NCBI GenBank assembly: GCA_011523515.1
Contig: WTGO01000074.1
Coordinates: 62,001-126,000, forward strand
Direction: 5' to 3'
Length of the DNA stretch: 64,000 bases
DNA from: Chloroflexota bacterium
Lineage (GTDB): Bacteria > Chloroflexota > Anaerolineae > Aggregatilineales > Phototrophicaceae
Below, piece by piece: positions 1 through 64,000 of this stretch. A program made the position numbers and the translations under genes. Numbering within the stretch: position 1 is the stretch's first letter; each line of letters opens with the position of its first letter. The notes beneath the pieces were generated by a model that was not told the origin of the DNA, did not search any database, and saw only the letters and a list, made by a program, of their open reading frames with translations.

Positions 1-940
1 CCTCGGCCTTGTGCTCGGTATTTGAGCTGATGCCGATGCCCCAGGAAGCGTAAGGCAGACCGCGCGGGCCATCATAGCCCTCAGCCGCCGGCAGCGCCGT
101 GATGTCGAAGTTCAGATCCGGGTTGCGCTCGCGGATCAGTGTGAAGTGCGCCAGCGTGTTGATGATCATCGCCACGCGCTCGTTCACGAACTCTTCCACC
201 TTCTCATTCTCTTTCATGGCGAAGGCGCCAGGGGCAACCACGCCGGCATCGTGCAGGCTCTTGATGTATTCCATCGTGCTAGCCAGCAATTCATTGTCAA
301 CCAGGTTCGGCTGGCCCATGTCATCGAGCATGCTGCCGCCACTGGCCCAGACCCAGGACATGGTGTCGTTCTGGATGCCGTTGGGCTGCTCCAGCGAAAG
401 CGGCTGCGCCCAACCATAAACATTGTTGTCGGGGTCGGTCAACGCTACGGCGGCCGCGGTAAATTCGGCCCGCGTCGACGGCGGATCGATGCCGGCCGCT
501 GCCAGCATGTCTAGGTTGACAAATACCGGATAGATGAAGTTGGCAATGGGGATCATATAGGTCTCCCCAGCCAGCTGAATCTGCGCCGCCAGCTCGCTGT
601 CATCATACATAGCATCTTCCATGGCCTGCGAGAGACTATGCAGCGCGCCTTGCTTCCACAAGACGTTAACCCAGGCGCCGTCCAAGCCAACGACATCCGC
701 CATCGTGCCCGTGGCCGCGCTGGCGATAATCTGGTCCTTGGTGGTCAGATAGGGTCCGCTGATTGTCTCTACCTTGATGCCCGGATTGGCCGCTTCAAAA
801 TCGTCCAAAATCGCGCGGAATGAGCCCTCGGGCAATTCCGGCTCCCACCATTGCTGGAATTCCAGCACAACATCCTGCGCCATGCTGACGCCAGTTGTCA
901 GCAGCAGCACGATCACAAACAAACCAACATACTTCTTCAT
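1..940 (-). CDS. ABC transporter sugar-type solute-binding protein (partial, 3' end beyond left edge)
   Basis: This reading frame is open to the left edge and is missing from the ORF track because its stop is outside the window. The translation starts MKKYVGLFVIVLLLTTGVSMAQ, a clear Sec signal peptide, preceded by AAGGAG nine bases before the ATG. The mature part reads like a family 1 extracellular sugar-binding protein: an EFQQWWEPE start, a helix containing FEAANPGIKV, then TGTMADVVGLDG and YPVFVNLDML. About 313 residues are visible. It would deliver a sugar or oligosaccharide to an ABC permease. The permease genes probably lie off the left edge, and the substrate cannot be read from the sequence. 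Confidence 0.88.
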   Translation of the reverse strand, partial: MKKYVGLFVIVLLLTTGVSMAQDVVLEFQQWWEPELPEGSFRAILDDFEAANPGIKVETISGPYLTTKDQIIASAATGTMADVVGLDGAWVNVLWKQGALHSLSQAMEDAMYDDSELAAQIQLAGETYMIPIANFIYPVFVNLDMLAAAGIDPPSTRAEFTAAAVALTDPDNNVYGWAQPLSLEQPNGIQNDTMSWVWASGGSMLDDMGQPNLVDNELLASTMEYIKSLHDAGVVAPGAFAMKENEKVEEFVNERVAMIINTLAHFTLIRERNPDLNFDITALPAAEGYDGPRGLPYASWGIGISSNTEHKAE

Positions 941-1540
941 GCTTCTATTCTCCTTACTGAATTGAATGAATCACAATCGCTACCAAACGAGGCTGCATTG
1001 CTTGGTATGGCGTAACCTCGCCCCCCAGACATACCAGATGAATGTTCATACGTCTCCTTTCGCTATTTTCTCCAGAAGGTCAGGACTTGCCGCATCCCGC
1101 ATGCCAGGGCGCATCCGAAACCACGTAAGCGCGCCTCGCAGAAATTCATCGCCCCATCATCTGCGAGTGTGCGGCGTAGCGATTTTGAGATGCCGAGTTT
1201 TGCATGACAGATGGATTTGCACAAACAACGAATCCATTTAGGCAAGACTTTAAGTCTGAATTTGAACACATCCTCGCTGCGCTGTCAAATAGAGCGGGTC
1301 ATTTGTTGCAGTCGGCCGACGCAACGCAGTAATCCCCAAAGTATGTCGAGCCACGGAGTCCGGCGTCGGCCGGCGAGACGGAGGCATTCGGCCACACGAC
1401 TGGCTCGCGATTGACGCATAATACACAAGATATCTGCCCGGATTGCATTTGAGCGCGTTCAGCCGCGTCTCCAATCCGCGCCAGGCGCAAGATGCGCGAT
1501 TTGTCGGCGAATATTAGAATAAGGTTGACGAGGCCGGAAC
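941..1540. other. Intergenic region without a recognisable gene
   Basis: About 600 bases separate the divergent binding-protein gene and the dGTPase gene. The ORF track gives only short overlapping frames on both strands here, none of which resembles a protein I know. I see no tRNA, riboswitch core or convincing promoter pair. A GC-rich imperfect inverted stretch near 1365-1385 (GGCGTCGGCCGGCG) has no T-tract. It presumably holds the promoters of both flanking genes. Confidence 0.5.
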
Positions 1541-2692
1541 ATGAAGAAACGCCGACTAGCTCTCGAAGAAAACGAACGCGCCACGCTGGCGCCTTACGCG
1601 CTATTCAGCGCTGCTTCGCGCGGCCGCGTGCATCACGAGGCCGAGCCGCGCTATCGCACCGCCTTCCAGCGCGACCGCGACCGCATCGTGCATTCGGCCG
1701 CCTTCCGCTTGCTGGAATACAAGACGCAAGTATTCGTCAATGATGCCGGCGATTATTACCGCACCCGCCTGACACATACGCTGGAAGTGGCGCAGATCGG
1801 GCGCACGCTGGCGCGGGCCTTGGGGGCCAATGAAGACCTGGTGGAAACGATCTGCCTGGCGCATGATCTGGGGCACCCGCCCTTTGGGCACGCGGGCGAG
1901 GACGTCCTGAATCACCTAATGAGCGACCACGGCGGCTTCAACCACAATCATCAGAGTTATCGCGTGGTCACCAAGCTGGAGCGGCGCTATCGCAATTGGA
2001 CGGGACTGAACCTTACGCTTGAGACGCTGGAAGGCATTGCCAAGCACGAGACCAGTGACGATCGCCGCTCCTTCAGCGAGATCACGCAGGAAACCGGCGC
2101 CAGCGTTGAAGCGCAAATCGCCAATATCTCGGACGAACTGGCCTACAATGCGCATGACCTGGACGATGGACTACAGGCCGGCTTGATCCGCACCGACCAG
2201 CTCGCCGAGCTTGGCTTGTGGCAACAAGTCGTAGACCGCGTGAAGTGGAGAGACAAGCTGCTCGACGATGTCTCGCGCCATCACATTATTCGCGAATTGG
2301 TCGGCCTTCTGGTGGACGATGTGCTCGGCGAATCACAGCGGCGACTGTCGGCGCTCAGTCCGGAGTCGTCTATGGCGGTTCAGCTGCATGGTGAACCAGT
2401 GGTCCGCCACAGCGACGCGCAGCTTGAACAAGTTGTACAGCTCAAAGACTTCCTCTTCCGCCAAATGTATCGCCACTTCAGAATCGTTCGTATGCAAACC
2501 CGCGCCGAGCATTTCCTGGAAGGATTGTTCGCCAGCTACGTCAGACAGCCCCTGCAACTGCCGGATGATTATCGCGCCAAACTGGGCGATGAATCGCTCC
2601 ATCGCGTGGTCGCAGACTACATCGCCAATCTGACCGACCGCAGCGCCTTGCACGAATATCAGCAGCTTTTTGACCCCATAACGAGACCGTAA
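1541..2692 (+). CDS. dgt: dGTPase-like HD-domain deoxynucleotide triphosphohydrolase
   Basis: The 383-residue protein carries a metal-binding HD domain. HTLEVAQIGRTLARAL supplies the first histidine and CLAHDLGHPPFGHAGE the HD pair, in the arrangement typical of deoxyguanosinetriphosphate triphosphohydrolase-like proteins. The N-terminal RTAFQRDRDRIVHSAAFR segment is also characteristic. Family members hydrolyse dNTPs to deoxynucleoside and tripolyphosphate and so influence dNTP pools. GAGG sits seven bases before the ATG. The kinase gene follows after 13 bases, so the two are probably co-transcribed. Specificity for dGTP over other dNTPs cannot be judged, because many bacterial homologues are broad. 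Confidence 0.93.
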   Translation: MKKRRLALEENERATLAPYALFSAASRGRVHHEAEPRYRTAFQRDRDRIVHSAAFRLLEYKTQVFVNDAGDYYRTRLTHTLEVAQIGRTLARALGANEDLVETICLAHDLGHPPFGHAGEDVLNHLMSDHGGFNHNHQSYRVVTKLERRYRNWTGLNLTLETLEGIAKHETSDDRRSFSEITQETGASVEAQIANISDELAYNAHDLDDGLQAGLIRTDQLAELGLWQQVVDRVKWRDKLLDDVSRHHIIRELVGLLVDDVLGESQRRLSALSPESSMAVQLHGEPVVRHSDAQLEQVVQLKDFLFRQMYRHFRIVRMQTRAEHFLEGLFASYVRQPLQLPDDYRAKLGDESLHRVVADYIANLTDRSALHEYQQLFDPITRP

Positions 2693-2705
2693 GCGGGAAC
2701 GCGCT

Positions 2706-3959
2706 ATGCCAGGTGAAACACTCTTGAATCAGCGTTACGAGCTTGTCGCCCAACAAGGCTCGGGCGGCATGTCTGTCATCTATCGCGCGCTTGATCGGAT
2801 GCTGGGCCGAATGGTGGCCATCAAGATACTGCGCCCCAATCTGACCAAGGACCCGGCTTTCCTGGAGAAATTTCAGCAGGAAGCGCGCAGCGTCGCCATG
2901 ATGTCGCATCCGAATATCGTCACCGTACACGATGTCGGCAACGACGGCGCCACCTACTACATTGTGATGGAGATGATCGAAGGCGATGACCTCAAGAAGT
3001 TGATCAAAACCCGTGGCGCCCTGCCCTTTGACAAAGCCCTCGAGCTCGCGATACAGATTTGCGCCGGCTTGGGCTTCGCGCATCGCTCGCAGCTAGTTCA
3101 CGCCGATGTCAAACCGCAGAATATCCTGATTAATCGCGAAGGCATCGTCAAGATCACGGACTTCGGCATCGCGCAGGCTTATACCGACACCATGCCGCAA
3201 ACGCGCAGTGAAGTCGTTTGGGGCAGCCCTCACTATTTTGCGCCCGAACAAGCGCGCGGCGAAAAGCCCTCCCCGGCTTCAGATGTCTATTCGATCGGCG
3301 TCGTTCTGTTTGAGATGTTTACCGGGCGCTTGCCCTTTGTCGGCGCCACACAGCGAGACTTGGCATTGGCGCATATTCAAGCGGAAATCCCGCGAGCAAT
3401 CGAGCTGAATCCAGATTTGCCGATCGAGTTGAGCAACGTCATTTACAAAGTAATGAGCAAACGCCCCAACGACCGTTACAAACATGCCGACCAGCTGGGG
3501 CACATCCTGCAGCAGGTCCGCGACCGCCGCCGGGGTTCGGCGCAACAGACAGCCGCCGGTCGCATGGCGCCGCCTACAGTAACCGGGCAGCAGCCGGCGC
3601 CAAGAAGCCCACAGCCCCTTCCGCAAGTTGCGCCCAAGGTCAATCCGCCGGCTATACCGGCGCCACCAGTGCCGCGCCGAGCCGCGCTCTCTACTCCGCA
3701 GCCTTATCCCGCGGTCAGCAGCGGACACATGCCGGAAGGCGGCGTCCCAGCGGCGCCCAACCCGCCCGGCCCGCTCTTCAATCCGGACGGCACGATCAAC
3801 GTCGAGGCCACCGGTGGCTACTCCGGCCCCTTCCTTCCACAGCGGCAAGCCAAAGGCGAAGGCGCCGATATCGTTACCATCTTGCTGGTGATACTGGCTT
3901 TCCTGGCCGTAGCCGGACTCGTGCCGCTATACCTCTTGGGCGTATTTCCGCTGATTTAG
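2706..3959 (+). CDS. Membrane-anchored Ser/Thr protein kinase (PknB-like, no PASTA repeats)
   Basis: A eukaryotic-like kinase domain fills residues 11 to about 270: a glycine loop QGSGGMSVIY, VAIK (K40), HADVKPQN (residues 132-139), DFG (152-154) and APEQARGE. The catalytic loop reads HAD where most relatives have HRD, so it is a non-RD kinase, but D134, K136 and N139 are intact. A Pro/Ala-rich linker follows (about 280-390), then one hydrophobic helix (about 394-414) that places the kinase in the cytoplasm on a C-terminal anchor. No external sensor domain follows the helix, unlike PASTA kinases. The gene ends three bases from the convergent mutL stop. Confidence 0.93.
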   Translation: MPGETLLNQRYELVAQQGSGGMSVIYRALDRMLGRMVAIKILRPNLTKDPAFLEKFQQEARSVAMMSHPNIVTVHDVGNDGATYYIVMEMIEGDDLKKLIKTRGALPFDKALELAIQICAGLGFAHRSQLVHADVKPQNILINREGIVKITDFGIAQAYTDTMPQTRSEVVWGSPHYFAPEQARGEKPSPASDVYSIGVVLFEMFTGRLPFVGATQRDLALAHIQAEIPRAIELNPDLPIELSNVIYKVMSKRPNDRYKHADQLGHILQQVRDRRRGSAQQTAAGRMAPPTVTGQQPAPRSPQPLPQVAPKVNPPAIPAPPVPRRAALSTPQPYPAVSSGHMPEGGVPAAPNPPGPLFNPDGTINVEATGGYSGPFLPQRQAKGEGADIVTILLVILAFLAVAGLVPLYLLGVFPLI

Positions 3960-3962
3960 CGG

Positions 3963-5696
3963 TTATCGCAGTCTGAATTCGTCAGCCAGCCGCTCGCTGC
4001 TCATATGAATTAGCACTTTGCGGCCGCTCGGGGAGGTCAAGGGATTGGGACAGCGCTCGAGCTGGGCAATCAGCGCGCCCATGTCGTCGGAAGTCATGAC
4101 CTGTCCTGACCGCACAGCGATCGCTCCAGCCAGCGCGCTGATGACATTTTCCAAATCAGCTTCAGCCCCGCGCAACTGCTCCAGCATGCGTGTCATTAGG
4201 TCATCCAGATTGACGCCCGATGCTGCGTCGGGCAGTGAACGACAGGCGAAGGCATTGGGGCCAAAGAGCTCTATCTCAAAACCCAGCGCCGCCAGTTGAC
4301 CCCCGACAGACTCGAGCAGCAGCGCGTCTTCCGGCGAGAGCAAAACTGTTTGCGTATCCGCTGGCGTCTGGCTGCCTATCTGGCCCTGCGCATGGTCGTC
4401 AGCAATTTGCTGGTAAAGAATGCGTTCATGCGCCGCATTCTGGTCGACCAGATACAAGCCGGCCGGACCCTCGGCGACAATATAGGTAGCGCCAACCTGG
4501 CCGACAACGCGCAGAACAGGCAATGTGCGAGGTCTCGCCGCTGCGTCGATGATATCCGGCGCAAATCGCGCGCCTGGCTCGTCAACGAGGTCATTGCTGC
4601 CGTGGCGCTGCCAAGGCGGCTGCAGCGGCTGGTACTGCATATATTGGTCGGTAAACCCGCTGTTCGACCAAAGGTCGACTACAGTCTCTCCGTCGGCCTG
4701 ATTCAGAATCGCCTCGCGCACGGCGCGCTGCAGCGCCAGAAACACCGACTGCGAATCTCGAAAGCGAATCTCGGCTTTTGTCGGATGCACATTGACATCG
4801 ACGAAATCGGGCGGCGTCTTGATCAAGAGCACAGCCAACGGGAATTGGCGCTCTTTCAGCAGGCCGTCATAAGCCTGGATGACGGCGTGCGTGAGCGAAC
4901 TGTCCTGGATCGCCCGCCCGTTGACAAACAAGATAATACGATCGCGCCGCGCGCGGCTGAGCGCAAGGTTGGAGGTGAATCCGCAAATGCTGATGGCGAC
5001 TCGCCCATTACCGGCTGACTCTTTCCCCTCCACGGCGACCATGCTGTTGTATTCTCGCAGGCCGAAAGCCTTCGCTACAACATCCGCCAGCTCGCCGCTG
5101 CCGGAAGAATGAAAGCGTTCTCTACCGTCTTGAATCAGAGCAAAGGCGACGCCCGGATAGGCCATGGCGTAGCGAGCCACAACCCAATGTATATGCCGCT
5201 TCTCGGTGGGGTCGTTTTTCAGAAACTTCAGCCGAGCCGGCGTGTTGTAGAAAAGGTTCTCGATCGTCACGACTGTGCCCGCCGGCGCGCCGATCGGCTG
5301 ACTACGCTCCATGCCGGCGCCGGTAGCGAAACGAATGCCCATGGCTTCATCGCGATGCCGGGTGACGATAGTGGCTTTGCTGACTGCAGCCAGGCTCGAC
5401 AGCGCTTCGCCGCGGAAGCCCAAAGTTTGCAGTGCTTCCAGCTCCTCAGCTGTGCGCAGCTTACTGGTGGCATGGCGCTTGAACGCTAGCTCAATATCTT
5501 CCGGGCGGATGCCCGTGCCGTTGTCACTAACTCGCAGCAAGCGCCGGCCGCCGCCGTTGGTCTCAATATGCACGGACGTTGCGCCGGCATCGATGGCGTT
5601 CTCGATTAGTTCTTTCACCGCGGACGCCGGCCGCTCGACAGCTTCACCGGCGGCGATCCGGGCGACTACATCGTCCGTCAGTACCTGTATCGGCAT
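3963..5696 (-). CDS. mutL: DNA mismatch repair protein MutL with degenerate endonuclease motifs
   Basis: Start is set at MPIQVLTDDVVARIAAGEV-type N terminus (ATG at 5696), because the ORF track's 32 upstream residues do not belong to the family. This gives 577 residues. The GHKL ATPase is complete: ELIENAIDAG, DNGTGI, TLGFRGEAL, and then the transducer domain with NVHPTKAEIRF. The C-terminal dimerisation domain follows. The metal-dependent nicking motif DQHA(X)2E(X)4E reads DQNAAHERILYQ (D418 to Q429), and the usual CPHGRP region reads SPSGRK. Nicking activity is therefore doubtful. MutL couples MutS mismatch recognition to strand removal. No mutS lies in the window. Confidence 0.95.
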   Translation of the reverse strand: MPIQVLTDDVVARIAAGEAVERPASAVKELIENAIDAGATSVHIETNGGGRRLLRVSDNGTGIRPEDIELAFKRHATSKLRTAEELEALQTLGFRGEALSSLAAVSKATIVTRHRDEAMGIRFATGAGMERSQPIGAPAGTVVTIENLFYNTPARLKFLKNDPTEKRHIHWVVARYAMAYPGVAFALIQDGRERFHSSGSGELADVVAKAFGLREYNSMVAVEGKESAGNGRVAISICGFTSNLALSRARRDRIILFVNGRAIQDSSLTHAVIQAYDGLLKERQFPLAVLLIKTPPDFVDVNVHPTKAEIRFRDSQSVFLALQRAVREAILNQADGETVVDLWSNSGFTDQYMQYQPLQPPWQRHGSNDLVDEPGARFAPDIIDAAARPRTLPVLRVVGQVGATYIVAEGPAGLYLVDQNAAHERILYQQIADDHAQGQIGSQTPADTQTVLLSPEDALLLESVGGQLAALGFEIELFGPNAFACRSLPDAASGVNLDDLMTRMLEQLRGAEADLENVISALAGAIAVRSGQVMTSDDMGALIAQLERCPNPLTSPSGRKVLIHMSSERLADEFRLR

Positions 5697-5779
5697 TTCG
5701 TAGCCTTCATGCCAGTTACAGTGCGAATCAGATCGAGTATAGCAGAATCCGCTTCGGCTGTTGGGCGGGGATTCAATAC

Positions 5780-5808
5780 TTGTGCGCGGCAAACCTCGCT
5801 GCTATACT
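5780..5808 (+). promoter_or_regulatory. Predicted promoter of the tRNA-Thr gene
   Basis: TTGTGC at 5780-5785, a 17-base spacer and TATACT at 5803-5808 end 15 bases before the tRNA. The predicted start of transcription is therefore just upstream of the mature 5' end. The -35 matches only three consensus positions, so support comes mainly from the -10, the spacing and the position. Confidence 0.6.
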
Positions 5809-5823
5809 GCGCCTGCGAATCGC

Positions 5824-5896
5824 GCCACCCTAGCTCAATTGGCAGAGCGATCGCTTCGTAAGCGATAGGTTATGGGTTCAAGTCCCATGGGTGGCT
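5824..5896 (+). tRNA. tRNA-Thr (anticodon CGT)
   Basis: A full cloverleaf can be drawn by eye: acceptor GCCACCC/GGGTGGC, D arm GCTC..GAGC, anticodon stem ATCGC/GCGAT around the loop TTCGTAA, variable AGGTT, and T arm ATGGG-TTCAAGT-CCCAT with the TTC motif. The anticodon CGT reads ACG threonine codons. The 3' discriminator is T and CCA is not encoded. The gene lies only about 50 bases before the valS T-box leader, so read-through from this promoter into valS is possible. Confidence 0.96.
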
Positions 5897-5944
5897 CAGA
5901 CTTCGCCGTGAAAATGTAGTCTTGCGCCAATCAAATACGCAATT

Positions 5945-6188
5945 GCCTTGATCGGGAAGAGTAGGCGAATGTGTTCGCGTCAGAGAGTGCGAGCCAAAGG
6001 CTGAAAGCTCGCGCGCGTACGCCCGCCGAAGGTCACCCGGGAGCAGCTCGAAGGAACGCGAAAGCAAGTAGAATCGAGCCGGTTTACGCCCGTCATCGCG
6101 TCTTGAGCGCAGCGGACAGTCGTCCGCTGAAACAAGGTGGTACCGCGGAAGTCAGCCTTTCGTCCTTGTGCAGGATGAAAGGTTTTTT
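5945..6188 (+). promoter_or_regulatory. T-box leader controlling valS
   Basis: The leader ends in the classic T-box antiterminator sequence AAGGTGGTACCGCGGAA (6135-6150), followed by CGTCCTT and an intrinsic terminator. The upstream part contains AGAGAG and GGCTGAAAGC, typical of T-box stem I. It is followed by GAAGGTCACC, in which GTC at 6032-6034 is a valine codon in the position expected of the specifier. Uncharged tRNA-Val should pair with the specifier and with the UGGU bulge, favouring antitermination and raising valS expression. The 5' boundary is approximate, because I did not fold the RNA. Confidence 0.93.
6156..6188 (+). terminator. Intrinsic terminator of the valS T-box
   Basis: CCTTTCGTCCT and AGGATGAAAGG form an 11-bp stem (one G-U pair) with a 5-base loop, followed directly by six T residues at 6183-6188. 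The 5' half overlaps the CGTCCTT segment that pairs in the antiterminator, so the two structures are mutually exclusive as expected for a T-box. Confidence 0.95.
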
Positions 6189-6217
6189 CTTGCGCGACGC
6201 GAGAGGAGATTGACTCG

Positions 6218-8863
6218 ATGAAAGCAACTGCAGAATCCAATATGCCGCGAAACTTCGCCTTCGCGGAAGCCGAGCCGCGCCTCTACGACTGGTGGGCGGA
6301 CAATGGCTGGTTCAAGCCGGAAGCGTTGCATGCTGATGCCGAACCCTTTGTCATCAGCATGCCGCCACCCAACGTGACCGGCAGCCTGCATATTGGACAC
6401 GCCCTGTTCACCGCGCTCGAAGATCTGATGATCCGCTACGAGCGCATGCGGGGCAAAGCCGCCTTGTGGCTGCCCGGCACCGACCACGCCGGGATCGCCA
6501 CGCAGTTGCAGGTGGAAAAGATGCTGCGGGATGAGGGCAGCAGCCGCGAGGAAGTCGGCTACGAAGAATTTCTCCACCGCACCTGGCAATGGAAAGAAGA
6601 ACAGGGCGGCACGATCATTCGTCAATTGCGGCGACTGGGCGCCAGCTGCGACTGGGATCGCGAGCGCTTCACGCTGGATGACGGCCTTTCGGAAGCTGTC
6701 ACCCAGGCTTTTGTGACGCTTTGGGAACAGGGGCTAATCTACCGCGGCCCCCGCCTCGTCAATTGGAGCCCCGGCTTGCAAACCGCCGTTTCCGACCTGG
6801 AAGTCGAGTCCAACGAAGAAGAGGTCACGCTCTATTACTTTAAATACCCGGTCGAAGGCGGCCAGCATCTACCCGTCGCCACGACCAGACCCGAAACCAT
6901 TCTCGGCGATACCGCCGTCGCCGTGCATCCCGATGATGAACGCTATCGTCACATGATCGGAAAGCGCGCCTACGTCCCGATTCTGGAACGCGAGATCCCG
7001 GTGATCGGCGATGAATATGTCGATATGGAATTCGGCACAGGCGCCTTAAAAGTGACGCCGGGCCACGACTTTGACGACTACGATCTGGCCCGGAAACATG
7101 ACTTGGACCTGCTCAATATCCTGAACAAAGACGCCAGCATGAACGCCAATGCCGGTAGATACGCCGGATTAGACCGTTTTGACTGTCGCACGCAGCTCTG
7201 GGGCGACATGGCCGCCGCTGGACTCGTAATAAAGTCCGAGCCCTATATTACTCGCATTCCACGCAGCCAGCGCGGCGGTGAAGTTGTCGAGCCCATGATG
7301 AGCACACAATGGTACGTCCGTATTCAGCCATTGGCCGACAAAGCCATCGCCGCTGTGCGAGACGGCCGCATCCGCATCGTGCCCGAACGCTTCGAAAAAG
7401 TTTACTTCCATTGGCTGGAGAATATTCAAGACTGGTGCATCAGTCGACAGCTGTGGTGGGGGCACCGGATTCCGGCTTGGTACCGCGAGAAAGAGGGCGA
7501 CCCGCAAGGCGAAATTTACGTTGGCCGCGAAGCGCCGGCGGGCGACGGTTGGACGATGGAGCAGGATGTGCTCGATACCTGGTTCAGCAGCGGCTTGTGG
7601 CCCTTCAGCACGCTGGGCTGGCCCGACGAAACTAAGGACATGGAGCGCTTTTATCCCACCCAGGTCATGGAGACCGGCCATGACATCCTCTTCTTCTGGG
7701 TCGCGCGCATGATCATGATGGGTTTGTGGTTCACTGACGCGCCGCCCTTCCACACGGTCTATCTGCATGGCCTGGTGCGCGCCGCCAGCGGCAAAAAGTT
7801 CAGCAAGACGCTGGGAAACGCCATTGACCCGCTGACTGTGGTCGACGAACTGGGCGCCGATCCGCTGCGCTTCACCTTGATCACCAGCGGGACGCCGGGA
7901 AACGACTGCCACCTCGATGAGACGCGCCTGGATCACGGCTTCCGTTTCATCAACAAGATCTGGCAGATGACTTCGTTTATCAACATGAATCTCGATGGTG
8001 AATTGCAGCTGGGACTGCCGCCAACGGACGATTTGGACTTGCCCTCGCGCTGGATCCTCAGCCGGCTGCATCGACTGATCGCCAATGTGCAGTATCTCTT
8101 CGACATTTATCAATACGGCGAAGCGGGCAACCAGATCCTGGCCTTCATGTGGGATGAATTGGCGCCTTTCTACCTGGAGATTAGCAAGCACGCCTTATAT
8201 CAAGGCGGCGCGGACGTGAAAGAGGCAACGCGCCGCGTCCTTGTCCATGTTCAAGACAACTGCCTGCGGTTGCTGCACCCATTTATGCCCTTCATCACCG
8301 AAGACGCCTGGCGCTACCTGCCGCACGCAGGCGAGGCGCTTATTGTAGCTGACTGGCCAAGGGCTGACGAACGCTTGATTGACGATGAAATCGAATCGCG
8401 GATGCACGCCTTCCTGGATGTCGTGCGCGAGATTCGCAATACGCGCGGCGAATACAAGGTGGATCCCGGCCGGCGCATCCGCGCGGCAGCGCGCGACAAT
8501 CCGGCGGCGGCAAGCCTGGTCGAGAATGCGCATATCCTGCAGCGCCTGTGCAATGTCGAGGAGCTCGAACTGATACCGGCTGACCAAGACGCGCCGCCCA
8601 ACGCCGCCAGCATCGTCGTTGGTGATCTGTCGCTCTATCTGCCGCTGGAAGGCATGCTCGACCTTGAAGCCGAGTGCAAACGGCTGGCCGCCGAACAGGC
8701 AAAACTGCAACAACAGCTTGCGCGTACCGCGGGCATGCTGGGCAACGAGAAATTCGTCGAGCGCGCCCGGCCCGAGGTTGTACAGCGGGAGCGAGACCGC
8801 CTGACGGAATTGGAAGCGGCTCTCGCGCAGATCAAAGAACGGACGACAAGCCTCTGCGATTGA
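6218..8863 (+). CDS. valS: Valyl-tRNA synthetase
   Basis: The 881-residue class I synthetase joins valine to tRNA-Val in the cytoplasm. The signature PPPNVTGSLHIGHAL carries HIGH at residues 58-61, and the second ATP motif reads KFSKT (527-531), the usual variant of KMSKS in ValRS. An editing (CP1) domain lies between them, including TTRPETILGDTAVAVHP. The anticodon-binding helical domain follows. The C terminus ends in the ValRS coiled-coil arm (EAECKRLAAEQAKLQQQ). GAGAGGAG precedes the ATG. Regulation is by the T-box leader directly upstream. Confidence 0.98.
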   Translation: MKATAESNMPRNFAFAEAEPRLYDWWADNGWFKPEALHADAEPFVISMPPPNVTGSLHIGHALFTALEDLMIRYERMRGKAALWLPGTDHAGIATQLQVEKMLRDEGSSREEVGYEEFLHRTWQWKEEQGGTIIRQLRRLGASCDWDRERFTLDDGLSEAVTQAFVTLWEQGLIYRGPRLVNWSPGLQTAVSDLEVESNEEEVTLYYFKYPVEGGQHLPVATTRPETILGDTAVAVHPDDERYRHMIGKRAYVPILEREIPVIGDEYVDMEFGTGALKVTPGHDFDDYDLARKHDLDLLNILNKDASMNANAGRYAGLDRFDCRTQLWGDMAAAGLVIKSEPYITRIPRSQRGGEVVEPMMSTQWYVRIQPLADKAIAAVRDGRIRIVPERFEKVYFHWLENIQDWCISRQLWWGHRIPAWYREKEGDPQGEIYVGREAPAGDGWTMEQDVLDTWFSSGLWPFSTLGWPDETKDMERFYPTQVMETGHDILFFWVARMIMMGLWFTDAPPFHTVYLHGLVRAASGKKFSKTLGNAIDPLTVVDELGADPLRFTLITSGTPGNDCHLDETRLDHGFRFINKIWQMTSFINMNLDGELQLGLPPTDDLDLPSRWILSRLHRLIANVQYLFDIYQYGEAGNQILAFMWDELAPFYLEISKHALYQGGADVKEATRRVLVHVQDNCLRLLHPFMPFITEDAWRYLPHAGEALIVADWPRADERLIDDEIESRMHAFLDVVREIRNTRGEYKVDPGRRIRAAARDNPAAASLVENAHILQRLCNVEELELIPADQDAPPNAASIVVGDLSLYLPLEGMLDLEAECKRLAAEQAKLQQQLARTAGMLGNEKFVERARPEVVQRERDRLTELEAALAQIKERTTSLCD

Positions 8864-8920
8864 AAGCCGCAACCGCTTCGCGGCAGCAACTGGCGATTTG
8901 CCTACGACCGAATTAGCGAA

Positions 8921-8949
8921 TTCAGGCTTGGAACGCCATCCGATATAAT
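8921..8949 (+). promoter_or_regulatory. Predicted promoter of the LysM gene pair
   Basis: TTCAGG at 8921-8926, a 17-base spacer and a perfect TATAAT at 8944-8949 stand 35 bases before the TTG start. The -35 matches three of six consensus bases. It separates the two LysM-type genes from valS. Confidence 0.55.
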
Positions 8950-8984
8950 AGAGTTAATGTGAACTCAATCATTGAGGCCTGTGA

Positions 8985-10292
8985 TTGACGGACAGCCACA
9001 AGACCTGCCCAATCTGCGAAGCGCATAATCACCGAAATGCGGTGCTCTGCGCCACCTGCGGAACGACAATTGCCGACGTCGCGCCCAAAGAAGCGGGCGC
9101 CGACCGCGAAGCTCGCGCGGAAACGTACGATTACCGCTTTGGCGAGACTGATCTGGCGGAAGCCTCACTGACAGGCAAGGGCCGAATCTTGAGCGCAATG
9201 CTGATCGCTCTGCTGCTGACCGTGGCTGGAGTGGCAGCCGTCGCCGTCTATTTCGCCAACCGGTCGCCGAGAAGCCCGGCAATCATCGCTGTGGCGCCGC
9301 CCCCCTCTCCAACGCGTTTGATGGCGCCGTCTATCACGCCGGGCACGCCGACAGCAACATTCACCATCAGTCCCGTTCCGTCGCCAGTGCCGAGCGAGAC
9401 GCCTACGCCCGCGCCCTGCATCCGCCAGGTAGCCGAAGGCGACTCGCTCATCGCCATCATTCTGCGCTGCGGACACAGCAACCTGGCTATACTCCCAACC
9501 GTAATGGCGCTCAACGATATCGCTGACGAAACTCGCATTCAAATCGGTCAGGAAATCGCAGTGCCGCACCCGTCGCCAACCGTTGACCCGGCCGCCACTC
9601 CCGCGCCGGAAGACTCAGCATCCACCCGGACCAGGCAAGACGCGTTGACGCGGCTGGCCTTCGACCCCTTCGCGCCCACGCTAACGCCGACGCTGCTGCC
9701 GGGGCTGATGTGGTATGTTGTGCAAGCCGATGATGACATGATTTACGTAGCCAGCATACACGAGATCAGCATGAAGACACTTTCGGACTTGAATCCGGAG
9801 ATAGCATTCAGCTTGTGTGACTTCAGTGAAGTCTATGGCGGGCCGGAGTGTACCGTACAGCTGTTTGTGAATCAGAAGATTCGCGTACCGGCGCCCGCGC
9901 CAACCGTCACCACCGTTGCGACCTCGACCGGAAGCGAGACGCCGACGCCGTCGCCTACAGCCACCTTTAACGCCCCGCTAGCCCAAAGCCCGGCTGATGA
10001 AGCTTTCTTTTCCTCAACTGAGCGCGTTACCTTGCGCTGGGTTGGCACCGGCACACTCAGCCAAGGCGAAGTCTACCGTATCTCGCTGGCGAACATGGAC
10101 AGCGGCGCTCGTTACACCGCGGATACGCAAGAGCTTTTCTTGATCATACCGGCGGAGTGGCAGAGCCAGAATGAGGGCAGCCACAGGTATTCCTGGCAGG
10201 TCAGTGTCGTCGAGTCGGATTCCGATACGACTGCGTACACCACAGATCCACGTTCCTTTGTCTGGCAAGGCAGTGGACGGTCCGACTCATGA
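8985..10292 (+). CDS. Zinc-ribbon, transmembrane, LysM-type cell-envelope protein
   Basis: Translation probably starts at TTG 8985 (GAGG nine bases upstream). The N terminus is a four-cysteine zinc ribbon (CPICEAHNHRNAVLCATCG), then a charged stretch and one membrane helix (about residues 67-87). The outer part has a Thr/Pro/Ser linker and two divergent LysM-like units (RQVAEGDSLIAIILRCG...IGQEIAVP; WYVVQADDDMIYVASIHEIS...QKIRVPAP). It ends in an Ig-like C-terminal domain (LAQSPADEAFFSSTERVTLRWVG). The layout suggests a cytoplasmic zinc ribbon with an external glycan-binding part. The stop overlaps the next gene by four bases (ATGA), so the two are coupled. The ligand and the exact role are unknown. 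Confidence 0.75.
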   Translation: MTDSHKTCPICEAHNHRNAVLCATCGTTIADVAPKEAGADREARAETYDYRFGETDLAEASLTGKGRILSAMLIALLLTVAGVAAVAVYFANRSPRSPAIIAVAPPPSPTRLMAPSITPGTPTATFTISPVPSPVPSETPTPAPCIRQVAEGDSLIAIILRCGHSNLAILPTVMALNDIADETRIQIGQEIAVPHPSPTVDPAATPAPEDSASTRTRQDALTRLAFDPFAPTLTPTLLPGLMWYVVQADDDMIYVASIHEISMKTLSDLNPEIAFSLCDFSEVYGGPECTVQLFVNQKIRVPAPAPTVTTVATSTGSETPTPSPTATFNAPLAQSPADEAFFSSTERVTLRWVGTGTLSQGEVYRISLANMDSGARYTADTQELFLIIPAEWQSQNEGSHRYSWQVSVVESDSDTTAYTTDPRSFVWQGSGRSDS

Positions 10293-11401
10293 ATACGCGC
10301 CTGCTTATCGCGCTTTTAGGGCTGTCGCTGTGGTTGGCCGCAGCGTGCAACATCAGCCAGCCCAGAATCGGCCCGTCGCCGACTAACGAGTCTGAATCCA
10401 TCATTACCGTCGAGCCACTGCTTCAGCCAACGGCCGCATCTCTTTCCCCAACGGCCACCAGCGCCGCTTCCGCGGTATCAATTGTCACTGCCTCATTGGT
10501 GCATACGCCGTCTGCAACCGTCCCGGTGGAGTCGCCGACGGCCACACTGCCGTACTTTGAATACCTGGTCGGCGAGGGCGAAACCTTGTTTTATATCCTG
10601 CAGCTGCCGGAGCATGGTTACGGATACGAGCCGAATGTTGCGGCTACCGTCGTCGCCCTGAACGCCAATATCCCCAATGCCGACTCGGTACGCGGCGGAA
10701 TCACCATTCGTATTCCTCGGCCAACCCTGACGCCGACGCCGGTGGGCGCGGAAGCAACTCAAGAGCTGCTGGCCACCATCGGCGCCGATGACTCCACGGG
10801 TGTGGTTCTGGCGTCGGGAGCGACTATTGGCTGTCACATCGTGGAGGCGGGTGACGCCATCATTGGCGTTGCCGTCCAGAACGACACGACGCTGGAAATC
10901 CTGCACGGACTGAATCGCGACTTAAACTGGTTCGGCTGCAACTTTACCCTGCCCAGCGGCGGCGAAAACTGCGCGCCAAATTTGAGCATCGGTCAATGCG
11001 TCCGCGTACCGCTGCCGACACCCCTGCCCACCAAGTTTCCCACCCCGACGGGACGGGAAACCGCCACGCCAACGGCGACCAAGCTGGCCCCGCGCCTGGT
11101 CTATCCCATAGATGGCCAGGAGATTCCTCACGAGCCCTTGCTCATTCAGTGGGTAGGCGTCAGCGGGATGAACGAACTGGACGAGTATCTGGTGGAGTTA
11201 GTCGATCAAACGACCAACCAGCCGCTGCGCAACGTGACTCGCGCCAATTCATTCCAAGTGCCGGCGGCCTTCATGCCCAGCGATGGACAGACACATGACA
11301 TGCAGTGGCGGGTATCGGTGGCGCAGGTTGACGATCGCGGCATCTACCGTTATGTCGGCGAGGTAGGCAACTGGCGCAGTTTCCGCTGGTTGGGCCGCTG
11401 A
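10289..11401 (+). CDS. LysM-type lipoprotein, paralogue of the upstream gene
   Basis: The N terminus MNTRLLIALLGLSLWLAAACN has a lipobox (LAAAC), so the product is probably a lipoprotein facing outward. After a Thr/Ser-rich spacer come two divergent LysM-like units (YLVGEGETLFYILQ...GGITIRIPRP; CHIVEAGDAIIGVAVQND...SIGQCVRVPLP). The C-terminal domain resembles that of the upstream gene (LVYPIDGQEIPHEPLLIQWVG). The shared architecture and the ATGA overlap point to a local duplication, with the zinc ribbon and membrane helix replaced by a lipid anchor. The function is inferred to be cell-envelope glycan binding and is not proven. Confidence 0.75.
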   Translation: MNTRLLIALLGLSLWLAAACNISQPRIGPSPTNESESIITVEPLLQPTAASLSPTATSAASAVSIVTASLVHTPSATVPVESPTATLPYFEYLVGEGETLFYILQLPEHGYGYEPNVAATVVALNANIPNADSVRGGITIRIPRPTLTPTPVGAEATQELLATIGADDSTGVVLASGATIGCHIVEAGDAIIGVAVQNDTTLEILHGLNRDLNWFGCNFTLPSGGENCAPNLSIGQCVRVPLPTPLPTKFPTPTGRETATPTATKLAPRLVYPIDGQEIPHEPLLIQWVGVSGMNELDEYLVELVDQTTNQPLRNVTRANSFQVPAAFMPSDGQTHDMQWRVSVAQVDDRGIYRYVGEVGNWRSFRWLGR

Positions 11402-11491
11402 TGACGCGTGGCGCGCCTTAAGCTCGGGCGCTCGCCGGGCTCGGTCTGTGTCAATCCAAATCCGCTGCGACACAAATCTTGCCGCGGTTTC

Positions 11492-13849
11492 TCAGGCTGA
11501 CTCTGACTTTGGCGCCTTGCTAAAGGAGTCATAGACCGGCCGCCGCTCGCCCGCCGCATCCACCAGACTGAAAAAACAGGCTTCGTCATCGCCGGCCGCG
11601 CAGCCGTTGAGATTGTACAGGATCATGGCCGACACATTTTCCATCTTCTGCACGATATGAAATGCCTGCGAAACGTAGAGCGCCTGTTCAGCTTCGCTTG
11701 TATACGTCAGCCACTCGAAGCCGCTGGACGGCGCCGCGGTATTGTTGCCTTCGCTGGTGCCCCAACCCATTTGAGTGACAAATATAGGCATATCGCTGAG
11801 GCCGTTCACACTCAATACCTCAGTGTAAAATTCCAGCAGCTCAGTGAAATACTGCAGAAAAGATTCGTAGTGGGAATCAACGCCAGGCGGCTTTTTACAG
11901 CACTCAAGCGTCGGCGGAACAGCCGATGCGCTGAAGACCGCGCCGATGGCGTCGCTACTGGCCGCCGCGCCCTCGTCAAGCATACCCTGCAGGAATGTAC
12001 CGGTGTCGATTGAGTTATAGCCGTCGGAAAATCCTACCGGCGCCAAACCCGCACTGATCACCAAGGCCCGCGCATCATGCGCCCTAATCGTGTCATAGGC
12101 GACCTTTAGCAAGGGTGTGTAGTAGCTGGCGCCCAACTGAACTTCATCGGGGACGCCGTAATCGCCGTCGTCTGTCAGCTCCGGCTCGCGATGGTAAACG
12201 GGCACGGTCCAATATTTGAGCAGATTGGGCGACTTCCAGATTTCGTAGGCATCCACCAGACCCGCGTAACGCGTCGTCAGATTCGCCAAGAAGTTGGCAA
12301 AGACGGCGAGTTCCTCCGGCGGGCCGCCGTATTCGCGCATGACGCTGTTGAGCTGTTCGGTATACGAGGTTCGGCTCCAACCCGGCGCGTCGTATACATT
12401 CAGCACGATCTTCACGTCTATCAGCTCGAAAGCCGCCACCATGGCATCCAGCGCCTGATAACTATAAATCCCGGGTTCAGACTCCAAGTGGGCCCAAGAA
12501 ACATCGATCTTGACCCAATCAACGCCCAGTTCAGACACTTGCTCCGCCAACGCGCTGACGTTGTCCTGGTCTGTAAAGACTTTGAGTCCAAAGCCGAAAT
12601 CTGGACGGACGAAAGTCTCACTGGGCACGGGAACAAGAATTGTGTCGTCAACTTTAATCAAGCTGGGGTTGGCGATGCCATTTAGCGACTGCAGAAAATC
12701 TACGCTTGTTTCATAGGCTTCAGCAATTCCGGTCAAGGAGTCGCCGAGTCGCACTACGCGTACGCCGAGAACGGCGCCCTCCAGCTTCGGCACCAAAATC
12801 GCCTCGCCCACAGTTAGATCTCGCGGATCAGCCAGCCGATTGAGTACCTGCAAAACCGACAAACTGACGTTATAGCGCCTGGAGATGCTGTACAGCGAAT
12901 CGCCGGACTCAACAATTACCGCGTCAAAAATCGTCTCGTCTACTCTCGGTACAATGATGCTCCGCCCGACTGTCAAATCGCTGTCGCCACCGACTACATT
13001 AAGCGCGCGCAGCTGTACGACCGTCGTGTTGAAGCGCCGCGCAATGTTGAACAGACTGTCGCCCTGCGCAACGACATATACCTCGTAGATTCCCTCGTCA
13101 ATCCGCGGCGCCAGTATGACCTGGCCGACTTCCAGATCACGAGCGTTGGTTAACCCGTTCAAGGACATCAACTTCGTTTCCGTAGTAGCAAAGCGTCGCG
13201 ACAAACTGTAAAGAGAGTCAGCCGCGGTCACCTCGTATATCTCATACTTAGTTTCATCAGTATGCGGCACCAGGATACTCGATCCCTGAATCAATTCGCG
13301 TTCATCCGCGATTCCGTTGAGCGACTTTAAGATCGCAACGGTCGTAAGATAGCGCTGCGATATTATGTAGAGCGATTCGTCGGCTGCGACAACATGAATT
13401 AGCAGATCGGTTTCATTGATGCTGGGGACTATAAGCGTTTGCCCGGCTTCAATGTGGGTGCTATCGCCGATTTCGTTTAGACCCTGAATGATGCCGACGC
13501 TGGTGTTGAATCGTTTCGAGATTCCAAACAACGTATCGCCCGGCTTGACCTCGTAGACTTCGACAAATGAGCTGACGCCGGTCGGCAGCAGAATGCTCTG
13601 CCCGGCGAATATCTTTTCGCCCTCGGCGATCTCATTGATCTGCCGCAACTCTGCGATCGTGGTATTGAATGACTTGGCGATGCTAAACAGGGAATCGCCA
13701 CTCTGCACAATGTACGCGTCGTATGACGCCGGCAATACCGTATCCGGCGCAGATTCGCCGTTAGCGGGATCAGAGCCTTGGGCGGCAGCGCTTGACAAGA
13801 CAGTTATCAGAATCAGCGTTGCTGATAAGACATTGGTAATTCGTAACAT
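11492..13849 (-). CDS. Secreted protein with seven LysM repeats and an inactivated glycosidase-like domain
   Basis: A signal peptide (MLRITNVLSATLILITVLSSAAAQ) precedes seven consecutive LysM repeats of about 60 residues each, with start motifs such as YIVQSGDSLFSIAKSFNTT and repeat ends such as GQSILLPTG. The remaining 350 residues look like a GH39/GH5-type (clan GH-A) barrel: VDWVKIDVSWAHLESEPG, VLNVYDAPGW, AYEIWKSPNLLKYW, IFVTQMGWGT. At the two catalytic positions, the usual WNEPN reads WKSPN (K539, S540) and the usual TEFGW reads TQMGW (Q693), so hydrolysis is unlikely. It is probably a peptidoglycan- or glycan-binding protein. It is the last gene of a minus-strand run. Confidence 0.85.
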   Translation of the reverse strand: MLRITNVLSATLILITVLSSAAAQGSDPANGESAPDTVLPASYDAYIVQSGDSLFSIAKSFNTTIAELRQINEIAEGEKIFAGQSILLPTGVSSFVEVYEVKPGDTLFGISKRFNTSVGIIQGLNEIGDSTHIEAGQTLIVPSINETDLLIHVVAADESLYIISQRYLTTVAILKSLNGIADERELIQGSSILVPHTDETKYEIYEVTAADSLYSLSRRFATTETKLMSLNGLTNARDLEVGQVILAPRIDEGIYEVYVVAQGDSLFNIARRFNTTVVQLRALNVVGGDSDLTVGRSIIVPRVDETIFDAVIVESGDSLYSISRRYNVSLSVLQVLNRLADPRDLTVGEAILVPKLEGAVLGVRVVRLGDSLTGIAEAYETSVDFLQSLNGIANPSLIKVDDTILVPVPSETFVRPDFGFGLKVFTDQDNVSALAEQVSELGVDWVKIDVSWAHLESEPGIYSYQALDAMVAAFELIDVKIVLNVYDAPGWSRTSYTEQLNSVMREYGGPPEELAVFANFLANLTTRYAGLVDAYEIWKSPNLLKYWTVPVYHREPELTDDGDYGVPDEVQLGASYYTPLLKVAYDTIRAHDARALVISAGLAPVGFSDGYNSIDTGTFLQGMLDEGAAASSDAIGAVFSASAVPPTLECCKKPPGVDSHYESFLQYFTELLEFYTEVLSVNGLSDMPIFVTQMGWGTSEGNNTAAPSSGFEWLTYTSEAEQALYVSQAFHIVQKMENVSAMILYNLNGCAAGDDEACFFSLVDAAGERRPVYDSFSKAPKSESA

Positions 13850-13952
13850 AGCTCACGCCTTAGACTCGCTAAGCACTCTCCCCCAAGCGAAGTCTACAGT
13901 TGAGCGTGATTTCGCGCCATTGAGATTGAAGTTATTGCCAATGCGGCGGCTG

Positions 13953-15839
13953 TCACGGCGCCCAATCAAATGTGCAGAGCGTGTAAGAATCCGTCCCGTC
14001 TGCCAGCGGCAACCGTTCGCCGCTAACCGGCTCATACCAGCCGATGCGAATCTCGTACTCGCCCTCTATCAATGACGAAGCGGGCAAATAGTAGACCTCG
14101 CGGAAAGCGCCGGCGGGCTGCCAAGCGGTCGCGTCCAGCCTGCCGTCTTGTGGATATTGATCGTCTTGCGACCACAGTCTGCTGATCGATGAACCGGCGT
14201 CGATACCGTATACGTGAACAAAAGACTTCAAGGGCAGCGACGAACCTGCCAGCGGCTTCCAGTAAACACGCAGCAGCAGGTCCCCGTTGGGCAAGCGCTC
14301 AGCGCAAGATTCGTAGCTGAGCAAGGACACGGTATCATCAAAACGAGCCAATTCATCGGCGTTCGCGTCCGACACGGCCCAATGCTTATACTGCCGTACG
14401 GGCAGGCCAGCGGCATCGGCATGCAATACTTCCTGCATATTCGCCTGCATCCACTCCACAACGACGCCCGCGTTTTGCCAGCCAGCCTGCTCCCTGGCGA
14501 CGACATAAATGCTGTCATACTCCTGACTCAGTTGGCTTAGCGTAGCGGCGATGTCAGCGGCGGTCTGGTTGGGCTTAACCGGCAAAGCAATGTCCCGGGC
14601 AGCGCTTCGGTAGTAGTAGCCGAAGGCTGGATCCACCGCCAACTGAATGACCAGGTCGCTGTCCGCAACGCGCTGATTAATGAATTCACCCAGCGCGTCC
14701 CAGGCCGGCGCCTTGCGAAATGCCGGATTGTTGAAGTGGGCGTCCACTGTCATGAGCGCAAGCGCGAACCAGGGCAATGCGACGGCGAACGACAAAAGTC
14801 CCTGTCGTGTGTTGATGCAGCGGACGAGCAAGTCAGCGACTCTGCCGCAGCCTATAGCCAGCAAGAGGATAAATCCGGGTACAGCAGAAAGTACGTAACG
14901 CGGATGAAAGAGGTTGTAACGCTGCGAAACAATCCCAAGCAAGAGCAGCGGAACCAAAGCAGTCAGGACAGCAAAAGCGAAGACCCGGCTTGACATTTTG
15001 TAGACGAGAACTGCTGCAAAAAGAAGCGCCAGGCTCAATCCGAATCCGACAGATGAAATGTCGAAGGGAATCGTGCTGCCTAAGCCCAGAAAGGGAACAA
15101 ATCGTGTTACGTAGTCTGAAAGCGAAAAGGCTTGAACCAGCCCCGGATAATAGTCGATAAAGCCTTGTCGCACTTGAATCAGCACCAGGCCGGCCACCAG
15201 CAGGATCGCCATGCCCAGCTGTATCAAAAACAGTCGCCTGAGAAATCTCCAGTCTCGCCAGCGACGAATCAGCGCGAAAACAGCCAGCGCAAGCGTCGTG
15301 AAGCACTCCGTGTAAATGCTCAGAACCGCGAATCCGGCGACCACGGCATACAAATACCAGTCAGCGCGCCGCGGCCTGTCAATCAATCGCAGGCCGAGCC
15401 ACAAGCCGACAGCGCTGATGCCGCCCCAATAGGCGTAGTTGCGAAACTCTTGACTGTGCCAAATCTCGAAAGGATGAACTGCCCACATCAGGCCCGCTAT
15501 GAGCGCAAGCTCCAATCGGCCGCATAATCTCCAGGCGAGCGCGAACATTGCGGGGGCGCCTAGAACATTGCCCAGAACTGAGAGGTAGCGCAGCGCGAAG
15601 ACCGACTCGATGCCGCCGATGATGTGATTCCACAAACGCCCGACCGCATAGACCAGCGGCGTATGCGGCTCGCCGTGAGCAATCTCGCCCAATGAAACGC
15701 GCAGCGGAGTATCAGCCCAATACAAGACGCTAAATGCCTCATCGCCGCGCAAAGGCGCCGACTGCAGATCATGAACCCGCAGACCGAAAGCGACTAGTAC
15801 TATAGTGACGACAAGGCAGTAGCGGCGCAGCTGAGGCAT
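13953..15839 (-). CDS. GT39-like membrane glycosyltransferase
   Basis: The 628-residue protein starts with a membrane helix followed by APLRGDEAFSVLYW. The acidic pair in the first outer loop is typical of GT-C enzymes (PMT/ArnT-like) that use polyprenyl-phosphate sugars. About ten hydrophobic segments follow, for example FVLIRRWRDW-flanked helices and VLTALVPLLLLGIVSQRYN with HPRYVLSAVPGF. The last 150 residues form a soluble beta-rich outer domain. It probably adds a sugar to an envelope protein or lipid outside the membrane; donor and acceptor are unknown. Its start lies six bases after the stop of the NERD-like gene, so they are co-transcribed. Confidence 0.8.
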   Translation of the reverse strand: MPQLRRYCLVVTIVLVAFGLRVHDLQSAPLRGDEAFSVLYWADTPLRVSLGEIAHGEPHTPLVYAVGRLWNHIIGGIESVFALRYLSVLGNVLGAPAMFALAWRLCGRLELALIAGLMWAVHPFEIWHSQEFRNYAYWGGISAVGLWLGLRLIDRPRRADWYLYAVVAGFAVLSIYTECFTTLALAVFALIRRWRDWRFLRRLFLIQLGMAILLVAGLVLIQVRQGFIDYYPGLVQAFSLSDYVTRFVPFLGLGSTIPFDISSVGFGLSLALLFAAVLVYKMSSRVFAFAVLTALVPLLLLGIVSQRYNLFHPRYVLSAVPGFILLLAIGCGRVADLLVRCINTRQGLLSFAVALPWFALALMTVDAHFNNPAFRKAPAWDALGEFINQRVADSDLVIQLAVDPAFGYYYRSAARDIALPVKPNQTAADIAATLSQLSQEYDSIYVVAREQAGWQNAGVVVEWMQANMQEVLHADAAGLPVRQYKHWAVSDANADELARFDDTVSLLSYESCAERLPNGDLLLRVYWKPLAGSSLPLKSFVHVYGIDAGSSISRLWSQDDQYPQDGRLDATAWQPAGAFREVYYLPASSLIEGEYEIRIGWYEPVSGERLPLADGTDSYTLCTFDWAP

Positions 15840-15845
15840 GCTCGC

Positions 15846-16607
15846 TTAGATGGTCGCATCTTCAAATTCTTGAATCTGCTCGTCGCTTAGCGGCATTAGG
15901 TTCGCGTTTTTCGCATCACCCGCCGAATCGCTCAGCAGGCGCTTGGCATCTCGCATATACTCTTTGAGATTTGGGCTCCGCTTCGGATCAGCATACAGCA
16001 CCGGAATCTCGGGCTCAGTCTCAAACTCGACCGCCGCCGAGGGGTCGACGAACACAATCAAACTCTTCACTTCAACATCGTCCGCCACATCGTCAATCGC
16101 GCTCTGAATATACGAACGCGCAATCTCTGCATCACGAAACGGCTTGCCGATACCGTCAAATCGAATCACAGAAAACAGCTTGCTAAGCAGGTTTCGCTTG
16201 CTGCGAAACTTGCCATCGCGCAAGCTGAACTGCTGGTCGTGCCAGCGCGTTACTATGGCGAAAACACCTTGCGGGCAGATCAACACATGGCGAACGGGAA
16301 AGTGATAGTAGTTATAGAGTATGCTCTTGTTGCTCAAGCCCTTTAGACCGTCTTCTATCGCCTTTTCCGGGCGCGGAACGCGCGCCCAGAGATTGGTCAT
16401 TCTGACGGATACAATCGTCAAAATGAACGCTATTGGCAGTACGGCGGATTGCGCAAAAAGGGTCAGCGTATCCGGTGTTTCGTTGGTAAACAGCGATGCA
16501 TTGATAACGACGAAGCCAAGTATCAGCGCGCCGAAGGTGCTGAAAAACAGATAATTGGTGACTTTGCGATTTCGCCGGGCTAGTTTTTTGTTGGTAACAA
16601 CTCGCAT
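15846..16607 (-). CDS. NERD-like membrane protein with degenerate nuclease motif
   Basis: The N-terminal 75 residues hold two membrane helices (VTNYLFFSTFGALILGFVVIN; TLFAQSAVLPIAFILTIVSV). The soluble part contains NYYHFPVRHVLICPQGVFAIVTRW, which resembles the core strand pair of the nuclease-related (NERD) domain. The acidic residue and the E-x-K motif expected of that family are not visible: D is replaced by R before HVLI, and VTRW stands where an ExK-type end is expected. It may thus be structural rather than nucleolytic. GAGG precedes the ATG by seven bases. It sits between a CARDB protein and a GT39-like gene. The assignment rests on motif similarity only. Confidence 0.6.
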   Translation of the reverse strand: MRVVTNKKLARRNRKVTNYLFFSTFGALILGFVVINASLFTNETPDTLTLFAQSAVLPIAFILTIVSVRMTNLWARVPRPEKAIEDGLKGLSNKSILYNYYHFPVRHVLICPQGVFAIVTRWHDQQFSLRDGKFRSKRNLLSKLFSVIRFDGIGKPFRDAEIARSYIQSAIDDVADDVEVKSLIVFVDPSAAVEFETEPEIPVLYADPKRSPNLKEYMRDAKRLLSDSAGDAKNANLMPLSDEQIQEFEDATI

Positions 16608-16655
16608 TGTATATCCTCGGTCATGCGGCTTCTGGTCGGAAAGGCTGCACGACTA

Positions 16656-18512
16656 TTAGTTGCCGCGGCAAGACACAATTCGCCTGGCATAGCGACGCAT
16701 GTCCTGTACTACCGCCTCCATGATCTTCCGCCTGGAAATCAAGAACCAGGATTCTATCAGGCGCCATCTTTCATCCGAGACCGCTCCGCGTAGATATACC
16801 ACGGCCGCGTCTGGGTTTAAGTCCGAGTCTTCCTCGACTTCGCCGCGGATCTCAGCAACGCTGTATCTTGCCGGGAAATGTATTGCTTCTTCCAGGTCAA
16901 TTATCGCGCGTCTGAGAGCGTCATCTTCGCCCTCATACCGGTGGTCAAACTGGTACTCACAACCGTCCAGACCGCCTGTAAGCGGCGGCGGTTCACACTT
17001 GTCATAACCCGGCGGCAAGCGCAGCACATATTCTGTGAACCAGACATTATCCGCCTCATTGATTTCATCGACTTCACCCTCATGGTCCACTGTCACCTGC
17101 AGGCGATGCAGTTCGTTTACGTAGGTATCCACGGCAAATGGGCCAAGTTGGTAGAATTGGCGGGCTCCGGGTCCCAATTGGCTGGTTCCAATATCGAATC
17201 GCTTCTCGGCAGTGACTATTGATGACGACACGTGAATGTCCTGGATGGTCAAGGTGATATGGCTGTCCGCCGTATCAAACCAGTCTTGCCCCGTGTTGAC
17301 GATTGGCGCTTGTATCGAGGCGCCAATCCCACAATACAGCGGGTGCGGATTTACTTGCGTCCAGCCTACAACCAGATTCACATTCTGTGGCGAGTCCGCC
17401 GTCTCGGGAATAAAGTACGCGAGGTAGTTCGCCAGTGTCACTTCCGCGCAGATAATGTCATTGAAACGCACCGAGGGCAGGATATGCCACTTCTCCGGCC
17501 CCGGATTTGGCGCCCCCTGAGCGCGAATCTCGCCGATTACAGCGCGCTCCAGGTCGTCTTCAGCCACACGCATACAGTGCGTCACTGGCACCGGCAGCGT
17601 ACTCACGGCGCCCTCTACGTGATGTTCCTCCGGAATCAGCGCTGACAGCTTGTAGAGCGCGCCGATTCGCAGCAATTCCAGGTTTTGGTTATGTGGCTGG
17701 GCTAGCGGCGAAGGGGCATTGAACTCGCTCTCAACCGCACAGTCCAAAGTAAATGATGAACCGGCCGAGATTTCAATATCTTCCGGATCGTAGAGCAGCG
17801 TCCCGCAATTGGCGTAGGGTCGCATAATGGATGTGTCTTGCACGACATCAGTAAAGACTTGACGGCCCAGGGGCACGCCAACTGAAATCTCTTCGTATTC
17901 GGCTACGCGCAATTCCGCTGTTATACGGGCAATGCCGTCCATGGCGATGTTGACCGGTTCGCTGCCGTCACCCGGGCCCAGCACCTCGGCGCTCGACAAT
18001 AACGCGAGATCAAATGTACCTCCGGCTGTCCAGGCCCAATACGTCAGCACTGACGGCGCCGACGTATCAGCGTAAAACCTGAATCCCACCGGCAAGTTAA
18101 AGCCGACCCATACCACGGGCGCCGTTATAATCGCCGGGTCACTGAGCTCCATGCGATTGACACCGGGCAGATCGAGCGCTACGGACTGCCGATAGACGAG
18201 CGTCGCATCCACCGGCGAACCGCCGTTGGCATCCTGATAAACGAGCAGTTCAATGGCGCTGCCGGGAACCGGCGTTTCCACCGAAATGCTCACCGCGTCC
18301 AACGCTACCGGCAGCGCCACGCCAAGCGGCGTCAAATCAAAACCGTTGATAACAACCGAGGGCTCGCCTTCAATGTAAAACACCGCGTTGCCGTCGCCGA
18401 TATTGTTGCTAAGCAGCGTATCGCCCGCTGCCACCGGAAAGGCCATCAAGAGCAAAGCGACAGTCAACACGCCGATTCTTAACAATAGCTTTGTCGCATT
18501 TGTGCGCATCAT
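16656..18512 (-). CDS. Secreted CARDB-type protein of unknown function
   Basis: The 618-residue product has a signal peptide ending near AFPVAAGDT and a beta-rich N-terminal half (PGSAIELLVYQDANGG, PVVWVGFNLPVGFRF). A region around residues 390-510 (GASIQAPIVNTGQDWFDTAD...VDHEGEVDEINEADNVWF) has the CARDB pattern of adhesion-type beta domains. The last 100 residues are helical and charged. No catalytic motif is visible. It is the first gene of the minus-strand envelope run and has GAGG nine bases before the ATG. A surface or secreted structural role is likely; anything more specific would be guesswork. Confidence 0.7.
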   Translation of the reverse strand: MMRTNATKLLLRIGVLTVALLLMAFPVAAGDTLLSNNIGDGNAVFYIEGEPSVVINGFDLTPLGVALPVALDAVSISVETPVPGSAIELLVYQDANGGSPVDATLVYRQSVALDLPGVNRMELSDPAIITAPVVWVGFNLPVGFRFYADTSAPSVLTYWAWTAGGTFDLALLSSAEVLGPGDGSEPVNIAMDGIARITAELRVAEYEEISVGVPLGRQVFTDVVQDTSIMRPYANCGTLLYDPEDIEISAGSSFTLDCAVESEFNAPSPLAQPHNQNLELLRIGALYKLSALIPEEHHVEGAVSTLPVPVTHCMRVAEDDLERAVIGEIRAQGAPNPGPEKWHILPSVRFNDIICAEVTLANYLAYFIPETADSPQNVNLVVGWTQVNPHPLYCGIGASIQAPIVNTGQDWFDTADSHITLTIQDIHVSSSIVTAEKRFDIGTSQLGPGARQFYQLGPFAVDTYVNELHRLQVTVDHEGEVDEINEADNVWFTEYVLRLPPGYDKCEPPPLTGGLDGCEYQFDHRYEGEDDALRRAIIDLEEAIHFPARYSVAEIRGEVEEDSDLNPDAAVVYLRGAVSDERWRLIESWFLISRRKIMEAVVQDMRRYARRIVSCRGN

Positions 18513-18619
18513 ACTCTTTTACCTCAATGTCCGGGCGACGCTACAACTGCTAATTGTAGGTTCGATTAAGTGTTTGGTCAAGCAGTCGACAAGGTCTGGC
18601 TTAGTCGGCGGTACGGCAT

Positions 18620-18625
18620 TATAAT
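18620..18625 (+). promoter_or_regulatory. Predicted -10 element of the yajC-secDF operon
   Basis: A perfect TATAAT lies 35 bases before the yajC ATG in the gap to the divergent CARDB gene. No good -35 is found at 16 to 18 bases, so only the -10 is claimed. Confidence 0.45.
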
Positions 18626-18659
18626 GTGCGCGTTGCGCGACAAATGCCGAAAGATAGCC

Positions 18660-18992
18660 ATGTTTGAGTTTGCACTGGTCTTTGCTGTTCTCGCTCTGGT
18701 TTTGGGCGGGTATTGGGCGCTGGTGATTTTCCCAAAGCAAAGAGCGTTCCAGCACAAGCAAAAGATGGCGCGCTCACTGCATGTCGGGGATGAAATCGTG
18801 ACCTTTGGCGGCATGGTCGGCAAGATTGTCGCGATTGATGCGGATACCGGCATCGCTCAGGTCGAGATTGCGGACGGTGTGACGATTCGACTGCTGACCG
18901 CGGCGCTGCAGCAAGTCTACGATCCCGATGAATACGCCTATAACGCCAACATCGGCATCAAAGAGCGACAGACCGAGAACTCTACCACTTGA
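18660..18992 (+). CDS. yajC: Sec translocon accessory protein YajC
   Basis: The ORF track begins 30 residues too early; the family start is MFEFALVFAVLALVLGGYW (ATG 18660), giving 110 residues. One N-terminal membrane helix is followed by FPKQRAFQHKQKMARSLHVGDEIVTFGGMVGKIVAID, the diagnostic YajC core. YajC joins SecD and SecF in an accessory complex of SecYEG that uses the proton gradient to help pull proteins across the membrane. The following secD and secF genes confirm the assignment. Confidence 0.95.
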   Translation: MFEFALVFAVLALVLGGYWALVIFPKQRAFQHKQKMARSLHVGDEIVTFGGMVGKIVAIDADTGIAQVEIADGVTIRLLTAALQQVYDPDEYAYNANIGIKERQTENSTT

Positions 18993-19023
18993 ACTCGGAG
19001 ACGAAGAAGGAAGGCGGCCAGCA

Positions 19024-20520
19024 ATGAGCAGTCATGCTCGATGGCTAATTGTCATCGTACTACTGAGCGTATTCTGCCTGTGGGTTGCCTCCCCGCCGGA
19101 ATACAAAGGCGTACAGACGAAAGCCTGCGCTTCAGCCACCGGAGACCCGCCTGCGGATCTGAAATGCACCGAGAACCTGGAAATTGACACCAATGGCGAC
19201 GGGATCAACGAGTTTGTATTGAACATTACGCAGAGCCTCGGCCTTGATCTAGTCGGCGGCTTAAGAGTTTTGCTGCAGGCCGATATCGCCGCCGAGAGTT
19301 TCTCGCCGGAAGACCTGGGCGAAACCGCAAATAATGTGTCGCGCCGGGTCAACGCGTTGGGACTCACTGAAGCGACCGTGCAAGTACAAGGGCGCGACCG
19401 CATTCTGGTGGAATTGCCCGGCGTGCGCGATCCGGAGCAAGCCATCGCTACCATCCAGCAGACTGCCCTGCTCGAATTCGTCGACTTCGGCGGGTTGGCC
19501 AATCAGGTTCGCTCCTTGGTCGGCAGCGAGATTGTCACCAGCGAGCAAGTCGAAATGCGCAAGAACGCCATCCTGGCGGAAGGCGAGGACGACCCGCTGG
19601 CGCAACGGCGCGCGCATCCCGTAAGCGGGCTGCCTTTCCGTACCGTCATGACGGGCGCCGGCCTGCAAGCCGCCAGCGCGGTGCTGTCGCCGCCGCAAGG
19701 CACCGGCGGCCCCGAATGGATGATCAACTTCGAAATCAAAGAAGAGTTTCAACGAGTCTTCGGTGGCTTCACTCGCGACCGTATCGGCGAACCGATGGCG
19801 ATCGTGCTCGATGGCGAAGTCCTGTCCGCGCCGATTATTCAGGCGGAGCTTCCCTCCGGCGGCGTTATCACCGGACAATTTACGGAAGACGAGGCCAACA
19901 CCTTGGCTTTGCAGTTGCGCTCCGGCGCTTTGCCAATTCCATTGCGCATTGAGAGCACGCAGGAAGTTGGCGCCACCCTGGGCCAGGAATCAGTTCGGTT
20001 GAGCGTCCAGGCCGGCGTGATTGGCGTCATCGTCGTCCTGGCTTTCATGCTCATCTATTATCGTTTGCCCGGTTTCGCGGCGGACCTCGCGCTCATTGTA
20101 TTCATCTTGCTGAACATTGCGGTCTTCAAACTGCTGCCGGTAACGTTGACGCTGCCCGCAATCACCGGGTTCCTTATTTCAATCGGCACGGCGGTAGACG
20201 GCAATATCCTGATTTTCGAACGCATCAAGGAGGAGCTGCGCGCCGGCTTACCGCTGGATGCCGCGCTTAGGGCCGGTTTCGACCGCGCCTGGACCTCGAT
20301 TCGCGATTCAAATCTGTCAACCATTATCATCTGCGGCATTCTCTTTATGTTTGGGCAGACGCCAGGCGCCAGCATCGTGGCCGGTTTCGCAGTCACGCTG
20401 GCGATCGGCTTAGTGCTGAATCTGTTCACGGCAATCATAGTGACGCGAACCTTCCTGTACGTGCTGGTGAGCATTTTCCGGGGCACAATTTCTCAGAACC
20501 GCGCTCTGCTAGGCGCCTAA
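19024..20520 (+). CDS. secD: Protein translocase subunit SecD
   Basis: Start is taken at MSSHARWLIVIVLLSVF (ATG 19024, after GAAGGAAGG), because the longer ORF in the track overlaps yajC. The 498-residue protein has one N-terminal helix, the motif DLVGGLRVLLQAD that defines SecD, periplasmic P1 and head regions (TGQFTEDEANTLALQLRSGALP), and five C-terminal helices with AVDGNILIFERIKEEL. It works with SecF as the proton-driven motor that completes protein export. The length is shorter than the Escherichia coli form and normal for reduced P1 domains. Confidence 0.97.
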   Translation: MSSHARWLIVIVLLSVFCLWVASPPEYKGVQTKACASATGDPPADLKCTENLEIDTNGDGINEFVLNITQSLGLDLVGGLRVLLQADIAAESFSPEDLGETANNVSRRVNALGLTEATVQVQGRDRILVELPGVRDPEQAIATIQQTALLEFVDFGGLANQVRSLVGSEIVTSEQVEMRKNAILAEGEDDPLAQRRAHPVSGLPFRTVMTGAGLQAASAVLSPPQGTGGPEWMINFEIKEEFQRVFGGFTRDRIGEPMAIVLDGEVLSAPIIQAELPSGGVITGQFTEDEANTLALQLRSGALPIPLRIESTQEVGATLGQESVRLSVQAGVIGVIVVLAFMLIYYRLPGFAADLALIVFILLNIAVFKLLPVTLTLPAITGFLISIGTAVDGNILIFERIKEELRAGLPLDAALRAGFDRAWTSIRDSNLSTIIICGILFMFGQTPGASIVAGFAVTLAIGLVLNLFTAIIVTRTFLYVLVSIFRGTISQNRALLGA

Positions 20521-20532
20521 GGATAAAGAACC

Positions 20533-21492
20533 ATGTTCAATATCGTTCAGAAACGCCGTTGGTTCTTCGTGTTATCCGCGTTGGTCATCGTGCCCGGTCT
20601 GGCGATCATGATCTTCTCGACCATTTCAACCGGCGCGCCATTTCAGCTGAGCATCGATTTCCTGGGCGGCAGCATTTACGAGCTCAAGTTCGACGATGCG
20701 GGCGCCACTGAAGACGGACTGCGACAGGTTTTCACCGCCTTCGGCGACGACAATGTGATCATCCAGCAGATCGGCCAGCCGAGCGACTTTCGCTGGTCGG
20801 TCCGCGCCGACTTCCATGAGGTCAGCACGACCAATCAGATACTGGCCAGCCTGGGTGAATTGGCGGCGGTCAACCGCGACAGTTTCCGCGCGGAAACCGT
20901 ATCCGCGACCATCGGACAGGAAGTGACGCGCTCGGCCTTGGCGGCCGTAGCTGTCGGCGCGCTGGTCATCACGGGCTTCATCGTCATCGCCTTTCGCCAG
21001 GTGCCTAATGCGATTCGCTACGGCATATGCGCCATCGCCGCCATGATCCACGATATTTTGCTGGTCATGGGCGTTATGTCCTTGCTCGGGTTGCTGCTCG
21101 GGTGGGAAATCGACGCGCTATTCCTGACGGCCGTGCTGACGGTGGTCGGCTTCTCCGTTCAAGACTCCATCGTTGTCTTTGACCGCATCCGCGAAAATAT
21201 CCCCAAGCACCTGGGAGAGCCTTACGAAACCATCGTCAATCGCAGCATCTGGGAGACTATTCACCGTTCGCTGGCGACCCAGCTCAACGCCTTCTTCATC
21301 ATGATCGCGATTCTGCTCTTCGGCGGCGAGACGGTGAAACAATTCATCGCCATCCTGTTCATCGGCTTGCTCTCGGGCACTTATTCATCCATCTTCACGG
21401 CCGTTCCGCTGCTGGTCGCCTGGGAAAAGGGCGAGCTTCCTTTCATCGGCAGGCGCGGCGTCATGGAAGAAGCGGCGTCGGCCACCGCCTAG
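20533..21492 (+). CDS. secF: Protein translocase subunit SecF
   Basis: The 319-residue protein follows secD by 12 bases. It has the N-terminal helix, then LSIDFLGGSIYELKFDD (the SecF DFxGGS motif), and five helices with GFSVQDSIVVFDRIREN, equivalent to the SecD helix motif. It ends in the charged tail WEKGELPFIGRR. It pairs with SecD in the plasma membrane. The operon ends convergently against purH with only 12 bases between stops. Confidence 0.97.
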   Translation: MFNIVQKRRWFFVLSALVIVPGLAIMIFSTISTGAPFQLSIDFLGGSIYELKFDDAGATEDGLRQVFTAFGDDNVIIQQIGQPSDFRWSVRADFHEVSTTNQILASLGELAAVNRDSFRAETVSATIGQEVTRSALAAVAVGALVITGFIVIAFRQVPNAIRYGICAIAAMIHDILLVMGVMSLLGLLLGWEIDALFLTAVLTVVGFSVQDSIVVFDRIRENIPKHLGEPYETIVNRSIWETIHRSLATQLNAFFIMIAILLFGGETVKQFIAILFIGLLSGTYSSIFTAVPLLVAWEKGELPFIGRRGVMEEAASATA

Positions 21493-21504
21493 TCTGGCAG
21501 GCGG

Positions 21505-23043
21505 CTAGTGCCGGAAGTGGCGGCTGCCGGTAAAGATCATCGCCATATCGTAGTAGTCAGCAGCTTCGATAACCTGCGAATCTCGAATTGAGCCGCCCGG
21601 CTGGATGATGCAGGTCACGCCGGCGCGCGCCGCGTGTTCGATGCTATCGGGAAAGGGGAAGAAAGCATCGGAAGCCATCGCTGAATTTGTCGCGTCGCTC
21701 GCTGCCTTTTTGATCGCCAGCTCGGCGGCATCCACGCGGCTGGGCAATCCGCCGCCGATGCCCGCGGTTCGTTTGCCCTTGGCCAAAACAATGGCGTTAG
21801 ACTTAACGTGCTGAACAGCCTTCCAGGCGAAAACCAGCGATTCCATTTCCTCGTCAATTGGCGCCCGTTTTGTCACAATTTTCATGGTCACCGCCGGTGG
21901 ATCGCCAATATCGTATCGCTGCAGCAGCAATCCGCCGTGAACGCTGCGGAATTCGAAACCGGCGCCGACAAAGGGCCGCGGCATCCGCAGCAAACGGCAA
22001 TTCTTGCGGCCGGTCAGAATTTGCGCCACAGCCGCTTCGCTATACGACGGGGCGATGATTGCTTCCATGAAGAGCGAGCCCAAGGCTTCAACAAAGGCTT
22101 CATCTACCGGTCCATTAGCCGCGATAATCCCGCCAAATGACGACAAGGAATCCGAAGCCAGCGCCGGCGGAAAGGCCTCGGCAAGCGTATCTGCGCTGGC
22201 GATGCCCGTCGGATTCAAGTGCTTGACGATGACGACTGTCGGCTCTTCGAAACTGCTGACCGCGCGCCAGGCCGCATCCACATCCAGAATGTTGTTGTAC
22301 GAAAGCTGCTTGCCCGCCAGCTGATCGGCGCCCAGCGGCGTGCGCACTTCCCCCCTTGCGTAATAGGCGGCCGCCTGATGCGGATTCTCGCCGTAGCGCA
22401 GGTCATGACTGCGCTGCACGCCAAAAGCGATGCTATCGGGCACATCGCTATCGGCGGGCACGGCAATATCCGATTCACTGAGATACGCGTAGACCGATTG
22501 ATCATATTCGCTGCAGTTGGCAAAGGCCTTCGCGGCGAGCCCTCGCCGCTGTCGCAGCGTTGTCGCGCCGTTTGTCTTGAGGGACACCAGTACGTCAGAG
22601 TAGTCTTCAGGATCGCAAAGCACAGTTACCCGAAAGAAATTCTTTGCCGCGCCGCGCAGCAAGGTAACGCCGCCGATATCAATCTGCTCGATGGCCTCTT
22701 CCAAGGCGACATCCGGCTGTCTAATCGTCTCGCTGAAGGGGTACAGATTGCAAACCACCATGTTTATCGGCGCGAAACCCGCAGCCGCCAGTTCGCGCAT
22801 ATCAACCGCATTGTCCCGCGCCAGGATGCCGCTGTGAATCGCCGGATGCAGTGTTTTTACGCGGCCGCCGAGCATCTCCGGCTGCTGTGTAATCCGCTCC
22901 ACCGGCGTCACGGCAAGTCCCGCATCCGATAGGGTCTGCGCCGTACCGCCGCTGGCGACGATTTCCCAGCCCAGTTCTATCAGTTCGCTCGCGAACCCCA
23001 GCAATCCCCGTTTGCTCGATACGCTAAACAAGGCCCTTGGCAT
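21505..23043 (-). CDS. purH: Bifunctional AICAR formyltransferase / IMP cyclohydrolase
   Basis: The 512-residue enzyme catalyses the last two steps of IMP synthesis. The N-terminal cyclohydrolase (MGS-like) domain shows VASGGTAQTLSDAG and MLGGRVKTLHPAIHSGIL. The formyltransferase half contains LRYGENPHQAAAYY, SYNNILDVDAAW, KHLNPTGIAS and DAFFPFPDSIEHAARAGVTCIIQPGGSIRD. The length is typical. No other purine gene lies nearby. Upstream on the same strand is a 16-bp perfect palindrome overlapping a TATAAT, a possible operator. Confidence 0.98.
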   Translation of the reverse strand: MPRALFSVSSKRGLLGFASELIELGWEIVASGGTAQTLSDAGLAVTPVERITQQPEMLGGRVKTLHPAIHSGILARDNAVDMRELAAAGFAPINMVVCNLYPFSETIRQPDVALEEAIEQIDIGGVTLLRGAAKNFFRVTVLCDPEDYSDVLVSLKTNGATTLRQRRGLAAKAFANCSEYDQSVYAYLSESDIAVPADSDVPDSIAFGVQRSHDLRYGENPHQAAAYYARGEVRTPLGADQLAGKQLSYNNILDVDAAWRAVSSFEEPTVVIVKHLNPTGIASADTLAEAFPPALASDSLSSFGGIIAANGPVDEAFVEALGSLFMEAIIAPSYSEAAVAQILTGRKNCRLLRMPRPFVGAGFEFRSVHGGLLLQRYDIGDPPAVTMKIVTKRAPIDEEMESLVFAWKAVQHVKSNAIVLAKGKRTAGIGGGLPSRVDAAELAIKKAASDATNSAMASDAFFPFPDSIEHAARAGVTCIIQPGGSIRDSQVIEAADYYDMAMIFTGSRHFRH

Positions 23044-23081
23044 GGTCGCTTCCTTAATCTTGAACTTAATCAGCCTAATAA

Positions 23082-23097
23082 CGCAATTATAATTGCG
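23082..23097. promoter_or_regulatory. 16-bp perfect palindrome in the purH promoter
   Basis: CGCAATTATAATTGCG reads the same on both strands. On the minus strand it contains TATAAT (23091 to 23086) with TGTACC 17 bases upstream (23114 to 23109), a plausible purH promoter starting about 40 bases before the ATG. A dyad overlapping a -10 box is a common operator position. Which regulator binds is unknown. It does not look like the Bacillus PurBox. Confidence 0.5.
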
Positions 23098-23136
23098 CGA
23101 CTGAATGCGGTACAGGGACTAGATGACGGCTCAGTG

Positions 23137-24147
23137 TTACAGTGGAATCACCGCATCCAACGATACTTCAAGCGAGACCGCGTCGCCGATTTGAGCGGCC
23201 ACTTGCGGCGCCGCAAAAAATAGCGTCGTGGCTTCGTCAATGGACGCGCTGACATCGTAGTAGTCCCCGCGAAACACCTTACTCTGCAGCTGGGCGTCGC
23301 AATACAGCATTCGCCCCTCCCGTGAGCTTCCCAGCCGGATGCCCGCCGGATGAATCAATAATGTGTCGCTGCGTTTCTCGTCCGGCAGCGCCATGCAGCC
23401 TATCTCTTGAGTGAACCGGCTGTGATTCAGCGAAAACACATTGCGCATACCCAGGAAGCGCGCCACAAAGGCGCTTCTGGGACGCAAATAAAGGTCTCGC
23501 GGTGTATCCACTTGCTCAACGCTGCCGACATCCATGACGGCGATCCGGTCCGCTACCGCGTAGGCCTCGCGATGATCGTGCGTGACGTATATCGCGCTCA
23601 AGCCCTGCTCCTTGATCAAGCTTCGCAGTTCCAGCGCCAGTTGGTCGCGGAGTTGCGCATCCAGCGACCCCAGCGGTTCGTCAAGCATCAGCAGGCGAGG
23701 ATTCGGCGCCAGGCTGCGCGCCAGCGCGACGCGCTGCTTTTGCCCGCCGGATAGCGAGGCGATGTCACGGTCGCCCATGCCAGCAAGGCCCACCCTTTCC
23801 AGGAGCGACTCCACTTGCGCGCCGGCCAGCGCGCGGCGAATGCCACGACGCAGCAATCCGTAGGCAATATTGTCCGCGACTGACATATGCGGGAACAAGG
23901 CGAAGTCCTGAAACATCAGGCCGAATTGGCGCCGATGTACCGGCGTACTGCCGATATCTGCGCCATCCAACATTAGCTGGCCTTGATAATTCGTTTCCAA
24001 ACCGGCGATGATCCGCAGCAAGGTGGTCTTGCCGCAGCCGCTCGGGCCGAGCAAGCAGACGATATCTCGCCGGCCCACTCGCAAGGAGACATCGCGCAAC
24101 GACACGAGCTTGCCATAGGTATGAGAGACATTCTTGATATGCAGCAT
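23137..24147 (-). CDS. thiQ: Thiamine ABC transporter ATP-binding protein
   Basis: The 336-residue ATPase has Walker A LLGPSGCGKTTL, the Q-loop region FGLMFQDFALFPHMSV, signature LSGGQKQRVALARSL, Walker B RLLMLDEP and the switch histidine YVTHDHREA. Its C-terminal 100 residues form a TOBE-like regulatory domain, making it longer than the Escherichia coli ThiQ and closer to PotA-type ATPases. It shares one base with the permease gene (TGATG), so translation is coupled. Specificity for thiamine is inferred from the operon's TPP riboswitch and the ThiB-like binding protein. Confidence 0.85.
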   Translation of the reverse strand: MLHIKNVSHTYGKLVSLRDVSLRVGRRDIVCLLGPSGCGKTTLLRIIAGLETNYQGQLMLDGADIGSTPVHRRQFGLMFQDFALFPHMSVADNIAYGLLRRGIRRALAGAQVESLLERVGLAGMGDRDIASLSGGQKQRVALARSLAPNPRLLMLDEPLGSLDAQLRDQLALELRSLIKEQGLSAIYVTHDHREAYAVADRIAVMDVGSVEQVDTPRDLYLRPRSAFVARFLGMRNVFSLNHSRFTQEIGCMALPDEKRSDTLLIHPAGIRLGSSREGRMLYCDAQLQSKVFRGDYYDVSASIDEATTLFFAAPQVAAQIGDAVSLEVSLDAVIPL

Positions 24148-25853
24148 CAGAATTCGCCCACGCCCACACCGCGCAGTCGTTCAATAAGCAGGAAACCGCC
24201 GGCGCAGACCAACATAAGAATCACGCTCATGGCCAGCGCCTGCCGGTACGACGCCAGGCCGGGATGGCCCAGGAGCCGGTAAATGACAACCGGAATCGTT
24301 ACCGATTCTCGCTGCGCGACAAAGAGGGACGCGCCGAATTCACCCATACTCGCTGTGAAGGCGAATGTCGCGCCGACGACCAATCCTCTGCTCACAAGCG
24401 GCAGGTCAATAGTTTGCAGCTTGGTAAACTCGCGCGCGCCCAAAACACGCGCCGCCTCACCCAGCGACGGCGGGATGGCGCGCAGGCTGGGCAAGACGCT
24501 GCGAATTACAAATGGCAGCGCGACCAGCGCATGAGATATGGGGATAATCAGCCAGGACGAGCGCAGGTCCAACGGTGGTTCATCCAGGGCCACGATGAAG
24601 CCGAAACCCAAGGTCACGGCGCTGGTGGCCAATGGCAGCATGAACAGCGGATCGACCAAGCGCGACCAGGCGCCTCGCTCTTCAATCATGAAAGACGCCA
24701 CTGTTCCCAGCACGACAGCGGCTAACGTGGCGATAAGCGCAAACCGCAGCGAGTTGATAACTGCCTCCAATGGCGTGGTGAACAGCAGCGACGCCCGGGT
24801 CTTCTCGGCCAAGCCAGTGAAGCCAGCGATATCAAACTGGCCCGCGATGAACAGCGATCTCCAGACCAGCGCGGCCAGCGGCGAAAACAGCAGTAATGCC
24901 ATTAGCGCAACCGTTGTTGCAATTGCGGCGCGCTCCCGCCGCGTATGTGGACGAGCGCTATGCGCCGATCGACCCTCATGCGCGAGTTGCAGCCGGCGCT
25001 GCGTGGCGGTGTAGACCAGCAGCATCAGCAGCATCGACGCGATCTGCACCAGCGACAGGGCCGCGGCCAGCGGCAGATTGAAGATACTGACCGCCTGATA
25101 GTAGATCTGAACTTCAAGCGTGGCGAAACGAATCCCGCCCAGTATCAACACAACGCCGAAACTGGTGAAGCAGAAGATGAAAACCAGCGCGCCGGCGGAA
25201 AGCAGCGCCGGTCTAATAACGGGCAAGCGGATATCGCGCCAGACAGCAAGCTCATTAGCGCCCAGGCAGCGCGCCGCTTCTTCCGCATGGAATCCCATTG
25301 ACGACCAATAGCTGGTCATAATCCGCAGCGCGACCGAAAAGTTATAGAAGACGTGCGCGATGATGATAATCGCGAGCGAGCGTTCCAGCTGAATCGGCGC
25401 GTCATCCAGAGAAAACAGCAAGCGCAGCATATCATTCACCAGCCCGCGCTCCCCCAGCACAGCCGAAAATGCCAACGCAACCACAACGGTGGGCAGAACG
25501 AAAGGCAATGTCGCCAGCGACAAGAGCAGCGACCGGCCCGGAAAGCGATAGCGCGCGAAGACGTAAGCGCAGGGCAGCGCAAGCAGTAGCGTGGCAATGG
25601 TTGATATCAGCGCCTGGTACACTGTGAAAAGCAGCGTCCCCAGGTAGTAGTCGCTGGTCAGCAGCCGCGCAAACGCCGAGAGATCAAGGGCGCCATCCGG
25701 GCGCAAGCTGATGTCGAACAGCGCCAATATCGGAAATATGAAGAATACGCCCAAGAATGCCAGCGGCAGCAGGAAAACCAGACCCTTGGCGAATCGCAGG
25801 CATACTCTCCGCGAAGTCAACGAAGCATGGCCTCCGTCCAAGCCTGAATCCAC
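24147..25853 (-). CDS. thiP: Thiamine ABC transporter fused permease
   Basis: The 568-residue protein contains two binding-protein-dependent permease domains in one chain, as in ThiP and Fe(III) permeases. Each has an EAA-type loop: EEAARCLGANELAVWRDIRLP in the first half and GEAARVLGAREFTKLQTIDLP in the second. The ORF begins at GTG 25853, overlapping thiB by 37 bases. A TTG at 25820 with GGAGG ten bases upstream and a 4-base overlap with the thiB stop is an equally good start. It forms the membrane pore for thiamine or its phosphates, driven by ThiQ. Confidence 0.88.
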   Translation of the reverse strand: MDSGLDGGHASLTSRRVCLRFAKGLVFLLPLAFLGVFFIFPILALFDISLRPDGALDLSAFARLLTSDYYLGTLLFTVYQALISTIATLLLALPCAYVFARYRFPGRSLLLSLATLPFVLPTVVVALAFSAVLGERGLVNDMLRLLFSLDDAPIQLERSLAIIIIAHVFYNFSVALRIMTSYWSSMGFHAEEAARCLGANELAVWRDIRLPVIRPALLSAGALVFIFCFTSFGVVLILGGIRFATLEVQIYYQAVSIFNLPLAAALSLVQIASMLLMLLVYTATQRRLQLAHEGRSAHSARPHTRRERAAIATTVALMALLLFSPLAALVWRSLFIAGQFDIAGFTGLAEKTRASLLFTTPLEAVINSLRFALIATLAAVVLGTVASFMIEERGAWSRLVDPLFMLPLATSAVTLGFGFIVALDEPPLDLRSSWLIIPISHALVALPFVIRSVLPSLRAIPPSLGEAARVLGAREFTKLQTIDLPLVSRGLVVGATFAFTASMGEFGASLFVAQRESVTIPVVIYRLLGHPGLASYRQALAMSVILMLVCAGGFLLIERLRGVGVGEF

Positions 25854-26869
25854 TCATCCCGTTTTTCCTCGATCAGAGCGGGATCGAGCGCGGCCGATTT
25901 CTCCGGTATGGCCGCATGCTCTACGAATACTTCGGGCAGCTCGATATCCTGCACAACCGGGAATACAAACATATTCAACGGCAAATCCGCCTGAAAGTCG
26001 ACGCTGAGCATGAAGTCGATGAATTCTTCGGCGCCCGCTTGATTGGCTGCGCCAGCCAGGACGCCGGCGTACTCAATTTGACGGAAGCACATATTGTCTT
26101 CCACTATCGCGCCGGTGACCGCGCCGGCATCGGGCTCGTCGCTGTAGATCACCTCGGCCGGTGGACTGCTGGCATAACTGACCACAAGCGGGCGGTCGCC
26201 CGCGCCGCGACTGCCCACCGTGAACTCGCCGTAATAGGCATCGCTCCAGCCGGCAACCACCAAGACGTCGTTATCGGCCAGGGCCCGCCAATAATCGAGG
26301 TAAGTGTAATCGCCCTCGTCGCCAAACTCAGCGATCGTCGCCAGCAAGAATGCCAATCCCGGCGAGGATGTCGCCGCATTTTCGACCACAAGCAGCCCAT
26401 GGTAATCCGATGCTGTGAGGTCGCTCAAGCTCTCGGGCAGCGGCAGCTCATGCTCCTCAAAGTAGGCCAGATCATAATTGAGGCAGACATCGCCATAATC
26501 CACCGGCGTAACACGGTAGCTGTCATCCGCATGAAATTCTTCCGGCACGTCAGCCAACTGTGGCGACTCATACTCAGCGAAAATCTCGGCATCCAGGGCG
26601 CGGCTCAAGAAGGTATTGTCGACGCCGTACAAGACATCCCCCAAGGGATGGCTCTTGCTCAGAATCGCCTGATTCACCATTTGCCCGGCATCGCCGGAAC
26701 GCAAAATCTCGACTGATATACCGCTGAGCTCCTCGAAAGCATGCAGCACCTCTTCCGAGATCGCGAAACTGTCGTGCGTCAGGACAACGACCGTTTCCGC
26801 ATCTTGCGCCGCCGCAACGCCTGCAACGCAAAGCAAGGCAACAATTGCAATTAGCGCTCGCCGTAGCAT
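25817..26869 (-). CDS. thiB: Thiamine-binding periplasmic protein
   Basis: The ORF track begins 22 residues too early. The real start is MLRRALIAIVALLCVAGVAAAQ (ATG 26869) after GAGGAGG, giving 350 residues with a signal peptide. The mature protein has ThiB hallmarks: VVVLTHDSFAISEEV, LGDVLYGVDNTFLSRAL, PVDYGDVCLNYDL and ATSSPGLAFLLATI. It binds thiamine, TMP or TPP outside the membrane and hands it to ThiP-ThiQ. The TPP riboswitch directly upstream independently supports the substrate. Confidence 0.93.
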   Translation of the reverse strand: MLRRALIAIVALLCVAGVAAAQDAETVVVLTHDSFAISEEVLHAFEELSGISVEILRSGDAGQMVNQAILSKSHPLGDVLYGVDNTFLSRALDAEIFAEYESPQLADVPEEFHADDSYRVTPVDYGDVCLNYDLAYFEEHELPLPESLSDLTASDYHGLLVVENAATSSPGLAFLLATIAEFGDEGDYTYLDYWRALADNDVLVVAGWSDAYYGEFTVGSRGAGDRPLVVSYASSPPAEVIYSDEPDAGAVTGAIVEDNMCFRQIEYAGVLAGAANQAGAEEFIDFMLSVDFQADLPLNMFVFPVVQDIELPEVFVEHAAIPEKSAALDPALIEEKRDEWIQAWTEAMLR

Positions 26870-26925
26870 AAGACCCTCCTCCTCAATTCCGAGTATGGGA
26901 CCTGACGAGCGCGCTGTACTCCAGG

Positions 26926-26963
26926 AAAAGGCCACCCCTGTCGGGGTGTGTACAGGGGTGGCC
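26926..26963 (-). terminator. Intrinsic terminator of the TPP riboswitch
   Basis: On the minus strand GGCCACCCCTG and CAGGGGTGGCC form a perfect 11-bp stem with a 12-base loop, followed by TTTT. It lies between the aptamer and the thiB start, so it is the expression platform. TPP binding should favour it and stop transcription. Confidence 0.93.
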
Positions 26964-26979
26964 GAATGCAGGGTATTGC

Positions 26980-27073
26980 AGACATCCCTACGCCAGCATT
27001 ACCTGGATCAGGTGTATGGGTCGGCACGTTATCCATGCCCTCTCAGCCCTCTAGCGCGAGCTCCCCAAGTCAC
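26980..27073 (-). promoter_or_regulatory. TPP riboswitch aptamer (THI element)
   Basis: The minus strand reads GGGGAGC, then GGGCTGAGAGGG, then ACCTGATCCAGGTAATGCTGGCGTAGGGA, which are the conserved P1/P2, pyrimidine-sensing CTGAGA and pyrophosphate-sensing segments of the TPP aptamer. With the downstream terminator it should switch off thiBPQ when TPP is plentiful. The ends of P1 are approximate. Confidence 0.97.
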
Positions 27074-27094
27074 GAAATATGGTATTCACTGAGG

Positions 27095-27123
27095 ATTATA
27101 CCGCGCCAAGTCATATGCTGCAA
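27095..27123 (-). promoter_or_regulatory. Predicted promoter of the thiBPQ operon
   Basis: On the minus strand TTGCAG, a 17-base spacer and a perfect TATAAT lie just upstream of the TPP aptamer, predicting a transcript start near 27088. The MITE-like element ends only 14 bases upstream of the -35. Confidence 0.7.
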
Positions 27124-27130
27124 TGTTCTT

Positions 27131-27279
27131 GCCTTAGGGGAGTGGTGAATATCGCGGATATTTTCCTCTTGGCGAACACTGCGCAGGTTTTTTCACCACC
27201 GAGGACACCGAGGGCACAGAGGTTTCTTGTTTGATTGGCGAAGTTTTTGTATCGGCTGAATTCACCACTCCCGCCTTAG
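27131..27279. mobile_element. MITE-like element (135 bp) with 13-bp inverted repeats and 7-bp target duplication
   Basis: GCCTTAG at 27131-27137 is repeated exactly at 27273-27279. Inside these copies lie perfect terminal inverted repeats GGGAGTGGTGAAT (27138-27150) and ATTCACCACTCCC (27260-27272). The 135 bases between the duplications have no meaningful reading frame. The interior contains TTCACCACCGAGGACACCGAGGG, which partly repeats the terminal sequence. This is the structure left by a transposition event of a non-autonomous element. The right duplication contains the stop codon of the neighbouring CoA-transferase gene. No matching transposase is in the window. Confidence 0.82.
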
Positions 27280-28061
27280 CAATGCATAAAGTCCGCCAGG
27301 AATTGTGCAAATCGCCCGGCATTGCATGCTTCTGTATATTGCAGAATCGCCTCGCCATCCAGCTGATACAGAGGATAACAGCTTGTGGGGGCGGCGCCTG
27401 AAGGGGCTTCGGCTATGAAGTCGCAGCCGGGATAGGGGATGATCACGCCGTCGAGCGTGCGCTCCAGCTTGTCGACGACTCGCTCGACCGTCGCGATTAC
27501 CACATCAGCGACGTAGACCAATTCCATGTCGATGCCCAAATTGTTATTGAGTAGCACGTTGCCTTCACGGTCGCCGGCCAATCCGTGAATCACAGCCACA
27601 TCGCAGGGTATGGCCGGGAAAGCCAGCAATTCATCGCCAGAATAGGGGTCAATAACCGTCTTGACATCGGGCCGCAGCACCGGCAGATCGGTGCCCAGCC
27701 AGGCGCGGGACGGCATAAAGCCGCTGCCGGATATCTGCGCGCGGATGCCCATCACCAGGCTGGCTTCCGTCTCTTCCAGCACCTGAATGCGCTGCTGCTG
27801 AGCATACTGGGTAAACATCGGCGCGAATCCAAAGGCCTCGAGGCCGACGTAGGCCGACCGCACCGTCTGAACGCAATCGCCGCCGATGAGCAGGTCAGAC
27901 TCCAAACCACCGGTGAAGCTAAGCAAGGTTAGGTCTCGCGGCGGCTGCCGGCGGCGCAAGAGCGCCTTCACATAGCTAAGCGGCCGCCGGTAAAGCGTCA
28001 TTCCGCCCAGCGCCAAGGTGTCGCTGTCTTTGACGATCTCCGCCGCTTCTGCCAGCGACAC
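27276..28061 (-). CDS. CoA-transferase family protein, alpha subunit (IpdA/GctA-like)
   Basis: The 261-residue protein matches the alpha subunit of class I CoA-transferases, close to glutaconate CoA-transferase subunit A and IpdA: DTLALGGMTLYRRPLSYVKAL, RDLTLLSFTGG, GFMPSRAWLGTDL, DPYSGDELLAFPAIPCDVAVIHG. It starts at GTG 28061; the in-frame sequence extends further upstream without a standard ATG. IpdAB-type pairs open a steroid-derived ring-CoA intermediate, while GctAB-type pairs move CoA between acids. The likely beta partner is about 3.6 kb away on the same strand (31634-32458). The stop codon lies inside the MITE target duplication. Confidence 0.82.
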   Translation of the reverse strand: MSLAEAAEIVKDSDTLALGGMTLYRRPLSYVKALLRRRQPPRDLTLLSFTGGLESDLLIGGDCVQTVRSAYVGLEAFGFAPMFTQYAQQQRIQVLEETEASLVMGIRAQISGSGFMPSRAWLGTDLPVLRPDVKTVIDPYSGDELLAFPAIPCDVAVIHGLAGDREGNVLLNNNLGIDMELVYVADVVIATVERVVDKLERTLDGVIIPYPGCDFIAEAPSGAAPTSCYPLYQLDGEAILQYTEACNAGRFAQFLADFMHC

Positions 28062-28154
28062 ATAGCGACCTGGCGCTAAATTTCGTCCGGGGTCAATGGC
28101 AACATTCTCGTTTCGGCACAGACTTGCGCATAATTTACGGTTGCTTTTGCATGT

Positions 28155-28183
28155 TTCTCAGAGTAGCCATCTTAACTTATACT
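28155..28183 (+). promoter_or_regulatory. Predicted promoter of ctpA
   Basis: TTCTCA (four of six consensus bases), a 17-base spacer and TATACT at 28178-28183 predict a transcript start near 28190. This excludes the GTG at 28185 as the ctpA start and supports the ATG at 28224. Confidence 0.65.
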
Positions 28184-28223
28184 GGTGCGAGAAGGAAAGC
28201 TCTACATCGTCTGGAGTAGGCTG

Positions 28224-29411
28224 ATGAACTGGCTGCAGTCACAAATAGAAAATCCGCGAATAAGCGGGTCTATCTGTCTGGCCGTCATGGCATTCTGCGT
28301 CGGATTCGCCGCTGGCCATCTATCCGATTTGCGAACAATCGCGCTCACCGATACCGACCAAGCATTTGAGCCCTTCTGGGACGCCTACACCGTCATCGAA
28401 TCACGCTACGTTGACCAGGTAGAAGTCGACTCTCTGGTCGATGGCGCCATTGAGGGCATGGTGGATTCCCTGGATGACGAACATAGCGGTTATATTCGCC
28501 CGGAACTTTACAAACGCAGCACGGACTTCTCGGGAGAGTTCACCGGCATTGGTGTCTTCACGCGAACCAATGAGGAAACAGGCGCCATTGAAGTGACGAC
28601 GGTGATTCCGGACTCGCCGGCTGAGGCTGTCGGCGTCATGCCGGGCGACGAATTCTATGAAGTGGACGGCCGACGCGTCATCGGCATTTCCCAAGCTGAA
28701 TTGTCGGCGCTCGTGCCCGGTCCGCGCGGCACAACTGTAACGATCACATTCAGACGAGACGGCGAGCTGGTTACCTTCGAGATCGCGCGCGACACCTTCC
28801 CCTTACCCAATGTCTCGTTTGAAATCGTCGGCGACAACATCGCCCATATCGCCATGTTAGACTTTAACGACCTTTCGCGCGCGCAGCTGGACGAAGCCTT
28901 AAAAGCCGTCGACATCGCCAGCGCAAACGGCCTCATCTTTGACATACGCGACAATCCCGGCGGCACGCTGTCCAGCGCCATCGAGATCGGCAGCGCATTT
29001 ATAGAGGATGGCGTTCTTCTGCGACAAGTGGCGCGCGATCAAAGCGAAGAGGTCACGCGCACGAGCGGCGGCTATGCCGATATCGATGTGCCCATCGTCG
29101 TCCTGGTCGACGAAACCAGCGCCAGCGCGTCCGAAGTCATCGCAGGCGCTATGCAGGATTACGGCGTTGCCACCATCCTGGGCGAGACGACCTTCGGCAA
29201 AGGCACTGTGCAAAATATCCCGTCGCTCTCCAACGGCGGCGGCCTGCGCATCACCGTACGCCGCTGGCTGACCCCTAACGGCCATTGGATTCACAAGCAA
29301 GGCATTACGCCCGACATCATTGTGGAATGGAATCCCGATTCCGATGACAAAGACGAAGACGATATCCAGTTAAAAGCCGCGGTCGACTACCTGGACTCTT
29401 TGCGCGACTAA
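28224..29411 (+). CDS. ctpA: C-terminal processing peptidase, S41 family
   Basis: Start is ATG 28224 (GGAG nine bases upstream); the GTG used in the ORF track lies at the predicted promoter. The 395-residue protein has an N-terminal membrane anchor, the YVDQVEVDSLVDGAIEGMVDSLDDEHSGYI entry region, a PDZ domain (VIPDSPAEAVGVMPGDEFYEVDG) and the S41 catalytic core. The core shows DNPGGTL, then ETSASASEVIAGAMQDYG with the serine, and TFGKGTVQ with the lysine. It cleaves proteins from their C termini outside the membrane. Targets are unknown. Confidence 0.95.
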   Translation: MNWLQSQIENPRISGSICLAVMAFCVGFAAGHLSDLRTIALTDTDQAFEPFWDAYTVIESRYVDQVEVDSLVDGAIEGMVDSLDDEHSGYIRPELYKRSTDFSGEFTGIGVFTRTNEETGAIEVTTVIPDSPAEAVGVMPGDEFYEVDGRRVIGISQAELSALVPGPRGTTVTITFRRDGELVTFEIARDTFPLPNVSFEIVGDNIAHIAMLDFNDLSRAQLDEALKAVDIASANGLIFDIRDNPGGTLSSAIEIGSAFIEDGVLLRQVARDQSEEVTRTSGGYADIDVPIVVLVDETSASASEVIAGAMQDYGVATILGETTFGKGTVQNIPSLSNGGGLRITVRRWLTPNGHWIHKQGITPDIIVEWNPDSDDKDEDDIQLKAAVDYLDSLRD

Positions 29412-29466
29412 TCTGGCTCGCTGACGTATACTTGGTAGCGCTGATTTGCAGGCGGTCGGGTCATGC

Positions 29467-29495
29467 TAGTCAAATCGCGCTTCTGGTGCTATAGT
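29467..29495 (+). promoter_or_regulatory. Predicted promoter of secG
   Basis: TAGTCA (four of six), a 17-base spacer and TATAGT at 29490-29495 lie 42 bases before the secG ATG. Confidence 0.5.
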
Positions 29496-29536
29496 GCTTG
29501 GGTTACGATCTCGAATTATCTTAGGGAGTCGCGCAG

Positions 29537-29764
29537 ATGGGCGCAGTCTTACAAATCTCGTCAATCGTCATCTCGATCGTGCTGATCGTCCTGATTTTGC
29601 TCCAGGTCAAAGGCGGCGCCTTGGGCAGCCTGCTGGGCGGCGATGCCGGTGGCGGAATCGCCCGGACACGGCGCGGCCTGGAAAAGACGCTCTTTCGCAT
29701 CACCATATTCTTGTCGATCTCATTCCTGGGCATTGCGCTATTTGCGGTGTCAGCGCCAGGATAG
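29537..29764 (+). CDS. secG: Protein translocase subunit SecG
   Basis: The 75-residue protein has two membrane helices (ISSIVISIVLIVLILLQ and LFRITIFLSISFLGIALFAV) joined by the SecG signature QVKGGALGSLLGGDAGGGIARTRRGLEK. It completes the SecYEG channel. It is encoded apart from yajC-secDF. AGGGAG lies nine bases before the ATG. Confidence 0.95.
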   Translation: MGAVLQISSIVISIVLIVLILLQVKGGALGSLLGGDAGGGIARTRRGLEKTLFRITIFLSISFLGIALFAVSAPG

Positions 29765-29861
29765 ATTCCCTGCGCCGGTGGCGTAATCCGCTCGTGAACG
29801 ACAATTGCTCGGCGAATTGTAACGATTACAGGACGCCGATTTTGGTTGAGTGAGGCCATTT

Positions 29862-31637
29862 ATGTTGCGCGGCTTTCGCTGGCAATTGATCGCGCTGCTG
29901 ATCGCGCTTGCCGCCTGCGCCGCCGCCGTCCTATTCCGAATCAGCCGTCAGTCCGCGCTGCAAGCGACTGCCACAGCCACGCCACTGTTCTCTGAAACAA
30001 ACGTAGTCGAATCGCGGACGCCGACAGCAACCAGCCTGCCGGCGACAAACGAGACCTCTCCAACCGGGCGCAGCATCATTGCCGCCCCCGCGGCTACTAC
30101 CTTCCGCGAGGGACTTGTCGGCAGCATACAGCGGATCAATCCGCTCTTCGCGCACTTAAACCCTCCCGATCAGGATATTGCGAGTCTAATTTTTGAGGGG
30201 CTCTTCGCCATTAACGACTATGGCGAAGCCGTGCCGCGCCTGGCCGCGGAACTGGTGACATCCAGCGACGGGCTCGAATACGTTGTCAGGCTGCGCAATG
30301 ACATCAAGTGGCAGGACGGTATGCCATTTACCGCGGACGATGCCATCTACACATTCTCCATGCTCAGCGCAGCCGAATACGCTGACTTCTCCACGACGGC
30401 CTCATTTTGGCAGACCGTGGAAACGCAGAAGCTGAGCTCTGATCTCTTGCGCTTTCGACTGGTCCAGCCCTTCAGCAGTTTCCCGGTGCTGTTGAGCATC
30501 GGCATCTTGCCGGAGCACGCTCTGCGCGGCACGTCAGTGCTCGACCTCGCCAGCCATCCCTTCAATCTCACGCCGATTGGCACAGGACCCTACCAGCTCG
30601 CTGCCCTGCATTCTGACGCTGCACAGACAATTACCGCGGCGCATCTGCAGCGTTCGCCTACTCATCGCGAGCGGCAGGACGCGCAGCTCGGTTTCCTGTT
30701 TCGGGATCTGATATTCCGGTTGTTCGACAGCACTGAAGACGCGATTGGCGCCTATGAGTCGGGAGACATCGACGCCCTCGCGGTCAGAGGACCGCCGTAT
30801 CGACTGCTCGCGCTCCCACAGAGCCAGCACTTCCGCCAGGCGCTTTCGGAGCTAGGCGTATTGATTTTCAATTGGAGCGATTCGCCCTTTACAGAGCGAA
30901 GGGTCAGGCAGGCGCTTGCGCTCAGCCTCGACCTGCCGCAATTGGCGCAGGCGCATGCCGGCGCCGCAGCCGTATTGGCGGACAGCCCGTATATCTTGGG
31001 ATCGTCCGTCTATCAGCCGAGCGCCTTCTGGCATACTTACGATTTGGAAAAGGCGAACACACTACTTGCTGCAGTTGAACTTGCCCCCTCAGCGGCAACT
31101 GCAGGAGACACAGACGATGAAGAAGACCCCGAACAAATTGCGCCCTACCGCCTTCTGGTTGAGGACTCTGGTCAACTGCGGGAATTGGCCGGGGACATCG
31201 CCGCGCAATGGCGGCAACTAGGCATGGATTTCTCAGTCGAGTCGGTCGACGCCCGTACATTGAGCAACCGTCTCGAATCCGGCGAGTTTGACGCGGCCAT
31301 TGTTACTCAGCGCATCGGCGCCGATCGCGATCTCTTTCGCTTTTGGCACCCCGCCCAGCATGGCGGCGGGGGCAATTATGGCGCCGCTAGCCACAACGAA
31401 ATGGCCGAGCTCATCGAGATTGCGCGTGGAGAAACCTATGCCGGGCGCCGCGCCCTGCTCCATCAGCAGATTCAGGAAGTCTTCGCAGAGCAGGCGCTGG
31501 CCATTCCACTCTACTACCCGCTGCTCACCTATATCGCGCGCGACAGCATCGAAGGCCTTAGGCTTGGCTTTCTGACTTCTCCAGCCGATCGCTTCCGCGG
31601 GATTCAGCACTGGCGGCCGGCGACCTTGGCCGGCTAG
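29862..31637 (+). CDS. ABC transporter peptide-type (family 5) binding lipoprotein
   Basis: Start is ATG 29862 (GAGG six bases upstream) rather than the GTG four codons earlier. The N terminus MLRGFRWQLIALLIALAAC fits a lipobox. The mature part has the SBP family 5 layout of DppA/OppA: INPLFAHLNPPDQDIASLIFEGLF, VVRLRNDIKWQDGMPFTADDAIYTFSML, and a C-terminal region ending in LPLYYPLLTYIARDSI. It would bind a peptide, opine or similar solute. No permease lies next to it; the DppBC-like genes near the right end have their own binding protein. It overlaps the convergent CoA-transferase gene by four bases (CTAG). Confidence 0.85.
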   Translation: MLRGFRWQLIALLIALAACAAAVLFRISRQSALQATATATPLFSETNVVESRTPTATSLPATNETSPTGRSIIAAPAATTFREGLVGSIQRINPLFAHLNPPDQDIASLIFEGLFAINDYGEAVPRLAAELVTSSDGLEYVVRLRNDIKWQDGMPFTADDAIYTFSMLSAAEYADFSTTASFWQTVETQKLSSDLLRFRLVQPFSSFPVLLSIGILPEHALRGTSVLDLASHPFNLTPIGTGPYQLAALHSDAAQTITAAHLQRSPTHRERQDAQLGFLFRDLIFRLFDSTEDAIGAYESGDIDALAVRGPPYRLLALPQSQHFRQALSELGVLIFNWSDSPFTERRVRQALALSLDLPQLAQAHAGAAAVLADSPYILGSSVYQPSAFWHTYDLEKANTLLAAVELAPSAATAGDTDDEEDPEQIAPYRLLVEDSGQLRELAGDIAAQWRQLGMDFSVESVDARTLSNRLESGEFDAAIVTQRIGADRDLFRFWHPAQHGGGGNYGAASHNEMAELIEIARGETYAGRRALLHQQIQEVFAEQALAIPLYYPLLTYIARDSIEGLRLGFLTSPADRFRGIQHWRPATLAG

Positions 31638-32458
31638 CCCGACTTCTCCCGCAGCAGGATGTCCCGCAGCAAGGCTTTGCGGGCGGCGCCACCTAGCGTT
31701 TCAAGTTTGCGCGTACCCAGCGGGTCTATTTCCTCGCGCAGTAGCCGCAAGTCTTCCGGTTTAGGCGGCGCCGTTTCCGCCAGTTCCGGCGCGATCTCCA
31801 GATCAAAGCCGGTCTTGCGGCGTACGCGCTCGACACTGACGCCCGGATGGACGCTGACCAGCCGCATCCGCCCGCCCTGCCAATCAAATTGGCCCAAGTC
31901 AGTAATCAAATAGCGCGGTCCCCCGCCATGTCTCCGCTGCGGCGTGTGCCCCAGGCCGCTGATAAAGTCGATCTTCTCGGCAAAGGTCAGGCGCGTGTGA
32001 CGCGGTACATATAGGTAGCTGTGATCGTACTGTGGCGTGACATCGGGGATGCCGCCGCTGCCCGGCAGGCGCATTCTCGGCCTGTCGTAGTCCTTGCCGA
32101 AAGCGATATTGTTCATGTTGCCATGCGCATCAACTTGCGCCGGCCGGAAGAATTCCTTGGGCTGAAATTTGGGCAATATCTCGGCGGCGCCGGCGGCGAA
32201 TCCCAAGTGGATCAAGCCTTTGCCCACCCAAAGATCTTCGATGCCGGCAATGCCCAGCGGTCCCCAGCCCGGCACCAGCGCCTGTCCAATTGCCGATGTA
32301 AAACGAGCGCGCGGCGCATAGCGAATCTTGCCCAGGATCAAGCCCGCGGATACCAGCGGCGTATTGATGCCCTGCGCCCAAACATCGCCGTCGTTCACTT
32401 GGCGCGAGATGCAGACGCTGATCAGCTCATCAATGGAATAGTCGGGGTCGACAGACAA
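31634..32458 (-). CDS. CoA-transferase family protein, beta subunit (IpdB/GctB-like)
   Basis: The 274-residue protein aligns by motif with the beta subunit of class I CoA-transferases (NTPLVSAGLILGKIRYAPRARFTSAIGQ, DLWVGKGLIHLGFAAGAAEILPKF, ITDLGQFDWQGGRMRLVSVHPGVSVERVRRKTGFDL). At the place of the family's catalytic Glu-x-Gly I read AIG, so the CoA-accepting glutamate seems absent, as described for IpdAB-type hydrolases. It starts four bases after the tyrS stop, so it is probably in the tyrS transcript. Its alpha partner lies about 3.6 kb away on the same strand. Confidence 0.75.
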   Translation of the reverse strand: MSVDPDYSIDELISVCISRQVNDGDVWAQGINTPLVSAGLILGKIRYAPRARFTSAIGQALVPGWGPLGIAGIEDLWVGKGLIHLGFAAGAAEILPKFQPKEFFRPAQVDAHGNMNNIAFGKDYDRPRMRLPGSGGIPDVTPQYDHSYLYVPRHTRLTFAEKIDFISGLGHTPQRRHGGGPRYLITDLGQFDWQGGRMRLVSVHPGVSVERVRRKTGFDLEIAPELAETAPPKPEDLRLLREEIDPLGTRKLETLGGAARKALLRDILLREKSG

Positions 32459-32462
32459 GGCG

Positions 32463-33713
32463 CTACTCGCTGCCGCCGTTGGGTTTGATCAAACGCACGA
32501 ATTGTCGTTTGCCAACTTGCAGCACCGCGGGCAGCATTTCCTGGGTAATTGTGGCCTGCAGGCTGTCCACCTTCTCTTCGTTAAGACGGACGCCATTCTG
32601 TTGAATCAGCCTTTTGGCTTCGCCGCGACTGCCGACCATCTTGAGACGCACCAGGATATCGCGGATTTCTTCCTCAGCCGGTACAACTGCCTGATCCATA
32701 TCAGCCGGAAGCCCGCCCCCACCGCGAAAAACTTCGTTCCAGCGCAGTTGCGCGGCATCGGCGTCTTCCCTACTGTGAAAGATGCTGACGATTTCGCGCG
32801 CCAGGCCCATCTTGGTTTCATTCGGATGCAATTCGCCCGCCGCAAGTTTGGCGTCCAGCTCATTAACTTGCGCCGGCGTCCAGCCGAGAATCAGCTTGTG
32901 AAAGACGCCCATGGATTTGTCGGGCAGGCTCATGACCTTGCCGAACATATCCCAAGGCTCGGATAGCAGCGGGATATGATTGCCCAGGCTCTTCGACATT
33001 TTCACTTCGCCATCGGTACCCGGCAGGCTTTCGCCCATAATGATGGCGACCTGCGGCTTCTGCCCCAGCCCGGTTTGCAGCTTGCGACCAGCCACCAAGA
33101 TATTAAACAGCTGATCTTGACCGCCCACCTGCACATCGGCTTCCTGCGCCACCGCGTCATAAGCCTGCATCAGCGCGTAGAAGAACTCATGCAGATAAAT
33201 CGCCTTGCCCTCGTCGATGCGCTTGGCGAAGTTTTCCCGCACCATGAATTGTTGGACCGTAAAATGGCTCGCCAGCCGGATGATGTCGGCGAAGTCGAGC
33301 GGCGCCAGCCATTCGTCGTTGCGCCGCACGCGTGTACGCTCTTCGTCCAGTATCTTGAATGCCTGCTCGGCATAGGTGCGCATGTTGTCTTCCACGTTGC
33401 GCATGGTCAGCTGATCGCGAGCGCTATCCTTGTCGGACGGGTCGCCTATCAAACTGGTGAAGGTGCCGACCAGGAATGTGACATCGTGGCCGAAGTCCTG
33501 AAACTGCCGCAGCTTGCGCATCGTGATGGTATGCCCCAAATGCAAGTCCGATGTGCGCGGGTCATAACCGCAATAGACGCGCAGCGGCCGTCCTTCCCGC
33601 TCGCATTCCTGCAAGCGCGCGCGCAGGTCTTTGGCCATGTTGGCGCGCGTCTCATCATCGCCATAGGCCGTGCCTGACATCAGCACTTCGACTTGTTCGT
33701 CAATCGTAGCCAT
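32463..33713 (-). CDS. tyrS: Tyrosyl-tRNA synthetase
   Basis: The 416-residue class I synthetase charges tRNA-Tyr. The ATP motifs are HLGH (residues 58-61, in YDPRTSDLHLGHT) and KMSKS (in GEVKMSKSLGNHIPL), with the tyrosine-pocket GGQDQLFN segment between. The C-terminal S4-type RNA-binding domain is visible as GSRGEAKRLIQQNGVRLNEEKV. The HLGH variant and length fit the TyrZ-type group. It is transcribed away from alaS. Confidence 0.97.
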   Translation of the reverse strand: MATIDEQVEVLMSGTAYGDDETRANMAKDLRARLQECEREGRPLRVYCGYDPRTSDLHLGHTITMRKLRQFQDFGHDVTFLVGTFTSLIGDPSDKDSARDQLTMRNVEDNMRTYAEQAFKILDEERTRVRRNDEWLAPLDFADIIRLASHFTVQQFMVRENFAKRIDEGKAIYLHEFFYALMQAYDAVAQEADVQVGGQDQLFNILVAGRKLQTGLGQKPQVAIIMGESLPGTDGEVKMSKSLGNHIPLLSEPWDMFGKVMSLPDKSMGVFHKLILGWTPAQVNELDAKLAAGELHPNETKMGLAREIVSIFHSREDADAAQLRWNEVFRGGGGLPADMDQAVVPAEEEIRDILVRLKMVGSRGEAKRLIQQNGVRLNEEKVDSLQATITQEMLPAVLQVGKRQFVRLIKPNGGSE

Positions 33714-33752
33714 CGTAGCTTCCTATCGGGTCATACCTGTTCTCAACTCGCC

Positions 33753-33761
33753 AGTATACCA
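33753..33761 (-). promoter_or_regulatory. Predicted extended -10 of tyrS
   Basis: The minus strand reads TGGTATACT, an extended -10 element, about 40 bases upstream of the tyrS ATG. No -35 was assigned. Confidence 0.5.
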
Positions 33762-33775
33762 CAGGCATACGCCCC

Positions 33776-33804
33776 TATTCAGACGGGATGGCGCTCGTTA
33801 TAAT
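33776..33804 (+). promoter_or_regulatory. Predicted promoter of alaS
   Basis: TATTCA, a 17-base spacer and a perfect TATAAT at 33799-33804 predict a leader of about 60 bases before the alaS ATG. The -35 has only three consensus matches. Confidence 0.55.
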
Positions 33805-33870
33805 TCTCGCCGATTCGCGACCGTTCGCGCGACATTTACGACCGCCGTTTAGCCGGAGCGAGACAAGTAT

Positions 33871-36567
33871 ATGAAACACATGAGCAGCGCCGATGTACGC
33901 GAGGCCTTTCTCGACTTTTTTGAGGAAATGGGGCATCGTCCCATCGCTTCTTCGTCTCTCGTACCGGCGGACGACCCAACACTGCTCTTCGTAAACGCCG
34001 GCATGGTGCAGTTCAAAGACGTCTTCCTCGGCCTGGACAACCGCGATTATAGCCGCGCAACCACATCGCAAAAGTGCATGCGCGTCAGCGGCAAACATAA
34101 TGACCTGGAGAATGTCGGTCCCTCGCCGCGCCACCATACCTTCTTCGAGATGCTGGGAAACTTCAGCTTCGGCGACTACTTCAAGCGCGACGCCATCAAA
34201 TATGCCTATACGCTGCTGACCGAAGTTTATGAGCTCCCCGCCGATCGCCTCGTCTTCACCGTCTACGAGAACGATGATGAAGCCTACAGTACCTGGGTTG
34301 ATGAGCTGGGCGTCGATCCCAGGCGAGTGGCTCGCATGGGAGCGTCCACCAACTTCTGGCAAATGGCCGATACCGGCCCCTGCGGACCCACGTCCGAAAT
34401 CCACTGGGACAAGCTGCCGCAGCTGGGCGAAGCCGAGATCATCCCCAAGCTGCAAGCCGAAGATGACCGCTTCCTGGAGATCTGGAATCTGGTCTTTATG
34501 CAGTTCAATCGTCAGCAAGCCGATCCTGATCATAGCGGCCGATGGGACCTTCCCTTGCCGGCGCCGGGCGTCGACACAGGTATGGGGCTGGAACGCATCG
34601 TCTCGATTCTGCAAGGCGTAGACGCCAACTACGGCACCGACCTCTTCATGCCTATAATTCAGCGCATCCAAGTGCTGACCGGCCACCGCGATGCCGAGCG
34701 CGACGCCAACATCGTGCCCTACCGCGTTATCGCCGACCACATCCGCGCAGCCGTCTTCCTGATCAGCGATGGCGTCTATCCCGGCGCCAAAGGGCGCGCC
34801 GCCATCCCGCGCATTGTCATCCGGCGCGCGGCCCGCTTTGGCAGGGAGATCGGCTTCGACCGTCCCTTTCTGGCCGATGTCGCCCAGGCCGTCTTTGATG
34901 TAATGGGCGAGCATTTCAGCGAGTTGCTTGATCAAGCGGAGAGCATCAAACGCGTCATCACGCTGGAAGAGGAACGCTTCGGCCGCACGATGGATCGCGG
35001 CCTGAATGAACTCGACGAAATGCTGGCCGCACTGGGCGCCAGCGGCAGGCTGTCCGGCGCCGACGCCTTTTACTTGAAAGCCACGCTCGGCTTGCCCTTT
35101 CAAGTCACCAAAGATGTAGCGGAAGAGCGCGGTTTCAGCGTGGACGAAGCGGGCTTCGTCGCGGCCGAAGCCGAACACGCGCGCATCAGCGGCGGCGGCC
35201 AGGCCATGGGCGAGATCGAATCCGGCCAATTCTATTGTCAGCTGCTGGCGGACCTGCAAACCGCGGGCGAGCTCGGCGGCAACGGCGTCGACTACGCTCC
35301 CTACTCAGACGAGCCGGTCGAAACTAAAGTACTCGCCCTGGCGCGAGACGGCGCGCGACTGGAAAGCGTGATTGTCGGCGAATCGGTGGAAGTCATCCTG
35401 GCACAGACCCAATTTTATGCGGAAGCCGGCGGCCAGGTTAGTGATACCGGAACCATAACAGGCGACGGTTGGGCGATTGACGTCATCGAGATGAAGCGAC
35501 CGCTATCCGGGCTGATCGCCCATGTCGGCGAAGTCGTCGAAGGCAATCCCGCAGCCGGCGCCAGCGCGACCGCATCCCTTGATTCCGCGCGCCGCCGGGA
35601 CATCATCCGCAACCATACGGCGACTCACCTGCTCCACGCCGCCTTGCGCAACAGCCTGGGCAAACACGTGCAGCAACGGGGCTCGTTGGTCGCGCCCGAC
35701 CGGCTGCGCTTCGACTTTTCGCACCCGGAAAAGGTCTCGATCAGCGAGCTGGCGCAAATATCGGCAGCGGTTAATGACGCGATCCTCTCCAATTATCGCG
35801 TTTATGGCGAAGAAAAGTCGCTGGAAATCGCCCGCCGCGAAGGCGCCATGGCGCTCTTCGGCGAAAAGTACGACGACATTGTAAGAACGGTCGCGATCGG
35901 CAACGGTCAGGAGCGTTACAGCTATGAACTCTGCGGCGGCGTCCATGTGGATTCCACCGCCGAAATCGGAGGTTTTGTCTTCACCAGCGAAGGCAGCGTC
36001 AGCGCGGGCATCCGCCGCGTAGAAGCCCTGACCGGGCGCGCCGCCAGCGCTTATTTCAGCGAGCAGCTGCAAACACTGGCCGGCATTGCTGAGCGGCTGG
36101 GCGCGGCGCCCGATCAGATTGCGCGCCGGCTTTCCGATCTGCAAGGTGAACTTTCCGCCGCGCAGCGTGAGATCGATAATCTGCGCCGGCGACAAGCCAG
36201 GCATGACTTCGACAACATGATCAACGATGGCTTGGAAAGCCTAAACGGCGTGCAGGCGCTGGTCGCCGAGCTCGATAATACGCCGATGGAGACCATGCGT
36301 GAGATGACCGATTGGTTCCGTAATCGCGTCGACAACGGCGTCATGGTGTTGGCCAGCGACATCGACGGACGGCCACAAATCGTCGTCGCCGTATCCGATG
36401 CGCTGGTCAAAGACGGCATACGCGCCGGCGATTTGATTAAGCCGATCGCGAAAGTCGTAGGCGGCGGAGGCGGTGGACGCCCGCAAATGGCGCAGGCCGG
36501 CGGGCGCGACAGCAGCAAAATCGCCCAGGCGCTGCAGACTGCGCGTGAGCTGCTGGCGGATTCGTAA
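33871..36567 (+). CDS. alaS: Alanyl-tRNA synthetase
   Basis: The 898-residue class II synthetase charges tRNA-Ala. The N-terminal catalytic core contains LLFVNAGMVQFKDVFLG, CMRVSGKHNDLENVG and GMGLERIVSILQG. The editing domain carries the zinc motif HTATHLLH and CGGVHVDSTAEIGGF, which clear misacylated Ser and Gly. The C-Ala DHHA1-type end contains GGGGGRPQMAQAGG. Length is normal. The long ORF on the opposite strand (33775-35259) is a shadow of this gene. Confidence 0.98.
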   Translation: MKHMSSADVREAFLDFFEEMGHRPIASSSLVPADDPTLLFVNAGMVQFKDVFLGLDNRDYSRATTSQKCMRVSGKHNDLENVGPSPRHHTFFEMLGNFSFGDYFKRDAIKYAYTLLTEVYELPADRLVFTVYENDDEAYSTWVDELGVDPRRVARMGASTNFWQMADTGPCGPTSEIHWDKLPQLGEAEIIPKLQAEDDRFLEIWNLVFMQFNRQQADPDHSGRWDLPLPAPGVDTGMGLERIVSILQGVDANYGTDLFMPIIQRIQVLTGHRDAERDANIVPYRVIADHIRAAVFLISDGVYPGAKGRAAIPRIVIRRAARFGREIGFDRPFLADVAQAVFDVMGEHFSELLDQAESIKRVITLEEERFGRTMDRGLNELDEMLAALGASGRLSGADAFYLKATLGLPFQVTKDVAEERGFSVDEAGFVAAEAEHARISGGGQAMGEIESGQFYCQLLADLQTAGELGGNGVDYAPYSDEPVETKVLALARDGARLESVIVGESVEVILAQTQFYAEAGGQVSDTGTITGDGWAIDVIEMKRPLSGLIAHVGEVVEGNPAAGASATASLDSARRRDIIRNHTATHLLHAALRNSLGKHVQQRGSLVAPDRLRFDFSHPEKVSISELAQISAAVNDAILSNYRVYGEEKSLEIARREGAMALFGEKYDDIVRTVAIGNGQERYSYELCGGVHVDSTAEIGGFVFTSEGSVSAGIRRVEALTGRAASAYFSEQLQTLAGIAERLGAAPDQIARRLSDLQGELSAAQREIDNLRRRQARHDFDNMINDGLESLNGVQALVAELDNTPMETMREMTDWFRNRVDNGVMVLASDIDGRPQIVVAVSDALVKDGIRAGDLIKPIAKVVGGGGGGRPQMAQAGGRDSSKIAQALQTARELLADS

Positions 36568-36612
36568 GTCATTTCAGGCCCTGTCGCGTTCTACTCCCGG
36601 CGCATCTCGTCG

Positions 36613-36618
36613 TATACT
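36613..36618 (+). promoter_or_regulatory. Predicted -10 of the baseplate-J-like gene (leaderless)
   Basis: TATACT ends nine bases before the ATG at 36627. Transcription would start at or within three bases of the start codon, giving a leaderless or nearly leaderless transcript. No Shine-Dalgarno sequence is present, which agrees with this. Confidence 0.45.
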
Positions 36619-36626
36619 GCTAATTG

Positions 36627-38177
36627 ATGTCAGCGGAATCCGTATCGCTCACTCTCGAGGCGACCGACACTATCGTTAGCCTGCGTCAGCGGCTTGCCGG
36701 CTTGCGCGGCCAGCGCGTGCTGCTGATTTGGCCCGAACCGGCCGCAAATCTCCGCAGCAAACTGGATCTGGTGCTGATCCAGCGCGAAGCCGACCGGCGG
36801 GCGATTCAGTTGGCCATCGTCTCAACCGATGAAATGCAGCAATACTTCGCTGCGGAACTCAACATCAGCTGCTTCGACACGCTTGAAGCCAGCCACGCCA
36901 GCCGCTGGAAACGGGGGAGACAGAAGCGATTCCTGCCCCGCTATCACAAGCCGAGCCCCGACCTTCAGGCGGAAGACCTGGAGTTGATCGCTGGACGCCT
37001 CGCCAGGAGAACTCAAGAGTCGCACTGGCGTTTGATTATTGAACGCGTCGTGGTTCTTGTGTTGCTAACAGGCGTTGTCGGAGCGGCGCTCTATGCCGTC
37101 GTGCCCAGCGCGGATATAGTCGTCAGTTTGCAGGAAGAAATCATTACTGTCGTCGTCGATGTTGTTGCCGACCGCAAGGCAAACGCCATACGTACCGATA
37201 GTGGCGTTATCCCGGCGCTGGTCCTGCGCGAGACGGTCGAGACCTCAGTCACCGTTCCCACTACAGGCACGGTTTGGCTCGACAGCATTTCCGCCGCCGC
37301 CATCGTAACATTCGCCAATTTGGGCGCCGATCAGGTGGATATCCCGCGAGGCACGATATTGGGCACCAGCGCCGGCGAGCCGATCCTCTTCGAAACCGTG
37401 GCTGATGTAGCCGTGCCCGCGGGCGTGGGACAGCGGGTCGGCGCAACAGTCGAAGCCATGGACAGCTATCGGGGCAGCGTGGGCAATGTCGGCCCGGGCA
37501 TGATTAACACAGTGCTGGGCGAGCTTTCCGATCAAGTCTCCGTCATTAACCTGGCGTCAGCCTCGGGCGGCAGCAACCAGAGCGTCAAGACCGTCGCCCT
37601 TGCCGACCAGAACAGGTTGCTGGAAAGCGCGCGGATTCAACTGCAATCGCTCGCCTTTGAACAGATGCGCGCCGGGCTGTCGGCAAGCCAAGTCATTATT
37701 ATCGAATCGCTGCGCATTGAACAAGAGCGCAAGGAATGGACCAGCTTTTCCGCCGATGTCGGCACCATGACCAGCGAATTGTCGCTGACCATGCGTGCGG
37801 TCGTCACCGCCCTGGTCGTCGACGACCGCTACAGCCGCCAATTGACGACCACCCGACTCAAGGACAAGATTCCAGCTGGCTTCGAACTGCTTGATGCTTC
37901 GCTGTCTTATGCGCGCGGCCCCTTCAAGCTAGGCAGAGCGGAGGGCCAAATCAACTTTACCGCGACGTCCAGCGCGACCGTAATCGCCGACTTCAACCCG
38001 GTTCAGCTGCGGGAAAACCTGGCTGGCCTTTCTTTGCAAGAAGCGCGCCAGCTTCTCGCGTCGCGGGCGGAACTCTCAGACCTAACCCCTCCGCGCATAT
38101 CGCTTTTCCCGCCGGCGCTTGAGCGTATGCCAACGATGGCAGTCCGCATCAATATTCGATTAGAGGCGCGCCAATGA
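36627..38177 (+). CDS. Baseplate-J-like membrane protein of unknown function
   Basis: Start is ATG 36627, one codon inside the ORF track entry. The 516-residue protein has a soluble N-terminal part (about 130 residues), one membrane helix (ERVVVLVLLTGVVGAALYAVV) and an outer part. The outer part contains TVPTTGTVWLDSISAAAIVTFANLGADQVDIPRGTIL...GPGMINTVLGELSDQVSVINLASASGG. That stretch resembles the baseplate J/gp47 domain, but no other phage-tail gene is nearby, so this is probably a cellular membrane protein common in Chloroflexota-type genomes. The stop overlaps ruvX by four bases, so the two are translationally coupled. Function unknown. Confidence 0.7.
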   Translation: MSAESVSLTLEATDTIVSLRQRLAGLRGQRVLLIWPEPAANLRSKLDLVLIQREADRRAIQLAIVSTDEMQQYFAAELNISCFDTLEASHASRWKRGRQKRFLPRYHKPSPDLQAEDLELIAGRLARRTQESHWRLIIERVVVLVLLTGVVGAALYAVVPSADIVVSLQEEIITVVVDVVADRKANAIRTDSGVIPALVLRETVETSVTVPTTGTVWLDSISAAAIVTFANLGADQVDIPRGTILGTSAGEPILFETVADVAVPAGVGQRVGATVEAMDSYRGSVGNVGPGMINTVLGELSDQVSVINLASASGGSNQSVKTVALADQNRLLESARIQLQSLAFEQMRAGLSASQVIIIESLRIEQERKEWTSFSADVGTMTSELSLTMRAVVTALVVDDRYSRQLTTTRLKDKIPAGFELLDASLSYARGPFKLGRAEGQINFTATSSATVIADFNPVQLRENLAGLSLQEARQLLASRAELSDLTPPRISLFPPALERMPTMAVRINIRLEARQ

Positions 38178-38626
38178 TCGGACGCTTGCTGGGAATCGAC
38201 CCGGGTGAAAAACGAATTGGTTTGGCGGTAAGCGACGCCATGGGCATTGCTGCGCGCGAACTACAGATTCTCCCGCGCATGGGTGATGCTGCCGATTTCG
38301 CGACGCTCGGAGAAATCGTTGAAAGACACAAGATTGCCGGCATAGTGGTCGGTGTCCCTCTTAATCCAAATGCTCCGGCGGGAATCCGCACCCAGGCGGA
38401 TGCCGTGCGCGAGTGGATCAATCAGCTGCGACTGGCGATTCCGCTGCCCATCGCCGAGGTCAGCGAGTATTTGACCAGCCACGAGGCGCGCCGCCTGGCC
38501 TACACCCAGAAACGAAAACCGCGAGAACCAGTAGACGACTTGGCCGCACGAATTATCCTGCAAGCCTTTCTGGATGCGCAAAGCTACGGTAACGCTACGT
38601 TTCCGCCCTCAGAAACACACGAATGA
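38174..38626 (+). CDS. ruvX: Putative pre-16S rRNA nuclease / YqgF family RuvX
   Basis: The 150-residue RNase H-fold protein has the opening GRLLGIDPGEKRIGLAVSD with the first catalytic aspartate, GIVVGVPLN in the middle and VDDLAARIILQAFLD at the end. YqgF/RuvX is linked to processing of the 5' end of pre-16S rRNA and was also called a Holliday-junction resolvase homologue. Its start overlaps the previous stop (ATGA). Confidence 0.93.
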   Translation: MIGRLLGIDPGEKRIGLAVSDAMGIAARELQILPRMGDAADFATLGEIVERHKIAGIVVGVPLNPNAPAGIRTQADAVREWINQLRLAIPLPIAEVSEYLTSHEARRLAYTQKRKPREPVDDLAARIILQAFLDAQSYGNATFPPSETHE

Positions 38627-38736
38627 GCGAAGACGACTATACTAGTCCTTGAAGCGGACGCCGCGTACGTTCCTCGTTGCTATAGGTAGAGGGCTACGTC
38701 GAATTTAGGCCCTTGTAAATTGCTGAGATTGTCCAG

Positions 38737-40203
38737 ATGCGCAACCTGCACGACACGCAGCCCAGTCGAAGTCTCTACCTGAAGCCGCGCGATCAGGGAT
38801 TGTCCGCGCCGCCGCGAATACTCTTCTGGGGCGTCATCATATTCTTCGCTTTAGTGCTGCTGGGCATTGCCGGCGTCGTATTTGGTTTCCGCGAGATCTT
38901 GCAACCGGCGCAGCAGCAGCGCGTCATCGATCAGCTGCCCTTTATGCGCATGTTGCGTCGTCCCACGCCGCAAGGTGGCGTTTTCCCTACCCTGGAGCCG
39001 CCAGCAAATGCGGACGACGCCCTCGCCCTTCTCGATATGCCGCTCGACTTCGCAACGCCAATCGGAACCGACGATGACGTCAAGGTTGTCGCATCGCCCA
39101 CGCAATCGCCAACGCTAGTACCCCCGTCAAACACCCCCGCGCCTACCATAGGCGTCGAGACTACTGCAACTGTGGCGGAGCAGAGCGCAGCACCGGCGTC
39201 AAATCAGACCGGCGCGGGTTTGCTGGCTACCGCCGCCCCGCCTGCCCGGAAAACACCGCCGCCTTCGGCCAGGATTTCGGGTGTTCGACATCAGCAGCAA
39301 ACCTGGAACAACTGCGGACCAGCGACGATCACCATGGCGCTTAGCTATTATGGCTGGCAGCACGACCAAGCCTTCGCCCGCACGCGGCTGAAGCCAAACC
39401 GGGAAGACAAAAATGTCAGTCCACACGAATTGGCCGGCTTCGTGGAAGACGAGAGTTTCGTTAAAGCGCTGGCGCGTATGGGCGGTACGCTCGAGTTGCT
39501 CAAGCGACTGGTGGCCAACGGCTTCCCAGTCGTGATCGAAACCGGCGAAATGTTTGAAGCCTACGACTGGATTGGCCACTATCGCGTGCTGGTCGCTTAT
39601 GACGACAGTTATCAGACCATGTTTTTCTTTGACAGCTTCCTCGGCGTCGGCGAAGGAGCGCAAGGCATCGCCAAGAGCTACGCCCAGGTCGATAGCGATT
39701 GGCGCGCCTTCAACCGCACCTTCATTGTTGTTTACGAACCGCAGCGCGAAGACTTGCTTCGTACTCTGCTCGGCGAGCACTGGGACGAGTCGGGCGCGGC
39801 TCTGCTAGCCTTTGAAACTGCCCAGGATGAAGCCCGCCGCGAGCCGCAAAGTCCTTTTGCCTGGTTTAACATGGGAACGTCCCTGGTCGCTTTGGGCAGA
39901 CACCAGGAAGCCGCCGCCGCCTATGACCAGGCCAACCACACCGGCAAACTACCCTGGCGCATGTATTGGTATCAGTTTGGCGCCTTTGAAGCCTATTACG
40001 AGTTGGGACGCTACGATGATGTGCTCAGCCTGGCGAAAATCAACCAGAATAATTCGCGCGAGCTGGAAGAGACCTACTATTGGCAAGGCCGCGTTCAAGA
40101 AGCGCAAGGCAAGATTCAACAAGCCGCTTCGTCTTATAGGCGCGCATTGACTTACAACCCCAATTATGAAGACGCGCGCGCGGCGCTGGACAACCTCAGC
40201 TAG
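38737..40203 (+). CDS. Membrane-anchored C39-like peptidase with C-terminal TPR repeats
   Basis: The 488-residue protein has one N-terminal helix (ILFWGVIIFFALVLLGIAGVVFGF) and a Pro/Thr-rich linker. A papain-fold C39_2-type domain follows: QTWNNCGPATITMALSYYGW holds the nucleophilic cysteine, WIGHYRVLVAYDD the histidine, and FFFDSFLGVG the acidic residue. The last 150 residues are TPR-like (FAWFNMGTSLVALGRHQEAAAAYDQA; YYWQGRVQEAQGKIQQAASSYRRAL). It probably acts on the outer face of the membrane as a peptidase or transglutaminase-like enzyme. No export or bacteriocin partner is nearby. Substrate unknown. Confidence 0.8.
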   Translation: MRNLHDTQPSRSLYLKPRDQGLSAPPRILFWGVIIFFALVLLGIAGVVFGFREILQPAQQQRVIDQLPFMRMLRRPTPQGGVFPTLEPPANADDALALLDMPLDFATPIGTDDDVKVVASPTQSPTLVPPSNTPAPTIGVETTATVAEQSAAPASNQTGAGLLATAAPPARKTPPPSARISGVRHQQQTWNNCGPATITMALSYYGWQHDQAFARTRLKPNREDKNVSPHELAGFVEDESFVKALARMGGTLELLKRLVANGFPVVIETGEMFEAYDWIGHYRVLVAYDDSYQTMFFFDSFLGVGEGAQGIAKSYAQVDSDWRAFNRTFIVVYEPQREDLLRTLLGEHWDESGAALLAFETAQDEARREPQSPFAWFNMGTSLVALGRHQEAAAAYDQANHTGKLPWRMYWYQFGAFEAYYELGRYDDVLSLAKINQNNSRELEETYYWQGRVQEAQGKIQQAASSYRRALTYNPNYEDARAALDNLS

Positions 40204-40211
40204 GCCGCCGC

Positions 40212-41876
40212 ATGTCAGATACACCCAAGGCACGCCCATCCCGGCGGCAGCATGCCCGTCATTTGGCTCGCTCGACGCTAATGGTGATGCTGGCCTTTCT
40301 GGCGGCGAAAATCATCAGCCTGGCGCAGACCCTTATCATTGCGCAGGCCTTTGGCGTCGGTCGAGACCTTGACGCCTACGTGGCGGCCAATCGCATCCCC
40401 GAGCTGATCGTGATTCTGATTTCAGGCGGCGCCTTGACCCACGCGTTCATCCCCGTGTTCAGCGGCTTTCTGGCCAAAGGCGACCTGGATTCCGCCTGGA
40501 AGCTCTCCAGCCACTTGATTAATTGCATATTCACGCTCGCGCTTGCCCTCAGCGCGGTCGTGTTTGTACTTGCGCCCTGGCTTGTGGACAACCTTGTCGC
40601 GCCCGGATTTGACATTCCTACCGCGCGCAGCACAGTCGAAATGATGCGGATCTTGCTGCTGAGCACGATAATCTTCGCGGTGAGCGGCATCTTCAGCGGC
40701 ATACTCAACTCGCATCAGCATTTCCTGCTGCCGGCTTTGGCGCCCATCATGTTCGACATTGGCATTTTGTTCGGCGTTGTCTTTTTGCTGCCGCGCCTCG
40801 GCATCAACGGCCTCGCCTATGGGGCAGTATTTGGCGCAGGCCTGCACTTCAGCATTCAGGCGCCGGGCCTGCTTCATTACAGGATGCGCTGGAGACTGGA
40901 ACTGGGCCTGCGCAATCCACAGCTTTGGCTGGTGATCCGGCTGATGCTGCCGCGAATCGGCGGTCTGGGCGTGTTCAGCCTGAATTTTCTGGTAATGAAC
41001 AATATCGCGTCGCGCCTCGGCGCCGGCTCGGTGAGCGCGCTGGATTGGGGCTGGCGCTTGATGCAAATCCCACAGACCCTGATCGGCACCGCCATGGGCA
41101 TCGTAATCTTCCCGACGCTGGCGGCGCTCAGCGAGCTCAACGATATATCGGGCAAACGCGACGCCATGTCCGGCGCGCTGCGCTTCATCCTTATTTGCAG
41201 CATTCCATCCGCCATCGCCTTGATTCTGCTGGGCCGCCCGCTGATCGGCCTGCTGGAGCGAGGCGCCTTTGACGCCTCAGCTTCGGCGCTGGTCTACAGC
41301 ACTCTTTCCATGTTCACCCTGGGCCTGATCGTTCACTCCGCCCTGGAAATCATCGCTCGCAGCTTCTACGCCGACAAGGATACGCTTACACCTTTATTCG
41401 CCGCGCTCGGCGGCGCGCTGATTAATTTTGTTCTCGCCTTCCCGCTCAGCGATGTCGCCAGGGTCGACTCGAACACTTTGCTCAATGCTATCGCCCGCTG
41501 GGCGCCATCGCTGCAATTGTCGCGCGACTACGGCAATGTCAGCGGCCTGGCCCTGGCCAATTCCCTGGGCGTCATGTTCGAGGTGCTGGCGCTGCTCTTC
41601 ATCCTGCGCCGGCGCTGGCGCGGCATCGCCGAGAACGCTCTGGCGCGCGCCTTGTTGAAGACACTCATCGCCTCGCTGGTCATGGCGGCCGTTATCGTCG
41701 CATTTGACTTGGCCTGGGAAAGCCTCGTATTGGGTTCCGGCATGTCCTTGACTATACTGCGGCTGCTGATAGCGAGCATCGTCGGATTGGCGGCTTTTCT
41801 GCTGACCGCGCAGCTGCTAAAAATGCAGGAGCTTCCCGAAATCTTAAAGATCATCCGGCTGCGTCCGGCCGACTAG
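40212..41876 (+). CDS. murJ: Lipid II flippase MurJ (MviN family)
   Basis: The 554-residue integral membrane protein has about 14 helices and the MviN/MurJ pattern: AKIISLAQTLIIAQAFGVGRDLDAYVAANRIPELIVILISGGALTHAFIPVF, the first-helix GxxxD/E region, and PRIGGLGVFSLNFLVMNNIASRLGAGSVSALDWGWRLMQIPQTLIGTAMGIVIFPTLAAL. It moves the lipid II precursor of peptidoglycan across the membrane. Together with LysM and M23 genes it suggests that this cell makes or binds a peptidoglycan wall. The start lies eight bases after the C39 gene. Confidence 0.93.
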   Translation: MSDTPKARPSRRQHARHLARSTLMVMLAFLAAKIISLAQTLIIAQAFGVGRDLDAYVAANRIPELIVILISGGALTHAFIPVFSGFLAKGDLDSAWKLSSHLINCIFTLALALSAVVFVLAPWLVDNLVAPGFDIPTARSTVEMMRILLLSTIIFAVSGIFSGILNSHQHFLLPALAPIMFDIGILFGVVFLLPRLGINGLAYGAVFGAGLHFSIQAPGLLHYRMRWRLELGLRNPQLWLVIRLMLPRIGGLGVFSLNFLVMNNIASRLGAGSVSALDWGWRLMQIPQTLIGTAMGIVIFPTLAALSELNDISGKRDAMSGALRFILICSIPSAIALILLGRPLIGLLERGAFDASASALVYSTLSMFTLGLIVHSALEIIARSFYADKDTLTPLFAALGGALINFVLAFPLSDVARVDSNTLLNAIARWAPSLQLSRDYGNVSGLALANSLGVMFEVLALLFILRRRWRGIAENALARALLKTLIASLVMAAVIVAFDLAWESLVLGSGMSLTILRLLIASIVGLAAFLLTAQLLKMQELPEILKIIRLRPAD

Positions 41877-41887
41877 GCAGGCCAAAC

Positions 41888-42547
41888 ATGCCCATCAAGA
41901 TTAAATCACTAACGCTCGGCCCATTTGCCACCAATGCCTATCTGGTTGCCGATACAGGAACCGGCAACGCCATCCTGATCGACCCAGTCGACGACGCGCC
42001 CGCCATCCTGGCCGCCGCGCGCGAAGATGGCTGGACGATCAAGCTGATGATTGCCACGCACGCCCATCTTGATCACGTTCTGGCCAGCGCCGCGATCAAA
42101 GCGGAGCTAAAGATCCCCTTTTACATCCATGAGGAGTGCGAGCCGCTGCTAGAAGAGATTCCCCTGCAGGGCATCTTCTTCGGCTTGGGCGAGCTGCCGG
42201 CGGCGGCCCAGCCCGATCGGCTGCTCACCGGCGCATCCGAGACCATTGAGCTGGACTCGATTCGTTTGCAGAGTCTGTACACCCCAGGGCATGCGCCGGG
42301 CCACCTCAGCTTCTACCTGGCTGAACACAAGATCTTGTTCAGCGGCGATACGCTTTTCGCCGGCAGCATCGGCCGCACCGATTTGCCCGGTGGCGATCAC
42401 GCACTGCTGATGCGCTCCATCATTGACAAACTGATGGTCTTGGACGACGATGTGCAGGTCCTGCCCGGCCACTTGGGCCTCACCACCATTGGCCGTGAGC
42501 GACTCACCAACCCCTTCTTGCTCGCGTATGATGATGACCGTGCCTAG
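41888..42547 (+). CDS. Metallo-beta-lactamase-fold hydrolase (glyoxalase II-like)
   Basis: The 219-residue protein carries the zinc motif THAHLDH (about residues 57-63), then TPGHAPGHLSFYL, SGDTLFAGSIGRTDLPGG and LPGHLGLTTIGRE, which is the metal-site order of the glyoxalase II-like branch. Such enzymes hydrolyse thioesters or related compounds in the cytoplasm. There is no glyoxalase I neighbour, so the substrate is unknown. It follows murJ by 11 bases. Confidence 0.85.
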   Translation: MPIKIKSLTLGPFATNAYLVADTGTGNAILIDPVDDAPAILAAAREDGWTIKLMIATHAHLDHVLASAAIKAELKIPFYIHEECEPLLEEIPLQGIFFGLGELPAAAQPDRLLTGASETIELDSIRLQSLYTPGHAPGHLSFYLAEHKILFSGDTLFAGSIGRTDLPGGDHALLMRSIIDKLMVLDDDVQVLPGHLGLTTIGRERLTNPFLLAYDDDRA

Positions 42548-42562
42548 GCCGCAACCCGGCTA

Positions 42563-43480
42563 ATGACAATACTGACCCTGTTCCTGGATGGCGTTGGTTT
42601 GGGCGCTGATGACCCGGAGCACAACCCCTTCGCCACGGCCGATACGCCGACCCTGATCAATCTGACCAATGGGCTGCGCTGGCTAGACTCCACCGGGATG
42701 CAGACGAGCGAGCGCGCGGTCTTTATTCCAACCGACGCGCGCCTGGGCGTCGCCGGATATCCGCAGAGCGGCACCGGACAAGCCAGCCTCTTAACCGGTC
42801 TCAACGTGCCGACAATCATCGGCCGGCACTACGGCCCCAAGCCGGAAGTGGAGACCCGCGACATAATCCGGCAACGCAGTTTTTTCCGGCGATTGACCGC
42901 GAGCGGAAAGTCGGCGCGTTTGCTCACGGCCTATCCGCCGCGCCTGCTCGCGGACTTTGATCGCGGCAAGACCTTGCGCTCAAGCATTCAGCAGGCCGCT
43001 TTCGAATCGGGCGAGCCTCACTTTACGCTGGAGGATGTTTTACAACAGCGCGCATTAACCGCGGAATGGACTACGGATAGTTGGCGCCGCCACTTGCGCT
43101 TCAGCCACCTGCCGCAGTACTCGCCGCGTGAGGCCGGGCGCCTGCTGGCGCGGTTGGCGCGCGCACACGACTTCGCCTTCCACTCGCATTGGCTGACTGA
43201 CCGCATCGGCCATCGCGGCACTCTCAGCGAAGGCATTGAAATTTTGGAGCGCTTTGACGCTGTCCTGACGGGTGTCCTCGATGCATCGGACGATGACGCC
43301 GGACTGGTCATCGTCACCAGCGACCATGGCAATATGGAAGACTTAAGCACGCGCCGCCACACGCTCAACCAGGTGCCGACCCTGGTTATCGGAAGCCGCG
43401 CGCCAGAATTCGCTCACGACTTCAAGAGCCTGATCGACTTCGTTCCCGCCTGTGATAGAATGCTCAACGATACCCGCTAG
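42563..43480 (+). CDS. Alkaline phosphatase superfamily metalloenzyme
   Basis: The 305-residue protein has the core of the phosphopentomutase/independent phosphoglycerate mutase/alkaline phosphatase superfamily. FLDGVGLG gives the first metal aspartate, QSGTGQASLLTGLNVP the nucleophile region, and TSDHGNMEDLSTRRHTLNQVPTLVIG the second metal site. It is too short to be a complete iPGM or phosphopentomutase and lacks the inserted lid domain. A phosphohydrolase or mutase activity is expected, but I do not recognise a named gene. Confidence 0.8.
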   Translation: MTILTLFLDGVGLGADDPEHNPFATADTPTLINLTNGLRWLDSTGMQTSERAVFIPTDARLGVAGYPQSGTGQASLLTGLNVPTIIGRHYGPKPEVETRDIIRQRSFFRRLTASGKSARLLTAYPPRLLADFDRGKTLRSSIQQAAFESGEPHFTLEDVLQQRALTAEWTTDSWRRHLRFSHLPQYSPREAGRLLARLARAHDFAFHSHWLTDRIGHRGTLSEGIEILERFDAVLTGVLDASDDDAGLVIVTSDHGNMEDLSTRRHTLNQVPTLVIGSRAPEFAHDFKSLIDFVPACDRMLNDTR

Positions 43481-43505
43481 CCTAAACACGCGAAATGAGT
43501 CCTGC

Positions 43506-44687
43506 TTGAGCGACCGAATACACCGCTCGATTTTCGCCATTGTCTGTGGTCGCCTGGCGATCAATATCTCGCGCCGCTTCGCCTACCCTTTCGTCGCGCC
43601 CATAGGCGCCGGCTTCGGCGTCCCCGCCGATAACATTCAAAACGTTATCGCCTTGACCAATGTCTCCGGCCTGCTCAGCCCCGTGCTTGGAACCATCTCC
43701 GAACACTTTGGGCGCAAGGCTGTGATGGTCGGCGCTCTGCTGGCAATGGCGCTGATGAGCGTGCTTGGCGCGCTCTTCGCCGAATACGGCGTCTTCGTAA
43801 TCGTCATGTTTGGCTTCGGCATTGGCAAGATAATCTACGACCCAACCTTCCAAGCCTACATCGGCGATGCCGTTCACTTTAGCCGGCGCGCGCGCGTCAT
43901 GGGTATCGCCGAGCTAAGCTGGGCAATGTCAGGCTTTATCGCCGCGCCCGTCGCCGGTTTCCTTCTCGACGTCAGCACGCTGCAAGCGATTTTCGTATTC
44001 CTCGCGCTATTGATGGGGCTTAGCGCCCTGGCCTGTATCCTCTTGGTCAACTCTGACGCTCGACCCGATCATGACCGCAAGCAAGCACGCCTTATCAGCC
44101 CGCTGGCAGCCATGCGTGTGGTCAGCGCCCATCCGCCCGCCGTCTTCGCCCTGATATTCACCTTCTGCCTCACCGCCTCCCACGAGATTTTTTACATCAA
44201 CTACGGTCTATGGATGGAATCCAGCTTCGGTCTGGTATTGACCGCGCTCGGCGCCATTACTATCGTCATCTCCATCGCTGAAGTCATCGGCGAGTTCATC
44301 GTAATCACTTTGGCTGACCGCTTCGGCACCAAGCGGACATCAATGTACGGCATCCTGCTGGCGGCGCTCTGCTTCCTGATAATTCCCCAACTCGCTTTCA
44401 GCCTGCCCTTGGCGATGGCTGGGATATTTGTCATGTTCATTTGCATCGAAACTGCCATAGTCTCCGCCATTCCCTTGTTTAGTGAACTTCTTCCCAAATC
44501 GCGCGCTGTCATGATGAGCGCGAACGTGGGCGCGCACTCTGTCGGCCGCGTATCCGGCGCGGCGGCGGGCGCTTTGATCTACAAAGAAAGCGCCGGCAAT
44601 TTTCTGCTGATCGGTTTGGTCGCCGGTATATTGGGCATCCTCGCCTTCGTGGTGATGAATCGTTTCATTCCGTCCGGCGAAAACTGA
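43506..44687 (+). CDS. Major facilitator superfamily transporter
   Basis: The ORF in the track starts inside the previous gene. A TTG at 43506 (LSDRIHRSIFAIVCGRLAINISRRFAYPF) is a likelier start, but the Shine-Dalgarno is weak, so the boundary is uncertain. About 390 residues contain around 12 helices, with MFS loops such as SEHFGRKAVMVGALL and LADRFGTKRTSMYGILL. It resembles DHA1-type drug or metabolite exporters. Substrate unknown. The gap to the preceding gene is 25 bases. Confidence 0.78.
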   Translation: MSDRIHRSIFAIVCGRLAINISRRFAYPFVAPIGAGFGVPADNIQNVIALTNVSGLLSPVLGTISEHFGRKAVMVGALLAMALMSVLGALFAEYGVFVIVMFGFGIGKIIYDPTFQAYIGDAVHFSRRARVMGIAELSWAMSGFIAAPVAGFLLDVSTLQAIFVFLALLMGLSALACILLVNSDARPDHDRKQARLISPLAAMRVVSAHPPAVFALIFTFCLTASHEIFYINYGLWMESSFGLVLTALGAITIVISIAEVIGEFIVITLADRFGTKRTSMYGILLAALCFLIIPQLAFSLPLAMAGIFVMFICIETAIVSAIPLFSELLPKSRAVMMSANVGAHSVGRVSGAAAGALIYKESAGNFLLIGLVAGILGILAFVVMNRFIPSGEN

Positions 44688-44778
44688 TGCGGCTCTCTGC
44701 GCATTGCCGACAGGCGCGCCTTGACTAATGATTGACCGTCGCCTAGAATCGGACGGCGTTGTTTCCAGAAGGATAAGC

Positions 44779-46116
44779 ATGTTTGATTCTCTGTCACAAA
44801 GGCTTGACACAGCCTTTGAAGGCTTGCGCAAAGGCGGCCGCGTAAAAGAAGCCGATGTCAAGGCCGTCATGCGCGAGGTGCGTATGGCGCTGCTTGAAGC
44901 GGACGTGGCCCTGCCTATCGTCAAAGACTTCATCAAGGAAGTCCGCCAGCGCGCGCTGGGCGAAGAAGTCCACAAAGCCCTCAAGCCCAGCGAACAAGTC
45001 GTCAAGATCATCCACGAAGAAATGGTCGCTATGCTGGGTGAGCCGGGCCGCCTCAGCTTCAGCGGCAGCAGTCGTCCCCACGTCATCATGATGGTCGGCT
45101 TGCAGGGCACAGGCAAAACCACCAACACCGCCAAACTGGCGCTGCATTTGCGCGCTGAAGGCCGCAGCCCGCTGATGATTGCGGCCGATACTTACCGCCC
45201 CGCCGCGGTCGATCAGCTGGTCACCCTCGCCAAGCAGATCAATGTGGACATCTACGAAGAAGGCACGGACAGCACACCGCCCGCCATCGTGAAACGCGGC
45301 ATCAAGCGAGCCAAAGAGCTGGACGCTGACGTCGTGCTGATCGACACCGCCGGCCGGCTGCAAATTGACGAAACCAAGATGGATGAGCTGGAGGAAATCA
45401 AGCGCATCTCGTCACCGGCCGAAATCCTGCTGGTCGCCGACGCCATGACCGGACAAGAAGCAGTCAATATCGCGCGCGGCTTCAACGAACATCTGGGCAT
45501 CACCGGCCTGATATTGACGCGCGTTGACGGCGATGCCCGTGGTGGCGCCGCCTTGTCGATGAGAGCCGTCACCGGCGTGCCCATCAAGTACATGGGTACG
45601 GGCGAAAAAGTCAGCGCCGACACGCTGGAACTCTTCCACCCCGACCGCATCGCGCAGCGCATTCTCGGCATGGGCGACATCATGTCGTTGATCGAGAAGA
45701 CCGAGTCGGTGTACGAAGAAGAAGAAGCCCTGCGCCTGCAAAGCAAGATCATGAAGAACGATTTCACCTTGCAGGATTTTCTCGATCAACTGCAGAAAAT
45801 CCGCCGCATGGGGCCGCTCGGCAAAGTACTGGGTATGATTCCGGGCATGTCCAAGTTGCAAATGCAGACTGACTTCAACGACGAAGATGTCGAAAAGCGT
45901 ATCAAGAAAGTCGAGGCGATCATCAATTCGATGACGCCGCAGGAACGCAAGCATCCGCGGATTCTAAAGGCCAGCCGCAAACGCCGTATCGCCAGCGGCA
46001 GCGGCGTCGAAGTCCGCGATGTTAATGAGTTGCTCAAGCAATTTCAGCAGATGAGCCGACTCATGAATCAACTCAGCAGAGGCAAAATGCCCAATATTCC
46101 CGGCTTAAGCGCTTAA
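44779..46116 (+). CDS. ffh: Signal recognition particle protein Ffh
   Basis: Start is MFDSLSQRLD (ATG 44779, AAGGA upstream); the ORF track begins 17 residues too early. The 445-residue GTPase shows the N domain, then GLQGTGKTTNTAKLAL (G1), DTYRPAAVDQL (G2), DTAGRLQIDE (G3) and TRVDGDARGGAAL, and the methionine-rich M domain (MGPLGKVLGMIPGMSKLQ). It binds signal sequences with SRP RNA and brings ribosomes to the membrane with FtsY. It leads an operon into rpsP-khpA-rimM. No SRP RNA was seen here. Confidence 0.98.
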   Translation: MFDSLSQRLDTAFEGLRKGGRVKEADVKAVMREVRMALLEADVALPIVKDFIKEVRQRALGEEVHKALKPSEQVVKIIHEEMVAMLGEPGRLSFSGSSRPHVIMMVGLQGTGKTTNTAKLALHLRAEGRSPLMIAADTYRPAAVDQLVTLAKQINVDIYEEGTDSTPPAIVKRGIKRAKELDADVVLIDTAGRLQIDETKMDELEEIKRISSPAEILLVADAMTGQEAVNIARGFNEHLGITGLILTRVDGDARGGAALSMRAVTGVPIKYMGTGEKVSADTLELFHPDRIAQRILGMGDIMSLIEKTESVYEEEEALRLQSKIMKNDFTLQDFLDQLQKIRRMGPLGKVLGMIPGMSKLQMQTDFNDEDVEKRIKKVEAIINSMTPQERKHPRILKASRKRRIASGSGVEVRDVNELLKQFQQMSRLMNQLSRGKMPNIPGLSA

Positions 46117-46138
46117 GCCGGCAAAGAGGAGAAAATCT

Positions 46139-46561
46139 ATGGTTCGCATTCGCTTGCGCCGGCAAGGCTTGAAACGGCAACCGAGCTACCGTGTTGTTGT
46201 AACTGACCAGCGGAAGGCCCGTAACGGCAGCTACCTGGAAAACATCGGTCACTACAATCCGCGTACGCGCCCGGCCACCGAAATCATTGAAGAAGAACGA
46301 GCGCTGTACTGGCTCAGCGTCGGCGCCCAACCCAGCGATGCGGTGCGGCGTCTCTTGGAACATACCGGCACCTGGGGTCGCTTTGAGCGCTTGCGCGCCG
46401 GTGAAAGCATGGAAGAATTGGTGCAAGAGGCCGAAGCGAGTCGCGGCGAATTGCCCAGCCCGAAGACGAACTATCCTTCACCAGACGACGGCGAAAGCAA
46501 GATCAAAGCGCGGGAAGCCGCCCGTCTCTCAGAAACTGAATCCACGGACGGGAGTGACTAG
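46139..46561 (+). CDS. rpsP: 30S ribosomal protein bS16
   Basis: The first 80 residues (MVRIRLRRQGLKRQPSYRVVVTDQRKARNGSYLENIGHYNP...) are classical bS16. The total of 140 residues is longer than the usual 80-90. The extra tail is acidic and low in complexity (SPKTNYPSPDDGESKIKAREAARLSETESTDGSD). The protein stabilises the 30S body. It lies 22 bases after ffh. Confidence 0.97.
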   Translation: MVRIRLRRQGLKRQPSYRVVVTDQRKARNGSYLENIGHYNPRTRPATEIIEEERALYWLSVGAQPSDAVRRLLEHTGTWGRFERLRAGESMEELVQEAEASRGELPSPKTNYPSPDDGESKIKAREAARLSETESTDGSD

Positions 46562-46571
46562 GTTTTAGCCT

Positions 46572-46823
46572 ATGGCTGAAGAACAGCTGGTCCAATACAT
46601 CGCCGAGAATCTCGTAAATTCGCCCGACGAAGTTAGCGTCACAACCAAGGAAACCGGTCGCAGCGTGGTGATCGAACTCTCCGTGGCGCCGGACGATATG
46701 GGGCGCATCATCGGGCGCAGCGGACGCGTTGCCAACTCAATACGCTCCCTACTGCGCGCCGTGTCTTCGCCCGACGATCGCGGACGCGACCGCCGCCGGC
46801 GCGTCATCCTTGAAATCGAATAA
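46572..46823 (+). CDS. khpA: KH-domain RNA-binding protein KhpA
   Basis: The 83-residue protein is a single KH domain with the GXXG loop in MGRIIGRSGRVANSIRSLLRA. KhpA is encoded between rpsP and rimM in many bacteria and binds RNA with KhpB. It starts 10 bases after rpsP. Confidence 0.94.
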   Translation: MAEEQLVQYIAENLVNSPDEVSVTTKETGRSVVIELSVAPDDMGRIIGRSGRVANSIRSLLRAVSSPDDRGRDRRRRVILEIE

Positions 46824-46829
46824 TTCCCG

Positions 46830-47360
46830 GTGCCGCTCGACTTACCTCAATATCTCGTTGTAGGAGAAGTTCTGCGCCCGCACGGGGTGCGTGGCGAAGT
46901 GCGCGTGCGCGTCCTAACCGAGAATCGCGATCAATTGCTCGATCTCGATTACGTATACTTGGCTGATTCTCCGGAAGATGAGCGTATAGTCCGTTTAGAC
47001 CTCAGCCAAGTACGCTTCAACAAGACCTATGCCCTGTTGAGCCTGGCGGGCTGCAGCAGCCGTGATGACGCCGAGCAGTTGCGCTCGAAGCTGGTCATGA
47101 TAGACACTGAGCAGGCTGTCCCGCTGGACGGCGAACAGTACTATCTCTTCCAGCTGATAGGCTTACAGGTAGTCTGCGACGGCGAGAAAATCGGCCAGGT
47201 CAAAGAGGTGTTGCAGACCGGCGCCAACGATGTCTATATCGTCGACAGCCCGGCACATGGAGAACTGCTGCTGCCGGCGCACGAAGAATCGATCGTCAGC
47301 ATAGACTTTGAATCCCAGGTCATCACGATGGCCTTGCCTGACGGCTTGATCCCGGACTGA
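46830..47360 (+). CDS. rimM: Ribosome maturation factor RimM
   Basis: The 176-residue protein starts at GTG 46830. It shows VGEVLRPHGVRGEVRVRVLTENRDQLLDL in the N-terminal domain and YYLFQLIGLQVV...IGQVKEVLQTGANDVYIV in the PRC-barrel. RimM assists 30S head assembly near S19. It closes the ffh-rpsP-khpA-rimM cluster. The trmD and rplS genes that usually follow are absent. Confidence 0.96.
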   Translation: MPLDLPQYLVVGEVLRPHGVRGEVRVRVLTENRDQLLDLDYVYLADSPEDERIVRLDLSQVRFNKTYALLSLAGCSSRDDAEQLRSKLVMIDTEQAVPLDGEQYYLFQLIGLQVVCDGEKIGQVKEVLQTGANDVYIVDSPAHGELLLPAHEESIVSIDFESQVITMALPDGLIPD

Positions 47361-47377
47361 GCCATCCCCCGACAAGC

Positions 47378-47407
47378 TTGACAATAAACTTTCGCTGCTG
47401 ATATGCT
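47378..47407 (+). promoter_or_regulatory. Predicted promoter of dprA
   Basis: A perfect TTGACA (47378-47383), an 18-base spacer and TATGCT at 47402-47407 overlap the first ATG of the ORF. Use of this promoter favours the ATG at 47439 as the start of dprA. Confidence 0.5.
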
Positions 47408-47438
47408 GAACGCGTTGACGCTTCATTTATGGACCCTT

Positions 47439-48536
47439 ATGCCGTCAAACCACCATCAACAGTATTGGCTGGGATTGCATCTCATCCCGAATTTTGGCGT
47501 CGCCACCTTGTCGCGGTTGTTAACGCATTTCGACTCCGCGGAAGCGCTATGGCGCGAACCCGATTCGAGCCTCATGCGGCTTGACTTGCCAACGGTGCTT
47601 CTGGATCACTTCTGCGCGGCGCGCCGGAAGATCGATGTAAGGCGCGAAATGGATCGGGTCGCCCGCGCCAGCGCATCGCTCATCACCTTGGAAGACGAAG
47701 ACTATCCCCGGCTCTTGCGCTCGCTGCCTGATCGACCGATCCTGCTGTATGTCCGCGGCTCACTCGGGCTTGGCGACGAAAGCTCGCTAGCTGTCGTGGG
47801 CACCCGCAAAGCCAGCCGCTACGGAAAGGACGTCGCTTTTCAGCTATCAGGTCAACTGGCGCGGCAAGGCGTCGCGATAGTCTCCGGCCTGGCGCACGGC
47901 GTTGATGCCGCGGCGCATCACGGCGCCCTGGACGCCGGCGGCAAAACGATTGCCGTCATGGCGACCGGCATCGACCGGGTCTATCCGCGTGAGAATACCG
48001 ACCTGGCGGCGCAAATCGCTGCGAGCGGCGCTGTCATTACCGAGATGCCTTTGAAGTCCGCGCCCTTGGGCAAGAACTTCCCGCAGCGAAATCGCATCAT
48101 CAGCGGGCTGTCACTGGGAGTTCTAGTCGCCGAAGCGCCCATTAAGAGCGGCGCTCTAAATACCGTTTCCCATGCCATTGATCAGGGCCGGGATGTTTTT
48201 GCAGTGCCGCACAATATCTATAGCCGGTCCGGTGGCGGCGGGAATATCCTGATCCAGGAAGGCGCCAAATTAGTTGCGAGCGCAGAAGATATTTTGGAGG
48301 AATTGCAGGTCTCCTTTATCAACGTAGAAACGCGCAGCCGCGCCCAAGAAATACAGCCAGCCAATGAAACTGAAGACGCCATCATGCAGCAGCTGAGCGC
48401 CGATCCCGTGCACGTTGATTTCATCGTGCGTCAGACTGAATTGCCCACGGCCACCGTTACCAGTACACTGACAATGCTGGAATTAAAGGGACTTGCCGAG
48501 AGCGCCGGACCTATGCAATACTGCCGTGCGCGATAA
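47439..48536 (+). CDS. dprA: DNA processing protein DprA
   Basis: The start MPSNHHQQYWLGLHLIPNFG (ATG 47439) is chosen because the upstream ATG lies in a predicted -10 box. The Rossmann-like core is clear: SLAVVGTRKASRYG, SGLAHGVDAAAHHGAL, GKTIAVMATGIDRVYPREN, RNRIISGLS, AVPHNIYSRSGGGGNILIQEGA. A C-terminal winged-helix domain follows (HVDFIVRQTELPTATVTSTLTMLELKG). DprA loads RecA on incoming single-stranded DNA, so transformation or DNA salvage is possible. No other competence gene is visible. Confidence 0.94.
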   Translation: MPSNHHQQYWLGLHLIPNFGVATLSRLLTHFDSAEALWREPDSSLMRLDLPTVLLDHFCAARRKIDVRREMDRVARASASLITLEDEDYPRLLRSLPDRPILLYVRGSLGLGDESSLAVVGTRKASRYGKDVAFQLSGQLARQGVAIVSGLAHGVDAAAHHGALDAGGKTIAVMATGIDRVYPRENTDLAAQIAASGAVITEMPLKSAPLGKNFPQRNRIISGLSLGVLVAEAPIKSGALNTVSHAIDQGRDVFAVPHNIYSRSGGGGNILIQEGAKLVASAEDILEELQVSFINVETRSRAQEIQPANETEDAIMQQLSADPVHVDFIVRQTELPTATVTSTLTMLELKGLAESAGPMQYCRAR

Positions 48537-48559
48537 TCGCCGGACTGAGAGCCACCCAA

Positions 48560-49645
48560 ATGGACCACTACTACGCATTAATTGCCGCAGGCGGGCATGG
48601 CACCAGGCTGTGGCCCATGAGCCGCGCCAAAACACCGAAACAGATGCTGCCTTTGATCAACCAGGAGTCTATGTTTCGCACCAGCGTGGAGCGGATTCAA
48701 TCCATCTTTCCGCCGGAAGACATCTTTGTTGTAACTGGTCGGGAACTGGCTGATGACCTGCGGGCTGAAGTCCCACAGCTTCCCCGCGACAACTTCATAG
48801 TTGAGCCCTATGCCAAGAATACCGCGCCGGCCCTGGCATTGGCACTGGCCACGATTCAAACGCGTGATCCCGAAGCCACTGTTGCCATATTGACCGCCGA
48901 CCACCATATCGCTCAGCGGCCGAAATTCTGCCAAGTGCTGGAATCCGCCTGGCAAGTCGCGCAGGAGGGCTATATCGTCACCCTGGGCATCGCGCCGTCC
49001 TATCCCGCCACCGGATACGGCTACATCGAACAGGGCGCGCCCTTGGGTGACTACAACGATTTCGCCGTCTATCACTCCAAACGATTTACCGAAAAACCGG
49101 ATATCGTTCGGGCAACTCAGTTTTTGGCCTCTGGACTCTACAGTTGGAATTCCGGTATGTTCATCTGGCGGGTCGACCGCGCAATGAAAGACCTGGAGCG
49201 CTATCAGCCGGCCGTCTACGCCATGTGCTCCTACCTGCAGACGGCCGTCGGCACGCCGGAGTACGAAGCGAAACTCAACGATATCTGGGAGACAATGCCG
49301 AAGCTGTCGATCGACTTCGCGGTCATGGAAAAAACGGACAATATTGCCGTCATCCCGATCGACATCGGCTGGAGCGATGTCGGCTCATGGGCATCGCTCT
49401 ACGATATCCTGCCGCAAGACAATTTTGGCAACTGCATCAAAGGAGAGGCCAGCGATATTAGGGTGATCCTTGACACGCGTGATACGCTGGTGTTCAGTGA
49501 TCGCCTGACGGTGGCGATAGGCGTCGAAGACATGGTCGTCGTAGATACCGACGACGTGCTGCTGATCTGTCACAAAGATCGTACCCAGGATGTAAAGCAG
49601 GTAGTGACTTACTTGCGCGAAAATGGAAACGACGATTATCTCTAA
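48560..49645 (+). CDS. manC: Mannose-1-phosphate guanylyltransferase
   Basis: The 361-residue nucleotidyltransferase begins YYALIAAGGHGTRLWPMSRAKTPKQMLPL, the GDP-mannose pyrophosphorylase signature. It continues with VEPYAKNTAPALALAL, ILTADHHIAQ, YIEQGAPLG, KRFTEKPD, WNSGMFIWR and WSDVGSWASLYD. It makes GDP-mannose from GTP and mannose-1-phosphate for glycan assembly, which fits the GT39-like gene elsewhere in the window. It is shorter than bifunctional ManC with an isomerase domain. Confidence 0.93.
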   Translation: MDHYYALIAAGGHGTRLWPMSRAKTPKQMLPLINQESMFRTSVERIQSIFPPEDIFVVTGRELADDLRAEVPQLPRDNFIVEPYAKNTAPALALALATIQTRDPEATVAILTADHHIAQRPKFCQVLESAWQVAQEGYIVTLGIAPSYPATGYGYIEQGAPLGDYNDFAVYHSKRFTEKPDIVRATQFLASGLYSWNSGMFIWRVDRAMKDLERYQPAVYAMCSYLQTAVGTPEYEAKLNDIWETMPKLSIDFAVMEKTDNIAVIPIDIGWSDVGSWASLYDILPQDNFGNCIKGEASDIRVILDTRDTLVFSDRLTVAIGVEDMVVVDTDDVLLICHKDRTQDVKQVVTYLRENGNDDYL

Positions 49646-49674
49646 CACTGACGACGCAAGGATGAGGACCAAAC

Positions 49675-52074
49675 ATGGCTGACGACATCGTACAATCGCA
49701 TCAAGCCTATTGCTTCAAGTGTCGAACGAAGCGGGAGATGCTGCATCCTCAAGCGATATACAACAAGGCCGGCGCGCCCGCCACAAGCGGGGAATGCCCC
49801 GAATGCGGCACCAAGATGTATCGCACCGGCCGCACCCCCGCTCACGAGGGCATCCCGAAACCGGAAATCACCAAACGTCCTGCTCGCAAGAAGTCCAAGT
49901 CGAAAGCCAAAGCGAAAAAGCGCTCGAAGTCGAATGGCGGACGCCCGGCAAGACGCGCCAAGATCGACCGCCTGGTCATCGTCGAATCGCCAGCCAAAGC
50001 GCGCAGTATCGGCGGATTCCTGGGTAAAGGCTACACAGTCCTGTCCTCCGTCGGTCATGTTCGCGACCTGCTCAAGAGCCGGCTGTCAGTTGACGTCGAT
50101 AACAATTTCGAACCCGAGTATCGTGTACCTAACGAAAAGCGAGCTCTTGTCAAAGAACTCAAGGCGGCGGCCGAAGTCGCGGAAGAGATTTTCCTGGCGA
50201 CTGACCCGGACCGCGAGGGTGAGGCCATCGCCTGGCATCTGATCGCGGCCGCTGAAATGCCTACCGCGCGCATTAAACGAGTAGTGTTCCATGAAATCAC
50301 GGACGGCGCCGTTGCCGATGCCTTCGCTCACCCGCGCGCTATCAACACTGATCTCGTGAATGCGCAGCAAGCCCGCCGAATCCTCGACCGGCTGGTTGGC
50401 TATCAGGTATCACAATTGCTGTGGTCCAAAGTACGCAATGGACTGTCGGCCGGCCGCGTACAAAGCATCGCCCTGCGCCTGGTGGTCGAACGCGAAGATG
50501 AGATCGCCGCGTTCAATCCGCGCGAATACTGGACCATTGATGCGGCCCTTGCCAAACAGGGCCAGCGTGCAGACAGCGGAAGCTTCACTGCTAGCCTGGT
50601 GCAGATCGACGATCTCAACGTGACCTTTGATACAAAAAAGGATGACCCGCCCGCCCTCGACAGCGAAGCCACGGTTCAGCCTCATCTGGAGACGCTGCGT
50701 CGAAGCAAATTCAGAGTCAACGCGGTGAAACGCGGCACGCGCAAGAGCAAACCTTCGGCCCCATTCACCACCAGTACGTTGCAGCAAGCCGCTTCCAATC
50801 GCCGCGGCTTTGGCGCGAGCCGCACCATGCGCGTTGCGCAGCAGCTTTACGAGGGTATTGATATCGGCCAGAACAGTTCGGTCGGTCTTATCACCTACAT
50901 GCGTACGGACAGTGTCCAAGTTTCCAAGGACGCCCAATCCCAAGCGCGAAAATTCGTGAAATCAAAGTACGGCGCCGACTACCTGCCGGATAAACCTCCA
51001 ACGTACAAGACACGCTCAAAGAGCGCGCAAGAGGCCCACGAAGCGATCCGACCGACCAGCGTCAACAGAACCCCGGAGTCCCTGCGCGACCATCTGAACC
51101 GCGCGCAAATGCAGATTTACACCCTGATATGGAATCGATTTGTCGCCAGCCAGATGGCCCCGGCGATCTACGACACGCTCCGCATTGAAGTCAGTGCCGG
51201 CCGTAGCGCCGACGATATGCCGTACCTGTTTCGCGCGTCTGGCAGTCAACTGAAGTTTGCCGGACACCTTGCCGTCGGCGAAAAGGCCTCCAACCGCGGT
51301 GGCAACTTCAAGGACGAACAGCAGCAGCAATTCCCTGACCTCGCAAAAGGTGAATGGCTCGACCGGCGCCAAATCATTCCCGATCAGCACTTTACTCAGC
51401 CGCCGCCCCGATATAATGAAGCGAGCCTGATTCGCCAACTGGAAGAGAGAGGCATCGGCAGGCCCAGCACGTACGCGCCCACTGTAACCGTCATTCAAAC
51501 GCGCGAATATGTCACCCAGGTCGACCGTCGCTTGCATCCCACCAAGACCGGTCGAGTGGTCTGCGAGCTTCTCACCGAATTCTTCCAAGAGGAGATGGAC
51601 TACGCCTTCACCGCGAAAATGGAAAATCAGCTCGACGAGGTTTCCAAAGGCAAGCTGGATTGGCGTCCAATGCTTGACGAATTCTACCACCCCTTTGAAG
51701 CGCGCTTGGTGAACGCCCGCGAAAAAATGCCCCGGCGCGATGTCTCAGAGAAGGTCGGACGCAACTGCCCAACTTGCCTTGAGGGCGAGCTAGTGGTCAA
51801 ACACTCGCGCTACGGCAAGTTCATCGGCTGCTCCAATTATCCGGAATGCAAGCATACCGAACGCTTCTTGCAGCGAAAGGGCCTGCTCTGCCCCGAATGC
51901 GGCAGCGAGAGCCAGGGCGAAATTGTCGAGCGGCGCTCGCGCAAGGGCCGCGTATTCTTCGGCTGCAGCCGCTACCCCGATTGCGACTATACGACCTGGA
52001 AACTGCCCAGGAATCTCAAACCCATAGCGGCGGCACAAGAAAGTCAAGGCGAAAAGGAACCCGCCGTAGTCTAG
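49675..52074 (+). CDS. topA: DNA topoisomerase I with N-terminal zinc ribbon (DUF5679-type)
   Basis: An extra N-terminal zinc ribbon with cysteines 13, 16, 41 and 44 (AYCFKCRTKREML, CPECGTKMYRTGR) is joined by a Lys/Arg-rich linker to a complete type IA topoisomerase. The Toprim region starts near residue 97 (DRLVIVESPAKARSIGGFLG), with DPDREGEAIAWHL. The active-site tyrosine is Y408 in GLITYMRTDSVQVS. Two C-terminal zinc ribbons follow (CPTCLEGELVVKHSRYGKFIGCSNYPECKHT; LCPECGSESQGE...CSRYPDCDYT). It relaxes negative supercoils. The N-terminal module is otherwise found as a separate small protein in Chloroflexota. Confidence 0.96.
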   Translation: MADDIVQSHQAYCFKCRTKREMLHPQAIYNKAGAPATSGECPECGTKMYRTGRTPAHEGIPKPEITKRPARKKSKSKAKAKKRSKSNGGRPARRAKIDRLVIVESPAKARSIGGFLGKGYTVLSSVGHVRDLLKSRLSVDVDNNFEPEYRVPNEKRALVKELKAAAEVAEEIFLATDPDREGEAIAWHLIAAAEMPTARIKRVVFHEITDGAVADAFAHPRAINTDLVNAQQARRILDRLVGYQVSQLLWSKVRNGLSAGRVQSIALRLVVEREDEIAAFNPREYWTIDAALAKQGQRADSGSFTASLVQIDDLNVTFDTKKDDPPALDSEATVQPHLETLRRSKFRVNAVKRGTRKSKPSAPFTTSTLQQAASNRRGFGASRTMRVAQQLYEGIDIGQNSSVGLITYMRTDSVQVSKDAQSQARKFVKSKYGADYLPDKPPTYKTRSKSAQEAHEAIRPTSVNRTPESLRDHLNRAQMQIYTLIWNRFVASQMAPAIYDTLRIEVSAGRSADDMPYLFRASGSQLKFAGHLAVGEKASNRGGNFKDEQQQQFPDLAKGEWLDRRQIIPDQHFTQPPPRYNEASLIRQLEERGIGRPSTYAPTVTVIQTREYVTQVDRRLHPTKTGRVVCELLTEFFQEEMDYAFTAKMENQLDEVSKGKLDWRPMLDEFYHPFEARLVNAREKMPRRDVSEKVGRNCPTCLEGELVVKHSRYGKFIGCSNYPECKHTERFLQRKGLLCPECGSESQGEIVERRSRKGRVFFGCSRYPDCDYTTWKLPRNLKPIAAAQESQGEKEPAVV

Positions 52075-52142
52075 TCTGGACGGCCTGTTCTTCGCAACCG
52101 CTGAGAAACACTCTCGCTCTGAAAAGTTGGCGCGCAACGCGT

Positions 52143-52171
52143 TTGTGGCGCTTTGTCAACTATCGTATACT
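52143..52171 (+). promoter_or_regulatory. Predicted promoter of the unknown membrane protein gene
   Basis: TTGTGG, a 17-base spacer and TATACT at 52166-52171 stand 44 bases before the ATG at 52215. The -35 is weak. Confidence 0.45.
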
Positions 52172-52214
52172 TCATGGCAGGTATGAATATTTGAGACTCG
52201 AAAGGGCGCTTTTC

Positions 52215-53666
52215 ATGAGCCTTCAAGGTCGCATGTCTAATCACGCGCAATCGTCCGGAGCGCTCCACCCCAGTGAAACTGAAGCTGGCGGATTATCCAA
52301 TCCATCTGCTGAAAACACCAGCGAACGACCCGGCTCGCGCATTCAAAGCCTGGTGGCGTCCAGCCCAAAGCGCATGACGGTCGTACTTGTCATCCTGGGC
52401 ATGGTATTGGGATTACTTACCGCCTACGTGATCATTCCAACTGAATTCACCGGCGCCTCGCCTCGCCACATGAGCCGGGAAGCGATCAAGCAGTGGGTGC
52501 GAATGGTCGCCGTGGGGCACTCTGAAGGCATCCATTATGACGACAGCAACGCTCTGCTTGTGTTGCAGCAGATTCCCAGTCCTCAGTCCGTGGTTGAAGG
52601 CTTGGCGGCCGATATTGAGGTTCCCGCCGCCGAGCGCGCCGCGCTGGAAGCATTGATGGAAATCCCCGGTTTCGCAAATCTTAACGGAGCGCTTGCGCCG
52701 CAAGACCCGGGCGTCGTGGGCAGTTCACTTCAAGTGGCAGTTTCGCTGGCAGTGGTAGCGCTGGCAATCCCGATTCTTGTGATTGCCGGGCGCACCATTT
52801 TGCCAGCCGGCATTGGCGCCGCTTCCGTCAAGCGCGGTCGCGATCAATCGGCGGCCGAGAGCCCACCCCCAGCCGGACCCGCTTCTATGCCAATGGATCA
52901 ATCGTATCAGGCTCAGAGTGAGGCTGCGCCGTCAGCCACCTGGGGCGATGACGAGACAGAAGAAAGCGGCACGATCCATCCCCAGTACGGCGTTCCCGTA
53001 TTACGTGCTCTGTCTACCTACATAAAAGGGCGCAATCTGGATGATTCCTTCGCCATAGAGTTGGCGCCGGATGCCGGCAGCCAGTTCCTTGGCGAGTGTG
53101 GCATTTCAGCCGCGACGCAGATTGGCAACGAGCTGCAGTCTGTTGAGTTTTGGGGCTTTGATATGGCATCGCAGGAGACGCTGACCAAGGTCTTTGCTGC
53201 GCCGGCAGCCCTGCATGATCCGGCTTTGCACGCTGCGGTAGCCAACCGCGTCAAAGACGCCTCCACTGACATCGTCGCGGTAGAACCCGGCGCGAGCTTG
53301 GTATTGGACAGTGGCGCCATCCATCTTCAGGCCAAAGTAAACGCTTTTGTCTGCAACTACGGCGGCGGAACGCCGAATAGCGGAATAGAGACCTTGCAAA
53401 TCGAAATCCTGGCGTGGCACAAGCAAGCCATTGGCTCGAGTATGCCGGCGGGCGGTTATCCGGCTCCCGCCAATTCACCCTTCAACGAATACGCGGAGAT
53501 GCATTTTGGTCCGCCCTCGGAAACGACGTCGCCGTCCCCGCCTCCCAGCGGCAGCATGAGTCCGCCCGCGGCCGGGTCCCACGGTACCACGCATGTGCCG
53601 AAGCGCCCGGAGGATGAAGAGGAAGATCCCTTTGGTGGAACGGGCAACTTTATGCCCTATTCATAG
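52215..53666 (+). CDS. Membrane protein of unknown function
   Basis: The ORF track extends this frame into topA, but a separate start at ATG 52215 (MSLQGRMSNHAQSS) after a predicted promoter gives 483 residues. There is a membrane helix near residues 60-80 (MTVVLVILGMVLGLLTAYVIIP) and a second near 180-200 (LQVAVSLAVVALAIPILVIAG). The conserved-looking C-terminal part is soluble (PVLRALSTYIKGRNLDDSFAIEL...GECGISAATQIGNELQSVEFWGFDMAS). The tail is Pro/Ser-rich and acidic. I do not recognise the family and assign no function. Confidence 0.75.
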   Translation: MSLQGRMSNHAQSSGALHPSETEAGGLSNPSAENTSERPGSRIQSLVASSPKRMTVVLVILGMVLGLLTAYVIIPTEFTGASPRHMSREAIKQWVRMVAVGHSEGIHYDDSNALLVLQQIPSPQSVVEGLAADIEVPAAERAALEALMEIPGFANLNGALAPQDPGVVGSSLQVAVSLAVVALAIPILVIAGRTILPAGIGAASVKRGRDQSAAESPPPAGPASMPMDQSYQAQSEAAPSATWGDDETEESGTIHPQYGVPVLRALSTYIKGRNLDDSFAIELAPDAGSQFLGECGISAATQIGNELQSVEFWGFDMASQETLTKVFAAPAALHDPALHAAVANRVKDASTDIVAVEPGASLVLDSGAIHLQAKVNAFVCNYGGGTPNSGIETLQIEILAWHKQAIGSSMPAGGYPAPANSPFNEYAEMHFGPPSETTSPSPPPSGSMSPPAAGSHGTTHVPKRPEDEEEDPFGGTGNFMPYS

Positions 53667-53704
53667 CTGACGGGCGATATGCCCGCTCGCCCGGTCGCTA
53701 GTCG

Positions 53705-54175
53705 CTAGCGGATCTCAATAATCTTGAATTTCAGTTCGCCGTCCGGTGTGCTCACCGAGACCCTCTTACCAACCGTTTTTCCCAGTAGCGCGGACCCAAT
53801 TGGACTCTTCTGCGAGATTTTGCGCTCGCGCGGATTCGCCTCGGCGCTGCCGACAATCCGGTATTCTTCGTTCTCACCGGTCCCGACTTCCTGGATAACG
53901 ACGGTAGACCCGACGCGCACCTCATCGCTGGCGCCGGCGTTATCTACAATAATGGCATTCATCAGAACGGATTCGATATGCTGCACGCGCCCTTCCACGA
54001 AACCAAGCTGCTCCTTGGCGTTGTGGTAGTCGGCGTTCTCTTTCAAGTCCCCTTGGGCCACAGCGTCCTTTAACTTGCGCGCCAGGGCCGGGCGCCGCGT
54101 CTCAACCAGTTGCTTCAGCTCACGGCGCAGCGCGTCTTCGCCTTCTCTGGTTAGATAAGATTCTTCTGTTGCCAT
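53705..54175 (-). CDS. greA: Transcription elongation factor GreA
   Basis: The 156-residue protein starts MATEESYLTREGEDALRRELKQLVETRRPALARKLKDAVAQGDLKENADYHNAKEQLGF. The coiled-coil tip carries the acidic pair (D/E) that stimulates RNA polymerase to cleave backtracked transcripts. The C-terminal domain follows (IGSALLGKTVGKRVSVSTPDGELKFKI). Its first 25 bases overlap the upstream MBL gene on the same strand, which suggests translational coupling. Confidence 0.97.
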   Translation of the reverse strand: MATEESYLTREGEDALRRELKQLVETRRPALARKLKDAVAQGDLKENADYHNAKEQLGFVEGRVQHIESVLMNAIIVDNAGASDEVRVGSTVVIQEVGTGENEEYRIVGSAEANPRERKISQKSPIGSALLGKTVGKRVSVSTPDGELKFKIIEIR

Positions 54176-55050
54176 TGCGTGTTTCCTTCATAATCGGGTG
54201 ATGCCTCTTGTTCCGCCGGCATACATGAACCAGACTTGCCACCATTCAGCAAGGCGCGAATGTTTTGCCGGTGCAGCTGCTGCACGACGCCATTTAAGAG
54301 GTCCTGGCTCTTGCCGCAAGCGTCCACGGGTATAGATTCTTCAATGTTCTCACGACCTTCTTCCATGGCCTTTTCCACCGCCTCGGCCAAACGGCGCAGA
54401 TATTCCAGATCGCTGGCGATTTTCTCCGGCGCCTCGCCACGCAATATGATATCGCCGTGACCTTGCACGATATTCTCGTATTCTTGATCCAGCAATAGCC
54501 TCAGCGACTCTTCGAAATCGTCGAAACTACCATCCACAAAATACGGAATCGGCATTACGGTATCCGCCGCAAAGAGAATGTCTTCGCCGTTAACCAGGCA
54601 TACAATGGAATCCGGACTGTGGCCAGGGCTTGAGCGCAGTGTGAATCGAAACTCGCCCAGTTCCAACGACATTTGCCCCTCGAATGTGATCTCGGGAATG
54701 ACGAGTTCCACCGTATCGAATTCAGGCGAACGCTCTTTCAGCCGTTCCAGGCCCTCGCGGCCGCGCGTCGCCAGCATCTCTGCGCACAGCCGGTGAGACA
54801 CGACCTGTGCTTCCGGGAAAAAACAGGTGCCGGTCGTGTGATCGGCATGAAAATGCGTATTGACGACGTAGCGTACGCCTGACCGCAATCCCGATTCGAC
54901 GTATCGACGAATGCGCAAGGTCTCCTCGGGATAGAGCAAGGTGTCGATGAGCACAGCGCCGTCGCTCGTCACAATCAAGCCGGCCGTAACCTGGGCATAC
55001 TGGCCGCTGCGGAATACAAATACCTTGTCCGTGATGCGTTCGCGCTGCAT
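54151..55050 (-). CDS. Metallo-beta-lactamase-fold hydrolase
   Basis: The 299-residue protein has HFHADHTTGTCFFPEAQVV (zinc site one), SSPGHSPDSIVCLV, AADTVMPIPYFVDG and IVQGHGDIILRG in family order. The last 75 residues form an unusual helical extension. The N terminus (VFVFRSGQYAQVTAGLIVTSDGAVLIDT) is typical of MBL hydrolases. It overlaps greA by 25 bases and is upstream of it. Substrate unknown. Confidence 0.85.
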   Translation of the reverse strand: MQRERITDKVFVFRSGQYAQVTAGLIVTSDGAVLIDTLLYPEETLRIRRYVESGLRSGVRYVVNTHFHADHTTGTCFFPEAQVVSHRLCAEMLATRGREGLERLKERSPEFDTVELVIPEITFEGQMSLELGEFRFTLRSSPGHSPDSIVCLVNGEDILFAADTVMPIPYFVDGSFDDFEESLRLLLDQEYENIVQGHGDIILRGEAPEKIASDLEYLRRLAEAVEKAMEEGRENIEESIPVDACGKSQDLLNGVVQQLHRQNIRALLNGGKSGSCMPAEQEASPDYEGNTQWQQKNLI

Positions 55051-55211
55051 GCGAATCGTGGGTCACCAAACTGAGCGAAAGGGATTGAATCACAGCGAGT
55101 ATAGACAGCGACCAGTCGGAAATCAAGACGACATCGCGCCGCCGACTTTGCGCCCCGAGGACTTGTCTGTATACTGATTGCACCAGTATCCGATTCTGAC
55201 TGGACACTGAC

Positions 55212-57326
55212 GTGCCTGCCAATAGCAGATGTTTGCAATGGTTTGCGGTAGCCTTGGTTTACATTTTCGGCTTCGGTGGCATGCTGGCCAGCGCTCAGTA
55301 CGAGCTGCGCATCGGCGTTATTGATCACCCCTCCGGATCCATGGTGACAGGCGCGCGCCTGGCGGCCGACCACATCAATGATGCGGGAGGCCTGGTCGGC
55401 GCGGATGGAACCGTCTTCCAATTGACGGTAGTCGATACGCCGCCTGATAACATGGAGATCGCCATCGCCAATATGAAGCAGGCCAGTGTATTCGCCGTTA
55501 TCGGGCCCGAGAGCGATGCCCTTGTGGCTAAGCATTTGCCTGGACTGCAAGGCATCCAAGTTCCCGTGTTTACACCCGCGACCAGCGATACAATATTGCT
55601 TGCGGATCACACGGGGCGAATCTATCGCAGCCGCGCAGCGGAAAATACGCAAATCAACGGTCTGGCGGATTATCTGGTGAATGCGCTGGCGATTCAGTCC
55701 ATTCACACGATCCAACTGGATATCGCCAGCACCGCAAGTCTGATCTCCTTTGCCAATGCGCTGGCTGAGTTTGGACTGCGCCCGTCGAATCTCGCTTTGG
55801 ACCAATCCCGCCTGAATCCGCAGGCAATTGGAGAGGCTGTCGTGCAGTCAGCGCCGGACGCGGTTGCCATCTTTGGTCCGCCCCGCCTGGCTGCTCAAGC
55901 CGTATTCCAGATCCGCGACTCAGGCTACGCCGGAGCACTGGTCTACAGCAGCGCGCATGAGCCGGATTTTGTCGAGCTCGTACCCTCTGATCTGCTACCC
56001 GGCCTAATCGGCGTCGCTACCTGGTCGCATACGCTTGATGACGCCGCCAGCCGCGAATTCACACGAGCTTATGCAGGTGCATTCGCCCGTCTGCCTGATG
56101 CCGTGGCCGCCGCCAGTTATGACGCCGTCACCTTGTTCGCGGTGGCGACCGCGCGCGGCGGTGAAATAACCAGCGCCCTGGCCGCTACCAGCGCGCTAAC
56201 CGCCGTACAAGGGACACTAAATCCAGCGGGCCTGTTGCCGGGCGAAACCAGCCGCAATTCCGCGGTCACTCGGTTTAACAAATACGGCGCGGCCAATGTC
56301 GTCGCTCGCTATCCCCACGAAATCGATATTGTTGAGCCGACGCGGGAGCCGGAGTTACGGCCTACAGCAGTACCCGCTATCGCCGCGCCGGCAACGACCG
56401 CGACACCAACCGGCTACCATCTTAGGATTACGCGCGAGTTTCTTAATGTTCGCAGCGGGCCTGGCACTGAATACGATATCATTGGGCAAGTAATCGAAGG
56501 CGCGCAAATGCGCATCCAGGGCGCGAATGTCGACCATAGTTGGGTGGTCATCGACTTTCGCGGCCAGAGCGGCTGGGTGGCGGCCTACCTGGCGGAAACG
56601 TTTGGCGACCGCAATCTTGTCCCGATCTTACAGCCGCCGGCGACCCCCACGCCCGAGCCGCCCCAAGAACCGGACTTGCTGGTTTTGAACGCGCAGCCCT
56701 CGCGACTTAACATCGGCCAGTCGACCACGCTATATGTCACCTTGCTTAACCAAGGCTTAAGCCCGGCAAGCAGGTTCGCGGTCGCGGGCACTTTTCAGCC
56801 GGGCGGTCAGTTTGCCGGCGTCAATCTGGCGGGCCTGGACGCCGGCCAGCAGACGACTGTGCAGCTACAGCCAAATCTCAACGGAACCTCCGGCCCGCAG
56901 TCGGCAGTCATCGTGGTTGATCTCAACCAGGAAGTATATGAAGGCGCCACCGGTGAATCAAACAATCAAGCCTATGTATTCAACTATATGGCTGATCGAC
57001 CGGTATTGGCGAGCGGCGCCTGGACCACTTCGGCCGGGTCCATCGATCTCGACGGCGATGCCAACGCCGATCTTGCCTGGAGCGGAAACGATCTGGTCGC
57101 GCTGGGCAACGCCGCCTTCGCGGCAATAGGCCAATTCTCAACGTTGAGCCAGACTCATTACGATGTAATCGCCGCTGTGCAAGCCAACGCTACTATCGTG
57201 GACGCGGGCCAACTTGCGAACAAGGTATACGCCCTGAAGACGGCGGATGGACATCGCGGCGCCATGCAAGTGACCGCGGTCGCGCGCAATGGCTCCATCA
57301 CCATCGAATATCGTATCTATCGTTGA
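55212..57326 (+). CDS. Secreted periplasmic-binding / SH3b / CARDB fusion protein
   Basis: The GTG at 55212 begins a signal peptide (VALVYIFGFGGMLASAQ). Residues about 28-370 resemble a type 1 periplasmic-binding fold (RIGVIDHPSGSMVTGARLAADHIND, FAVIGPESDALVAKHLPG, PVFTPATSDTIL). An SH3b domain follows near 400-460 (REFLNVRSGPGTEYDIIGQVIEGAQ...GQSGWVAAYL). The next part is a CARDB-like segment (PDLLVLNAQPSRLNIGQSTTLYVTLLNQG) and a C-terminal domain with SIDLDGDANADLAW. The set suggests a surface sensor or binding protein attached to wall glycan. No ABC partner genes are next to it. Confidence 0.8.
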   Translation: MPANSRCLQWFAVALVYIFGFGGMLASAQYELRIGVIDHPSGSMVTGARLAADHINDAGGLVGADGTVFQLTVVDTPPDNMEIAIANMKQASVFAVIGPESDALVAKHLPGLQGIQVPVFTPATSDTILLADHTGRIYRSRAAENTQINGLADYLVNALAIQSIHTIQLDIASTASLISFANALAEFGLRPSNLALDQSRLNPQAIGEAVVQSAPDAVAIFGPPRLAAQAVFQIRDSGYAGALVYSSAHEPDFVELVPSDLLPGLIGVATWSHTLDDAASREFTRAYAGAFARLPDAVAAASYDAVTLFAVATARGGEITSALAATSALTAVQGTLNPAGLLPGETSRNSAVTRFNKYGAANVVARYPHEIDIVEPTREPELRPTAVPAIAAPATTATPTGYHLRITREFLNVRSGPGTEYDIIGQVIEGAQMRIQGANVDHSWVVIDFRGQSGWVAAYLAETFGDRNLVPILQPPATPTPEPPQEPDLLVLNAQPSRLNIGQSTTLYVTLLNQGLSPASRFAVAGTFQPGGQFAGVNLAGLDAGQQTTVQLQPNLNGTSGPQSAVIVVDLNQEVYEGATGESNNQAYVFNYMADRPVLASGAWTTSAGSIDLDGDANADLAWSGNDLVALGNAAFAAIGQFSTLSQTHYDVIAAVQANATIVDAGQLANKVYALKTADGHRGAMQVTAVARNGSITIEYRIYR

Positions 57327-57340
57327 GACCGGACAGACAG

Positions 57341-58297
57341 CTAGACGTCGGTTAGAACAATGTCGACGAAAGTTGTGCGATACGCCTCTACTGTGACATC
57401 TTCGGCGAATGCTATCTGTCCCACGCTGTTGAGTACAACCACCTGATAATCGTCGGCGGGTAAGTCGCCGACTGTAAAGTTTTCGTCCCATACCGGATCG
57501 GAATTCACGATATCTCCCTCGTAACTGTACACGTCGCGGCTGACGTCATCTGAACGGACCGTTACGCGCCTGCCATATATCGGCTCGCCCGCCTGATCAC
57601 GAATTCTCCCGATTATCATGCCGCGATCAACGTAGTGCTGCAGCCAGAGCTCGGGATTGCGAGTCAGGCGATAATCATACGGGTCTTCGACGCGCACCTC
57701 AAAATGCAGGTGCGGCCCGATCGCAACGCCGCTCGAACCTGTATGTCCGATCAAGCTGAGATCATCGACCGGCTGGCCAGCTGCCACAGCCGCTTGCTCC
57801 AGGTGTCCGTACAAGGTGAACACTTGCCGCCCGGCCAGCGTCTCGACCGGATGCGCTACGATGACCACAAGTCCATAATAATCGAGCTGAGGACCGACCA
57901 GGCTCGCATCGTCTCTGCCGGCGAATACTACGACGCCGGACTTGGCGGCGTAGACTGGCGTATTGCGCGGATTGACGAATTCGACGCCCAAATGCACAGC
58001 GCGATACTGGTGCTGAGTGCTGCCATAGGGGTAGCTGCGGTCGACCCAGTGCGCCAAGCCGTCTGACAGCTTGATCGGGCGGTGAAGCACGTTGTGCTCT
58101 ACAGGAACAATCGAGTCGATGTCGGGAGCAGCCGGTGTAGCCGATGGCGTCTCCACCGCATCAGGGTCGGCGCCGGGCGTCACCTGCAAGCCGATTGCCC
58201 TATCCGTCTGGCTAGCCTCCTGGCTCTGCGCGGCCAGGTTCAACAACACCATTGCGAGCCCCAGAAAGAGGACTCGCAGGCGGAAATGCGATGGCAA
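57341..58297 (-). CDS. M23-family peptidase-like secreted protein
   Basis: The signal peptide is followed by an LytM/M23 fold: HLGVEFVNP (H102, E106), YGHLE and GPHLHFEVR. The usual first zinc site is HxGxD; here the aspartate is glutamate (E106), so zinc binding may be altered but not necessarily lost. A carboxypeptidase-regulatory-like beta domain follows (GRIRDQAGEPIYGRRVTVR). It would cut or bind peptidoglycan cross-links outside the membrane. The next gene, a lipoprotein, is on the same strand. Confidence 0.8.
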   Translation of the reverse strand: MPSHFRLRVLFLGLAMVLLNLAAQSQEASQTDRAIGLQVTPGADPDAVETPSATPAAPDIDSIVPVEHNVLHRPIKLSDGLAHWVDRSYPYGSTQHQYRAVHLGVEFVNPRNTPVYAAKSGVVVFAGRDDASLVGPQLDYYGLVVIVAHPVETLAGRQVFTLYGHLEQAAVAAGQPVDDLSLIGHTGSSGVAIGPHLHFEVRVEDPYDYRLTRNPELWLQHYVDRGMIIGRIRDQAGEPIYGRRVTVRSDDVSRDVYSYEGDIVNSDPVWDENFTVGDLPADDYQVVVLNSVGQIAFAEDVTVEAYRTTFVDIVLTDV

Positions 58298-58312
58298 TTT
58301 TTCGGTCTCCGG

Positions 58313-59032
58313 TCAGTTGCTTAGGATTTCAAAGGAAGTGCTGCCCAGCTCCAGTCCGTCTACAACCATAGTTGCCGAATAGCCCCCAGGAGTGAATGGG
58401 AAGTCCTCCGGCGTGGCAAAGAACCAGATGCATTCAAACGACTTCGAGTATGTGGATTGCCATCCCACATCATAAATCGGCACATCGCCACGAAACCAGT
58501 TAACTTGAAACGTCGCGCCGGCGCGCAGAGCTGTGACACGAGCCGTGACATAGATCTCTGGCACAGTTGGACTGAATTGTCGAACGGTTCCGCTTGAGCA
58601 GCCGCTATTCGAGTCGATGCCGGTGGCCGTAGTCAGATTCGAAACTTCCATCAACTGCGATTCCGACTCATCCTCCTCAGAGTAGTCCATCATGTCGTCT
58701 TCCAACGAACTACCCATGTCCTCAGCGCTTACGACTACGGCTTCCACTTCAGGAGTACCGGTGTAATTGGCTCGCAGGGTAGCGCCCAGCGCGGCATTGA
58801 CGACTGACAATTCGGCGACGCGCGTACTGGCGGCAACCACGGTCTCAACCGCCATATTGCTCTCGGCCGTCGCCGCCGCCCGAATCATGTCGCTCTCCGC
58901 GGCATACACTGTGAGATCGGCATCAATCGTCGCGACCGAATCGTTGGCCGCCAATGCGTTGCATCCTGCCAAGAATAGAATTGTGACCGCACCAATGCAT
59001 CGCCATCGAAATAGATTGAACACGGTCGTCAC
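58313..59032 (-). CDS. Lipoprotein of unknown function
   Basis: The 239-residue product has a lipoprotein signal (IGAVTILFLAGCNALA), so it should be membrane-anchored. The N-terminal half is low in complexity and Ala/Val/Glu-rich (STRVAELSVVNAALGATL). The C-terminal half is beta-rich (SPTVPEIYVTARVTALRAGATFQVNWFRGDVPIYDVGWQS). The start is GTG 59032, one of two near possibilities. Family not recognised. Confidence 0.65.
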   Translation of the reverse strand: MTTVFNLFRWRCIGAVTILFLAGCNALAANDSVATIDADLTVYAAESDMIRAAATAESNMAVETVVAASTRVAELSVVNAALGATLRANYTGTPEVEAVVVSAEDMGSSLEDDMMDYSEEDESESQLMEVSNLTTATGIDSNSGCSSGTVRQFSPTVPEIYVTARVTALRAGATFQVNWFRGDVPIYDVGWQSTYSKSFECIWFFATPEDFPFTPGGYSATMVVDGLELGSTSFEILSN

Positions 59033-59145
59033 GACGCAGCGCTTTCAACTCCGCGAGGCCGCGCCTCGCCAAAAGGCCATTATATCAAGACAGCATGGTC
59101 TTGGCATATTGGGATGGCTCTGGCCATAAGGGGCGGGCGGCGGGC

Positions 59146-59174
59146 TTGCCGCTCCTCTCCCGCTCTGATAAGAT
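59146..59174 (+). promoter_or_regulatory. Predicted promoter of the tRNA-Arg gene
   Basis: TTGCCG, a 17-base spacer and TAAGAT with an upstream TGA lie 11 bases before the mature tRNA. Confidence 0.55.
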
Positions 59175-59185
59175 CAATGAGTAGA

Positions 59186-59257
59186 GCCCCCGTAGCTCAG
59201 GGGATAGAGCGCTGGTTTCCGGAACCAGGCGCACAGGTTCGAATCCTGTCGGGGGTG
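59186..59257 (+). tRNA. tRNA-Arg (anticodon CCG)
   Basis: The cloverleaf has acceptor GCCCCCG/CGGGGGT, D arm AGCTCAGGGGATAGAGC, anticodon stem CTGGT/ACCAG around TTCCGGA and T arm ACAGG-TTCGAAT-CCTGT. Anticodon CCG reads CGG arginine codons. The discriminator is G. CCA is not encoded. Confidence 0.95.
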
Positions 59258-59314
59258 CTCCTTAATCAAACTTCCTGCACACGCTCCGATTTTGGGGCGG
59301 CCATGCCGTCCCGT

Positions 59315-60580
59315 TTACGCTTCCAGACGGGCGCGAAACTCGTTCATATTAATGACTGTCCTATTCAAGCGGGACTCTTCCGCGGCAAACGCCAGCAGAT
59401 GGCTCTCCAGGGATTCGCGCGCGGTTGTAACACTATCATCGGGTCTGCCCTGAATCGTATTGATGAAACTGCGGACTATGCCGTAGTCGCCGCCGCCGTG
59501 CCCGCTCTTGTCGCGAGCCACGACCGGCGCCTGTTCTATCTCGCCCGTCAGATGATGGTGAATACGAATTTCATGACCCCTTGACGAGAACTTGCCATAC
59601 AGAGTCGCTTTCGTGCCATCCCAGCGCATGGTGCGGCATTCCTCATCACCCTGTCCGTTCATCACCAGCGCGACCGTTGTCCCGTCGTTCATCTCCATAT
59701 TCACAGTTTGGTGATCGACGACATCGTTGTCGCAATGGTAGACGCAGCGACCGTACCAGCCGGTCTTCAGCGCTTCCAGCCGTCTTTCCCGCGATGGGAC
59801 GTAAGACACCGCATTCTGTGGCCACCCATCGTCATCTCGCGCGTAGAGCTTGGTCGCTTCGTACTTGCAGCTATCCGCCGCCGGACAGCCGTCTGTGCAG
59901 CGCAGCGTGGCGCCCTCCGGCGCATATTCAGGCCGAAAATGCGTCAAGCTGCCAAAGGAGCTGAGGTGCGCGACATCCTGCTGCAGAATCCACAGCAACA
60001 CGTCAAAGTCATGGCAGCATTTGCACAAGATCATGGGGCCGGATGTCTCAAGTTTCCGCCAATTGCCGCGCACGAAACTATGCGCCATGTGGTAGTAGAT
60101 CAGATTTTCGCGATGCGTGACACTGATGACGCGGCCAAGCGCGCCGGACTGGACGACATCACGCAAAGTCTGCCAGAATGGCGTATAACGCAATACGTGG
60201 CAAATCTGCAGTATCCGGCCCGTAGCTTCGGCTTGCTGCACCAAGCGAACATTCTCCTCCAGTGCCGGCGTCATCGGCTTCTCCAGGAGCACGTCATAGC
60301 CGAGCTCCAACATTTTCATCGTCGATTCAAAATGCTGACGATCCATGGTGCAGTTGATGATCGTCGCTGCCTTCGTCTCGCCAGATTCAAGCAGTGATTG
60401 CCAGTCGTGAAAGATCATATCAGGCGCAATATCATGACGCCCTATGAAGCGGTCACGCCGTAGGGCATCGGGTTCGGCGATGCCTACCACCTGCATTTCG
60501 TTCGGATGCTCCAGCGCGAAGTCGCCGTAGGCATTACCACGTCCACCGGCCCCAACGATGATCGTATCGATCGCGTCCAT
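59315..60580 (-). CDS. Gfo/Idh/MocA-family oxidoreductase
   Basis: Start is MDAIDTIIVGAGGRGNAYGDFAL (ATG 60580); the longer ORF in the track does not fit. The 421-residue protein has the N-terminal nucleotide-binding GAGGRG, VLLEKPMTPALEENVRLVQQAEATG, and ENLIYYHMAHSFVRGNW with MILCKCCHDFDVLLWIL. A cysteine-rich segment follows (CTDGCPAADSCKYEATK). It oxidises or reduces a sugar or cyclitol with NAD(P). The substrate is unknown. A 12-bp palindrome lies about 50 bases upstream. Confidence 0.85.
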   Translation of the reverse strand: MDAIDTIIVGAGGRGNAYGDFALEHPNEMQVVGIAEPDALRRDRFIGRHDIAPDMIFHDWQSLLESGETKAATIINCTMDRQHFESTMKMLELGYDVLLEKPMTPALEENVRLVQQAEATGRILQICHVLRYTPFWQTLRDVVQSGALGRVISVTHRENLIYYHMAHSFVRGNWRKLETSGPMILCKCCHDFDVLLWILQQDVAHLSSFGSLTHFRPEYAPEGATLRCTDGCPAADSCKYEATKLYARDDDGWPQNAVSYVPSRERRLEALKTGWYGRCVYHCDNDVVDHQTVNMEMNDGTTVALVMNGQGDEECRTMRWDGTKATLYGKFSSRGHEIRIHHHLTGEIEQAPVVARDKSGHGGGDYGIVRSFINTIQGRPDDSVTTARESLESHLLAFAAEESRLNRTVINMNEFRARLEA

Positions 60581-60628
60581 TTGTCCTGCCCTACCCGTAT
60601 CTACCTGCTGTTTCTGCAGTTTAACAAA

Positions 60629-60640
60629 TATTCGCGAATA
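60629..60640. promoter_or_regulatory. 12-bp palindrome upstream of the oxidoreductase gene
   Basis: TATTCGCGAATA is a perfect dyad 49 bases before the gene start. Sugar-metabolism genes are often controlled by LacI-type repressors at such sites, but no regulator gene is nearby, so this is only a candidate. Confidence 0.35.
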
Positions 60641-60762
60641 AGCCTGCGCGGCGCCCAGCAATTGCCAGTCTGCGCGCCCAACAATCAGGGGAGCGAGTCG
60701 CCCATACTGGCTGGTCATGCGTACCAATCTCATTCCTATCGTGGCGCAATTATGTCGAAGGC

Positions 60763-60771
60763 TGGTATACT
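60763..60771 (+). promoter_or_regulatory. Predicted extended -10 of the peptide ABC operon
   Basis: TGGTATACT lies 60 bases before the binding-protein ATG. No convincing -35 is present, as expected for an extended -10 promoter. Confidence 0.55.
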
Positions 60772-60830
60772 CACAACGCCTGATAAACAGAATCACCACT
60801 GTCAGCACCGTTAGAATACAGGAGCAGATC

Positions 60831-62561
60831 ATGCATAGATTACGTCGCGTCCTAATTGTACTCGTACTTGTCACGCTGTTTGCGGCCGGGGCAAGCGCGC
60901 AACAAGGCGGCATTTTGATTGGAACAAACTTCGGCGGGGACCCCACCACGATTAATCCCCTTCTCACCAACAACACGGTTGATCTTGCCCTGGTGGAATT
61001 CATGTTCCCCAGCCTCTATAACATCAACCCGGAGACACGGGCGCCGACGAAAGGCGGACGGAACGACCAGGACAATGGCCTCGCCCTGGATTGGACGATT
61101 TCCGATGACGGCTTGACCTACACCTTCACGCTGCGTGACGATGTCACCTGGAACGATGGCACGCCCGTTACCGCCCATGACTACGCCTACACCTTCGAGG
61201 CGCTGGCCAGTGGCGAGACCTCATCTCCCCGCGGCAGCGTCTTGCAGAGCGTTGAAAGCGTTGAAGCCGTTGACGATACCACCCTCATCGTCAACTTGAA
61301 GCTGGCTTCATGCCGCGCGCTCGACGAACTGGACGACTTCGGCATCTTGCCCAAGCACCATTTCGAGTCGCTGACCGGCGGCGATTTCGCGGAGATCGAC
61401 AATCTTGAATACAACAAGCATCCGGATGTCACCTCGGGCGTATTCAACTTCGGCGCCCTCATTGCCGATGAACAGACCAGCATGGTCCGCAACGACAACC
61501 ACTGGATGTCAGTCTCGCCGGAAGGCTATATCATTCGCAACGTGCCTGACCAGTTGGTCGGCATTGAGCAATTCCTTGCTGGCGAGGTCAATTCGGTCGG
61601 TACCGCCGGCTCCGCATCGGTTCCCGCCGTGCGAATGCAAGAATTCCGCGAGCGTGCGGAAGCGGGGGAATTCCAAGTGTATGAATATGTCGATGATGGC
61701 TTGACCTTTGTCGGATTCAACCTCGCCGATCGCACCAACCCGACTGACGGCCTGGACGAAGACGGCAATCCTGTCGACCAGGGCAAGCACACGCTCTTCG
61801 GCGACATTCGCGTCCGCCAGGCGCTTGCGCAGGCGGTGAACTATGACGATATTATCCAAGGTGCCGCCGAGGGCGAGGGCGTCCAGGTTAACAGCTTCGG
61901 CACACCTGCGCTTTGGGGATATGACTCCAGTATCGAACCTTGGGAATACAATCCCGAAGCCGCCGTTGCGCTGCTCGCCGAGGCCGGATTCGTCGATCAC
62001 GATGACGACGCCAGCACGCCCCTGGTCGCCACCGAAGACGCGCTCTATGCCGAGCCCGGCAGCGAGTTCGCCTTTGAGCTGCTGACGAACTCCGGCAACC
62101 TCGTGCGTGAGGCCGCCGGCACTGTCATTCAGGACCAGCTTGGCCAGATCGGCATCGCCGTCGACTTCCAGACGATTGAGTTCGGCCCATTGGTGACCTT
62201 CCTGCTCGGCCAAGACTTTGACGCCATCATGATTGGCTTCACCAATCTTGCTCAGGATACCGATGCGCGCAACGTCTTCACGCCCGTTGGCGACACCGTA
62301 GGCGGCGGCTTCAATTTCGTCTCCTACAGCAATGACCGCGTCACCGAACTCTACGACGAAGCGCTGTCACTGCCTGGTTGCGACTTCCACGAACGTCAGG
62401 CCCTATATCACGAAATCAGTCGCATTCTGCACGATGACGTGCCGTGGTGGTGGCTCTTCGCGCCCTTCTCGATGTACGCCGAAGCCAATTCAGTCCAGAA
62501 TTGGCTTCCTTACGCCGAGACGCGTTACGCCAATATGGCCGAAATTGCCATAAGCCCGTAA
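60831..62561 (+). CDS. Peptide ABC transporter substrate-binding protein (family 5)
   Basis: Start is MHRLRRVLIVLVLVTLFAAGASAQ (ATG 60831) with AGGAG six bases upstream; the ORF track starts too early. The 576-residue protein has the DppA/OppA pattern (DPTTINPLLTNNTVDLALVEFMFPSLYNI, TFTLRDDVTWNDGTPVTAHDYAYTFEAL, RVRQALAQAVNYDDIIQG). It binds oligopeptides or similar solutes outside the membrane. A strong intrinsic terminator follows before the permease gene, which should make the binding protein more abundant than the permeases. Confidence 0.92.
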   Translation: MHRLRRVLIVLVLVTLFAAGASAQQGGILIGTNFGGDPTTINPLLTNNTVDLALVEFMFPSLYNINPETRAPTKGGRNDQDNGLALDWTISDDGLTYTFTLRDDVTWNDGTPVTAHDYAYTFEALASGETSSPRGSVLQSVESVEAVDDTTLIVNLKLASCRALDELDDFGILPKHHFESLTGGDFAEIDNLEYNKHPDVTSGVFNFGALIADEQTSMVRNDNHWMSVSPEGYIIRNVPDQLVGIEQFLAGEVNSVGTAGSASVPAVRMQEFRERAEAGEFQVYEYVDDGLTFVGFNLADRTNPTDGLDEDGNPVDQGKHTLFGDIRVRQALAQAVNYDDIIQGAAEGEGVQVNSFGTPALWGYDSSIEPWEYNPEAAVALLAEAGFVDHDDDASTPLVATEDALYAEPGSEFAFELLTNSGNLVREAAGTVIQDQLGQIGIAVDFQTIEFGPLVTFLLGQDFDAIMIGFTNLAQDTDARNVFTPVGDTVGGGFNFVSYSNDRVTELYDEALSLPGCDFHERQALYHEISRILHDDVPWWWLFAPFSMYAEANSVQNWLPYAETRYANMAEIAISP

Positions 62562-62582
62562 GGCGCTATAGTAGTCTTTTAC

Positions 62583-62621
62583 AAGAACGTGCCGGCCACG
62601 CGCCGGCGCGTTCTTTCTTTT
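62583..62621 (+). terminator. Intrinsic terminator between binding protein and permease
   Basis: AAGAACGTGCCGGC and GCCGGCGCGTTCTT form a 14-bp stem (one T-G wobble) with a 5-base loop, followed by TCTTTT. It can act as a partial attenuator inside the operon. Confidence 0.85.
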
Positions 62622-62655
62622 GCCCGAGCCTGTTGCCTAAATTACCTGTACTGCG

Positions 62656-63738
62656 ATGATCAAATACATTACTCGCCGTCTCATTCAATCAATCCCCACA
62701 TTTTTTGGCATTACCTTACTTTCGTATTTGCTGCTCTGGTTGGCGCCGGGAAGTATCGTCGAGCGGCTCTACCTGGCGCCGAACATCAAGGCGGAAACGC
62801 GCGCCCGCCTGGCGATGCAGCTGGGCATAGACGACCCCTTCCATATCCAATACTTGCGCTGGCTGACGGGCGACGACTGGCTCCGCTGGGATTCTGACGG
62901 CGACGGCGTCGCCGACCGGGCCTTTGAATTGCTCACGCCACTGGACGAAGACGGTGACGGCGTCCCCGAACCGCCGGGGGATAACTATGGCATCCTGCGC
63001 GGCGACTTTGGGCGTTCCTTCGTAAAAAAGCAGCCTGTCATGGATGTATTTGTGGCGAACCTGCCGGCCACGCTCGAGCTCGGCATCGCGGCAATACTGA
63101 CTTCGCTAGTCATCGGCATACCGGTCGGCGTCGTCTCCGCCGTCACTCGCGGCCGCCTGTTTGACAATACTTCCCGTGTCATGGCCGTCATCTTCGACGC
63201 CATTCCCAATTTCTGGCTGGGCTACATCTTGCTCTTTGTGTTTGCGGTCTGGCTGGATTTAGTGCCAATTGGCGGGCGCTGCGTCCCCAATCTCTACGGC
63301 ATTTGCCCGCCCTTCTTCGAGCGAATGTCCTATCTGATCCTGCCAACTTTCGTTTTGGCGGCCGGTTTGATCGCCCTCTTCTCACGCTACATTCGCACAT
63401 CGACGCTCGAAGTGCTGAGCCAAGACTACATCCGTACCGCGTACGCCAAAGGGCTGTCGCCGCCCATCGTTAACTTTCGCCACGCCATGCGCAATGCCTT
63501 GATGCCGGTGGCCACCTTGCTGGGGCCAATCATCACAAATGTCTGGGCCGGCGCCATTGTCATCGAAACGGTCTTTGCCTGGCCCGGCGTCGGCCGCATC
63601 GCATTCACCTCCGCCATTCAACAGGATTATCCGGTCGTTATGGGCATCGTCATCTTCGCGTCGCTGGGCACGATAATCGGCTTTCTGCTTTCCGATGTCC
63701 TCTATGTGCTGATCGACCCCCGCATTCGGCTGGATTAG
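62656..63738 (+). CDS. Peptide ABC transporter permease (DppB/OppB-like) with DxDxDG insertion
   Basis: The 360-residue permease starts MIKYITRRLIQSIPTFFGITLLSYLLLWL and ends with the EAA-type loop (DYIRTAYAKGLSPPIVNFRHAMRNALMPV) and IVIETVFAWPGVGRIAF, as in DppB. The first outer loop carries an unusual insertion with two acidic repeats, DSDGDGVAD (79-87) and DEDGDGVPE (97-105), which resemble calcium-binding DxDxDG loops. It pairs with the downstream DppC-like protein. Confidence 0.93.
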   Translation: MIKYITRRLIQSIPTFFGITLLSYLLLWLAPGSIVERLYLAPNIKAETRARLAMQLGIDDPFHIQYLRWLTGDDWLRWDSDGDGVADRAFELLTPLDEDGDGVPEPPGDNYGILRGDFGRSFVKKQPVMDVFVANLPATLELGIAAILTSLVIGIPVGVVSAVTRGRLFDNTSRVMAVIFDAIPNFWLGYILLFVFAVWLDLVPIGGRCVPNLYGICPPFFERMSYLILPTFVLAAGLIALFSRYIRTSTLEVLSQDYIRTAYAKGLSPPIVNFRHAMRNALMPVATLLGPIITNVWAGAIVIETVFAWPGVGRIAFTSAIQQDYPVVMGIVIFASLGTIIGFLLSDVLYVLIDPRIRLD

Positions 63739-63747
63739 GAGCGCGCG

Positions 63748-64000
63748 ATGCAGGCTGACGATCTCAAATTACGGCTAGACGCCGAAGCGGCCCTGCGCAG
63801 CAAATCGCTTACCGACCTTGCTCTTGCTCGCCTCTGGCGCGATCGGCTTTCCATGATTGCCATCGTCATTTTGTTGCTGCTTACGCTGGCCTCCATTGCA
63901 GCGCCGCTGCTCACCGGCCTGCTGGACGTCGATCCGAATACGACTGACGCGTCGGCTTCCAAATATCTGCCGCTTTTCAGCGACGATCACATCTTTGGCA
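63748..64000 (+). CDS. Peptide ABC transporter permease (DppC/OppC-like), partial
   Basis: The frame is open to the right edge and is missing from the ORF track. MQADDLKLRLDAEAALRSKSLTDLALARLWRDRLSMIAIVILLLLTLASIAAPLL is a typical DppC N terminus with the first membrane helix. It starts nine bases after the DppB-like gene. The rest lies outside the window. Confidence 0.88.
   Translation, partial: MQADDLKLRLDAEAALRSKSLTDLALARLWRDRLSMIAIVILLLLTLASIAAPLLTGLLDVDPNTTDASASKYLPLFSDDHIFG

Follow-up and report, generated by a model that had tools for sequence, protein, structure and literature searches.

We describe a gene of a Chloroflexota bacterium that probably encodes a conserved pseudoenzyme, i.e., a protein that sequence and structural model predict to be noncatalytic, anchored on peptidoglycan, and used for glycan binding or as a scaffold. 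The gene lies in a window of 64,000 nucleotides (positions 62,001 to 126,000 of contig WTGO01000074.1, assembly GCA_011523515.1), where it starts with an ATG at 13849 and is read toward 11492. A first-pass annotation of the DNA had proposed an open reading frame at 11492-13849 with seven LysM modules and a glycosidase-like domain deprived of both catalytic glutamates. The frame is present as claimed; it is on the minus strand and has 785 aa, in which Pfam recognises seven stretches of LysM (E 7e-87). The features of the gene are the following:

11492 to 13849, minus strand: complete gene, 785 aa, with signal peptide, seven LysM and a GH39-like pseudo-glycosidase domain
13778 to 13849, minus strand: probable signal peptide, aa 1-24, ...SSAAA-Q (by eye from the translation)
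13583 to 13717, minus strand: LysM 1, aa 45-89 (Pfam)
13424 to 13555, minus strand: LysM 2, aa 99-142 (Pfam)
13262 to 13396, minus strand: LysM 3, aa 152-196 (Pfam)
13106 to 13237, minus strand: LysM 4, aa 205-248 (Pfam)
12947 to 13078, minus strand: LysM 5, aa 258-301 (Pfam)
12788 to 12919, minus strand: LysM 6, aa 311-354 (Pfam)
12629 to 12760, minus strand: LysM 7, aa 364-407 (Pfam)
11495 to 12616, minus strand: GH-A (beta/alpha)8 barrel, GH39-like, aa 412-785 (AlphaFold2, Foldseek, profile match)
12224 to 12238, minus strand: WKSPN, aa 538-542, acid/base site after beta4 (sequence, profile, model)
12140 to 12196, minus strand: ordered insertion on the catalytic face, about aa 552-570, with a GDYG-P core (alignments)
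11912 to 11935, minus strand: FSASAVPP, aa 639-646, after beta6 (alignments)
11762 to 11776, minus strand: TQMGW, aa 692-696, nucleophile site at the end of beta7 (sequence, profile, model)

No glycosidase model of Pfam matches the last 374 residues above the cut-off. The sub-cut-off matches are to GH42 (19.5 bits) and Cellulase (15.8), the Pfam GH39 model gave no match to the protein, and an NCBIfam search returned only sub-threshold or generic LysM names. A single-sequence phmmer search of the PDB identified the GH39 enzyme PslG (E 5e-11), with WKSPN opposite WNEPN. The same relationship was recovered with a profile of 34 sequences, which matched PslG (E 9e-31) and 5jvk, also GH39 (7e-14), with both motifs aligned; the second PslG motif aligned weakly and apart from the rest (i-E 0.09), and 5jvk aligned in one piece over the whole barrel. 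The positions of the PslG chain concerned, 139 and 250, become E165 and E276 once an offset of 26 is added; these are the catalytic residues reported for this enzyme (PMC6813494). The AlphaFold2 model of the barrel, built from an 80-sequence alignment, has a mean pLDDT of 94.8 and a pTM of 0.93, and its eight strands are distinct (beta4 at 534-537, beta7 at 689-694). With this model, Foldseek placed PslG first (E 6.5e-20, TM about 0.68) and 5jvk fourth, behind three PslG entries. Hence, both the fold, a (beta/alpha)8 barrel of clan GH-A, and the sequence, by single-sequence and profile searches, place the domain nearest to GH39.

The two residues that define a GH39 enzyme are replaced. The motifs start at aa 538 and 692, and the residue numbers in the first-pass annotation are right. 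The glutamate expected after beta4 (E165 in PslG) is S540 (codon 12230-12232), in a motif where K539-S540 stands for the expected N-E, and the one expected at the end of beta7 (E276) is Q693 (codon 11771-11773). In the model S540 is the third residue past beta4 and Q693 is within the final two residues of beta7. The structure prediction and the GH39 alignment thus put S540 and Q693 at the two clan GH-A catalytic positions, as had been suspected. Because they align with E165 and E276 of PslG, sequence and model establish that both catalytic glutamates are lost; misalignment of the motifs is ruled out by two results, the alignment of the profile with PslG and 5jvk and the strand positions of the model. 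Since the two defining residues were checked and are absent, we did not file the protein as a GH39 enzyme.

The changes are shared by the genus. A survey of homologues, the check proposed for the initial claim, found the same pair in 34 of 34 genus genomes, where the motifs read WK[S/A]PN (KS in 27, KA in 7) and TQxGW. The codons of the fixed sites vary synonymously (AAA/AAG, CAG/CAA, TCG/TCA), and this variation, together with the presence of the changes in every genome, excludes chance or sequencing error; the low omega (0.125) rules out sequencing error as well. The barrel is under purifying selection, with an omega of 0.125 in the genus (about 0.09-0.27 in close pairs) and 0.195 in the preceding 110 residues. 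The domain has thus been selectively retained in all 34 genomes after the loss. That the lost catalytic residues mark a gene decaying toward a pseudogene is extremely improbable, given 34 intact copies out of 34, the omega of the barrel, and the synonymous changes around the fixed K, S/A, and Q codons; at the genus level the pseudogene is refuted.

We then compared the gene with its relatives. Among the barrel paralogues of the same genome, 9 out of 10 keep WNExN and the Glu of the nucleophile site, which rules out a general decay of this class of proteins in the genome. The exception (L074, contig C76, a frame of about 1060 aa) has WDEPN and SNFGW, with Asn as nucleophile. The same genome has three tandem GH39-like frames with intact catalytic motifs (L002/L068, contig C36). 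Our survey of the family outside the genus covered 45 loci in 44 genomes. The acid/base is Glu in 44 loci and Asp in one. The nucleophile site could be read in 44 loci: it is Lys in 22 and Arg in 13 (35 of the 44 together), Glu in 3, Ala in 3, and Gln, Ser, and Gly in one each. Five family loci (L058, L174, L180, L187, L181) keep the acid/base Glu and have Ala, Ser, or Gly as nucleophile, a change that is used for making laboratory glycosynthases. Both glutamates are mostly present in order- and class-level relatives, and also in a few family-level orthologues. Two orthologues that have both and are presumed active, L136 and L144, occur in the same gene neighbourhood; one-glutamate intermediates exist too. 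The protein has therefore lost the essential residues while descending from a presumed-active family.

The order of these events was studied with a tree inferred after removal of the catalytic columns. This tree is unrooted, and its outgroup does not fall on one side of a branch. On this tree the acid/base changed once, on the genus stem (0.9 changes per site), and the nucleophile changed at least 7 times. The direction is that of a loss, because the paralogues and the GH39 enzymes have both glutamates. From their sequences, the relatives appear to display this loss stepwise, from two glutamates to one and then none. Part of it may reflect an older function, the nucleophile being already mostly absent across the family. 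The number of LysM modules is 0-2 in family relatives, two in 13 of the 34 genus members, and 5-7 in the other 21, so that the growth from 2 to 5-7 is confined to a subclade of the genus. As the genus members with two LysM already lack both glutamates, the catalytic loss preceded the expansion. We found no tandem repeat at the DNA level, hence the modules are not recent copies, and recent tandem duplication is ruled out.

Could the barrel still be an enzyme, with relocated acids or a non-hydrolytic chemistry in place of the lost pair? The catalytic face is strongly conserved, and D563, E712, and D764, genus-invariant acids that are either gained or newly fixed, are in loops of this face. However, a comparison of the sequences of the genus with those of the relatives identified no acidic residue gained at any strand end, and thus no sign of the alternative active-site glutamates that would have restored an enzymatic role to the domain in the first-pass annotation. 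Moreover, the genus has lost two positions that help to hold the sugar in GH-A enzymes, the His-Pro motif that follows beta6 and the Asn that precedes the acid/base: they are abolished by K539, S540, F639, and S640, and FSASAVPP stands where relatives have H-P-x-G-[WF]-[AG]-N-P-P. The Trp after beta8, kept by most relatives with both glutamates, is Tyr or His. We therefore regard an enzymatic function as unlikely; judging from sequences and model, the barrel is very likely inactive.

Other observations suggest that the former active site has been rebuilt. A loop of about 19 residues after beta4 (552-570) is fixed in the genus and mostly absent elsewhere in the alignments. Within the genus, K539 and Q693 belong to the slowest 13% and 7% of sites, respectively; elsewhere in the family the rate of the nucleophile site is average (52nd percentile). 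The C-terminal strand ends, i.e., the catalytic face, are slower than the opposite face both within the genus (p 8e-4) and in the rest of the family (p 4e-4); since that family keeps the acid/base and shares the slowness, the latter is not by itself proof of binding. Because K539, Q693, and the strand ends of this face are slow in the genus, we infer that this face, instead of being released once the glutamates were lost, became constrained to a new sequence. This bears on whether the barrel is a passive spacer, or a scaffold between proteins with no glycan ligand, in a protein whose sole function is LysM binding. The expansion from 2 to 5-7 LysM in the subclade after the catalytic loss fits such a role, but the face that held the active site ranks with the most constrained parts and carries a specific fixed insertion, which makes such a role doubtful.

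The LysM/GH gene follows three genes on the same strand:

16656 to 18512, minus strand: secreted CARDB-like protein, first gene of the run
15846 to 16607, minus strand: small membrane protein, NERD-like in relatives, conserved neighbour
13953 to 15839, minus strand: GT-C type glycosyltransferase (PMT_2), immediately upstream, conserved

In the window, the gaps between the CARDB-like, NERD-like, PMT_2, and LysM/GH genes are 48, 6, and 103 bases. The order of the four is present in nearly all loci of the genus, and the gene lies within a conserved, operon-like run. Many family loci have the same order with Band 7 and DUF2207 insertions, including L136, which has both glutamates. The gap between the glycosyltransferase and the LysM/GH gene holds Band 7 (SPFH), DUF2207, and zinc-ribbon genes in family loci such as L121, L125, and L136, and among the genus loci examined L106 still has genes there. 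Scans for promoters and terminators did no better than chance; they gave one promoter-like site, which lies upstream of the CARDB gene. On the other side, tail to tail with the LysM/GH gene and conserved beside it across the genus, two surface-type proteins are encoded at 8985-11401 on the plus strand, one with a zinc ribbon and LysM, the other with a lipobox-like start.

The genome carries transpeptidases and Mur ligases with matches over the cut-off, the peptidoglycan-making genes to be looked for alongside a LysM wall-binding protein, and peptidoglycan production has been published for sponge Anaerolineae (PMC6306507). The wall-binding scaffold proposed in the first-pass annotation agrees with these genes and with the LysM array; its alternative, a glycan sensor, gained no direct support.

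Those records of the genus that bear names are Chloroflexota/Anaerolineae MAGs, and their isolate prefixes include RHO, COS, and CAR. Because these three recall the hosts of a published set of sponge MAGs, Rhopaloeides, Coscinoderma, and Carteriospongia (PMC8163846), the uncultured genus is probably a sponge symbiont, as far as isolate names tell. CBM50/LysM is reported to be the most abundant CBM in sponge Chloroflexi, where it is restricted to Anaerolineae and Caldilineae (PMC6306507). A secreted multi-LysM protein might act as a shield that hides the peptidoglycan of the symbiont from host receptors, like the fungal LysM effectors. The top PDB match of the LysM part is the fungal LysM protein Extracellular protein 6, the record names resemble those of sponge MAGs, and LysM number increased within the genus. 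Yet resemblance between LysM modules is generic, just two of them are present in 13 of the 34 genus members, and the sponge origin is read from isolate names, so we consider this role very unlikely.

We favour a conserved noncatalytic protein that, from its sequence, would work like a pseudoglycosidase. It would be exported and held on peptidoglycan by its seven LysM, and the rebuilt face of the former active site (WKSPN, FSASAVPP, and the inserted loop) would bind a cell-surface glycan or a partner protein but not cut it. As the PMT_2 glycosyltransferase adjoins the gene, its glycan product is the most likely ligand, which the protein may tether or organise on the wall. Both this ligand and the binding of a glycan as such are guesses from neighbourhood and ancestry, and a protein is an equally possible partner of the face. 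More speculatively, and with rather low odds in our view, a retaining glycosidase may have become a surface lectin or scaffold through replacement of the nucleophile by Lys or Arg, then loss of the acid/base with rebuilding of the cleft, then LysM expansion, and now organise a symbiont glycan or hide peptidoglycan from the host.

The closest known protein in sequence and fold is PslG, an endoglycosidase of Pseudomonas aeruginosa (PDB 5bx9, 4zn2, 9g17). The two share the (beta/alpha)8 barrel, with both catalytic motifs aligned, and PslG too is located in a polysaccharide gene cluster, but it has E165 and E276, cuts Psl, and lacks LysM, whereas the Chloroflexota protein has Ser and Gln. Similarly, 5jvk, from Bacteroides cellulosilyticus, aligns over the full barrel in the profile search but retains WNEPN and TEIGW and has no LysM. 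The LysM/CBM50 wall proteins LytE, SafA, and DipM resemble it by a LysM array expected to anchor on peptidoglycan, but they carry peptidase or assembly domains instead of a GH39-like barrel. Known pseudoglycosidases include Klotho (GH1) and, in GH18, chitinase-like lectins such as YKL-40 and the xylanase inhibitor XIP-I. These are also glycosidase barrels that lost one or more catalytic acids and now serve as binding or receptor modules, but they belong to other GH families and are mostly eukaryotic, whereas this one is bacterial, GH39-like, and fused to LysM. To our knowledge, animals and plants have well-known pseudoglycosidases but few have been described in bacteria, and a partial literature search found no description of a LysM/GH39 pseudoenzyme. 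Hence, the kind is known, while a bacterial lineage with traceable steps looks undescribed.

These results have three implications. First, the annotation of CBM50 and GH39-like domains in these genomes, often taken as a sign of polysaccharide degradation, includes probable non-cutters. Second, orthologues of one gene, in one conserved neighbourhood, go from two catalytic glutamates to one and then none, and therefore the order of events from enzyme to binder can be tested with living proteins. Finally, if the genus is indeed sponge-symbiotic, the protein is a candidate surface factor of an abundant uncultured symbiont.

Follow-up and report, generated by a model that had tools for sequence, protein, structure and literature searches.

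A 135-bp MITE with IS1-type ends beside the thi genes of a Chloroflexota bacterium

Inside the 64,000-nucleotide stretch of DNA analysed here (the window), a 135-bp non-coding element lies between a CoA-transferase gene and the thi genes. It is a recently inserted, real mini-transposon of a Chloroflexota genus. From sequence comparisons we consider it very likely to be a MITE of an insertion sequence (IS) of the IS1 family, moved in trans by an IS1-type transposase. The MITE family itself is new within the IS1 family, while the kind of element is already known.

The element, its copies and its empty sites

A first-pass annotation of the window had described a 7-bp direct repeat, GCCTTAG, around perfect 13-bp inverted ends, and both are exact in the sequence. 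The element is made up as follows.

27138..27272, plus strand: the 135-bp MITE, recognised from genus-wide relatives, five other copies in its own genome, target duplications and empty sites
27131..27137, no strand: left target-site duplication GCCTTAG, read from the window sequence; one similar 7-mer stands at congener empty sites
27138..27150, plus strand: left 13-bp terminal inverted repeat GGGAGTGGTGAAT, a perfect match to the right end
27260..27272, minus strand: right 13-bp terminal inverted repeat ATTCACCACTCCC, a perfect match to the left end
27273..27279, no strand: right target-site duplication GCCTTAG, holding the TAA stop of the CoA-transferase gene
27138..27161, plus strand: stretch common to the MITE and the left (InsA) end of the genome's IS1-family IS, 24 bp with one mismatch; this IS end stands at many contig ends
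27188..27221, plus strand: core TTTTTTCACCACCGAGGACACCGAGGGCACAGAG, tandem CACMGAG units, the same repeat that forms the inverted ends of GxxExxY gene units
27142-27149, 27192-27199 and 27261-27268: the 8-mer TTCACCAC or its complement

The 13-bp ends are prolonged to 23 bp at 83%. The exact 13-mer has no further occurrence within the window; with up to two mismatches it is found at 110 sites in the whole genome, against 21 for a reversed control. The element had been described as lacking a coding frame, and indeed no ORF of at least 100 aa overlaps its interior. It is short, non-coding and bounded by terminal inverted repeats, as bacterial MITEs are. As a separate observation, the 8-mer TTCACCAC is found twice, in the right IS1-type end and where the core starts; the left end has the complement.

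The host draft genome comprises 4.15 Mb in 144 contigs, with the window inside contig C28. A search for copies with different flanks, proposed earlier as a check on transposition, returned at least five further copies in this genome, 89-96% identical to the element. On contigs C68, C39 and C141 there is a second family, about 134 bp long, whose ends are the same; with similar sequence next to its core, it is probably related to, though diverged from, the 135-bp family. Matches to the element occur in 33 of the 34 genomes of the genus, with few beyond it; paired exact ends, searched across named genomes, gave matches in Chloroflexota MAG contigs only. The element has no match among phages, and its matches to plasmids are confined to the core.

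Multiple sites with target duplications, a further mark of bacterial MITEs, are found throughout the genus. Duplications, almost all of 7-9 bp, flank 30 of the 58 end-to-end short elements, compared with a mean of 0.67 and a maximum of 4 in 500 shuffles; a few of the 58 are the same element delimited in different, overlapping ways, an effect that makes the fraction with duplications smaller, not larger. Two of six close copies (C81 and C123) are without a target duplication. Conservation across 47 copies is 0.90 and 0.92 in the ends, 0.84 in the core and 0.73 and 0.69 in the arms. On two contigs of the same genome, C62 and C142 (L002, L003), a MITE copy and an IS1-type end are no more than about 10 bp apart, which may reflect nested or successive insertions at one site.

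The orthologous site is empty in four congeners. When the window flanks are joined without the insert, they align continuously with G003 (84%), G018 (82%), G017 (82%) and G015 (76%), which supplies the empty-site form that had been asked of the transposition reading. Each of these sites has at most one GCCTTAG-like 7-mer (GCGCTAG-, GCGCTAT- or GCGCTAA-like), whereas the window has two plus the element. Other sequence occupies the site in some congeners; the insert in G009 has the ends GGGCAATCGCTTCAAA...TTTGATGCGATTGCCC, unlike the 135-bp element. Sequences with GGGCAATCGC-type ends also occur in congeners (L190, L192, L104, L106 and L113), in some cases with a CACAGAG core nearby, and one of them sits at the thi intergenic site of G009.

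A partner IS of the IS1 family

Many contigs of the host genome stop about 53 bp inside an IS: after the same 13-bp end comes GGGAGTGGTGAATATTGCGGATATGAGTAGACTGGGTTTATGATTAAATGTCCGCATTGCC, translated in one frame as MIKCPHC. Through these contig ends with their InsA-like start, the MITE has ends in common with an autonomous transposon of its own genome. Full-length elements with the MITE ends, 794-802 bp long, are found in congeners G029, G023, G006 and G011, a few of their ends carrying one or two substitutions; these are the transposase-bearing elements for which the first-pass annotation had recommended a search. They contain an InsA-like frame and then an InsB'-like frame. In three of four copies (L123, L124 and L127) an A6-7C run marks the place where the two meet; no such run was found in L126. 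Judging from this arrangement, we infer that the frames are probably joined by -1 frameshifting.

The NCBIfam model NF033558, with a cut-off of 100 bits, gives 93 bits for frame A of L127 (profile 1-111) and 36.6 bits for frame B (profile 110-199), each frame alone falling below the cut-off; over both frames together, the match relates the transposase to that of IS1. For the query, the Pfam DDE_Tnp_IS1 score falls short of its cut-off; PF03400 passes its own at several loci in congeners. In the host genome, the Pfam Zn-ribbon InsA model has no match, probably because the IS has collapsed at contig ends. No intact IS copy is present in the host's draft assembly, which contains only ends and one apparently truncated right part (C118), and most of the assembled congener copies have interrupted frames. 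These points weigh against the IS1 reading, as do the frame and DDE_Tnp_IS1 scores below cut-off and the two close copies that have no duplication.

At its left end, the IS is common with the MITE over those 24 bp; at the right end only the terminal repeat is in common. Target duplications in the IS1 family are about 8-10 bp long. Those of the MITEs are 7-9 bp, and the full-length congener IS copies show no clear duplication. Taking ends and transposase matches together, the IS1-family IS with the MITE's ends is almost certainly its partner and what moved the element. By the same matches, the family that the first-pass annotation had left unnamed is IS1, and its reading of a non-autonomous transposon is borne out by the other copies, the partner with the same ends and the empty sites.

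We envisage the following course of events. A resident IS would supply in trans an IS1-type transposase with an InsA-like zinc-finger/HTH part and an InsB'-like DDE part, and this enzyme would recognise the 13-bp ends common to IS and MITE. The 135-bp non-coding element would then have inserted, with 7-9 bp of target duplicated, at the CoA-transferase stop codon, between that gene and the TPP-riboswitch-controlled thi genes. The middle of the MITE would have been taken from a dispersed CACAGAG-type repeat.

The core repeat and GxxExxY genes

The core is present once in the window, and elsewhere in the genome it also occurs without IS1-type ends. All five PF13366 (TIGR04256, GxxExxY) genes of the genome have arrays on both sides, in inverted orientation. 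These loci are L204-L208, on contigs C117, C57, C48, C104 and C71, and further GxxExxY loci are L211-L269 and L330-L337. Over 64 GxxExxY loci, a two-unit motif lies left of the gene 36 times on the plus strand and never on the minus strand, and right of the gene 31 times on the minus strand and twice on the plus strand; 540 control windows gave 4 matches. Scoring of inverted repeats without a fixed motif exceeded the threshold at 31 of 34 loci from the genus, 20 of 29 from other Chloroflexota and 3 of 8 from plasmids, while direct-repeat scoring at the same loci gave 0, 6 and 2, respectively.

The repeat unit differs by lineage (CACAGAG, CACGAAG, CACGAAA, CACAGAT, CACGGAT and CGCGAAG), and solo repeats agree with the local flank variant in three of four sampled genome sets, each sample being 400 kb with GxxExxY genes excluded. 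G194, with CACAGAG flanks, has 14 solo CACAGAG pairs and 0 for eight other variants tested. G094 and G170, with CACGAAG and CACAGAT flanks, together have 20 solo CACGAAG, 12 CACAGAT, 9 CACGAAT and 0 CACAGAG. The G000 sample has CACAGAG pairs only (n=3), and that of G172 has no arrays of any variant. A reversed-motif control over the solo samples matched once in total.

Two side observations concern these repeats. At an ABC-transporter junction (contig C71 in the host), congeners differ: some have a GxxExxY unit, some have inverted arrays with no gene between them, and some have neither (L302, L305 and L309 compared with L314, L318, L319, L322, L324 and L328). A degraded core-bearing element also lies just upstream of an apparent tRNA gene (L099 on G026:C71; L103 on G001:C102).

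In REP/RAYT (TnpAREP) REPtrons, a gene stands between inverted short repeats and solo repeats are dispersed, with genome-specific variants (PMC6006769). The core and GxxExxY genes resemble these in layout, an analogy that applies to the core only: the flanking repeats are inverted, and matching solo copies occur in G000 (3 pairs only), G194 and G094+G170, with none in the G172 sample. They differ in that the gene between the repeats belongs to TIGR04256/PF13366, whose annotation is PD-(D/E)XK (PDDEXK_3), and not to the HUH (TnpAREP) transposases, and in that the repeat takes the form of tandem CACNRAN units instead of a GTAG-tagged hairpin. No PDB relatives of GxxExxY were found (best E 0.18, unrelated proteins); literature searches returned no relevant description of the core and variant repeat sequences and nothing related to the GxxExxY family accessions. 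The inverted flanks and the matching solo repeats suggest a putative REP-RAYT-like system around GxxExxY proteins. More tentatively, and at a little under an even chance, we propose a novel dispersal system in which GxxExxY (PDDEXK_3) proteins may act on CACNRAN arrays inverted around their own genes and spread solo copies, one of which would have been captured by IS1 ends to give the MITE.

Such a system might instead have dispersed the whole element, with the IS1-like ends as passengers. In favour of this, the core corresponds to the inverted ends of GxxExxY units, no other internal part of the MITE is as well conserved, and solo cores exist without IS1 ends. However, the target duplications abut the IS1-type ends rather than the core, which largely refutes dispersal by the core, and the ends are better conserved than the core. 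A search by ends alone gave six elements, of which three carry the exact two-unit core, two carry it with a changed unit and one (L116) has a different interior. This last, at 3376-3511, adds a third short element that shares the 13-bp ends and has GGACCAAG on both sides; its interior is unlike the core and resembles another dispersed sequence. On these grounds, among them that L116 joins the same ends to a different core, dispersal by the core seems to us very unlikely. Movement by an IS1-type transposase is the reading we keep, and the simplest account of the interiors is that local dispersed repeats were captured between IS1 ends.

The thi locus and related elements

The neighbours of the insertion are the following.

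27276..28061, minus strand: CoA-transferase (PF01144), with its TAA stop at 27276-27278 and the insertion immediately 3' of the stop
27095..27123, minus strand: likely thi promoter TTGCAG-17-TATAAT, intact, read by eye and from congener alignments
26968..27077, minus strand: TPP riboswitch, matched by RF00059 at 63.4 bits (gathering score 54.3); it separates the insertion from the solute-binding-protein (thiB-like) gene

Read along the minus strand, the CoA-transferase gene is followed by the insertion, TTGCAG-17-TATAAT, the TPP riboswitch, a terminator-like stem and then the solute-binding-protein gene. The promoter match is absent from the list of the promoter scanner; its TATAAT hexamer is kept in several congeners in the alignments. 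As first annotated, the insertion edge lies 14 bp upstream of the -35 hexamer and the right duplication holds the CoA-transferase stop. Neither neighbour is visibly damaged by the insertion.

The first-pass annotation had also supposed that the insertion could add transcription signals or a structured 3' end to its neighbours. This was not upheld: no terminator or promoter is called inside the element, for which reason we rejected either role, the stop codon is kept, and the TPP riboswitch with its terminator lies downstream of the insertion. A host regulatory element, either an RNA structure or a terminator, kept by selection next to the thi operon would fit the proximity of the TPP riboswitch and the folding of both strands, which is better than that of shuffles (z -3.6 and -4.9). 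Yet the fold scores come largely from the inverted ends, no Rfam match reaches the gathering score inside the element, copies lie at unrelated loci and orthologous thi loci of congeners are without it, so we hold selection as a regulatory element to be highly improbable. An effect of the element on thi expression is possible but unsupported. Chance repeats or an assembly artefact, as a 144-contig draft with the repeat at many contig ends might suggest, have a negligible probability and can be counted as refuted, given that the copy in the window lies inside a contig of 153 kb and not at its end, that the family recurs in independently assembled congeners, and that there are empty sites and target duplications.

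As a MITE of an IS1-family IS, the element has relatives in kind. MITEAba12 of Acinetobacter is 111-114 bp long, has ends in common with the coresident ISAba12 and 9-bp duplications, and has been proposed to be mobilised in trans (PMC6382973). Ours is likewise a bacterial MITE of similar size with ends common to an IS, but its parent would be IS1-family by transposase match, its duplications are 7-9 bp, its host is a member of the Chloroflexota and its interior holds a GxxExxY-linked repeat. The SM3A and SMN1 MITEs of Sulfolobus islandicus have ISC1058 and ISC1733 as partners (PMC3718332); they too are short non-autonomous elements, with a transposase acting in trans as we propose here. An A-rich slip site has been discussed for the IS1 and IS3 families (PMC4066793). 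Like IS1-family members, the partner IS has two consecutive frames, InsA-like zinc-finger/HTH and DDE InsB'-like, a length of about 0.8 kb and, in three of four copies, a candidate A-rich slip site; its own ends are GGGAGTGGTGAAT.

With its copies, duplications, empty sites and partner IS, the MITE is a clean case in a largely uncultured Chloroflexota genus. The core matters more than the MITE. Because arrays are placed in inverted orientation around GxxExxY genes and solo variants match their genomes, the dispersed CACAGAG/CACGAAG/CACAGAT-type arrays can be assigned a candidate partner in the nuclease-like GxxExxY proteins, whose gene family is poorly understood, and this yields a testable hypothesis.
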